Assembly: GCA_022340775.1 (NCBI GenBank)
Contig: JAJDNH010000057.1
Location: forward strand, 1 to 47,638
From: Acidobacteriota bacterium
GTDB taxonomy: Bacteria > Acidobacteriota > Thermoanaerobaculia > Thermoanaerobaculales > Sulfomarinibacteraceae
Reading direction: 5' to 3'
Length of the DNA stretch: 47,638 bases
Positions 1 through 47,638 of the stretch are shown here, one piece after another (within the stretch, counting starts at the first letter, position 1; each line of letters starts with the position of its first letter). The notes under the pieces were generated by a model. The model was not told the DNA's origin and did no database searches. It saw only the letters and a list, made by a program, of their open reading frames with translations. A program made the translations under genes and the position numbers.

Positions 1-1
1 C

Positions 2-1759
2 TTCATCACTCTTCTCTTCGTGCCGGTCTTTCCGCTGCGCCAGTACCTGTGCAGGTCCTCCGGTAAGCAGTACGAGTTCTTCGGCTCGGTGCCGTTCGGT
101 GCCACGGCCTACATCTGGCGGCAGCTTCTTGTCTTGGGCGCCGTGGCTTCTTTTGCGGTCGGCGGTTTCACGGCCGTCGAGGCGGCTCGGCACAACAACG
201 TGACGTTCGCCAACGGGCTTGACCAAGCGGTGACTGCACAAATGGGGGGAACGACGGTGGAAGTACCCTCCCAGGGGTTCGCAACGCATCGGTTTACGAC
301 CGGCGAACACCATGTCTTGATCAAGGATGCTGGGGGGAAGACGATAGAGGAGGGGAACCTCCACCTCGAGAGCGGGCAGAGTGTAGTGGTCTGGAACGTT
401 CGCGGCGCGGCCCCGCTCTACCTGCAGCGTGTCCCGTATACGGCGGAGAACGCGAACGTACACATCGAGGCCCCACGGCCCGAGGTCTTCTGCGGCCAGA
501 CTCTGGTCGAGCGCAGCGGCGTGGACTTCCCCTTCAGGGAGCCGCCCTCCAGGATTGAATTGAGCTCGGGCCGGCAGGTAGAGTGGCGCACCAACCTTGA
601 TCTTGCGCCGGGAGGCTGGCGGCAGTGTGCCTCCTACCTGATCGAGAGCGGATCGCCCGAACCCGGGCTTTCCCTTGCCACAACACAGTCGAACCTTGAC
701 GACGCGACCGACGTGAGATTTCTCCATGCGCTGGAAGCTCACGCGTACGGGGAGGATGCGGCCCTGAAATGGGTAGAGCAGCAGCTGCAAGCGCACGACA
801 AGATCGACCTTCACAGGCTTCGCCAAGACATCTACAGGGGTGCCGGCCGATTCAGGGAGATCCGGGCAATCTACAGAAGGCTGTACGAGGAGCATCCCGA
901 CTCTCCGGATGCAGCTTATCTGTGGGTTCGCACGCTTCGGAGAGCGGATGCCCGGGCGCAGCTGGCACTGTTCAGAAAGCGCTGGCCTGACCACCAGTAT
1001 CTGCTCCGCTCACAGGCTTGGACACTGCACGTCGACGGCAGCTTCGCTCAGGCGCTACCTCTGTGGAAGGAGCTCGCCAGAGCGGAGCCGGCCTTCACCC
1101 AGTACGAGGCCGAGGCGCTCGTGGCACTGGGGCGTGTGAGCGATGCTCTAGCTGTTCTCAAGGCGCAGCCGGTAGCATCGGTCGACGACGCGGTCAATCT
1201 GGGCTGTGTCGCGAGATTGGCCGGCGACCCTGTCAACACCTCGGTGGTCCGCGGCCTGGCCGGTGACCCGGCCTTCACATCGGCAATGTTCCTGGCGCGC
1301 TTCTCCGGGGAAGTGCCGAAAGGAAAACTCGCGAAGGTCCACGACGACCGGAGGCGGTCGGCGATTCAGGTTGTCGCGGCGCTTCACCGAGACGGCCACA
1401 AGGCGTTTGAGCGCCTGAAGATGGCGCCCGAGGGGAGCGAGGGGTTCCTCGACCCCGACTCAACTTTGCTGCTGCTGGGTGAAGCACTCCGCGCCGGTGA
1501 TGAAGAGCAGGCGCGTCGTATCGAGGCGGCGATCCCAAAGGGAGCCTACTTCGCCAACGCGGTGCGTATGGTCATGGGCTCGGCAGACCCGGAAGACATG
1601 GAGGAGCTGCCCCTGCGGGAGCGTGCTGCCGTCGAGTTGGCCATGTCCCGGCAAGGTGGCATGAGCAGCGGCCGCGCCGAGGCCTTGAGAAGGGCTGCAC
1701 GGCGCGATGACCTCTTTTGTACAGTCGTGAGCTATGCTGCCGAGCGCTGGTCCTCCTGA
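2..1759 (+). CDS. TPR-like membrane-associated protein, 5'-truncated by window edge
   Basis: ORF 20..1759; the frame is open to base 2 (FITLLFVPVFPLRQY...), hydrophobic N-terminal part then helical TPR-like C-terminal half (FREIRAIYRRLYEEHPDSPDAAYLWVRTL). Confidence 0.6.
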   Translation, partial: FITLLFVPVFPLRQYLCRSSGKQYEFFGSVPFGATAYIWRQLLVLGAVASFAVGGFTAVEAARHNNVTFANGLDQAVTAQMGGTTVEVPSQGFATHRFTTGEHHVLIKDAGGKTIEEGNLHLESGQSVVVWNVRGAAPLYLQRVPYTAENANVHIEAPRPEVFCGQTLVERSGVDFPFREPPSRIELSSGRQVEWRTNLDLAPGGWRQCASYLIESGSPEPGLSLATTQSNLDDATDVRFLHALEAHAYGEDAALKWVEQQLQAHDKIDLHRLRQDIYRGAGRFREIRAIYRRLYEEHPDSPDAAYLWVRTLRRADARAQLALFRKRWPDHQYLLRSQAWTLHVDGSFAQALPLWKELARAEPAFTQYEAEALVALGRVSDALAVLKAQPVASVDDAVNLGCVARLAGDPVNTSVVRGLAGDPAFTSAMFLARFSGEVPKGKLAKVHDDRRRSAIQVVAALHRDGHKAFERLKMAPEGSEGFLDPDSTLLLLGEALRAGDEEQARRIEAAIPKGAYFANAVRMVMGSADPEDMEELPLRERAAVELAMSRQGGMSSGRAEALRRAARRDDLFCTVVSYAAERWSS

Positions 1760-3179
1760 CCTTTCGGACCTGCGACTCAAGGCGCTCCAGGCCGTCCTGC
1801 TCCAACTCGGCTTCTATGCGGCCGGCCTCGGCATGGTGGTGGTTCTGGTAGCGCTGCCCGTGGCTCAGATGCGGTACGAGAGGCGTGTCGGGTTTGATGG
1901 GATCATCGCCGCCTGCACTGCCGCATGGCTTGTCTGGGCCCTGATCCCACCGCTCGGGCGACGGGGTGCTCCCGGTGCATGCCTGAGCCGAACGGACTAT
2001 CCGGAGATCTACCGTCATGTCGATGATGTCGCCGACCGGATGGGAGCCAGCCCCCCCGAGGAGATTTACCTTCTTGCCGACAGCAACGCTTCGATCTCTG
2101 CGGCGCGGCACTGGTGGCGGAAGATCCACCGCTTAGGCCTGGGCCTTCCTCTCCTCCGCATACTGACTCTGGGCGAGCTCCGTTCCGTGATCGCACACGA
2201 GCTGGGTCATCGGCAGAAGGGCGATCTGCAGCTCGGTCCGTGGGTCTACGGTACACGGCAGGCCATGGCACGCTCTGTCGCAAGAATGGAGCAGGAGGGG
2301 GTTGGACTGCACTGGTTCTTCAACTGGTATGCCAGGCTGTATCTCCGGTTCTCTCAAGACGTGTCACGGCAACAGGAACTGAGCGCCGACAAGCTCGCCA
2401 GCTTGGCGTGCGGGCGCGCAGAGCTCGCAACGGCGCTCTACAAGCTCGAAACCTTGGGTGAGGCTTGGCAGGTCTTCTGGGAGGACGCTTGCTTTCCGGT
2501 TCTGGATCAGGGCCTCCGGCCTCCGTTGTTTGGCGGGTTCGGATTGTTCCTGCAACAGCCCTGGGTAAGTGAGCGCCTCAGCCAGTCCGGCACCGAGGGC
2601 AGGGTGACCACTGGTCCGTACGACAGCCATCCAAGCCTGGCCGACAGGTGTCTGGCACTGGGCGTCAAGTCGGCTCCGCGCCGTCCGGAAGATTGGACTC
2701 CGGCTGTTGACGAGTTGGGAATCGAAGTCGACTCTCTGGAGGAGAGGCTCGCACGGTACTTGGCCGTCGGCCACCGGAGTTTCCCAGTCGTGAGGTGGGA
2801 CGAAGTGGGAGAGCGAGTCTGGCTACCGCGCTGGTCGTCAGAGGTCGCTCCCTATGAGCGCGTCCTGTCGTCGCTTGGTATTCGCCAGGTTGGCGAGGCT
2901 ATGACCGATCTCGACAAGTGGGCGCCGCGCCTTCGGCCTCCCGGACCTGCCCTCCTGAGCCCGGAGGCGGGGCGGCGCCGGGCGGCAAGGTTGCTGGCGC
3001 AGTGGCTCTGCCTCCTGCTGGCCCGTGGCGGCTTTCGTCTCGAGATGATGCCGGGGAGTCCGGTCTCCTTCGAGAGGCAAGGGACCAGTATCCAGCCGTT
3101 CGTGACGATCGGGGCCCTGTATGATGGCAAGAAGACGATCAACGACTGGAACAACCTGTGCGCCGAGCTGAATGTCTAG
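1734..3179 (+). CDS. M48 family metallopeptidase
   Basis: HELGH zinc motif (SVIAHELGHRQKGDLQLG), N-terminal hydrophobic segments; overlaps upstream ORF by 26 nt. Confidence 0.8.
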   Translation: MLPSAGPPDLSDLRLKALQAVLLQLGFYAAGLGMVVVLVALPVAQMRYERRVGFDGIIAACTAAWLVWALIPPLGRRGAPGACLSRTDYPEIYRHVDDVADRMGASPPEEIYLLADSNASISAARHWWRKIHRLGLGLPLLRILTLGELRSVIAHELGHRQKGDLQLGPWVYGTRQAMARSVARMEQEGVGLHWFFNWYARLYLRFSQDVSRQQELSADKLASLACGRAELATALYKLETLGEAWQVFWEDACFPVLDQGLRPPLFGGFGLFLQQPWVSERLSQSGTEGRVTTGPYDSHPSLADRCLALGVKSAPRRPEDWTPAVDELGIEVDSLEERLARYLAVGHRSFPVVRWDEVGERVWLPRWSSEVAPYERVLSSLGIRQVGEAMTDLDKWAPRLRPPGPALLSPEAGRRRAARLLAQWLCLLLARGGFRLEMMPGSPVSFERQGTSIQPFVTIGALYDGKKTINDWNNLCAELNV

Positions 3180-3218
3180 CTGAGGGGGGCCGGCCTTTCC
3201 CTGACCCCCCGATCCCAG

Positions 3219-4514
3219 CTACTCGTCATCCGTGCTGAATGCGGACGTGCCGGTGATGAGGCGGGCGGAGCGGTTCCAGGTCAGGTAGCTCCACATCCAC
3301 TGCAGGAGAACCAGCAGCCGGTTCTCGAACGCCACCAGCTTCATCAGGTGCACGAACAACCACGCCAGCCAGGCGGGCAGCCCAGAGAAGTGCAGCGGAC
3401 CGATGTCCGCCACCGCGGCGGCGCGCCCAATGGTGGCCATCGTTCCGAGGTCACGGTAGCGGAAAGGCGCACGGGCTTTGCCCGTGAGCCTTGCCTTGAT
3501 CAGCCTGGCCGCATAGGTGCCCTGCTGAACGGCAACTGGGGCGACTCCCGGCAGTGGCTCGCCTTTGTGATCAGCGCAGTGCGCCATGTCTCCCAGCACC
3601 AGGATCTCGGGATAATCGGGCACTGACAGGTCGGGTGCCACCACAACCCTCCCGGCCGAGTCGAGCTCCGCTCCCGCCCTGGCGGCCAGGACCCTTCCCA
3701 GCGGCGAACCCTTGTTTCCCGCCGCCCACAGCACCGTGTGGGCCGGGATGCGAATCTCCCGTTCCCGGCGTCGGACGACGACCCGCTCGCGCTCGATGCC
3801 GGTCACCATGCACTCGGTGGCGACCTTGACGCCGAGCCTGGAAAGGGTGTCGCGGGCGCGGGCGGAGAGCCGCTCGGGGTAGTCGGGGAGGATGCGGTCG
3901 CCGGCCTCGACGAGGACGATCTGCGCGGTCGTCGGGTCGATCGCACGGAAGTCTCCCCGCAGCGTGTGCCGGGCGATCTCGGCCAGCGCCCCGGCCAGCT
4001 CGACGCCGGTGGGGCCCCCGCCGACAACGACGAAGGTCAGGCTGGCGCGCAGACGGGCCGGGCTGCGATTGCGCTCACGTTCGGCGCGCTCGAAGGCCAG
4101 CAGCACCCGGCGGCGGATCTCAGTCGCGTCCTCGACGGTCTTCAGACCAGGAGCCAGCGGCTCCCAGCCCTGGTTGCCGAAGTAGTGATGCCGGGAGCCG
4201 GCGGCCACGATCAGTGTGTCGTACGCCAGCTCGTCCTCGTCGAGCACGACTCGCCGCCCCCCCGGGTCGATGTTCCGCACGTTGGCCAGGAGGACCCGCG
4301 TGTTAGTCTGCCGCCCGAGAACCGCTCGAAGGGGGGCCGAGATGTTGGCGGGGGAGAGCGCGCCCGTCGCGACCTGATAGAGAAGGGGCTGGAACAGGTG
4401 GAAGTTGCGCCGGTCGACCAGCGTCACGCGTACCGGTGCCCGGCGCAGGGCCTTGGCCGCAGCCAGCCCCGCGAAGCCGCCGCCAACGATGACAACATGA
4501 TGCTCATTGCTCAT
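3219..4514 (-). CDS. ndh: NAD(P)/FAD-dependent oxidoreductase, type II NADH dehydrogenase
   Basis: FAD Rossmann motif VVIVGGGFAGLAAAKALRR, second nucleotide site VVVGGGPTGVELAGALAE, NDH-2-like C-terminus; start taken at MSNEHH. Confidence 0.88.
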   Translation of the reverse strand: MSNEHHVVIVGGGFAGLAAAKALRRAPVRVTLVDRRNFHLFQPLLYQVATGALSPANISAPLRAVLGRQTNTRVLLANVRNIDPGGRRVVLDEDELAYDTLIVAAGSRHHYFGNQGWEPLAPGLKTVEDATEIRRRVLLAFERAERERNRSPARLRASLTFVVVGGGPTGVELAGALAEIARHTLRGDFRAIDPTTAQIVLVEAGDRILPDYPERLSARARDTLSRLGVKVATECMVTGIERERVVVRRREREIRIPAHTVLWAAGNKGSPLGRVLAARAGAELDSAGRVVVAPDLSVPDYPEILVLGDMAHCADHKGEPLPGVAPVAVQQGTYAARLIKARLTGKARAPFRYRDLGTMATIGRAAAVADIGPLHFSGLPAWLAWLFVHLMKLVAFENRLLVLLQWMWSYLTWNRSARLITGTSAFSTDDE

Positions 4515-4607
4515 TTGTCTCTTCTCCCCGCCCGGGACTGAACCAACCATAGCCCGGCAAACGCTATTCCGTGTGTCATCTGGCAGGCCGGGTTATGCTT
4601 TACGCCG

Positions 4608-5543
4608 GTGATGGAGAGATCCGATCTCGCCGTCAGCTGCCGTGGCCTGGTCAAGCGCTACGGGGAGCTGGTTGCCGTCGCCGGCATCGACCTCGAGGTG
4701 AGGCGCGGCGAGTGCTTCGGTCTCCTCGGGCCCAACGGCGCCGGCAAGACGACGACGATGGAGGTGCTTGAAGGGCTGCTGACAGCCAACGATGGCGCGG
4801 TTGAGGTCCTCGGCAGCCGGTGGGGCGGCGACGACCGGGCGCTGCGAGAGCGGCTCGGCGTGCAGCTGCAGGAGACCCAGCTTTCGGAGAAGCTGACGGT
4901 TCGCGAAACGATCCGCCTGTTTCGCAGCTTCTACGTGCGCGGGCGAGAGGTGGGCGAGGTCATCCGTCTGGTGGAGCTGGACGCCAAGGCGAAGGCCCGC
5001 GTGGGGAAGCTGTCCGGCGGCCAACGGCAGCGCCTGGCGCTTGCCTGTGCCCTGGTGTGCGACCCGGAGCTGCTCTTCCTCGACGAGCCGACAACCGGCC
5101 TCGACCCGCAGGCGCGGCTCAGCGTGTGGAGGATCCTCGAGCGCTACCGTCAGACCGGCGGCACGGTGCTGTTGACCACCCACTACATGGAGGAGGCGGC
5201 GCGGCTGTGCGACCGTGTCGCGATCATCGACCATGGCCGCATCATCGCCCTCGGCTCGCCGGCGGAGCTGGTGGCCAGCCTGGGCGCCGATCAGGTGGTG
5301 GAGGTGCGGGCGCGAGGCGAAGTGGCGCCGGAGACCCTCGCCGGGCTGCCGGGGGTCAGCGGGGTCACCGCGGTGGACGGCAGCTTGCGCCTGGCCGTGC
5401 GCGAGATCGGAACTCTGCTGCCGGCGCTTCTCAACGAGCTCGAGCGTCACCAGGCCTCGCTGGAGAAGCTCACCACCCATGAGGCCACCCTCGAGGATCT
5501 GTTCGTCTACCTCACCGGCCGCGAGCTTCGTGATGATGATTGA
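4608..5543 (+). CDS. ABC transporter ATP-binding protein
   Basis: Walker A GPNGAGKTTT, signature LSGGQRQRL, Walker B LLFLDEPTTGLD. Confidence 0.95.
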   Translation: MMERSDLAVSCRGLVKRYGELVAVAGIDLEVRRGECFGLLGPNGAGKTTTMEVLEGLLTANDGAVEVLGSRWGGDDRALRERLGVQLQETQLSEKLTVRETIRLFRSFYVRGREVGEVIRLVELDAKAKARVGKLSGGQRQRLALACALVCDPELLFLDEPTTGLDPQARLSVWRILERYRQTGGTVLLTTHYMEEAARLCDRVAIIDHGRIIALGSPAELVASLGADQVVEVRARGEVAPETLAGLPGVSGVTAVDGSLRLAVREIGTLLPALLNELERHQASLEKLTTHEATLEDLFVYLTGRELRDDD

Positions 5544-6612
5544 CAACGCCCGTTTCCGCCGCCTCCGTCCGCTGGCGGAGCTGACCCGGGTGCGGATGCT
5601 GGAGTTCATCCGCGAGCCGGAGGCGGTGTTCTGGGTGTTCGTCTTCCCCGTCCTGCTGGCGGTCGCTCTCGGCATCGCGTTCCGCGCCAAGCCGGTGAGC
5701 TCGCTCGAGGTGGCCGTGGCCGCCGAGCCCGCCGCTGCCAGCCGGATCGAGGCACTCTTACACGGTGCCCCAGGGCTTCGGGTCCACCTCATGGGCAAGG
5801 CTGAGGCCGACCACGCCCTGCGCTCGGGCCGGGTCGACGTGGTGGTCGAGGCGTCCGGGGTGGGCGAGGGTATGCCGCAGGACGTGACGTACAGGTACGA
5901 CCCGACCCGCGCCGAGGGACGCGCCGCACATCTGGCGGTCGACGCAGCGCTCGAAAAGGCGCTCGGTCGAACGGACGTGCTCGAGGCGCACGAGGAACGG
6001 GTGTCACGGCACGGGTCGCGCTACATCGACTTCCTGATTCCGGGCCTGGTGGGGCTCAACCTGATGGGAAGCGGTCTCTGGGGTCTCGGCTTCGCCGTCG
6101 TCTCGGCCCGCACCAGGAAGCTGCTCAAGCGGTTCGCTGTCACGCCGATGTACCGCTCCCACTACCTGCTGTCGTTCATGCTGTCGCGCCTGCTGTTCAT
6201 GGTCCTGGAGGTGGCCGCCATCGTCGGCTTCGGGTGGGCGGCGTTCGGGGTCCGGGTCAACGGCTCGTTCGCCGCCCTGGCGGTGGTGTCGGTGGCCGGC
6301 GCCATGACGTTCGCCGGCGTCGGCTTGCTGGTGGCGGCGCGCCCGAAGACGATTGAAGGGGTCTCCGGCTGGATGAATCTGGTGATGCTGCCAATGTGGC
6401 TGCTGTCGGGCAGCTTCTTCTCCTACGAGCGCTTTCCGCAAATCGTGCAGCCGGTTATCCGCGCCCTTCCGCTGACGGCTCTCAACGACGCTCTTCGCCT
6501 GATCATGAACGCGGGCTCGCCGTTGGCTGCCACCTGGTCGCAGCTGGCGGTCATGGCGCTGTGGGCGCTCGTGAGCTTCGCCCTCGCCCTGCGCATCTTC
6601 CGGTGGACCTAG
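5533..6612 (+). CDS. ABC-2 type transporter permease
   Basis: Start MMIDNARFRRLRPLAELTRVRMLEF inside a longer ORF; multiple TM segments; overlaps the ATPase stop. Confidence 0.88.
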   Translation: MMIDNARFRRLRPLAELTRVRMLEFIREPEAVFWVFVFPVLLAVALGIAFRAKPVSSLEVAVAAEPAAASRIEALLHGAPGLRVHLMGKAEADHALRSGRVDVVVEASGVGEGMPQDVTYRYDPTRAEGRAAHLAVDAALEKALGRTDVLEAHEERVSRHGSRYIDFLIPGLVGLNLMGSGLWGLGFAVVSARTRKLLKRFAVTPMYRSHYLLSFMLSRLLFMVLEVAAIVGFGWAAFGVRVNGSFAALAVVSVAGAMTFAGVGLLVAARPKTIEGVSGWMNLVMLPMWLLSGSFFSYERFPQIVQPVIRALPLTALNDALRLIMNAGSPLAATWSQLAVMALWALVSFALALRIFRWT

Positions 6613-6674
6613 GCGAGGGCAGCACAGACGGCGAGTGAGGGCGGATACAATCGCGTGGCGGGAGGGCATATTAA

Positions 6675-7238
6675 ATGGGCGAACGCCATCGGCATGGTCA
6701 CCGGTTCCGCGGAAAACCTCGAGACCTGCGGGCGCCGGACCGGGTCGAGCGCCTCGAGGTCGGACGCGTGGTGGGGCTGAGCTTGGAAGGCCTGGACATC
6801 ACCACGGCGCTGGATGTCGGAACCGGCTCCGGTATCTTCGCTGAGGCTTTCGCCGGCATCGGCCTCCAAGTCACGGGGGTCGACGCCAACCCCGAGATGC
6901 TTCTCGTCGCTGCAGAGCACGTGCCTGGCGGCGAGCTCCGGAAGGCGCGGGCGGAGAAGTTGCCGTTCATGGACGGCTCGTTCGATCTTGTGTTCCTGGG
7001 CCACGTGCTGCACGAGACGGATCAGCCGGTGCAGGCTCTAAAGGAGGCGCGGAGAGTTGCCAAGAGAAGGGTCGTCGTCCTCGAGTGGCCGTGCCGGGAG
7101 GAGGAGCACGGGCCACCGCTTGCCCACCGGCTCAGCCACGCCGCGGTGGAAAGCCTGGCAGCAGAGGCGGGTTACGGGGCCGTGGAGACCCTGCAGCTGA
7201 CCCACATGGACCTTTACCGCCTCGGAGTTGGCCCGTGA
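6675..7238 (+). CDS. Class I SAM-dependent methyltransferase
   Basis: ALDVGTGSGIFAEAFA motif I; FDLVFLGHVLHETD motif typical of UbiE-like methyltransferases. Confidence 0.85.
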   Translation: MGERHRHGHRFRGKPRDLRAPDRVERLEVGRVVGLSLEGLDITTALDVGTGSGIFAEAFAGIGLQVTGVDANPEMLLVAAEHVPGGELRKARAEKLPFMDGSFDLVFLGHVLHETDQPVQALKEARRVAKRRVVVLEWPCREEEHGPPLAHRLSHAAVESLAAEAGYGAVETLQLTHMDLYRLGVGP

Positions 7239-7471
7239 CCGGCAGCGTCACCACGACCTCGACGATCACCTGTCCGCGCTGCGGCGGGTGCTCGACCGAG
7301 ACCATGCCTACCGACGCATGCGTGTTCTTCTACCAGTGTCCACACTGTCAGGCGATGTTGCAGCCGCGTCCGGGCGACTGCTGCGTGTTCTGCTCCTACG
7401 GCGATGTCAGGTGCCCGCCGAAACAGACCGGGGACGGCGCCGGCTGTTGTGAGGTTCCCGGGCACGAGTGA
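7235..7471 (+). CDS. GDCCVxC-type cysteine-rich small protein
   Basis: GTG start in GTGA overlap with upstream stop; MTGSVTTTSTITCPRCGGCSTETMPTDACVFFYQCPHCQAMLQPRPGDCCVFCSYGDVRCPPKQ contains GDCCVFCSYG motif. Confidence 0.8.
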   Translation: MTGSVTTTSTITCPRCGGCSTETMPTDACVFFYQCPHCQAMLQPRPGDCCVFCSYGDVRCPPKQTGDGAGCCEVPGHE

Positions 7472-7535
7472 CACGCCGAGACCTTCCGGTGGTAGAGTGA
7501 AGAATCCAACCGAGTCGTTACCGGGGAGGAGGGCG

Positions 7536-7673
7536 ATGGGACACAGATGGGTGTCCACGGCCGTGGCGGTGGCCGCAATCGCTGCGGTTGTCGCAGGGTG
7601 TACCTGCAGCGCAGCCAAGCGAACGGAGCAGAACGAGCAGCCGGCCGAGGAAGGGAAGGTCGCCGAGGATTAG
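7536..7673 (+). CDS. Small putative lipoprotein (45 aa)
   Basis: MGHRWVSTAVAVAAIAAVVAGCTCSAAKRTEQNEQ...; signal peptide with VVAGC lipobox. Confidence 0.5.
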   Translation: MGHRWVSTAVAVAAIAAVVAGCTCSAAKRTEQNEQPAEEGKVAED

Positions 7674-7725
7674 GTCCGAAGGTCCGGACGTAGACTAGAG
7701 AGAAGGAGAGGGAGGAGATCCGGAG

Positions 7726-8151
7726 ATGAGTACCGACCAGGAGCAGCTGCAGCTACTGTCAATCTTCCACTATGTGGTCGGCGGGCTGATGGCGCTGGTG
7801 GCCTGCATCCCGTTCATCCACTTCTTTATCGGGCTGGCTCTGACCGCCGGGTGGTTCGAAAAGCCGGAGCCGGACGTTGCGCCCATAGGTATCGTCCTGA
7901 TGCTGATCGCCGGCCTCTTCATCGTCTGCGGATGGACGCTGGCGGTACTCATGATCGTGGCCGGGCGGTTCCTGGCCAAGCGGCAACACCGCACCTTCTG
8001 CATTGTGGTGGCGGCGATGGCGTGCCTGTTCATGCCTTTCGGCACGATCCTCGGTGTTTTCACGATCGTCGTCCTGATGCGTGAATCGGTGCAGGCGCTG
8101 TTCGAGGGCGGCAAACAAGCCGCCCCTCCTCCAGCGCCGGCGGAGGGGTAG
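7726..8151 (+). CDS. Hypothetical multi-pass membrane protein
   Basis: 141 aa, four hydrophobic segments, RBS-like ggaggagat upstream. Confidence 0.7.
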   Translation: MSTDQEQLQLLSIFHYVVGGLMALVACIPFIHFFIGLALTAGWFEKPEPDVAPIGIVLMLIAGLFIVCGWTLAVLMIVAGRFLAKRQHRTFCIVVAAMACLFMPFGTILGVFTIVVLMRESVQALFEGGKQAAPPPAPAEG

Positions 8152-8744
8152 TGCCGCCTGAGGACGCCGGAAAACGCGGGCCGCGTCTGATGCTGGTGCC
8201 GTTCAGTCGCCAGCAGTTCGACCTCCTGATCGAGTGGACGCCGAACGCCGAGTTCCTGCTGCAGTGGGCGGGTTCACAGCTCGAGTACCCCCTGACGCGC
8301 GCCCAGCTCCAGCTGCTGCTGGAGACCGGGGCCCGCAAGCCCCCTTCGTGCTACCTCTTTGGCGTCTGTGATCCGCGCGACGGGTCGATCGTCGGCCACG
8401 GCGAGATCGGCCAGGTGGACCGTCGAAACCACTCCGCCCACCTGATGCGCATACTCCTCGGGCCGCCCCAGCTGAGGGGCCGGGGGTTGGGGGGCGAGAT
8501 CGTCCGCGAGCTGGCACGCTTTGCCTTCGAGAGGCTGGCCGTGCACCGGCTCAGCCTGGCCGTGTTCGAGCGCAATGCGGTGGCCATACGGTGCTACGAG
8601 AGGGTCGGCTTCCGCCTCGAGGGGACGTTGAGGGATGCCCGGTGCCACGGTTCCGAGTACTGGAACCTGTGCCTGATGGCGATGCTGCGCCCGGAGTGGG
8701 AGCGGCGAGAGGCCACGCCCACGGGGAGCGACCCGGAGCGCTGA
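8151..8744 (+). CDS. GNAT family N-acetyltransferase (RimJ/RimL type)
   Basis: LRGRGLGGEIVRELARFAFERLAVHRLSLAVFERNAVAIRCYERVGFRLEGTLRD. Confidence 0.88.
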   Translation: MPPEDAGKRGPRLMLVPFSRQQFDLLIEWTPNAEFLLQWAGSQLEYPLTRAQLQLLLETGARKPPSCYLFGVCDPRDGSIVGHGEIGQVDRRNHSAHLMRILLGPPQLRGRGLGGEIVRELARFAFERLAVHRLSLAVFERNAVAIRCYERVGFRLEGTLRDARCHGSEYWNLCLMAMLRPEWERREATPTGSDPER

Positions 8745-8778
8745 GTCAGCGCAGCGGTGCGCGGGTGCTGCGACAACA

Positions 8779-8800
8779 ACGGCCGGCATGAGCCGGCCGT
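8779..8800. terminator. Putative terminator hairpin between convergent genes
   Basis: ACGGCCGGC-ATGA-GCCGGCCGT, perfect 9-bp stem, between GNAT(+) and pnp(-); no strong U-tract. Confidence 0.5.
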
Positions 8801-8825
8801 GAGGATTTCAGTCGAACGGGTCAGG

Positions 8826-11081
<2,256 letters not shown>

Positions 11082-11093
11082 TCCGTTGGGTCC

Positions 11094-11363
11094 TTACCCG
11101 CGCAGTCCGAGCCGTTTCACGAGCTCGCGGTAGCGTTTGATGTCCTTTTGCTTGAGGTACTCGAGCAAACGGCGCCTCCGCCCGACGAGACGGAGGAGAC
11201 CGCGCCGCGAGTGGAAGTCCTTCTTGTGGGTCTTGAAGTGCTCGGTCAGGTACTGAATTCTGTGGGTCAGCAGCGCGACCTGCACCTCGGGAGAACCGGT
11301 GTCCCCGGTGTGGGTCCGGAACTCGTCGATGATGCCGGGTTTCTGGATGTCGAAGTGGCTCAC
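11094..11363 (-). CDS. rpsO: 30S ribosomal protein S15
   Basis: [64 protein letters not shown] start preceded by GGAGGAG. Confidence 0.97.
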
Positions 11364-11460
11364 GTTCTCCTCCAAAGGTTACACAACCTCCGCGCGCGGA
11401 GGCAGGGGTACGTTACCAGGATGTGGCCCGCCTGGCAATAGATGGGTGATGTTCGTGCCT

Positions 11461-12426
11461 TCACGCCTGCCTCCCGCTGGTAGACGTGCTGATGACCATT
11501 CGCGGACGTAGAACCACGGTCCTGCCGCGGGCAAGCACGTTGACGACACCGCCGATGCCAAGGAGGCCGCCGGTGTGCCCGTGGACAGACACCAGGTCCT
11601 CCTGGGCAACTACGCCGGCGTCCTGCCGGAGCACGATCACTTCGCCGCCGTGGTTGAACCGGTCCTCGGCGCCGGGGTTCAGCGTAATGCGGGGGTAGGG
11701 CAGCTGGATCTCCGGCAATGGCACCCACGCCCGACCCTCGACGATCTCCCTCGGATCAGACGTCGCTTCCAGTTCCGGCTGGGAGACGGCAGTGGTCCGA
11801 TCGTAGGGACCGATGCACAGGCGCTCGAGGTGTACGAGATGTCCGCCGCAGCCGAGGCGGCGGCCCAGATCGTTGGCCAGCGAGCGGACATAGAAGCCGG
11901 AGGACGTTCGCACCGTGAATCTCAGTACGTCCGCCCCCTCGAGCTCGAGCCGGAGCTCGTGAACGGTGACCCGCTTGGGGTCAACCTGCACCTCGTGGCC
12001 GCTGCGGGCAAGCTCATACAGTCTCTTGCCGTCCACCTTCTTGGCCGAAAAGGGAGGAGGCACCTGGTCGATCTCGCCGCTGAAGGCCGCCTCGAGCTCC
12101 CTCAGGCGGTCGTCTCGCAGCTCGGGCACGGGGCCGCTCGGCTCGGTCGGTGCTCCCTCGACGTCGTAAGTGGTGGTCGACTGTCCGAGACGGATAACGC
12201 CGGCGTAGGTCTTGTCCCAGGACAAGAGGTACTGCTGTAGCCGGGTTGCCTGGCCGATGCACAGCAGCAGCATGCCTTCGGCCATCGGATCGAGGGTGCC
12301 AGTGTGGCCGATACGGCGTTCATGGAGCGCCTTGCGGGCGATGTCGACGATGTCGTGGGAGGTCGGCCCGGCGGCCTTGAGGACCGGCAGCAGGCCGTGC
12401 CAGCGAGAGGGACGGCGGCGGCTCAT
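11461..12426 (-). CDS. truB: tRNA pseudouridine(55) synthase TruB
   Basis: GLLPVLKAAGPTSHDIVDIARKAL...RIGHTGTLDPMAEGMLLLCIGQATRL; start at ATGA overlap with the nrnA-like stop. Confidence 0.95.
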   Translation of the reverse strand: MSRRRPSRWHGLLPVLKAAGPTSHDIVDIARKALHERRIGHTGTLDPMAEGMLLLCIGQATRLQQYLLSWDKTYAGVIRLGQSTTTYDVEGAPTEPSGPVPELRDDRLRELEAAFSGEIDQVPPPFSAKKVDGKRLYELARSGHEVQVDPKRVTVHELRLELEGADVLRFTVRTSSGFYVRSLANDLGRRLGCGGHLVHLERLCIGPYDRTTAVSQPELEATSDPREIVEGRAWVPLPEIQLPYPRITLNPGAEDRFNHGGEVIVLRQDAGVVAQEDLVSVHGHTGGLLGIGGVVNVLARGRTVVLRPRMVISTSTSGRQA

Positions 12427-13409
12427 GAGCCGCTCTCCAGCAACGTGCGAAGTCTTGCCAGCACCTCTTGGCGAACTGCGGCAAGCTCGCCGGGAACGGT
12501 GCACCCGGCGGCGTTGGAGTGCCCACCTCCACCGTAGGCCGCGGCAATTGCGCGCACGTCGACGGCGCCTCGCGAGCGCAGGCTGATCCTGACGACTCCG
12601 GGCTCCCACTGCTTGAAGAAAGCGGCGACGATGACGCCTGTGATTGCTCGCGGAACGTTGATCAACCCGTCGGTGTCGGCAGGCGTCGCCTGCGCCCTCG
12701 CGAACGCATCCGCATCGACCGACAGCGAGGCGACACGGCCGTCTTCCGTGATCTGGAGGGTACGCAGAGCCTCGCCGAGCAGCCGAACCGAGGCTGCGCT
12801 GCGCCGCTGGTGCACCCACTCCGCCACTTGCTCTGGACGTGCACCGGCCTCGACCAACTCGGCGGCGGCCAGGAATGCGCGCGGGGTGGCGTTGCTGTAG
12901 CGGAAGTCGCCGGTGTCGGTGCTGAGCGCGACGTACATTGCGGTTGCGGCTTGGGCGCTCGGCTCGACGCCGGCTGCGCGGTACATTCGAAGCACCATCT
13001 CGCCGACCGCCGGAGCGCTCTCGTCGAGGTAGTTGAGCTCGCCATAGCGGTCGTTGGCGGCGTGATGATCAATGTTGAGGATCGGCAGTGCGTCGAGGCC
13101 GTCGAAACCCGGTCGGTCGAGGCCCGGACACTCCAACGTCACTACAAGATCGAAGCCTTTGGGGAAGTCCTCCGGCGTTGTCGGTGCGACGCAAACGACC
13201 TCTGCGCCAGGCATCTCGGCGATTCCCGCCGGTGCGGGATCGCGGTTGACGATGACGGTGTCGGTGCCGAACGCAGCCGCCAGCTCGGCGAGCGCGAGCT
13301 CGGAGCCGAGGGCATCGCCGTCCGGGCTCATGTGCGACGTTACCAGGGCTCGCCGGGCGTCGGCGAGGCAACGAACCGCTTCCGCGGCATCGGTCGAGGC
13401 CCCCGTCAT
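12423..13409 (-). CDS. nrnA: DHH/DHHA1 phosphoesterase (NrnA-like nanoRNase/pAp phosphatase)
   Basis: SHMSPDGDALGSELAL, NIDHHAANDRYG (DHH), GGGGHSNAAGC C-terminal DHHA1 motif. Confidence 0.9.
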   Translation of the reverse strand: MTGASTDAAEAVRCLADARRALVTSHMSPDGDALGSELALAELAAAFGTDTVIVNRDPAPAGIAEMPGAEVVCVAPTTPEDFPKGFDLVVTLECPGLDRPGFDGLDALPILNIDHHAANDRYGELNYLDESAPAVGEMVLRMYRAAGVEPSAQAATAMYVALSTDTGDFRYSNATPRAFLAAAELVEAGARPEQVAEWVHQRRSAASVRLLGEALRTLQITEDGRVASLSVDADAFARAQATPADTDGLINVPRAITGVIVAAFFKQWEPGVVRISLRSRGAVDVRAIAAAYGGGGHSNAAGCTVPGELAAVRQEVLARLRTLLESGS

Positions 13410-13807
13410 TCGTCGCCCTCAGGCTGTTCATCGTCCTGGGGAGGAGGGATGAGGCCTTCGTGTCGCAGCCGCTCCAGCACCCTCTCCATGTGGTCTCCGT
13501 ACTCGTACGACGTGTCGCGCAGGAACTTGAGCTCGGGTAGAACCCGCAGCCGCATGCGATGGCCGAGCTCGCGGCGCAGAAACGAGGCCGCGGCGGCAAA
13601 GCCGTCGGCCGCTTGCCGCTCCCGCTCCGCATCGCCGATGACGGAGAAGTACACCGACGAGTGGGAGCGGTCCGCCGACAGCTTGACACCCGAGATCGTC
13701 ACCGCTTCCAGGCGCGGGTCCTTGACCTCACGCAGCAGCAGCTCCGCCAGCACGGAGCGAATCGACTCCTCCAGACGGGCGTTGCGGTCGCGGCTTGAGC
13801 GTGTCAT
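13406..13807 (-). CDS. rbfA: Ribosome-binding factor A
   Basis: SRDRNARLEESIRSVLAELLLREVKDPRLEAVTISGVKLSADRSHSSVYFSVIGD; synteny with infB/truB. Confidence 0.9.
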   Translation of the reverse strand: MTRSSRDRNARLEESIRSVLAELLLREVKDPRLEAVTISGVKLSADRSHSSVYFSVIGDAERERQAADGFAAAASFLRRELGHRMRLRVLPELKFLRDTSYEYGDHMERVLERLRHEGLIPPPQDDEQPEGDE

Positions 13808-13827
13808 TGTCTTCTCCGATCCGGGCC

Positions 13828-14133
13828 TTACAGCTGGTGGACGCCTATCTCCCAGCCCAGGATGGGGCCGTCCCAGATCTCGTCGATGGTGTTGCGCACT
13901 CTCTGCAGCCGTGCCTCGACGTCGACCGGGTCGGTCGACATCGCGCAGAATGCCAGTCCGGAACGTTGATAGAGGTCCTGGTGGTCGGCCTCCACCGCCA
14001 GCACCTGGTGGCGGCTGCGAACGCGCTCCACCAGGCGGCGCGTCACGCTCCGCTTGGCCTTCAGGCTGCGTGCCTCGGGGATGTGGATCTCGAGACGCGC
14101 CACACCTACAAAGAGCTTTCCGTCCTTGACCAT
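13828..14133 (-). CDS. DUF503 domain-containing protein (YlxP-like)
   Basis: VGVARLEIHIPEARSLKAKRSVTRRLVERVRSRHQVLAVEADHQDLYQRSGLAF; position infB-ylxP-rbfA. Confidence 0.88.
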   Translation of the reverse strand: MVKDGKLFVGVARLEIHIPEARSLKAKRSVTRRLVERVRSRHQVLAVEADHQDLYQRSGLAFCAMSTDPVDVEARLQRVRNTIDEIWDGPILGWEIGVHQL

Positions 14134-14140
14134 CGCGTCA

Positions 14141-16948
14141 TCACAGCTCCGGTGCCACCTCGATCAGCTTGTAGGCCTCGATGATGTCGCCGACCTTGAT
14201 GTCCTGGTACCGCTCCAGGCCGATTCCGCATTCGAAGCCTTGGCGGACCTCGGAGGCATCCTCCTTGAACCGCCTCAGGGAGGCGATCGTGCCTTCGTAG
14301 ACCACGACGTTGTCCCGCAGCAGGCGCACCTTCGCGCTTCTCGGCACCACGCCTTCTGTGACATGACAGCCGGCAATGGCGCCGATCTTCGGGACCCGGA
14401 ATATCTCGCGCACCTCTGCCTGCCCCAGGTCCTCTTCCTTGAACTCCGGCTCCAGCAACCCGACCATGGCCTTCTTGATGTCCTCGATCAGGTTGTAGAT
14501 CACGGTGTAGAGCCGAATGTCGACCTGCTCCTCGTCGGCCAGGTTCCTGGCGGTCCGCTCGGGCCGGACGTTGAAACCGATGATGATGGCGTTCGAGGCG
14601 GACGCCAGCATGACGTCGTTGGTGGTGACGGCGCCCACCGACCCGTGTAGCACGTTGATCTTGACCTTGTCCGTCGACAGGTTGCCCAGGGTGTCGCGCA
14701 GGACCTCGACCGACCCCTGCACATCCGCCTTGACGACGATGTGGAGCTCCTTGATCTCGTCTGCAGCGATCTGATCGAAGAGGTTCTCCAGCGACACCTT
14801 GCGAGTCGCCATGAGGGCGTCCTCTTTCTCCCGCTGGCTCCGGTACGATGCCACCTCGAGCGCGCGTTCCTCGTTCTCGACGACCTGCATCAGGTCGCCG
14901 GCTCCCGGCACGTCGTCGAAACCCGTGACCTCCACCGGGTCGGTGGGGCCGGCCTCGTCGACGCGAGAGCCGAGGTCGTTGGTGAGCGCGCGGACGCGTC
15001 CCCAGGTCGACCCGCAGAAGAAGTAGTCGCCGACCGCCAGCGTGCCTTGCTGCACGAGAACGGTGGCCACGATGCCGCGTCCCTTTTCCTTCTGTGCCTC
15101 GAGCACGACGCCACGCGCTGCGCCTTCACGGGTCGCCTTGAGATCCTTCATCTCGGCAACCAGCAAGATCATGTCGAGAAGGTCGTCGATGCCGGTGTGC
15201 TTTTTGGCCGATACTTCGACCGAGGGCACCTCGCCGCCCCAATCCTCGACCAGAACCTCCTGCTCGGCGAGGGCCTGCTTCACGCGGTCTGGGTTGGCGT
15301 TGGCCTTGTCGATCTTGTTGATGGCGACGATCAGCGGCACGTTGGCAGCGCGGGCGTGGTTGATCGCTTCGATCGTCTGTGGCATGACGCCGTCATCGGC
15401 CGCCACGACCAGCACTACGATGTCCGTGACATGGGCGCCGCGGGCGCGCATCTGGGTGAACGCCTCGTGGCCGGGTGTGTCGATGAACACGACCGACCGG
15501 TCCCCCGGCGCCGTGATCCGTGACGCCCCGATGTGCTGGGTGATGCCACCGGCCTCCTGCTCGGCAACGCGGCTCGAGCGGATGGCGTCGAGCAGCGAGG
15601 TCTTGCCGTGGTCGACGTGACCCATCACGGTCACGACCGGTGGCCGCGGAACGGTCGGTCCGGCCATCTCTTCGGCTTCCTCGCGCTCGTACTCGATCAG
15701 CTCCTCGACCGAGGCGACCATCGCCTCGACCTCAAGATCGGCGCACACCTGCTCGGCCAGCTCGTGCGGCAGCGACTGGTTCGTCGTCACCATCACGCCG
15801 CGCTGGATGAGTAACCCCAGGAGGTCCTTGACGGTGATGTTGAGCTTGTCCGCAAGCTCCTTTGGGGTCACCATTTCCGACAGGATGATTGGGCCTTCCG
15901 GCCGCTCGCCTTCTTTGAACTGGACCGTGCGGCGCGGCTGCGGCGGCGCCGGAGCGGTGTCCTCGCGCTGCCGACGCTTGCGCTTCTTTGTCGGCCGGGC
16001 TCCCGGGCCGGGCCGGCGACCCGGCCGGGCCGAAGGCGTTGCCGCCTCCTGCTGAGTCTTGAGCTTCTGCTCCTCGAACTTGTTGAGCAGCTCACGGATC
16101 TCGCGGGCGTCGGCTGCCGCCTTGGCCTTGCGGCTGGTACCGGCGGCCTTGCGCGCTGACCGAGCCCTCTTCTCTGCCGTGCGCTGGGCCTTCAGGCGTT
16201 CCTTGATCTCGTCGGGCGAGAGCTCTCTCAGGCCCTGCTCGAGCGGCGTGTGGGCCTTGCGAGCCCGCACTCTCTGCGGTTCCTCGGGTGCTTCGGCGCG
16301 GGCGGCGGTCAGCTCCTCTTCCGAGATCTCCACCTCCGGCTTCACGGCCGCTTCTTCGTCCTCTTCCTCTTCTTCCTCGGGCTCCGGAGCCTTGGCGGCT
16401 TTGGCAGCCTTGGTTCCCTTGTGCGGCTTCTTCGCCTTGGCAGGGGCAGGGGTCGTCGGCTCGGTAGCCGTCTCGGCCTCGGCGATCTCCTCCTGCGGTT
16501 GTTCGGAAGCCTGTGCCTCCTCGAGCACGGTTTCCTCGACGACAGACTCCTCCAGCTCCTCGAGGGCCTCTGCTGCCCCAGCAGTTGCCTGGGTGGCAAG
16601 CTCGGTGTCGGCCGGCTCCTCGGCCTCTGCCGCCGTGCCGCGCCCTCCGACCTCCTCGATCTCCCTCTCGGTCTTGATGATCTTCCGTCGCTTGCGCCTC
16701 GCCAGTCGGTCGCGGGCACTGGTGCTGCCGGCCTCTTCCTCGCTGGTGTCGCGGCGCACGATGACTTCACGTGGCCGTTTCTGCAGGGTTTCGCCGGTGA
16801 TGATCGCCCGTACGGTCCCGAGATCGAGGATGTCTTCCTCGCCGCTCACACTGACCCCGATCGACCGCAGCTTGAAAATGAGCTCGGTCGGGGTGATCCC
16901 CATCGTCTGCGCGAGGTCGACAACTCGAAGCTGTTGCACCATTTCCAC
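14141..16948 (-). CDS. infB: Translation initiation factor IF-2
   Basis: [43 protein letters not shown]2_N domain; long Glu/Ala-rich linker. Confidence 0.97.
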
Positions 16949-18394
16949 TTACTCCTCCGCAGATCCCTGCTCGGCCGCCTCGGCAAGGGCCGCGTCGAGA
17001 GCCTGCTGCGCCATGTCGAGAAGCTTTTGAGCCGTCACTGGCCCGATTCCCGGGATGTTGGACAGCTCCTCGACGGTGCGCGACAGAACATCTTTCACGG
17101 TGTGAATCCCGTGGTCCTCGAGCCTCTCGCGCAGGCGGTCCGTCAGCGCGGGAAGCTCCTCAAGCGGGATGAGCTGGTCGTAGTCGTCCTCCGGGGCGGG
17201 CGCTTCGACTGCGGGCAGCTCTTCCTCGTCCGTAACGCCCTCCATCTCGCGCAGCATGGCGGCCAGGGCCGAGGCGAGCTCGTCCTTGACCGCGTCCTCG
17301 CTCTTGATCTCGATCCGGCAGTTGAGGAGCTTGGAGGCCAAGCGGACGTTCTGGCCGCGCTTGCCGATCGCGAGCGACAGCTGCTCGCTGCCCACGATCA
17401 CGTCGAGGACGGTGTCCATCTTCTCCTCGTAAACCTGTTGCTCGTTCTCGTCGAGGACAGGGTTGCCTTCCTCGTCGCGAAGCGGGATCGTGATTGGCTC
17501 CTCTCGGACTGCAACCCGGTTGATCTTGGCCGGCGCGAGCGCGTTCTGGGCGAAGGTCACAAGATCGCTCGACCACGGGATGATGTCGATCTTCTCGCCC
17601 TTCAGCTCACGGGTGATGGCCTGCACACGCGAGCCCTTGAGGCCGACGCAGGCGCCGACTGGATCCACGTCACGGTCGCGCGAGAACACCGCCACTTTGG
17701 CGCGCTCGCCGGCCTCGCGCACGCAGACCTTGATGATCACGGTGCCGTCGTAGATCTCGGGAACCTCCATCTCGAGCAGCTTCTCGAGCAACATCGGATG
17801 GGTGCGCGAAAGCACGATTTGCGGCCGGCTTGCGTCCATCGTGACGTCCACTACGACCGCGCGGATGCGGTCCCCCTGGCCGTAGCGCTCGTGGCGTACC
17901 TGGTGGCTGCGTGGAATGATGCCCTCGGTGTCGCCCAGCTCCACAATGAGGTTGCCGCGGTCCATACGCTTGACGATGCCGTTCAGCATCTCGCCGACGC
18001 GCTCGGAGTAGTTGCGATAGACGACGGCCCGCTCCGCCTCGCGGACCCTCTGGAAAAGCACCTGACGGGCCGACTGAGCGGCAATCCGGCCCAGTTGCGA
18101 GGTGTCGAGAGGCCACCGGAGCTCGCCGCCGATCTCGACATTGGGGTCGGTCTTGCGGGCTTCTTCCAGCGTCATCTCGATCTCGGGGTCCTCGACCTCC
18201 TCGACAACGGCCCGGGTCCGCCAGCAGGTGACCTCGCCCGTCACCTCGTCGATCTCCGTCCGCACGCTCCGTTCCTTGTAGTGCTTGCGGGCCGCCGACG
18301 AGATGGCCTCGGCCACCGCGTCCAGGAGCTTCTCGGGCTCGATGTCGCGCTCCACCGCTACCTGGCGGATCAGCGTGTTGATGTCGAGCTTCAT
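16949..18394 (-). CDS. nusA: Transcription termination/antitermination protein NusA
   Basis: NusA N-domain, S1, KH domains (ACVGLKGSRVQAITRELKGEKIDIIPWSSD; IGKRGQNVRLASKLL), C-terminal HhH region. Confidence 0.96.
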   Translation of the reverse strand: MKLDINTLIRQVAVERDIEPEKLLDAVAEAISSAARKHYKERSVRTEIDEVTGEVTCWRTRAVVEEVEDPEIEMTLEEARKTDPNVEIGGELRWPLDTSQLGRIAAQSARQVLFQRVREAERAVVYRNYSERVGEMLNGIVKRMDRGNLIVELGDTEGIIPRSHQVRHERYGQGDRIRAVVVDVTMDASRPQIVLSRTHPMLLEKLLEMEVPEIYDGTVIIKVCVREAGERAKVAVFSRDRDVDPVGACVGLKGSRVQAITRELKGEKIDIIPWSSDLVTFAQNALAPAKINRVAVREEPITIPLRDEEGNPVLDENEQQVYEEKMDTVLDVIVGSEQLSLAIGKRGQNVRLASKLLNCRIEIKSEDAVKDELASALAAMLREMEGVTDEEELPAVEAPAPEDDYDQLIPLEELPALTDRLRERLEDHGIHTVKDVLSRTVEELSNIPGIGPVTAQKLLDMAQQALDAALAEAAEQGSAEE

Positions 18395-18879
18395 GGGCGG
18401 TACTTCCTTTTGCTGGTCAAGGCCTTCCAGTCGACCTGGAGGCGTGTTTCGAAGACATGATCGAAGGGCAGCTCAATGGTCTCTCCGGACTGGTCGAGGA
18501 GGCGGACGAGGCCGTTCTCGAGCCCGAGCAACTGGCCCGAGGCGGACCGTACCTCCCGGTACTCGGGCCGCATCCGCACCTTCACGTTGCTGCCCGCAAA
18601 CCGGTGGTAATCGCCTTCGGAGTAGAGCTTCCTCTCCAGGCCCGGCGAGGAGACCTCCAGCGTGTAATGATGGGCGATGGGGTCTTCAACGTCGAGTAGA
18701 GCCGACGCCTGCCGTGAGACAAAGGCACACTGGTCCAGGTTGACGCCCGCGGGGCCGTCGATGACGAGGCGCAGCACGGTCTTGGGGCCGCTCCCCACGA
18801 CCTCGACATCGAGGAGCTGAAGCCCTTCGCCCTCGACCAGAGACAGAAGCTGTTCTCGCAAGCTCGGTTCGACCTTCAT
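18391..18879 (-). CDS. rimP: Ribosome maturation factor RimP
   Basis: VVGSGPKTVLRLVIDGPAGVNLDQCAFVSRQASALLDVEDPIAHHYTLEVSSPGLERKL; 4-nt overlap with nusA. Confidence 0.94.
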   Translation of the reverse strand: MKVEPSLREQLLSLVEGEGLQLLDVEVVGSGPKTVLRLVIDGPAGVNLDQCAFVSRQASALLDVEDPIAHHYTLEVSSPGLERKLYSEGDYHRFAGSNVKVRMRPEYREVRSASGQLLGLENGLVRLLDQSGETIELPFDHVFETRLQVDWKALTSKRKYRP

Positions 18880-18896
18880 TCCCTCTCCGCTGCGTT

Positions 18897-18923
18897 AAAA
18901 AAAGTGGGCCACCGGCCCACTTT
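18897..18923 (-). terminator. Intrinsic terminator/attenuator in the rimP-nusA-infB leader
   Basis: Minus strand AAAGTGGGCC-GGT-GGCCCACTTTTTTT: perfect 10-bp stem, 3-nt loop, 7-T tract; ends 17 nt before the rimP ATG (18879). Confidence 0.8.
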
Positions 18924-18943
18924 CTCTCGAAAGCAGCGCCGAC

Positions 18944-18972
18944 TGTATAGCACACGCCGGGCCTCGGCGCAA
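18944..18972 (-). promoter_or_regulatory. Candidate promoter of the rimP operon
   Basis: Minus strand TTGCGC-N17-TATACA; would give a ~58-nt leader consisting mainly of the hairpin at 18897..18923. Confidence 0.4.
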
Positions 18973-19014
18973 CCTCGAGCCGGCTCTCCGAACCTGCTGT
19001 AGACTTCTGAAGCG

Positions 19015-20142
19015 ATGTGGGTTGAGGTGGAGATTGCGAAGCATGGCGGGGCGCTCAGCTTCCACGACTTCATGGAGCTCGCTCTGTACCATCCGCGGCA
19101 CGGCTACTACAGCTCGAGCCGTCCGCGGTACGGTCGGGGAGGCGACTATCTGACGGCGCCGACCGCCTCCGCCTGGTACGCGGCCGTCCACCGTCACTGG
19201 CTCATCCGGCTGGCCGCGGTCCTCGGCCCGCTGACCGTGGTGGACGTCGCTTCCGGGGACGGATCCTACCTAGCCGGCCTGTTGGAACGCGAGACGGCGA
19301 GCTTCCTGGATCGTGCGGTGTCGGTGGAGCGATCCGATGCGCTGCGTGCCGTACAGGACGAGCGGTTCGCGGGTGCTGCCGAGGTTGTCCCCTCACTGCA
19401 GGAGGCGTTGCCGCCGAAGAGCGCGGCCGTGCTGCACCTGTCGGAGCTGTACGACGCGATGCCGGTTCACCGCGTCGTGCAACGGGACGACGGCCTCAGC
19501 GAAATGTGGGTTGCCGCCGGGGACGGGAACCTGGTGTGGCAGGAGCGGGCGGCGCGCCCGGAGCTTGGTGACTACCTGCGCCGGCATGGGGTGAGCCTGG
19601 AGAGCGGTCAGATCGCCGAGATCGACCTTCACGCGTGCAGCTTTCACCGACGGCTGCTGCGCTGGGCGGGGGTTCGTGCCGCGGTCCTCACGCTCGACTA
19701 CGGTTACCCGGCCGGACGCCTGTACGACTCTCGCGGGCGCCGTTCGGGCTCACTGGCCTGCTACCGGGAGCACCGGCTGACACGGGATCCGCTTGCCGTT
19801 CCTGGCGAGCAGGATCTCACGGCCCACGTCAACTGGGATGACCTGCGGCACGCAGCCGAGGCGGAGGGCTGGCATGAGGTCGGTCTCTACCCGCTGGCCG
19901 AGCTGCTTGTCCGTGCCGGTCTTACCGAGGTGGTCGAGGAGTGTGGTCTCGGGCTCGCGGCCGAGATCGACGGTGCGACCTACCGCAATCGGCAGGAGAT
20001 CAAGCGGTTGCTCGACCCGGACGGCATGGGCTCGGATCTCAAGGTGCTCGTGCAGGCTGGTCCGGAGGTAGCCGAACTCGTAGCGGAGTCGTTGGGGAAC
20101 CCCGTGCCCCCGCCCTCCCGGGAAGCAGGGAGTGAGGAGTGA
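19015..20142 (+). CDS. SAM-dependent methyltransferase, MidA/NDUFAF7 family
   Basis: GGALSFHDFMELALYHPRHGYYSS..., GGDYLTAPTASAWYAAV, and C-terminal TAHVNWDDLRHAAEAEGW. Confidence 0.85.
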   Translation: MWVEVEIAKHGGALSFHDFMELALYHPRHGYYSSSRPRYGRGGDYLTAPTASAWYAAVHRHWLIRLAAVLGPLTVVDVASGDGSYLAGLLERETASFLDRAVSVERSDALRAVQDERFAGAAEVVPSLQEALPPKSAAVLHLSELYDAMPVHRVVQRDDGLSEMWVAAGDGNLVWQERAARPELGDYLRRHGVSLESGQIAEIDLHACSFHRRLLRWAGVRAAVLTLDYGYPAGRLYDSRGRRSGSLACYREHRLTRDPLAVPGEQDLTAHVNWDDLRHAAEAEGWHEVGLYPLAELLVRAGLTEVVEECGLGLAAEIDGATYRNRQEIKRLLDPDGMGSDLKVLVQAGPEVAELVAESLGNPVPPPSREAGSEE

Positions 20143-20164
20143 AGAGCTGGGGAGTCCCTGCCGC

Positions 20165-20272
20165 GGCAGATCCGCGGCCTGTGGCCGCACCCCTCGGGGA
20201 CCGTCAGTCCGTCCTCGAGGCAAGCCCCGGTCCGTCCTGCCGGCCCCGAGGGGCCGCTCCGCTCGGATCTGC
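20165..20272. repeat. 108-nt direct repeat, copy 1
   Basis: ggcagatccgcggcctgtggccgc...cgctccgctcggatctgc; ungapped match to 20724..20831 with 10 mismatches by hand count. Confidence 0.9.
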
Positions 20273-20723
20273 TTCCAGGGTGCTCTGAGAGGGGAGTGAG
20301 CCCCCCACCCTTTTGAGAGAAGAGGGATCGCGCAGGAGCGCCCTCTCGCACCCCGCGGCTGCGCTCACTTCGTCGGCACGACCACGAGGTCAGTGCACTC
20401 CTCGCTCGCTGGCGGCGAGGCACGAGGAGAACGTTCTGCGCGATCCTGCTAGCACAGGCGTGCCGTGATCGCATGTCCCGTGCGGGCTTCGCCCGCCGCC
20501 CGCTGCGCGGGCCGGCGGGGCAGGAACGAACCGGCGCGTTGGCTCGTGGCTGCACCCGCCGAGGACGCCGGGGAGCCTGTGCTCGGAGGCCTACCCTCCG
20601 AGGCCTCCGGGCCAAGCCTCCTGCGCCCGGTCCCCCCGCCGCCCGCTGCGGGATGGCCGCTCGCCTCCTTCCGCTCCGCCCCCGCCCCACCGCGGGACCG
20701 TCTCTGGTGAGGCATCCGGGAAT

Positions 20724-20831
20724 GGCAGATCCGCGGCCTGCGGCCGCGCCCCTCGGGGGCCGTCAGTCCGTCCTCGAGGCAAGCCTCGGTCCGTCCTGCC
20801 GACCCCTAGGGCTCGCTCGGTTCGGATCTGC
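20724..20831. repeat. 108-nt direct repeat, copy 2
   Basis: ggcagatccgcggcctgcggccgc...ggttcggatctgc(c); begins GGCAGATCCG and ends CGGATCTGCC (10-bp inverted ends). Confidence 0.9.
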
Positions 20832-20934
20832 CTCCTGAGTCGCTCGAGGGAAGGAAGAACGAGTCGTAGCGATTCAGAGTTTTGAGAGGCCCGGGCGGAG
20901 AGCCTGTTTGTACCCGTGTTGGCAATTCTCAGGC

Positions 20935-21091
20935 CCGGGTTAGCCAGGCGCGATGGTAGCGAGAGCGGCGAGACGGTTGTCGGGGCTGGGATCTGAGCGT
21001 CGAGCTGCCGGAGGCAGACTTTCTGTCTGTTGAGGACAGCGAGACGTGAAGAGCACGGCCCTGGCTGGCGTATCGTCGCTCGCAGTAGATT
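20935..21091 (+). repeat. 157-nt interspersed repeat, uninterrupted copy A
   Basis: Matches 37002..37054 + 37331..37434 without gaps; flanked by AGGCCCGGG (20931..20939) and CCCGGGCCT (21094..21102). Confidence 0.88.
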
Positions 21092-21104
21092 AGCCCGGGC
21101 CTCC

Positions 21105-23906
21105 TCAGGCTTCCTCGCCCTGCCTCAGCTCCGCTATGCGTTGCTCGAGCTCGGTCAGGGCGTCGGTCTGGCCGTAAAGACGGCGTGCGAGCTTGAGCGC
21201 CTGGGCGGCGCCGTCGAGGTCGCCTCCGTCGAGGTGGTTCCGGACGGTCGCCTCTGCCTGCAGGCGGCGCGCCTCGTCCAGCCGGCGGGCGATCTCCGGA
21301 TCATCAGGGTGGGCGCTGCTCGCCTGGTTGAGGATGGAGATGGCTCGCTCGTAGCGGCCGGCTGCCAACGCCTCCTCTACCTCCGCCGCGTAACTGGCAG
21401 CAACGGCCTCGGCCTGTTCCTGCTCCAGGGCCGTGAGGCGCTCGGCCAGCTCGGCCACCTGCGGGGCATCTGGAAACAGCTTGCGCGCCAAGCGGAGGGC
21501 GCGGGAAGCGCCGGCCAGGTCTTGCTCGGCGAGACATGCTTCCACCCGTCCGACGGCCGCTGCCAACTCGCGGGCCTGTTGCTGGCGTGCGACCGCGTCC
21601 CGGACCTCGGACTCGACCTTTGCGACCCGATCTGTGAGATCGGCTGCATCGACCGGCAGAGCACGTGCGGCGGTGACGGCATCGAGGGCGGCAGCGAGGT
21701 CGCCCGCCTCGATGCCGTCACGGGCGCGGTCCAGAAGCTGCTGGCAGCTCTCGTGAAGCCGGCGACGCTCCGCTTCCTCGTCGAGATGGTCCTTGAGCTC
21801 CGTCAGAGCAGCTTGAGCCCCCAGCTCGTCGATCGCGGTCGCGAGTAGCTGCTGCGCCTGGGCGTGCCGGCCGGCCTCAAGATGGGCCTTCGCCTCGGCG
21901 CGCACCGCGGACACCCGCTCTGCGAGCCGGAGATCGGCCGCGTGCTGCTGAGCCTGCTCACGGGTCTGCTCGAGGATCTCGATCACCAGGCGGTCCTCGG
22001 GATTGCACTCCAGGGCTTCTTCGAGCGCGGCGATGCCGTCGTCGAACCGCTGTTCCTCGACCGCACTTCTTGCGGTGCTGAGCAGGGCGGCCACCTTCGC
22101 CTCGCGCTCGCGCTGGCGGATCGTCTCGGCGCGCCCGCGCAGCGCCGCAAACAGCTCCGCTGCGCCGACCTCGCGCTCGGCCTGGTCGATGGCGGCGACA
22201 GCGGCATCGATCCTGCCGGACTCGAGCATGGTCTCGATGCGAGATGATGCCTCCGCCACCGCTGCCTCGTGTGCCTCCCGCGCCTTGTGCTCGGAGCGTG
22301 CGGCCTCGGTGTCGGCGATCGCCCGAGCGACCTCGGCATCATCCGGGGCCAGGTTTCTGGCCTCTTCGAGCTTGGCGAGCGCGTCATCGTACTCGTAGAC
22401 CTCGTTCAGAATGCGCGCCTCGACGAGAAGGGCGCGGGCCCGGTCGGTGCGCTCCGCGGAGCGCGCTCTGTCGAGCTCGGCGGTGAGCGGCTTGAGACGC
22501 GTGTCGCCGGCGAAGCGCTCGCGGGCCGCCTCGAGTGCAGTTTCCGCAGCGGCCAACTCCCCGGCTTCAATGTGCGAACGGATCAGGGCTGTGGCCTCGG
22601 TCAGCGAGGCGGCACGGCGTTGGCGCTCGGACTGCTGAGTGAGCTTCTCCTCGACCTGCTGCAGCAGCTCGTGCGCCGCACCATGGTCAGGCGCCAGCTG
22701 GAGGATGGCCTTGAGCTGGAAGGCCGCCTGCGGCAGGTGCCCCTGCTCCGAAAGCCGGTGGGCCTCGGACAGCAGGGCCTCAACCCGGCGACGTCGTGCC
22801 TGTTCCTGGGGATCGGGAGCAGCCGGTGCGACAGCCGTCGGCCGCCCGCCGGAAACCGATGCGGTCTTGACGGTGGGGGAGGGAGGCGGCGTTGCCGGCT
22901 GCTGAGGCGGCGCGGCCGGCGGGGTCCTGTCACCGGCGAGAAACTGGACGTTGAGGCGGTCCTGGGTGCTGCCCGGCCGCGGTATCTCGGCGGTTTTGTC
23001 GGATGGCTCGGCCGCCAGCAGACCGTCGAGCTCCTCGGCGTCAAAAGGAACCCGGGCCTGGATGCTGGCAAGCTCGCGCGCCATCTCACGTGCCGATTCG
23101 TGGCGCGCCGTCGGCTCCTTCGCCAGCGAGCGGAACACGATTCGGCGCAGGTCTTCCGGCACGCAGGCGTCCGGGTCGCTCTCACCGAACGGAATCGGGG
23201 GGTGAAAGAGGTGGCCAGAGATAATCGAGGTCAGGCTGTCACCCTTGATCGGGAGCTGGCCCGTGAGGAGCTCGTACAGGACCACGGCAAACGAGTAGAG
23301 GTCGGAGCGCCGCGTCACCTCGGCGCCTTCCTCTTGGCGCAGCTGCTCGGGCGAGCAGTACCGCAGCTTGCCGATGAAAATCCCGGTGGTGGTCAGGCCA
23401 CCGCCTCCCTCCAGCGCCTTCGCAACTCCGAGGTCGATCAGCTTGACCAGGGGGTTGCCTTCGTCGTCGCGCGTCAGCATCAGGTTGTCAGGAGAGATAT
23501 CGCGGTGGACGATGCCCTTGCGGTGTAGGTAGTCGATGGCCTTCAGCGACTGGCGCGCGATCTCGAGGGTGATACCCAGCGGGGGCGGTCCGCTGCGGCG
23601 GAGGACCTCCTGGAGGTTGATGCCGTCGATGAACTCCATGACGATGAAGGCGTTACCCTCATGGTCAACCGAGAAGTCGTAGAACTGGGCGATATTGGCG
23701 TGGCGCAGCTTGATCGCCATCTTGGCTTCCTGCTGGAAGCGCGCCTCGAACTCCTCGGTGCGCTCGACCTGCGGGCGCATGACCTTGATCACGCGGAGCT
23801 CGTCCAGAAGGCGATGGCGGACCTTGTAGATGGTCCCCATCCCACCATCCTTGAGCCGATCAAGGATCTCGTACTTGCCTTCGAGACGTTCCAAAGGAAC
23901 CGACAC
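21105..23906 (-). CDS. Ser/Thr protein kinase with C-terminal TPR-like repeat array
   Basis: GGMGTIYKVRHR, VIKVMRP, HRDISPDNLML, LIDLGVAK, RYCSPEQLR kinase motifs; ~600 aa of ~50-residue helical repeats. Confidence 0.92.
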   Translation of the reverse strand: MSVPLERLEGKYEILDRLKDGGMGTIYKVRHRLLDELRVIKVMRPQVERTEEFEARFQQEAKMAIKLRHANIAQFYDFSVDHEGNAFIVMEFIDGINLQEVLRRSGPPPLGITLEIARQSLKAIDYLHRKGIVHRDISPDNLMLTRDDEGNPLVKLIDLGVAKALEGGGGLTTTGIFIGKLRYCSPEQLRQEEGAEVTRRSDLYSFAVVLYELLTGQLPIKGDSLTSIISGHLFHPPIPFGESDPDACVPEDLRRIVFRSLAKEPTARHESAREMARELASIQARVPFDAEELDGLLAAEPSDKTAEIPRPGSTQDRLNVQFLAGDRTPPAAPPQQPATPPPSPTVKTASVSGGRPTAVAPAAPDPQEQARRRRVEALLSEAHRLSEQGHLPQAAFQLKAILQLAPDHGAAHELLQQVEEKLTQQSERQRRAASLTEATALIRSHIEAGELAAAETALEAARERFAGDTRLKPLTAELDRARSAERTDRARALLVEARILNEVYEYDDALAKLEEARNLAPDDAEVARAIADTEAARSEHKAREAHEAAVAEASSRIETMLESGRIDAAVAAIDQAEREVGAAELFAALRGRAETIRQREREAKVAALLSTARSAVEEQRFDDGIAALEEALECNPEDRLVIEILEQTREQAQQHAADLRLAERVSAVRAEAKAHLEAGRHAQAQQLLATAIDELGAQAALTELKDHLDEEAERRRLHESCQQLLDRARDGIEAGDLAAALDAVTAARALPVDAADLTDRVAKVESEVRDAVARQQQARELAAAVGRVEACLAEQDLAGASRALRLARKLFPDAPQVAELAERLTALEQEQAEAVAASYAAEVEEALAAGRYERAISILNQASSAHPDDPEIARRLDEARRLQAEATVRNHLDGGDLDGAAQALKLARRLYGQTDALTELEQRIAELRQGEEA

Positions 23907-23980
23907 GGTGCCTCACCTCGAGCCCTCTGTCCAGCCAATCATTGTCGGGCTCTCTAGGCTATGTCAGGCCACAGCGGGTG

Positions 23981-25189
23981 TCAATGGGCTGCGTGGAGGC
24001 CGGCGTCGGCTGTTGTCTGCGGAGGGTGTTGGCGGGCGTACTCCGCGATGTCACGGACCGCGTCGAGCGCCCGATCGATGTCGCTCTCGGTGTTGAAGGC
24101 CCCGATCGAGAAGCGGACGGTACCGCCGTGATTCGCGGTGCCGATGCCCTCGTGCACCAGCGGCGCACAGTGGAGTCCGGTCCGCGTGATCACGTCGTGC
24201 TCCACGTCCAGGAAGTTTCCGGTTTGCTCGGCCGGCATGCCGTCGATGTTGAAGGCGATGACCGGCAGATGGTCGTGCTCCATGTCGGCGCAGTGGAGGG
24301 TGACGTTGTCGGTTGCTTCGAGGCCGTCTCGGAGGCGCCGGGCGAGAACCATCTCCTCCTCGCAGATCGTCCGCACTCCACCATGCGCCGCGATCCAGCG
24401 CTGCCCAGCCAGCAAGCCCGCGATACCGAGGGTGTTGAGGGTTCCGAACTCCAACCGCCACGGGTACTCGCGCACCTGCGTCTTGAGGGCGCTCTTGACG
24501 CCCGTGCCGCCGGAGCGGCACGGCCAGATCTCCGCATGCTCGGCGACGTACATGCCGCCGGTGCCTGTCGGTCCGAACAGGGACTTGTGGCCGGTGAAGC
24601 AGACCACGTCGACGTTCATGCGGTTGATGTCGATGTCTACCAGACCAGCGGTCTGGGCGGCGTCGATCGCAAACAGGACTCCGTTGCGCCGGCAGATGGC
24701 ACCAACGTCGGCCACGGGTTGGATCGTCCCGAGGACGTTGGACCCGTGGTTCATGACCACCAACCGGGTTTCGGGCCGGATCAGGGCGGCGATGTCGGCC
24801 GGATTGACATAGCCGTGCGAGTCGAATGGAACGAAGTCCACGCTCACGCCGCGCTCACCGTGGTAGTACATCGGGCGGAGCACTGAGTTGTGCTCCAGGC
24901 GGGTGGCGATGGCGTGGTCACCGGGTTCAAGAACGCTCGAGATGAGCAGGTTGAGGGCATCGGTCACGTTATGGGAGAAGACCAGGCGGTCGCGGTCATT
25001 GCCGCCGAACAGCTCGGTGAGAGCCTGCCGCGCGTCGAGCACGACATGCTCGGCCTCGAGCGCGAGATCGAAGCCGGTGCGGCCCGGGTTCACACCTTTG
25101 GTGGCATAGAAGTGGGTCATGAACTCGATGACCTCCGGCGGCTTGGGAAAGGTGGTGGCGGCGTTGTCCAGGTAGACGTAGTCGGTCAT
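23981..25189 (-). CDS. Class V aminotransferase-fold PLP enzyme (cysteine desulfurase family)
   Basis: YLDNAATTFPKPPEV, FAIDAAQTAGLVDID, FTGHKSLFGPTGTGG (PLP lysine), TGLHCAPLVHEGIGT. Confidence 0.9.
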   Translation of the reverse strand: MTDYVYLDNAATTFPKPPEVIEFMTHFYATKGVNPGRTGFDLALEAEHVVLDARQALTELFGGNDRDRLVFSHNVTDALNLLISSVLEPGDHAIATRLEHNSVLRPMYYHGERGVSVDFVPFDSHGYVNPADIAALIRPETRLVVMNHGSNVLGTIQPVADVGAICRRNGVLFAIDAAQTAGLVDIDINRMNVDVVCFTGHKSLFGPTGTGGMYVAEHAEIWPCRSGGTGVKSALKTQVREYPWRLEFGTLNTLGIAGLLAGQRWIAAHGGVRTICEEEMVLARRLRDGLEATDNVTLHCADMEHDHLPVIAFNIDGMPAEQTGNFLDVEHDVITRTGLHCAPLVHEGIGTANHGGTVRFSIGAFNTESDIDRALDAVRDIAEYARQHPPQTTADAGLHAAH

Positions 25190-25197
25190 TGGGTACC

Positions 25198-25890
25198 TCA
25201 CTGAATGGGAAGATCGATGCCGTTACGGGTCAGCGCGCGCTGGACTCGCTGGCGGGAGGAAGCAATCTGCTCCTGAACGCAGGCCACCGCAGCTGCAGCC
25301 GAGCCCGAGCTGAGGGCCTCAACCAGGCGCTCGTGCTCGCGGCGCATTTCGGGCCCGAAGGCCCCGAGATCGAGGCCGAGAAAGAAGAAGCGCTGCATCG
25401 AGCCGAGCAGGTCGCCGAGCACCGCGACCAGGCGCTCGTTGCCGCCGAGGCCGGCCAGCTGAATGTGGAAGTCCTGGTTGCGCTCCAGGAAGTCGGCGTA
25501 AGAGGACCAGTCGTGGTACGTGTACTCGATTGCCGCCAACTCCTGCAGGCGGGCCAGGCCATCCGCGGAAGCGCGCCTCACGGCGCTGTCCACGGCGTGG
25601 GTCTCGAGCACCCCGCGCAGCTCGAAACAGTCGGCGATCTCGCGCAAGGAGATCCGGTTGACGAAGTACCCCTTGTACGGGATCGCCGTGACCAGGCCTT
25701 CCTGCTGGAGACGCCGGCAGGCCTCGCGCACCGGCACCCGGCTCGAGCCGTAGGCGGCTGCCAGCTCGTGCTCGGTGAGGGCGGCACCGGGCGGGCGTCT
25801 GAGCGTGATGATGTCGCGCTTCAGGGCCCGGTAGACCTCGTCCGCAACCGTTCGACGCGGCTCCGCCGGAAGGGGCTGCTTCACTGCCAT
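25198..25890 (-). CDS. GntR family transcriptional regulator, FCD (FadR) subfamily
   Basis: wHTH VADEVYRALKRDIITLRRPPGAALTEHELAAAYGSSRVPVREACRRLQQEGLV; FCD-like LRGVLETHAVDSAVRRA...FHIQLAGLGGNERLV; start taken at MAVKQPLP. Confidence 0.9.
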   Translation of the reverse strand: MAVKQPLPAEPRRTVADEVYRALKRDIITLRRPPGAALTEHELAAAYGSSRVPVREACRRLQQEGLVTAIPYKGYFVNRISLREIADCFELRGVLETHAVDSAVRRASADGLARLQELAAIEYTYHDWSSYADFLERNQDFHIQLAGLGGNERLVAVLGDLLGSMQRFFFLGLDLGAFGPEMRREHERLVEALSSGSAAAAVACVQEQIASSRQRVQRALTRNGIDLPIQ

Positions 25891-25897
25891 CGGGAAG

Positions 25898-25925
25898 ATT
25901 GTATACAATACGTATACAATGTCAA
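25898..25925 (-). promoter_or_regulatory. Promoter with embedded palindromic operator for the GntR operon
   Basis: ATTGTATAC-AATAC-GTATACAAT (25898..25920), perfect 9-bp arms; minus strand TTGACA (25925..25920)-N16-TACAAT (25903..25898). Confidence 0.8.
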
Positions 25926-25982
25926 GAAGAACCGGGAGGAGGGAGACGGGAAACGGGAAACGCTCCCCCGCCCACCCAGGCC

Positions 25983-26014
25983 AGTGACGGAGTGACGAAG
26001 TGACGGAGTGACGG
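25983..26014. repeat. 8-bp tandem repeat, four units
   Basis: AGTGACGG AGTGACGA AGTGACGG AGTGACGG. Confidence 0.9.
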
Positions 26015-26080
26015 CGTTCCCCGCCCACACGCAAAACGTGGCTGTAGCGCGCTCCAAAGCATGGTGCGCTCGGCGGAACG

Positions 26081-26152
26081 TGCCATCTATGACATGTCCG
26101 CTGTACGCTCTTCACAAGCCCTTGGGGATGGCGCGGAATGTCATAGGTGGCA
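26081..26152. repeat. 72-nt inverted-repeat element (MITE/IS-end-like hairpin)
   Basis: Arms TGCCATCTATGACATGTCCGC (26081..26101) and GCGGAATGTCATAGGTGGCA (26133..26152), complementary except one mismatch and one bulge; 31-nt loop. Confidence 0.7.
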
Positions 26153-26505
26153 ATTCGCGGGGAGGGCGATTGCCCGTGTGGCTACAGCTGCGATGGAGGC
26201 GACTCGTTGCCTGCCCGGAGTGGGTCGTGAGAGCGAGGAACCGATGGAGATCCTTGCCCGCTCCGAGGCAGGTGACGACGGGCGTCTGCGGAGCAGACGT
26301 TCGGGCGCCGGGGTCACAGAGAGACTCGCGCTCCCTCGGCCCTTGGCTTGGGGAGTATCGGCCCCACAACTGAAAGAGGCGGCTCGAGCAGGCTCCGGCG
26401 GTCGCCCTGAGGGTGTCTGTCCTTTCTCGTGGCCGTGCGATCGCCGGAGACGCGAGACGTGCGGTCGCTTGGGACCGCGCGGCCGCCGGAGATTCGAAGA
26501 CGGTC

Positions 26506-28236
26506 CTACGACGGGAGCTTCGCGCGCTCCTCGGCAAGAAGCCCGGTAACAGCCTGGACGACGCCGTCCAACGGGATCATCTGTCGCTCGCCGTCGCGGC
26601 GCAGCGACAGTTCGACGTTGCCGGAGGCAAGGCCCTTCTTGCCGACCACCAGGCGGACCGGGAAGCCGATAAGATCGAGGTCGTTGAACTTGACTCCGGG
26701 TCGCTCGAGACGGTCGTCGAACAGCACGTCGACGCCGGCGGCTCGAAGGCTTCCGTAGATCTGCTCCGCGGCAGCCACGACGTCGTCCTGATCTGAGTTG
26801 AGCAGCACCAGCACGACCTCGAACGGAGCCAGCGGCAACGGCCAGATGATGCCGCGGTCGTCGTGATTCTGCTCAACTGCCGCGGCGGCGGTGCGGCCGA
26901 CGCCGAGGCCGTAGCAGCCCATGATGCACGGCTGCTCGTTGCCTTCAGAGTCGAGGAACGTGCACCGCATCGGCTCCGAGTACTTGGTTCCCAACTTGAA
27001 GATGTGCCCGACCTCGATGCCGCGCTTCTCGATCATCGGCTGGCCGCAGCGCGGGCAAGGGTCGCCCGCGACAGCGAGGTTCACGTCGGCAACGACGGCG
27101 GGGTCGAAGTCGCGCCCCGGCCTGACGCCGACCAGGTGGGCGTCGGCCGCATTGGCGCCGGTGGCGGTGACGGCCAGGCTCATGACGGTCGGGTCGGCCA
27201 CGACGCGGACGTCGTGGAGGCCAACCGGACCGGAGAAGCCCTGCGGTCCGCCGGTGACGGTCTCGATCTTCTCGGCCGACGCGAGCTGGAGGTGGGTACA
27301 GCCGAGCGCGTTCTTGAGCTTGACCTCGTTGATCTCGCGGTCGCCGCGGATCAGAACCGCGACGAACTCCTGGTCGGTCTCGAAGATCATGGTCTTGATG
27401 AAGTGAGCCGGCTCGAGCTCGAGGAACGCCGCAACGTCCTCCACGCTCGTCTGCTCCGGGGTGGCCACGGCCTCTGGCGACTCAGGTGCCTGGCGCGGCC
27501 ATGCCGGCGCCTCCGGCAGGGCTCCGGTCTCGGCCTTTTCGGCGTTTGCGCCGTAGCCGCACGAACACGACAGGATGGCGTCCTCGCCCGTGTCCGCGAG
27601 GACCATGAACTCGTGCGATTCAGAGCCGCCGATGTTGCCGGTGTCGGCTTCGACCTTGACGTAGGAGAGCCCACAGCGCTCGAAGATCCGGCAGTAGGCC
27701 GTCTCCATGGCGCGGTACGCGACCTCGAGATCGGCGGGGTCGGCGTGGAACGAGTAGGCGTCCTTCATCACAAACTCGCGGCCGCGCATCAGGCCGAAGC
27801 GGGGCCGCACCTCGTCCCGGAACTTGGTCTGGATCTGGTACAGGTTGACCGGCAGCTGGCGGTACGAGCGCACCTCACGCCGCACGATGTCGGTCACCAC
27901 TTCCTCGTGGGTGGGGCCGAAGCAGAAGTCGCGCTGGTGGCGGTCCTTCAGGCGCAGAAGCTCGGGGCCGTACTGGGACCAGCGGCCGGACTCGTGCCAC
28001 AGCTCGGCCGGCGTCACCGCCGGCATCAGGAGCTCTGAGGAGCCGGCGTGTTCCATCTCCTCGCGGATGATCCTCTCGAGCTTGGCCAGCGTGCGCAGCC
28101 CCAGCGGCAGGTAGTTGTAGATGCCGGCGGCGACCTTCGAGATGAGTCCGGCCCGCACCATCAGCCGGTGTGAGACGACCTCGGCATCGGCAGGGTCCTG
28201 GCGCAAGGTATGAATGAAGGTCCGGGTCCAACGCAT
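26506..28236 (-). CDS. proS: Proline--tRNA ligase (with editing-type insertion)
   Basis: MRWTRTFIHTLRQDPADAEVVSHRLMVRAGLISKVAAGIYNYLPLGLR; FGPTHEEVVTDIV; bacterial-type INS domain FIKTMIFETDQEFVAVLIRGDREINEVKLKN. Confidence 0.96.
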   Translation of the reverse strand: MRWTRTFIHTLRQDPADAEVVSHRLMVRAGLISKVAAGIYNYLPLGLRTLAKLERIIREEMEHAGSSELLMPAVTPAELWHESGRWSQYGPELLRLKDRHQRDFCFGPTHEEVVTDIVRREVRSYRQLPVNLYQIQTKFRDEVRPRFGLMRGREFVMKDAYSFHADPADLEVAYRAMETAYCRIFERCGLSYVKVEADTGNIGGSESHEFMVLADTGEDAILSCSCGYGANAEKAETGALPEAPAWPRQAPESPEAVATPEQTSVEDVAAFLELEPAHFIKTMIFETDQEFVAVLIRGDREINEVKLKNALGCTHLQLASAEKIETVTGGPQGFSGPVGLHDVRVVADPTVMSLAVTATGANAADAHLVGVRPGRDFDPAVVADVNLAVAGDPCPRCGQPMIEKRGIEVGHIFKLGTKYSEPMRCTFLDSEGNEQPCIMGCYGLGVGRTAAAAVEQNHDDRGIIWPLPLAPFEVVLVLLNSDQDDVVAAAEQIYGSLRAAGVDVLFDDRLERPGVKFNDLDLIGFPVRLVVGKKGLASGNVELSLRRDGERQMIPLDGVVQAVTGLLAEERAKLPS

Positions 28237-28237
28237 G

Positions 28238-30108
28238 TCACCCTCCACTGGTACGACTGCGGGCGGTCCGCTGCGTTCTCCCGCCGCCCGCGAGAAGCGA
28301 GCCAAGGCGGTAAACGTGTGCGAGGAGCTCCTCGTCGAGGCCGCGACGGGGCTGGCTGTCGGCCGCCTCGAGCGCCTCCTCCGCGCCCTCGGTGTCGCCG
28401 GCCGCCAGCCGGGCCACAGCCAGCTGTCGCAGCAACGACGGTGTCGGCGAGGCGTCTGCTGCCTGCTCGAGGTAGGTCACCGCCTCGCGAAACCGCCCGC
28501 GCTTGAGCGCAATTTCGCCAAGGGCTGCCAGCGGGTAGTGGCGCAGCTCGCGCGGCGTGATCTCGAGCGCATCCAGCGCCAGCGTGCGCGCCTCCTCGAG
28601 ATCGCTGCCCAACTCGGCCTCCACAAGTGCCAGCTCGTAGGCGGCCAGCGCCCGGCTCAGCGTGTCCGGACCTTCCCGGTAGAAGCGGCGGGCGAGCCGG
28701 CGAGCCACGAGCTCCCGGCTGGCGTGACGCAGCGACTCGAGGACCGCCACCACGGCCGCGGTGACGTACGGGGAGTCGGCCGGTGGCCTGCTGAGAACGA
28801 GGTGGGCGTGGCGCAAAGCGCGCCGGGGCTCTCCGAGTGAGGACGCCAGCAGCGCGGCAGTCGCCCGCAGGCCCGGCTCGTCCGGCGCGAGAACGATGGC
28901 CGACTCGAAGAGCCCGAGCGCGGCCTCGGGGCGTCCCTGCTCGAGGGCGGCCTCGGCCTGGCGGACGCGTGTGGCGGCCTCTTTGGCGAGTCCACTCGGG
29001 GGCTCCAGGCTGACCATCCTCACGGTCTCCTGGTACTGGAGACGTTGGGGATCGAGACGCAGCACGTGCTCGAAGGTCTCAAGGGCGAGGCGGTTCCAGC
29101 CTCGCCGGATGTAGGCGATCCCGAGCTGGTAGAGGGCATCCTCGAAGTTGGGCGCCAGCTCGACGGCGCGCCGCAGGGCCTTGATGGCGCGCCCCGGGTG
29201 TTTCAGCTGCAGGTCGCACACACCGAGCAGGTGCCACACCTGTGGCAACTCCTCGATCTCGAGCGCTTCACGCAGGTGGCGCCGCGCGTTCTGGTGCCGT
29301 CCCCTCACCACCTCCAGTGCTCCGAGGGTGAAGCGGGGGAGAAAGGAGCCGGGCGCCATTTCGGCTGCCTGCTGGAGGGCCTTCTCCGCCTCTTCCCATT
29401 CCCCGAGGTCGGAGAGGATTGTGCCGAGGTAGATCAGGGTGTCGAAGTGCGGTCCACGGAGCTCCAACACGCGCCGAAAAGCGACGTGTGCCGTGTGAAG
29501 GTCGCCGGTCTCGAAGGCCGCCTCACCGATGAAGCTCCACAGCTCATCGTTGTCGGGCGCGAGGTGCGCGAGCTCCGCCAACAGATCCTGCGCCAGCTCG
29601 TTCTGACGCCCCAGCAGGGCGAGCTCGAGAGCCCTCAGCTGGCGCCGGAACCGGGTCGTGGCGCGGCCGGTGTGCTCCGCGTGAGACAGGATGCGACCGG
29701 AGCGCTCGCGGAACCTCCGTGAGAGATCACGGTTGAGCAGCTCCTGTCCGATGAACTTCTCCCAGCCGTCGTTGATCTCGGCCCTCGAGAGCACGCTACG
29801 GTTCTCGAGCAGGTCCCCGAGCACCTCGACCCCGGCGTGGGTTACGGTCAGATTGTGCTCGATCTGAGCTGTTCGCTCAGCGGTGGCCGCAATCGCCGAC
29901 GACAGCTGCCGGATGCCTTCCTCGAGAGCCGTAATCCGCTCGAGCAGGTGCTCCTCGAGCTCCTCCTGAGCCTCGAAGAACATCTCCTCGGCGCTATCCG
30001 GGCCCTCCTCCGCCGGCCCGGAAACGATCAGGAGCTTCGTGCCGCACCGGATGCAGTGCTCCCGCCCCTCGGAGTTTGGGGCGCCGCAGCTCTGACAGAG
30101 AAGGGTCA

Positions 30109-30109
<1 letters not shown>
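28238..30109 (-). CDS. Zinc-ribbon plus TPR repeat protein
   Basis: N-terminal CQSCGAPNSEGREHCIRCGTKL; repeated TPR units (AIKALRRAVELAPNFEDALYQLGIAYIRRGWNRLALETFEHVLRLDP). Confidence 0.8.
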
Positions 30110-30966
<857 letters not shown>

Positions 30967-30997
30967 GGCTCCTCCCAGACCCCAGGTAGGGGAAGTG

Positions 30998-31026
30998 AGA
31001 CTAGCCCGAAGGGGGCGACACGTCAA
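30998..31026 (-). promoter_or_regulatory. Candidate promoter for hbd-TPR-proS
   Basis: Minus strand TTGACG-N17-TAGTCT, ~25 nt leader with SD-like GGAGGA before ATG 30966; -10 is weak. Confidence 0.35.
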
Positions 31027-31034
31027 GGCAATAG

Positions 31035-31060
31035 AAAAGGCCCCGCGCCATCGCGGGGCC
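31035..31060 (-). terminator. Intrinsic terminator of the small lipoprotein gene
   Basis: GGCCCCGCG-CCAT-CGCGGGGCC, 9-bp perfect stem; minus-strand T4 tract follows. Confidence 0.75.
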
Positions 31061-31084
31061 TGTCGCCTTGTCTGGCGTTGCGGC

Positions 31085-31342
31085 CTACTTCTGGCCTCCT
31101 CCTGCCGGTGCTTGTGGGGCCTCGCTCTTCTCGGGAGCAGGCGTGCCTTCCGTCGGCGGGGTCTGCTCGGCAGGCTCCTCGGCAGCCGCGGTGGGCTGCT
31201 CGGCGGCCGGGGCCGGCTGCTCGGCGGCCGGCTGCTGGGCGGCCGGAGCGGGCTGCTCGGCCTTCTTGCAGGCGGTGATCATGGTGATGCCGAGAGCGAG
31301 AACCGCAACCAGCACCAGGGACAACCAGCTCTTTGTACGCAT
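31085..31342 (-). CDS. Small Ala/Pro/Gln-rich putative lipoprotein
   Basis: [49 protein letters not shown]...; ITAC lipobox, promoter and terminator flank it. Confidence 0.7.
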
Positions 31343-31388
31343 TGAACCCTCCTCGTTCCTTCAGTCTCCAGACTGACGCTCGGAGTGT

Positions 31389-31417
31389 ATTCTGGGCGCT
31401 GTCCCGGCGAATGTCAA
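31389..31417 (-). promoter_or_regulatory. Candidate sigma70-type promoter of the lipoprotein gene
   Basis: Minus strand TTGACA-N17-CAGAAT, 47 nt upstream of ATG 31342. Confidence 0.55.
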
Positions 31418-31473
31418 ATGCGGCGAGTCGTACGGAAGTGTGATCCGGCGCAACCTCTGGGGGTAGTGAAGGT

Positions 31474-31503
31474 TTGACACGGCGGCAGCTGCAATGGCAG
31501 AAT
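31474..31503 (+). promoter_or_regulatory. Candidate sigma70-type promoter of the M23 peptidase gene
   Basis: TTGACA-N18-CAGAAT upstream of ATG 31563. Confidence 0.5.
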
Positions 31504-31562
31504 CAGATAGCCCTTGCATTCGGGCTTGGTGTATCTATGCTCTTGGAGGAGGACGCGAGGAG

Positions 31563-32444
31563 ATGGCACGTCGACTCAACACGGTTATCATCGTCCCCCA
31601 CAGCAAGGCGAAGTTCCTGAAGTTCTCGTTCTCAACTCGCACTGGGTACTTGGCGGTGCTGGCGGTGGTGGTGGCGGTGGCGTTGTCGACTGTCGCAATC
31701 GTCTATACGGGGAATGCGGTGAGCCGTCGGGCCGAGGTGCGGCGTCTCAAGACCGAGAACCAGCAGCTGCACGACGTCAACAAGCACCTCGAGGTCACGA
31801 TCGCCCAGGTTCAGAAGCACCTGGACGAGTTCGAAGAGCGAACGAGCCGGCTGGCTCTGGCCGCCGGTATGGAGGGCGCCGGCGAGGCGCCGGAGCAGAG
31901 CGGGGAGTCCGGAGCGCGAGCGGGCCGCGGCGGACCGTACGACCGCGTTCCCGAAACACCGAAACAGATCCGCACCCAGGAGGAGTGGATCGCCAAGCGG
32001 CTGGACCTGGTCGAGTCGAGCCTCGGCGCTCGCGACAAGGCGTTGGCCTCCACGCCCACGGTGACGCCGGTCATGGGTGTGATCACCGACGGGTTCGGCC
32101 GCCGGAAGGATCCGTTTACCGGGCGTTGGGCGATGCACCGCGGCCTCGACATAGCGGCCCGCAGGGGCACCGTGGTCGAAGCGCCGGCGGACGGAGTTGT
32201 GACCTTTGTGGGCCGGGACGGCGGCTTTGGGAAGGTCGTCAAGATCTCGCATGGTTTCGGCTTCACGACGGTCTTTGGCCACCTCAGCTCGATGTCAGTG
32301 TCGACTGGGGACGAGGTGCACCGCGGCGACAAGATCGGCGCCGTCGGGAGCACGGGCAGATCGACCGGACCGCATCTTCACTACGAGGTGCACGTCGACG
32401 GCAGGGCGGTCAACCCGCTGTATTACATTCTCAACGCCTTCTGA
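31563..32444 (+). CDS. M23 family metallopeptidase (LytM-type), membrane-anchored with coiled coil
   Basis: TM segment then coiled coil; MHRGLDIAARRGTVVEAPADGVVTFVGRDGGFGKVVKISHGFGFTTVFGHLS...GRSTGPHLHYEVHVDG. Confidence 0.93.
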   Translation: MARRLNTVIIVPHSKAKFLKFSFSTRTGYLAVLAVVVAVALSTVAIVYTGNAVSRRAEVRRLKTENQQLHDVNKHLEVTIAQVQKHLDEFEERTSRLALAAGMEGAGEAPEQSGESGARAGRGGPYDRVPETPKQIRTQEEWIAKRLDLVESSLGARDKALASTPTVTPVMGVITDGFGRRKDPFTGRWAMHRGLDIAARRGTVVEAPADGVVTFVGRDGGFGKVVKISHGFGFTTVFGHLSSMSVSTGDEVHRGDKIGAVGSTGRSTGPHLHYEVHVDGRAVNPLYYILNAF

Positions 32445-32473
32445 CCGCCTGGGAGAGCGCTGAGCCGACGAGT

Positions 32474-32497
32474 GCCGGGGCGTGCCCCGGCTTTGTT
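32474..32497 (+). terminator. Terminator-like hairpin in the secA leader
   Basis: GCCGGGGC-GT-GCCCCGGC followed by TTTGTT, 15 nt before the secA ATG. Confidence 0.6.
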
Positions 32498-32512
32498 CCA
32501 TAGGGGCCTGAA

Positions 32513-35302
32513 ATGAACGTCATCGAGAGAGGTATCGAGCTGGTCTTCGGGACCAAGCACGAGCGGGACATCAAGAAGCTGCAGCCGCTGGTGACGGCGA
32601 TCAACGACCTCGAGCCCGAGCTTGAGGCGCTCAGTAACGAAGCCCTCAAGGAGCGACTGGGGACGATCAAGACCGGAGTGCGCGAGGCCACGGCGGACCT
32701 GCCCGAGGACCCGATCCAGTGCCGCAAGGCGGTCGAGGCGGTGCTCGAGGAGCACCTGGTCGAGGTCTTCGCCATCGTTCGCGAGGCTTCGAAGCGGACC
32801 CTCAAGATGCGTCACTTCGACGTTCAGATGATCGGCGGCATCGTGCTGCACCAGGGAAAGATCGCGGAGATGAAGACCGGCGAGGGGAAGACCCTGGTCG
32901 CGACCCTCTCCGTGGTGCTCAACGCTTTGACCGGCCGTGGCGTTCACGTGGTTACGGTCAACGACTACCTGGCGCAACGCGACGCTGATTGGATGGGCAG
33001 GATCTACCGTTTCCTCGGCCTGTCCGTCGGCTGTATCCGCAACCAGATGAACGATGCCGAGCGCCAGGAGGCCTACGGCGCGGACATCACCTACGGTACC
33101 AACAACGAGTTCGGCTTCGACTACCTCCGCGACAACATGAAGTTCGATGTCGAGCGAATGGTCCAGCGCGGTCACACCTATGCCATCGTCGACGAGGTGG
33201 ACTCGATCCTGATCGACGAGGCGAGAACGCCGCTCATTATTTCCGGTCCCTCCGAGATCTCCGTCGACCTGTACTACAACGTCGACGCGATCATTCCCAA
33301 GCTGGTCAAGGGCGAGGAGATCGAGGACAAGCATGGCAACAAGGAGGCCACCGGGGACTACCTGGTCGACGAAAAGGCGCAGACTGCGGCCTTGACAGAG
33401 CGTGGCGTGGCCAAGGCCGAGAAGCTGCTAACCGTTGACAACCTGTTCGATCCCATGAACATTGACACCCTGCACGCGGTCAACCAGGCGCTGCGGGCGC
33501 ACGCCCTCTTCCAGCTGGACCATCACTACATCGTCAAGGACGGTGAGGTGATCATCGTCGACGAGTTCACCGGCCGTCTGATGCCGGGCCGTCGGTGGTC
33601 GGACGGCCTTCACCAGGCGGTGGAGGCAAAGGAGAGGGTCAAGATCCAGTCCGAGAACCAGACCTTGGCCACGATCACCCTCCAGAACTACTTCCGGATG
33701 TACGAGAAAGCGGCCGGGATGACCGGAACCGCAGAGACCGAGTCCGAGGAGTTCGAGAAGATCTACGGCCTCGATGTGGTCGTCATCCCGACCAACCGGC
33801 CGATGATCCGAGCCGACCACTCGGATGTGGTCTACAAGACCGAGACGGAGAAGTTCCGTGCCGTCATCGAGGAGATCGCGGACTGTAACCAGCGCGGCCA
33901 GCCGGTGCTCGTGGGCACGGTCTCGATCGAGAAGTCCGAGCACCTCTCGAAGCTCCTCAAGCGGAAGAAGATTCCGCATGTCGTCTTGAACGCCAAGTAC
34001 CACGAGCGCGAGGCCGAGATCGTGGCCCAGGCGGGCCGGCTCGGGGCGGTCACGATCGCGACCAACATGGCGGGGCGCGGCACCGACATCGTTCTCGGCG
34101 GCAACCCCGAGGGCCTGGCCCGGATGGATGCGGACCCGGCCAAGGACCCCGACGCCAACCGGCAGGCGGAGGACAAGTACGAGAGTGTGTGCGCCGAGGA
34201 GAAGCAGAAGGTTCTCGAAGCCGGCGGCCTGGCGATCATCGGTACCGAGCGCCACGAGGCGCGCCGAATCGACAACCAGCTTCGCGGCCGCTCGGGCCGC
34301 CAGGGGGACCCAGGCGCCTCGCGCTTCTTCCTGTCGCTCGAGGACGACCTGATGCGGATCTTCGCCTCCGATTGGGTGCGCAAGATGATGGACCGTCTCG
34401 GGATGGAGGAGGACGTCCCGATCGAGTCCAAGATGGTCTCCAAGTCCATTGCGCGTGCACAGAAGCAGGTCGAGGGCCGCAACTTCGAGATGCGCAAGCA
34501 CCTGCTCGAGTACGACGACGTCATGAACAAGCAGCGCGAGGCGATCTACCGTCAGCGTAAGCGGATCCTCGAGGGTCTCGACGGCCGCGACTACCTCCTG
34601 CGTGTCGTCCGTGAGATCGGCGAGCAGCTGATGGACGACTTCTGCCCTGAGGAAGCCGACCCTGAGGACTGGAACCGCACCAGCCTGGAGACCGAGTTCG
34701 TTCGCTACTTCGGCTTCTCGCTCGCGACTCTCGGTATCGACTGGGACACCATCAACCGTATCGAGCTCGAGGACAAGCTCATCGCGGCCGCGCGGGAGCG
34801 GTACGAGACGCGCGCGGCGAAGTTCGGGGACGAGCAGTTCGCCAGCCTCGAGAAGTTCATCCTCCTGGACACCGTGGACCGACAGTGGAAAGACCACCTG
34901 CTCGCCCTCGATCACCTGCGGGAAGGGATCGGGCTGCGGGCGTATGGCCAGCGCGATCCGCTCGTTGAGTACAAGCGCGAGTCCTATGACCTGTTCGAAT
35001 CCATGATGGAGCGGATCGAGGACCAGGTCGTGATGTTCCTGTTCCACGCGGAGCCGGCGCCCGAGATGCCGGTCCATCGGCGGCGTCCCCAGGCCACAAC
35101 CCTGTCGCACCCGGAGGCGGCGGCTCTGGCGGCCTCTCACGCGGAGCAGGAGCAGGCGGCGAACACGCCGGTCGGTGGGCCCACGAAGCCGGTCACGGTG
35201 CGGCGGACTCAGCCCAAGATCGGTCGCAACGACCCCTGCCCGTGCGGCTCGGGGAAGAAGTACAAGCACTGTCACGGCGCGGCGGCGCGAACGGGGAGCT
35301 AG
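32513..35302 (+). CDS. secA: Preprotein translocase subunit SecA
   Basis: [48 protein letters not shown]-terminal [14 protein letters not shown]. Confidence 0.98.
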
Positions 35303-35306
35303 AGCC

Positions 35307-36779
35307 ATGAGCGACCAGGTACCGATCGGACTGACCTTCGATGACGTGCTGCTGGTGCCCGCCAGGTCGGAAGTCCATCCCAACCAAGTGGACGTACAGA
35401 CGCGCCTGACCCGAGGCGGCATGGCGCTGCAGCTGCCGATCGTCTCGGCCGCCATGGACACGGTCACCGAGGCCACAATGGCGATCGCGATGGCCCAGCA
35501 TGGCGGGATCGGCGTCGTTCACAAGAGCATGAGCATCGAGCAGCAGGCGGCCGAGATTGACAAGGTCAAGCGCTCGGAGTCCGGGATGATCGTCGACCCG
35601 GTGACCATCCATCCGGAGCAGCTGGTGCAGGAAGCGCTGGACGTCATGGCCAGGTACCGGATCTCCGGTCTCCCGGTGGTCGACACCCACGGTCAGCTCA
35701 AAGGCATCCTGACCAATCGGGACCTGCGCTTTTGCACAGAGTTCGAGAGGCCGATCTCGGACTTCATGACCAAGCGCGAGCTGGTGACGGCGCCCGTCGG
35801 CACGACGCTCGACGAGGCCAAGGCGCTGCTTCACCAGCACCGCATCGAGAAGCTGCTGGTGGTCGAGGCGGACGGCGCCCTGCGGGGCCTGATCACCGTC
35901 AAGGACATCAAGAAAGCGCAGGACTTTCCGAACGCCTGCAAGGACGAGCTCGGGAGGCTGAGGGTAGCAGCGGCGCTCGGTGTTACCGGCGACATCGCGG
36001 AGCGATGCGCCGCCATGGTCGAGCGCAACGTCGACCTGCTGTGCCTGGACAGCTCTCACGCCCACTCGCGGGGCGTCATGCAGGCCGTCGAACGGGTCAA
36101 AGCGAGCTTCCCGGATGTGCCGCTGATCGTCGGCAACGTGGCGACCGGCGACGGAACGCGCGATCTCATCGACCTGGGAGTCGATTGCGTAAAGGTCGGT
36201 ATCGGGCCGGGCTCGATCTGCACCACCCGGGTCGTCACCGGTGCCGGCATGCCTCAGATCACTGCGATTCAAGAGTGCGCGCGGGTGGCGCACGAGCTCG
36301 GAGTCCCGATCATCGCCGACGGCGGCGTGCGCTACTCCGGAGACATCACCAAGGGGCTGGCGGCCGGCGCCGATGCGGTCATGATCGGCTCGTTGTTCGC
36401 GGGCGTCGAGGAGTCGCCGGGAGAGCAGATCCTGTACCAGGGGCGGACCTTCAAGGCGTACCGTGGGATGGGCTCGCTGGGCGCGATGAAGTCGCTCGAC
36501 AGCGCTCGCGATCGCTACTTCCAGGACGATGCCGAGCTCGCCAAGCTCGTACCCGAGGGGATCGAGGGCATGGTGCCTTACAAGGGACCGCTCTCCAACC
36601 AGCTGACGCAGCTGGTCGGTGGGCTGCGCGCGGGGATGGGACTCTCGGGGTGCGCCAGCATCGCCGACCTGCATAGCAAGGCCCGTTTCATCCGAGTTAC
36701 CGGCGCCGGTCTCAAGGAGAGCCACGCCCACGACGTGGTCATTACCAAGGAGGCGCCGAACTATCGCGTCGAGCGGTAG
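35307..36779 (+). CDS. guaB: IMP dehydrogenase
   Basis: [21 protein letters not shown], two CBS domains, [16 protein letters not shown] active-site loop. Confidence 0.97.
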
Positions 36780-36801
36780 CTCGGATCGCGCTTCTTTTTT
36801 T
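36765..36801 (+). terminator. Intrinsic terminator overlapping the guaB stop codon
   Basis: CGCG-T-CGAGC-GGTA-GCTCG-GAT-CGCG then CTTCTTTTTTT; the stop TAG (36777..36779) lies at the loop/3' arm. Confidence 0.65.
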
Positions 36802-37001
36802 GAAACAGGTCGTCTCTACGCTGCAATCTCATGTCGGCGAGACGACTATGGAACCGCCCGAGAGCGTTCCCGGTTGAGAGTGTTCGTCCCTTCAGAGCCC
36901 GAGAAGGCCTCGGTGGAGGGCCCACTCGTAGTGAGATTCGGGAGGCGTGCGACATGCACGCTTCTTTCTCGCGCCGGAGCCTCCCATGCTCTCTTCCAAG
37001 T

Positions 37002-37434
37002 CCGGGTTATCCGGGCGCGATCGTAGCGAGAGCGGCGAGACGCTTGTCAGGAGCAGAGGCCCGGCCGGTGGCCTCGATGCTGTCCGTTGCGTGCGCCACG
37101 GGCACAGATTCGAGGCGCCGCACCGCGGGCGATGTCGTTTCATCGTCAAGGTGCTGCAACGAAGAAGATGGGCCCGTGCCGCCGCAACCCGGAGGGCAGG
37201 CCCGGCTTGCGGCCTATCTCTGCGTTGCTCGTCGTCGCGGTACCTCAGGGGCTACAGCTTCCTCCTCGCGCCTTGATCTCGACTCCAAGCCGGGTCTGCG
37301 GACGGTACCGAGGCCACCGACCGGACCTCTACGATCTGAGCGTTGAGCTACCAGAGGCATACTTCCTGTATGTTGAGGATAGCGAGACGCGAAGAGCGCG
37401 GCCCTGGCTGGCGTATGGTCGTTCGCAGTAGATT
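37002..37434 (+). repeat. 157-nt interspersed repeat, copy C, split by a 276-bp insert
   Basis: 37002..37054 plus 37331..37434 align without gaps to 20935..21091; most identity in the first 47 nt (5 mismatches in ~50) and last 102 nt (11 mismatches). Confidence 0.88.
37055..37330. mobile_element. 276-bp insert with 22-bp terminal inverted repeats (MITE-like, no ORF recognised)
   Basis: AGAGGCCCGGCCGGTGGCCTCG (37055..37076) and CGAGGCCACCGACCGGACCTCT (37309..37330), 20/22 complementary; exactly absent in copy A. Confidence 0.72.
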
Positions 37435-37472
37435 GCGAGCGGATGACCCGGGCCAGGGTACAATCCGGAGCT

Positions 37473-38516
37473 ATGAAGAGAGCGCTCATCACCGGTATCA
37501 CCGGGCAGGACGGCTCCTACCTGGCCGAGCTTCTTCTGGCAAAGGGATACGAGGTCCACGGGCTGGTGCGGCGCTCGTCGACCTTCAATCGCGAGCGAAT
37601 CGACCACCTCCGTGACGACCCAACGACAAGACAGCGTCTCCGGCTGCACTACGGTGACCTCGGCGACTCGGAGTCGCTGATCAACGTGCTCCGCGACGCC
37701 GAGCCGGACGAGGTGTACAACCTGGCGGCTCAGTCCCACGTCGGCATCTCGTTCGCGATGCCGACCTACACCGGCGAGATCACGGCTCTCGGAGTCGTCC
37801 GGATGCTGGAGGCGGTCCGCCGGATTGTGCCCAATGCCCGTTTCTATCAGGCCTCGTCATCGGAGCTTTTCGGGCTGGCTGCCGAGAGCCCGCAAAGCGA
37901 GAGGACCCCGTTTCATCCTCGTTCTCCTTACGCGGTGGCCAAAATGTACGCCTTCTGGGCGACCGTGAACTACCGCGAAGCGTACGGTCTGTTCGCCGCC
38001 AACGGCATCCTGTTCAACCACGAGTCGCCGAGGCGTGGAGAGAACTTCGTCACCCGCAAGATCACTCGCGCCGCCGCAGAGATCGCCGCCGGGCGTCGTG
38101 ACAGCGTGGCGCTCGGTAACCTCGATGCGCGGCGCGACTGGGGCTTTGCAGGCGACCACGTGCTGGCCATGTGGCAGATGCTGCAGGCACCGCGGCCGGA
38201 CGACTACGTGATCGGTACCGGCGAGGCGCACTCGGTACGCCAGTTCGCAGAGAACGCATTCGCCGTCGCCGGCATGGAGCTCGAGTGGGAGGGAGAGGCG
38301 GAGGCCGAGATTGGCCGCGAGCGGGCGACCGGTCAGGCACGCGTTGTCGTCGATCCGAAGTACTACCGTCCCGCCGAGGTCGACTACCTGCTCGCCGATG
38401 CGACCAAGGCGAAGCGTGAGCTCGGCTGGAAGCAGACCGTGACCTTCGACGAGCTGGTCGAGATGATGGTGAGAGCCGAGCTGGCTGCGGCTGGAGTCGC
38501 GGCCCCGGGCGCCTGA
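37473..38516 (+). CDS. gmd: GDP-mannose 4,6-dehydratase
   Basis: [95 protein letters not shown]. Confidence 0.96.
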
Positions 38517-38519
38517 GGC

Positions 38520-39404
38520 ATGGCCGTACCCCAGGCGCCTGCGCCCGAAGGCGTCCGGGCAGGCGGCGCACCTAAGACTGTCATCGAGCCCGCCCGCGGG
38601 TGGGTGTCCCTCCGGTTGCGTGACCTGTGGGAGTACCGTGAGCTCCTGTACTTCCTGGTGTGGCGTGACGTCAAGGTGCGCTACAAGCAGACGCTGCTCG
38701 GCGCCGCCTGGGCGATCCTGCAGCCGACCTTGACCATGGTCGTGTTCACGATCTTCTTCGGTCGCCTGGCCAAGATCGGCTCGGAGGGTGTGCCATACCC
38801 GATCTTCTCGTATGTCGGGCTGCTTCCCTGGACCTTCTTCGCGCAAGGGCTGACCCAGTCGTCGAACAGCCTGGTCGGTTCTTCGCACCTCATCACCAAG
38901 GTCTACTTTCCAAGGCTGGTCATCCCCTTGGCGACCGTGCTGGCTGGCGTGGTGGACTTCGCGCTCGCTTTTCTCGTGCTGCTGGGCCTGATGGCGTTCT
39001 ACGGTGTCGTCCCCACCGTCGCGGTGCTGGCCTTGCCGGCGTTCTTCTTGTTGGCGTTTGCGGTCGCCCTCGGGGCCGGGACCTGGCTTTCCGCTCTCAA
39101 TGTCGAGTACCGCGACGTCCGCTACGTGGTGCCGTTCCTGGTCCAAATCTGGCTGTTCGTCACACCCGTGATCTATCCGGCCAAGGCGGTCGTGGGCAAG
39201 CTCCAGGAGCTTGGTCTCCCAGGATGGCTCTATGGGCTGAATCCAATGGTCGGGGTGGTTGAAGGCTTCCGCTGGGCCCTCCTCGGTATCGGGACGCCTC
39301 CGGGACCGGTGATCTGGGCAAGCGTTGCGGTGACAGCGGTCGCCCTGGTAGCCGGCGCCGCTTACTTCCGGCGAATGGAAAAGACCTTCGCCGATGTGGT
39401 CTAA
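38520..39404 (+). CDS. wzm: ABC-2 polysaccharide/O-antigen export permease
   Basis: LLYFLVWRDVKVRYKQTLLGAAWAILQPTLTMVVFTIFFGRLAKI; adjacent to Wzt-type ATPase. Confidence 0.9.
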   Translation: MAVPQAPAPEGVRAGGAPKTVIEPARGWVSLRLRDLWEYRELLYFLVWRDVKVRYKQTLLGAAWAILQPTLTMVVFTIFFGRLAKIGSEGVPYPIFSYVGLLPWTFFAQGLTQSSNSLVGSSHLITKVYFPRLVIPLATVLAGVVDFALAFLVLLGLMAFYGVVPTVAVLALPAFFLLAFAVALGAGTWLSALNVEYRDVRYVVPFLVQIWLFVTPVIYPAKAVVGKLQELGLPGWLYGLNPMVGVVEGFRWALLGIGTPPGPVIWASVAVTAVALVAGAAYFRRMEKTFADVV

Positions 39405-40668
39405 TACCTTGATGCCGAACGACGTCGCGATTCGTGTGCAGGGGCTCGGCAAGCGCTACCGCCTCGGCGAGCGACGTGGCGCCTCGCGTACGTTGCGCGA
39501 GACCATCATGGGTTTCCCGGGCCGGCTACTGCGCCGGCGCGGTGCTCGGGACGACACGCTGTGGGCCCTCAAGGATATCGATTTGGAGGTGAAGCGGGGC
39601 GAGGTGTTGGGCGTCATCGGCCGCAACGGCGCCGGCAAGACGACCCTCCTCAAGATCCTCTCCCGCATTACTGAGCCCACAACGGGGCGCGTGGAGTTGC
39701 ACGGTCGTGTGGGCTCCCTTCTCGAAGTGGGAACGGGCTTCCACCCCGAGCTCACCGGGCGCGAGAACATCTACCTGAACGGTGCCATCCTCGGCATGCG
39801 CAAGGTGGAGATCGAACGCAAGTTCGATGAGATGGTGGCTTTCGCCGAGGTGGAGCGTTTCCTCGACACCCCGGTGAAACACTACTCCTCCGGGATGTAC
39901 GTCCGCCTGGCTTTCGCGGTGGCTGCCCACCTCGAGCCGGAGATCCTGCTCGTGGACGAGGTCCTGGCCGTCGGCGACGCGGCGTTCCAGAAGAAGTGTC
40001 TTGGGAAGATGGGCGACGTTGCACGCGACGGCCGCACCGTAGTGTTTGTGAGCCACAACCTCGGCGCAGTCGCGGGGTTGTGCAGTCGTGGCCTCTGTCT
40101 CGACGGCGGCCAAACGGTCCATAGCGGCTCCGCTACCGAGGTCGTAGCCTCCTACGTTCGCAGTGGCGCCCAAGGCGAGCCATCGGACTTGGCTCGCTTC
40201 CGCTTGCCCGGCGTGGGTCGCGAGGTGCGCTTCACATCGGTCGATTTGGTTTGCGAAGACAGGCGCTCGGTGCGATGCGACGAGCCACTCGTTTTCCAGC
40301 TCCAGTTGGAGTCCCAGCACGGCTTTAGACAGCTCACTCTGGCCGCGAGCATCTTCAATTCGCTGGGAGCGTGCGTCGGCACGCTTTTCGCCCGGCGGGT
40401 CTTCGATGTCCCTCCGGAGCAGCGGGTCGATCTGCGGCTCCGGATCTCCGATCTGAGCCTCGCGCCCGGGATCTATACAGCGGGTTTCAGTTTGGGTCGT
40501 GGCGATGAACGCGGCGCGCGCCACGATCTCGATGTCGTGATTGGTACTCCGACCTTCGAGGTGCTGGGGCTCGGCGAAGCCACCAACATCTCGGTGTGGA
40601 ACCCTTCATGGGGCAATATTGTCATCCAGGGAAGCACGCTCATGGTCACCGTGCCGGAAGCATCATGA
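39394..40668 (+). CDS. wzt: ABC polysaccharide export ATP-binding protein with C-terminal Wzt-like domain
   Basis: GRNGAGKTTLLKILSRI, YSSGMYVRLAFAVAAHLEPEILLVDEVLAVGD, beta-rich C-terminal ~170 aa. Start could alternatively be 39412. Confidence 0.92.
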   Translation: MWSNTLMPNDVAIRVQGLGKRYRLGERRGASRTLRETIMGFPGRLLRRRGARDDTLWALKDIDLEVKRGEVLGVIGRNGAGKTTLLKILSRITEPTTGRVELHGRVGSLLEVGTGFHPELTGRENIYLNGAILGMRKVEIERKFDEMVAFAEVERFLDTPVKHYSSGMYVRLAFAVAAHLEPEILLVDEVLAVGDAAFQKKCLGKMGDVARDGRTVVFVSHNLGAVAGLCSRGLCLDGGQTVHSGSATEVVASYVRSGAQGEPSDLARFRLPGVGREVRFTSVDLVCEDRRSVRCDEPLVFQLQLESQHGFRQLTLAASIFNSLGACVGTLFARRVFDVPPEQRVDLRLRISDLSLAPGIYTAGFSLGRGDERGARHDLDVVIGTPTFEVLGLGEATNISVWNPSWGNIVIQGSTLMVTVPEAS

Positions 40669-41435
40669 AGGCAGCCATTCTTGCGGGAGGTCTAGGGACC
40701 AGGTTGCAGGAAGAAACGAGCGTCCGGCCAAAGCCGATGGTTGAGATCGGCGGGTGGCCGCTGCTTTGGCACGTCATGAAGACGTACTCGTGCTACGGCG
40801 TCAACGAGTTCATCATCGCTCTCGGCTACAAAGGGGACGTGATCAAGGACTACTTCCTGAGCTATCGGTACCGCGTCAGCAACCTCGTCGTCCGGCTCGC
40901 CACGGGCGAGGTGACAGTGAGCGATGGCGGTTCCGAGAACTGGACGGTCCACCTTTTGGATACCGGTCTTGCCACGCAGACAGGAGGCCGTGTCCGCCGT
41001 GTCCTCGAGTATGCAGAGGGAGAGACCGTGCTACTGACCTACGGCGACGGCGTTGCCGACGTAGACGTGTCCGCCCTGCTGGAGTTCCATCGGCGCCAGA
41101 ACTGTCTCGCCACGGTGACCGCCGTGCGGCCGCCCGCGCGGTTCGGTGGTCTGACGATCGACGGCGACCGCGCCGTCGCGTTCGACGAAAAGCCGCAGAT
41201 CGGCGAAGGATGGATCAATGGTGGTTTTTTCGTGCTCGAACCCGGCGTCGTCAATCATATAGCCGGTGACGACACCGTCTTCGAGCGCGAGCCCCTTGAA
41301 CGCCTGGCCTCGGAACACCAACTCGCGGCCTACTGCCACCGTGGCTTCTGGCAGTGCATGGACACTCTCCGTGACGTCCGTCTCCTACAGAATCTCTGGG
41401 AGAGCGGTGCGGCCCCGTGGAAGGTATGGTCATGA
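40665..41435 (+). CDS. rfbF: Glucose-1-phosphate cytidylyltransferase
   Basis: [63 protein letters not shown]. Confidence 0.95.
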
Positions 41436-42454
41436 ATTGCGGCACGCAGTTGTTCTGGCGCCAGCGACCGACCCTGGTCACCGGCGCGACCGGCCTAGCC
41501 GGTGGTTGGCTCGTGGGCCGTCTTCTCGACCTCGGCGCCGACGTTGTCTGCCTCGTGCGAGACTGGGTACCACGGTCGGTTTTGTTGCGCGGTGACATGC
41601 TCAACAGTGTCGTGGTCGTGCGTGGCGACGTCAGGGACCAGGCTCTCCTCCAACGCGTTCTGGGAGAGTACGAGATCTCCACCGTGTTTCACCTGGCCGC
41701 GCAGACCCTCGTCCCCGTCGCCAACCGAGACCCGGTGTCGACGTTCGACACGAACATTGCCGGCACGTGGTCCCTCCTGGAGGCATGCCGAAGGAGTCCG
41801 CTGGTGAGGGGGGTGGTCGTTGCATCTTCGGACAAGGCATACGGCGCGAGCGACGATTTGCCTTATCGTGAGTCACATCCCTTGCAGGGGCGGCACCCGT
41901 ATGACGTCTCGAAGTCATGCGTCGACCTCCTCGCACAGTCGTACGCGGCGACCTATCAGCTGCCAGTCGTGATCACCAGGTGCGGGAACTTTTTCGGGGG
42001 TGGTGACCTGAACTGGAATCGTCTCGTGCCCGGGACGATCCGCGCGGTTCTCCTCGGCGAGCGGCCTGTCATCCGCTCCGACGGCACTCCCCTGCGCGAC
42101 TACTTTTTCGTCGAGGACGCGGCAGCCGCGTACATCCTGCTCGCCGAGCGCCTTGACGCTAACCTCGATCTCAACGGCGAGGCGTTCAATTTCTCCAACG
42201 AGCAGCCGTTCACGACGCTCGCGCTGGTCGAGCGGATCCTTGCCGCGATGGGCTCGGACCTCGAGCCGCTTGTGCTCAACGAGGCGCCGGGTGAGCTCCA
42301 GGCGCAGCACCTCGACGCGCGGAAGGCCCGCGAGGTCCTCGACTGGAAGCCGATCTTCACGGTGGATGAGGGCTTGCGGCGCACCATCGAGTGGTATCGC
42401 GCCTACTTCTCCGAAACCGGGACGAGTGTCGGGGCGCCAGAGGTACTCTCATGA
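41432..42454 (+). CDS. rfbG: CDP-glucose 4,6-dehydratase
   Basis: [89 protein letters not shown]. Confidence 0.92.
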
Positions 42455-42900
42455 TCGACGGTGTGAAGATCATCCCTCTCCGCCGGATTCCCGACGAGCG
42501 CGGGGTCGTCATGCACATGCTGCGCAGCGACGAGCAGCACTTTCGCGGTTTCGGCGAGATTTACTTCAGCACGGTCTACCCGGGTGTCGTCAAGGGCTGG
42601 CATCGCCACACTCGCATGACTCTGAACTACGCCGTACCATACGGTTTGATCAAGCTCGTGCTGTACGACGCGAGGGAGGACTCAACCACGCGGGGCGAGC
42701 TTATGGAGATCTTCGCTGGAGAGTCGAACTACGTTCTCGTCCAGGTCCCGCCCGGGATCTGGAACGGATTCAAGTGTGTCGGAGGCGACACGGCGATTGT
42801 TGCCAACTGCGCCACAGTGCCACACGATCCGACCGAGATCGAACGTACTGACCCCGCTGACCCGAGAATCCCGTACGATTGGAACCTGCAATACCGATGA
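42451..42900 (+). CDS. dTDP-4-dehydrorhamnose 3,5-epimerase-family cupin (putative sugar nucleotide epimerase)
   Basis: [51 protein letters not shown]...[12 protein letters not shown]. Confidence 0.85.
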
Positions 42901-43772
42901 CCACCACACTGGTCCTTGGTGCTTCGGGGCTTGTCGGCAGCCACGTGATTGCAGCGTTGCGAGACCTCGGCCTGGAGGCGATGGGTACGCGGTTCTCGAT
43001 GGACGGTGCGAGAGATCTCCCCAGGCTTGACGTCCGCGACGGAGCCTCCGTCGCCGCCATGGTCGCCCGCGTCCGGCCCGCGACGATCGTGCTTGCAGCG
43101 GCGACCGCGGATGTTGAGGCGTGCGAGACTGAACCCGCGGCCTCCTACGACGTGAATGTGCGCGGCACGGCCAACGTCGTCGCCGCCGCGAGGCAGTGCG
43201 GTGCCGGTGTCGTGCTGGTCTCCACCGACTATGTCTTCGACGGACAGGCTGGCCCTTACCGCGAGAACGACACCGTCCGCCCAATCTCGACCTACGGCCT
43301 CCACAAGGTCTTCGCCGAGTTGCAGGTGATCGCCCATGCCCCCAACCCGCTGGTCGTCCGCACCACGGTCGTGTTCGGCAGAGAGGCGCGTGGCAAGAAC
43401 TTTATTGCGCGTCTGTTCTCCGAGCTTGAGGCCGGCCGCTGCATCAAAGTCCCGATCGACCAGGTCGGTACGCCGACCTACGCGCCTGACCTCGCACAGG
43501 CCATCGTCGCCCTCGTTCGGGCCGGCGCAGGTGGTGTCGTGCACGCCGTCGGCAATGAGCGTATGACACGGCTGGAGCTTGCTCAGCGTGCCGCGCAGGT
43601 ACTCGGCCTCGATTGTTCGCTGATCGAGGGCGTTACCACGGAAATGCTGGGCCAACGCGCAGCCCGGCCCCTTTCGGCCGGCCTGGTAACGTCCCGGGCG
43701 GTTGCGGAACTTGGCATCGAGATGCGCGGGGTCGAGGCTGCTGTTGCGGACATGAGTTGGAGTACAGGGTGA
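42897..43772 (+). CDS. NAD(P)-dependent sugar-nucleotide reductase (RmlD-like SDR)
   Basis: [58 protein letters not shown]. Confidence 0.88.
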
Positions 43773-45079
43773 GCGTCGATGACCTGCGCGCGGCCATCCT
43801 CGAGCAGGTTCGCCGCTACGCGCGCGAGGCTTTCGTCGCTTCGCCGTTCGTGCCGGGGGTCTCGCCCGTCCCGTACGCCGGGCGGGTGTTCGACGGGGAG
43901 GAGATAACGGCTCTCGTCGATGCTGCCCTCGATTTCTGGCTCACGACGGGTCGCTTCGCGAGCCGGTTCGAACGCGAGTTTGCGGCGTTCTTTGGCGTTG
44001 ACCACGCCGTGCTGTGCAACTCAGGCTCGTCGGCGAACCTCCTTGCCGTGAGTGCGCTGACCTCGCCATCGCTTGGGGAGCGCCGCCTGCGCCCTGGCGA
44101 CGAGGTGATCACAGTCGCAGCCGGCTTCCCCACAACGCTCAACCCCATCCTTCAGAACAGCCTCGTGCCGGTCTTCGTCGATGTCGAGTTGGGAACTTAC
44201 AACGTTGCGGCGGACCGCCTCGAGGAGGCCGTGGGTTCCCGGACACGCGCCATCGTCCTGGCGCACACGCTCGGGAACCCGTTTGACGCCGAAGCCGTAA
44301 AGGCGATCGCCGAGCGCCTGGGCCTCTGGCTGGTTGAAGACAACTGTGATGCCGTGGGCTCCCTGTACCGCGGCCGCCTCACGGGGACCTTCGGTGACCT
44401 GGCGTCCGTGAGCTTCTACCCGGCTCATCACATGACGATGGGCGAGGGGGGATGCGTTCTCACCTCGGACGCCCGGTTGAAGCGCCTCCTGGAGTCGTTC
44501 CGTGACTGGGGAAGAGACTGTTGGTGCCAGCCCGGCCACGACAACACTTGTGGCAAGCGGTTCGCCTGGAACCTCGGTGACCTTCCGGTCGGTTACGACC
44601 ACAAGTATGTGTATTCTCACGTCGGCTACAATCTCAAGCTCACCGACCTGCAGGCGGCTGTGGGTGTGGCGCAGCTTGCAAAACTCCCCGCATTCATCGC
44701 AGCGCGCAGACGCAACTTCGCTGCTCTCTACGAGGCTCTGGCACCTCTCGCCGAGTTCTTCATCCTCCCGGAGGCAACGCCCGGCTCCGAGCCCAGTTGG
44801 TTCGGTTTCCCGCTGACGCTTCGACCGGAGGCTCCGTTTTGCAGGAGCGACCTCATCGCCGTTCTCAGCCGTGCGGGGATCGCAACGCGCCTGCTTTTCG
44901 GTGGCAACCTCCTCCGCCAGCCCGCCTACCGTGATATGCCGAACCGGGTTGTCGGCAATCTCGCGAACACCGACGTCATCGTGGAACGGACCTTCTGGCT
45001 CGGGGTCTACCCGGGCCTCACCGATGCGATGCTCGAATGGGTTGCTGGCCAAATCCACGAGTTCGTGGGCAGTCGGTGA
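43769..45079 (+). CDS. rfbH: RfbH-type CDP-4-dehydro-6-deoxyglucose 3-dehydratase (E1)
   Basis: [48 protein letters not shown] (His in place of PLP Lys); [23 protein letters not shown] start in GTGA overlap. Confidence 0.93.
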
Positions 45080-46119
45080 GGCCCAGGTTGCGTCGGCGCG
45101 TTTCTCAACCCTCTCCACCGGCGATCGCGCCGGTTACAGGCTCGTCCAAGCGGCCGCGCTGGTCGGTGATGATCCCGACGCTCGGCCGGTCGCCGTTCCT
45201 GGGCGCAGCTCTGCGCAGCGTCCTCGAACAGGATCCGGGGCCAGCGGCAATGCAGATCGAGCTGGTCGACAACGGCGACGACCACGAGGGCCTACAGCGA
45301 CTCGTCCACGACCTCGCCGGCGACCGCGTCGGGATCTTCCGTCAGCCCGTGCACCTGCCGATGGCGGAGAACTGGAACACCTGCGTGCTCCGGTCGCGCG
45401 GCGAACTGGTACACCTCCTGAATGACGACGACGAGGTCCTCCCGGGGTTTTATGACGCCTATTCTGACGCCGGTTCGACCGGCGTGGCTCTCATTGCAGG
45501 TCAGTCGGTTGAGATCGATGAAGCTGGTCACTGGCTCCGCATTACCGCCCCCCACGAAGCTCGCGGCGGCTACGTGATCGACGCGCGAGTTGCGCTGGCA
45601 ATGGGGAACCGGCTGCGCACGCCGGCGGTGGTCGTGCCGCGCGCCACGTATGAGACGGTCGGAGGATTCCTGCCGGGGTTCACCCACGCTCCGGATTGGG
45701 AAATGTGGAACCGGGGCGCCGCTGTCGGGCCGGTTGCGTGGGTAACGCCACCCAAGGCTCTCTATCGCATCCACACCGGCGCTGCCAGCGCTTCACAGGC
45801 ATGCCGAGGGGAGAACATCCGTGACGGCCTCTCGGTGGTCGAGTTGCTGCTCGCTCGCCTCGACTCCCAGTCTGAGAGAGACCTCGTCCGCCGGCACAAC
45901 CGGGACTGGCTGGGTCTGATCGCGCTCCAACAAGCCAAGGCTGCCGTGGCTCGCGGAGATCGGAAGGCTTGGTGGGCAAACGCGCGCCTTGCCGCCGTTC
46001 TCCGCTCGAGTGCCAGAACCTGGGCGGCACTGCTGCTCGCGTTGGTGCGGGGCCGAAAGGACCCCGGTGTGCCCAGTTCGACGGAACCAAGCTCGCGCCA
46101 GGCCGACGATCTCCGATAG
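45076..46119 (+). CDS. Glycosyltransferase family 2
   Basis: [61 protein letters not shown] start at 45076 overlaps the rfbH stop (GTGA). Confidence 0.85.
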
Positions 46120-46319
46120 CGTGGCCATGAAAGCCGTCTCTTTCCTGCTGGTGCAGCGCCGGCGCTGCCGCGTCCGGGCGTTCTCATGGATGTCCGAGTC
46201 CATCGCAAGGTGGGGCGTCAAGAGCAGCAGGTTGGTGAGGCAGTTCAGGAGCCAGGCAGTAAACAGCAGTCGGACAAGCCCTTTCGGATACGATCCTGGG
46301 AGAAGCGCTGTGGCACGAC

Positions 46320-47045
46320 CTACTCTGAGGTAGACGGCTTGGTGGCGACCGCTGCGAGACCGGTAATCATGGTTCCTTCATGGAAACCATGAGGAAGCAC
46401 ATCGAGATGGGACAGCGCCGCGATCACCGGCCACAGCAGCGGTGACAGAACTGTGCGTAGCGCACGCTTGACCGCTGTGCCACTCATGCGCCGTCGCACC
46501 CACAGACCGAGCATCTGAGCGAGGGCAGCGTCCCACCCGCCCAACGCCTTCATTTCGACGATAACGAGGCCTGCCGTCCGTAGCAGCCGATCGAGGGCGA
46601 ACGGAGTGAGCCGCTGTTCGTCGCGCGGCACCTCGTGGAGCGGCCACAGGAAGGGAATCGTGACGAAGACGATTCCTCCTGGGCGTAGCACCCTCCCGCA
46701 CTCGCTCAGCACCGAGCCCGGATCGGTGCAGTGCTCGAGCACCTCCGTGAGCAGAACGCCATCGACAGAGCCGTCGGACAGCGGGATGCTACGGCCGTCC
46801 CAGGCGAGGTCGGGGAGGCCGTAGGCGTTGCACCAAAGGTCGAGACCGACATAGCGTTGGGCGCGGCTTGGGGAAGCGAGAACCGGGCCACGGTACGGCT
46901 TGAAACCACAGCCGACGTCGAGAACCGTTCCCGAGAGCCGATGGAGGTTCGCCCACAGCGCCTTGGCGATAGACCGACGGACCAGCCACGTGTCGAGAGT
47001 AGCGGGTGTCAGACGGGGCCGGAAAGGACCGCTACCAGGTGCCAT
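46320..47045 (-). CDS. Class I SAM-dependent methyltransferase
   Basis: VLDVGCGFKPYRGPV, DGVLLTEVLEHCTDPGSVLSECGRVLRPGGIVFVTIPFLWPLHEVP. Confidence 0.9.
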   Translation of the reverse strand: MAPGSGPFRPRLTPATLDTWLVRRSIAKALWANLHRLSGTVLDVGCGFKPYRGPVLASPSRAQRYVGLDLWCNAYGLPDLAWDGRSIPLSDGSVDGVLLTEVLEHCTDPGSVLSECGRVLRPGGIVFVTIPFLWPLHEVPRDEQRLTPFALDRLLRTAGLVIVEMKALGGWDAALAQMLGLWVRRRMSGTAVKRALRTVLSPLLWPVIAALSHLDVLPHGFHEGTMITGLAAVATKPSTSE

Positions 47046-47637
47046 CGTTGGTTCTTCCCCAGCGGGTCGCTCGACGTGTCAGGCGCGCCGCGAGCCTTAC
47101 TGGCAACGGACGCCAACGGAAATCTTCGCGGGCCATGGCATGGTCGAAGGCAGGGAGACGCGGCCACAACGGCACTCTCAGAAGATTCGCTGCGCGTGCC
47201 GGCGAACCCAGATCTCGGAGCAGCTCCCACCACAACGAGGCGCCACGGTCGGCCGTGTACTCGCTCGCGACTCGCTCTCTGGACGCGGCCGAGAGCCTCC
47301 GCCAGAGGGCCCCGTCGGTTCGGAGGCGGCGCACGGCTCCCACGAAGTCATCGTTGCGATCACTGACCACCAGACCCGTAACCTCGTGCTCGACGAGCTC
47401 CGGGACTCCACTGGCCATAGCCAGACAAATGGGGACCACACCGCATGCCATCGCCTCCATGAGCGCGATGGGCAGTCCCTCGTAGTCCGAGAGCAGGGCC
47501 AAAGCGTGGGCATCGAGGAGGTGCTGCTGCACCGCGTCGGAGGGCACGACCCCAGCCAGCTTGACGGCTCCATCCGGCGCGTCCCTGCGGAGAACCTCTT
47601 CGACTAAGGGTCTTGCCGGGCCATCGCCGTAGATCAC
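47032..47637 (-). CDS. Glycosyltransferase family 4/GT-B (partial, 5' part beyond the window)
   Basis: IYGDGPARPLVEEVL...LLSDYEGLPIALMEAMACGVVPICLAMASGVPELVEHEVTGLVV; runs to window edge. Confidence 0.88.
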   Translation of the reverse strand: MIYGDGPARPLVEEVLRRDAPDGAVKLAGVVPSDAVQQHLLDAHALALLSDYEGLPIALMEAMACGVVPICLAMASGVPELVEHEVTGLVVSDRNDDFVGAVRRLRTDGALWRRLSAASRERVASEYTADRGASLWWELLRDLGSPARAANLLRVPLWPRLPAFDHAMAREDFRWRPLPVRLAARLTRRATRWGRTNDGTW

Positions 47638-47638
47638 G

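Follow-up and report, generated by a model that had tools for sequence, protein, structure and literature searches.

The 276-bp insert that interrupts a dispersed repeat in this acidobacterial genome is a real, nested, non-autonomous mobile element, and its first reading as a MITE-like insert was right, if too modest. In our judgement it is probably a 272-bp MITE, one member of a family spread through the Acidobacteriota, whose cargo is an inverted pair of one conserved hairpin with a likely role as RNA. The family is multicopy and mostly intergenic, with defined ends, CTAG sites and a conserved, strand-biased single-strand fold. The window, i.e., the entire stretch of 47,638 nt that was analysed, is one complete contig (C69) of a 3.83-Mb draft genome in 251 contigs and has a G + C content of 66%. 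The element is flanked there by guaB, with its end at 36779, and gmd (from 37473), lying upstream of gmd and not between convergent genes.

The count of 20 inversely complementary positions in the 22-bp ends (AGAGGCCCGGCCGGTGGCCTCG and CGAGGCCACCGACCGGACCTCT) was reproduced, and as a self-match the inverted repeat of the insert measures 32 bp (84%, E = 1.4e-6). The repeat copy at 20935–21091 does represent the empty site, since the 157 nt that remain after excision of 276 bp match it without a gap, 136 of them being identical at the originally chosen start. The best deletion start lies at 37052–37053 (138/157 identical), 2–3 nt further left, a shift that is predicted by a 4-bp duplication at 37053–37056 and 37329–37332. 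The earlier note had seen no target-site duplication but probably missed one: a degenerate, decayed CTAG-type duplication is probably present, with GCAG on the left (37053–37056) and CTAC on the right (37329–37332), neither site being assigned to a strand. Both sites were placed from the deletion start, from empty copies of the interrupted repeat (CTGG or CTAG) and from relatives with intact CTAG. At the insertion point, the empty copies carry CTGG in 14 of 18 cases and CTAG in one, and the same element in another genus (L043 and L053) is bounded by TTAG/CTAG and CTGG/CTAG.

Among 38 non-redundant elements from many genera, a set chosen to have CTAG-like sites at either end, the site-to-site distance is mostly 269–274 bp, with modes at 271 and 272. 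These sites and this spacing place the element proper of the window at 37057–37328 (272 bp, + strand), with ends that are the same in the own-genome copies and in other genera. Its terminal inverted repeats occupy 37057–37076 (+) and 37309–37328 (−), which pair with each other, the left one matching the inverse complement of the right one at 20 of 22 positions if the AG of the site is counted. In a wider survey without a site filter, CTAG on both sides was by far the commonest combination (29 of 88 element-like matches). In one genome (G060), different CTAG sites carry seven full copies that are almost identical, and there is also one 55-bp palindrome consisting of the terminal repeats only; another genome (G100, L165) contains a tandem pair of copies with one CTAG in common. 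The palindromic CTAG could belong to the element ends rather than to a duplicated target. As first noted, no transposase is encoded within the 272 bp; an overlapping 171-aa ORF had no Pfam match.

In its own genome the insert was found at nine places, as eight copies and a fragment of 43 bp that remained after an internal deletion, and seven of the nine match at least 248 of the 276 bp, so that chance does not account for the copies. The interrupted repeat, here called module B (~186 bp), is present in about 30 empty copies and in seven with the insert. The family alignment places the interrupted copy of the window at 36999–37052 and 37333–37456 (both +), the right part ending in CCAG where other copies have CTAG; an empty copy, also identified by the gap-free match to the insert-free sequence, lies at 20932–21101 (+), with a right end ~10 nt shorter. 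One locus (L007) harbors the insert without module B, indicating that the insert is an independent unit. Several copies with the same ends, and both filled and empty sites, are thus present within the own genome at paralogous positions, and the full 276 bp with the same ends occurs in other genera at 72–75% identity, in agreement with the non-autonomous, MITE-like character proposed in the earlier note. The insertion point is common to all filled copies of module B, and most of them have the decayed left site GCAG. The filled copies may derive from a single event, after which the composite spread, or from several, as the outer arms of the window copy belong to a different module B subtype from those of the other filled copies.

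Module B also has a structure of its own. Its copies (36999–37052 with 37333–37456, 20932–21101, and L009–L030) fold into a long covarying hairpin in which both sides have changed in 21 of 65 pairs, the wobble pairs show an extreme strand bias (G.U 153 versus A.C 9), and the TAG stop of the neighbouring gene is often provided by the right end of the module. A further structured repeat, module A, lies directly upstream at 36905–36998 (+; boundaries approximate), and the same block was found upstream of module B at L015, L018, L020, L021 and L026. Its second place in the window is ~20865–20931, and it directly precedes many module B copies; the similar end motif reported at 20885–20898 is indeed present upstream of the empty copy but is part of this other repeat. 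A direct repeat of 117 nt (89%; 20165–20281 and 20724–20840), with similar sequence to the right of module B at L028, is probably another dispersed repeat. One filled module B (L005, contig C184) contains an extra ~66-bp G-rich insertion in its right arm (~1847–1912) and was thus interrupted twice, and one insert copy without the left terminal repeat (L006, 1403–1957 of contig C136) is situated between tRNA-Gly and tRNA-Cys genes.

The insert, for which the earlier note had suggested folding as RNA, contains two inverted hairpins of ~105 nt that covary and are strand-polar. Arm 1, also termed the M unit, comprises 105 nt with conserved purine-rich internal loops (37086–37190, +; R1 114.2 bits), and arm 2 is an inverted, diverged copy of it (37194–37299, −), with an opposite-strand R1 match of 23.9 bits that reaches 67.9 bits in relatives; the scores of the two strands are tens of bits apart, and the strand assignment of the arms is based on this. 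The family also includes one-arm forms, 189 bp long (L138 and L175). In an alignment of 24 copies of arm 1, 95% of the cells of 29 pairs are paired and both sides have changed in 14 of the 29. The covariation score is 0.312; shuffles gave 0.121, and sliding the partners gave no more than 0.078. A helix needed only in a folded single strand accepts G.U but not A.C, and on the opposite strand the two change places. Counted as cells, which are not independent events, in an arm alignment fitted to the structure, the wobble pairs number 125 G.U and 36 A.C in arm 1 and, in its own orientation, 34 and 8 in arm 2. After clustering at 80% identity, the G.U:A.C ratios are 51:13 (p = 1.9e-6) and 25:6 (p = 9e-4), respectively, while the terminal repeats, with 19 G.U and 20 A.C, show no strand bias. 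Because the bias is seen in the arms and not in the terminal repeats, we read the ends as behaving like double-stranded transposase sites and the arms as behaving like folded RNA or single-stranded DNA. Selection acts on the interior of the insert as a folded single strand, and the label MITE alone does not account for this.

No Rfam family matched the element above the gathering score and a search at a loose threshold gave chance matches only, which rules out a known Rfam RNA family as its identity. HEARO and omega RNA, together with other dispersed structured RNAs, belong to mobile elements. The present family resembles HEARO/omega RNA in being dispersed and multicopy with a covarying, RNA-like fold, but it differs in that it matches no Rfam family, lacks an ORF and has the fold twice, in inverted orientation, instead of once.

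None of the copies examined in the own genome is inside a called gene, and their commonest setting is between convergent genes. Among 76 distinct loci from many genomes, two are inside a called gene, 18 lie between convergent, 22 between tandem and two between divergent genes, the remainder having a called gene on one side only or on neither. As judged from gene calls made with a simple codon-usage script, 37 of the 71 genes directed towards an element have TAG as their stop codon, and 24 of the 71 stop within 12 nt of its edge.

Taken together, these data are best explained by the following scheme. A transposase supplied in trans would read the terminal repeats and prefer CTAG. The cargo consists of two copies of one hairpin, and since these are inverted, a transcript arriving from either side would meet a correctly oriented hairpin first. 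The element is nearly always intergenic, mostly on the downstream side of genes, and often gives them their TAG stop through its terminal CTAG. There the hairpins may act as RNA in mRNA 3' ends, as a transcript boundary, a stabiliser or a protein-binding site, and such a role would keep them conserved while the ends of the element change. In the home genome, the element would have inserted into a CTRG site midway along module B, and the composite, now at seven places, may have spread as a unit. That the strand concerned is RNA rather than single-stranded DNA is what we infer, and a role of the hairpins as RNA at the ends of genes is the interpretation with the best support, short of a demonstration.

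The transposase partner was sought among IS1380, DDE_Tnp_1 and Y1 genes and none was found in the genomes searched, which are incomplete drafts. The earlier note had proposed to look for a full-length, transposase-encoding element with the same TIRs; our search found no such long form. IS1380, considered for a resemblance to the ends of module B, was rejected as parent, no gene being found in the own genome or in the other family-bearing genomes searched. DDE_Tnp_1 (IS4/IS5 type) was rejected as well: the own genome lacks such genes, G000, G100, G112 and G048 have none, and the loci in other genomes do not have the sought TIRs. The unpaired TIR ends in G089, a genome with a local TIR family (e.g., CTAGCAGCCCGTGGTAGAAGTC), were contig ends or solo ends and not parts of an autonomous long form. 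RAYT or TIRYT genes were likewise rejected as mobiliser, with no physical link to the element and neither arm nor CTAG end at the Y1 loci examined. Several of the IS630, IS701 and IS1182-type transposases are compatible with target sites of the form CTAG or YTAR. Many MITEs have no known parent, and an autonomous parent is not a strict requirement.

The Y1 genes bear on a different and, we think, unlikely explanation, namely that the family consists of very large REPIN-like elements, in which an HUH (Y1/RAYT-type) transposase would recognise the inverted hairpins in single-stranded DNA and CTAG would replace GTAG. The inverted hairpin pair, the tetranucleotide tag, the intergenic 3' location and the strand-polar folds would all fit, as would the TIR-only palindromes of 55–66 bp that occur in the family and the Y1 genes in most of the genomes in question. 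However, Y1 genes are present in almost every genome and are equally common with or without the element, all of the Y1/RAYT loci examined are flanked by other repeats (the GGTGCCAGGC type, the GGGGTCAGGC type or GTAG REPs), and the strand-neutral terminal repeats also argue against this explanation. GTAG REPs, BIMEs and REPINs go with RAYT transposases, and REPs are 20–40 bp long (PMC3733652). The family shares with these its inverted hairpins, a tetranucleotide tag, a position mostly downstream of genes and plausible transcription, but its hairpins measure 105 nt, its 272-bp unit has CTAG at each end and its terminal repeats are long; it has neither the GTAG tag nor the 20–40 bp palindrome, and no cognate RAYT gene was found among the Y1 loci examined.

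TIR repeat families associated with TIRYT genes are known from Acidobacteria (PMC3733652). Two Y1 tyrosine-transposase genes of the own genome, at L102 (C207) and L103 (C229), have inverted flanking repeats of 33–38 bp of the GGTGCCAGGC type, a layout that fits the published TIRYT pattern. These are likewise inverted repeats in the same phylum, but they are unrelated to the ends and arms of the element. In addition, GTAGCGGTCGAC inverted repeats, which look like classical GTAG REPs, occur next to Y1 genes at L209 and L217, in two genomes (G091 and G089) that also carry CTAG elements.

The distribution of the family is patchy, with many copies in some genomes (per-genome counts being "at least" values). 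Within the class, 49 of 149 genomes, from 34 of 70 genera, gave matches to the hairpin covariance model; in a phylum-wide sample the figures were 64 of 396 genomes and 41 of 211 genera. A strict DNA pattern matched only Acidobacteriota among ~85,000 species genomes, although this pattern is narrow and absence elsewhere is not proven by it. Plasmid records queried with the G091 end gave chance matches in coding genes only, and no viral contig with the G060 end was found. The terminal repeats vary by lineage (CTAGCAGCCCGTGGT, CTAGCAGGCTGCTGAAAAA, CTAGGAGCCTGTCCGAGT, CTAGTGTAGTGTTTCG and CTAGAGGCCCGGCCGG) and are well matched within each copy, measuring 14–22 bp in the 38 related elements. It is rather improbable, in light of this distribution, that the family is an ordinary MITE with functionless hairpins, conserved only through the youth of the copies or a common parent. 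Young, near-identical families do exist (G060 and G140), but the arms are recognisable in the 34 and 41 genera just counted, and compensatory changes with strand-polar wobble are not expected from neutral drift of double-stranded DNA. Bacterial MITEs are mobilised in trans by DDE insertion sequences. The family resembles them as a short, non-coding, multicopy and intergenic element with terminal inverted repeats and a 4-bp site at both ends, but differs in that no parent was found and in its interior of near-fixed length, with conserved covarying hairpins across families with different ends. Very improbable, finally, is the view that no insertion occurred and that the insert is a variable branch of module B, kept in some copies and lost in others: module B is itself strongly covarying and holds the insert inside its long hairpin, but copies at L007 and in other genera and families stand outside module B, with relatives bounded by their own CTAG, which largely refutes it.

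The preferred reading is therefore a MITE that carries a conserved pair of hairpins. A literature search found no paper on a hairpin/CTAG element family in Acidobacteriota, the nearest being the REP/TIRYT survey (PMC3733652). We suggest, tentatively, that an undescribed class of mobile structured RNA might be represented here, in which phylum-wide hairpins travel as the paired, mirror-image cargo of changing transposon ends, so that a correctly folded hairpin is added to the message of whichever neighbour is transcribed.

The small transposon relics of bacteria are commonly regarded as passive debris, and ordinary debris of this sort would not show a conserved single-strand fold. In this family, the ends and the interior follow different rules, the ends being strand-neutral and the interior a conserved folded strand across many genera of one phylum. 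The family is readily found by combining the covariance model with the CTAG ends. Should the hairpins function as RNA, host genes would obtain ready-made mRNA 3' ends and stop codons from these elements, which would offer a testable natural case of a mobile element that is kept useful, or harmless, by its own RNA.
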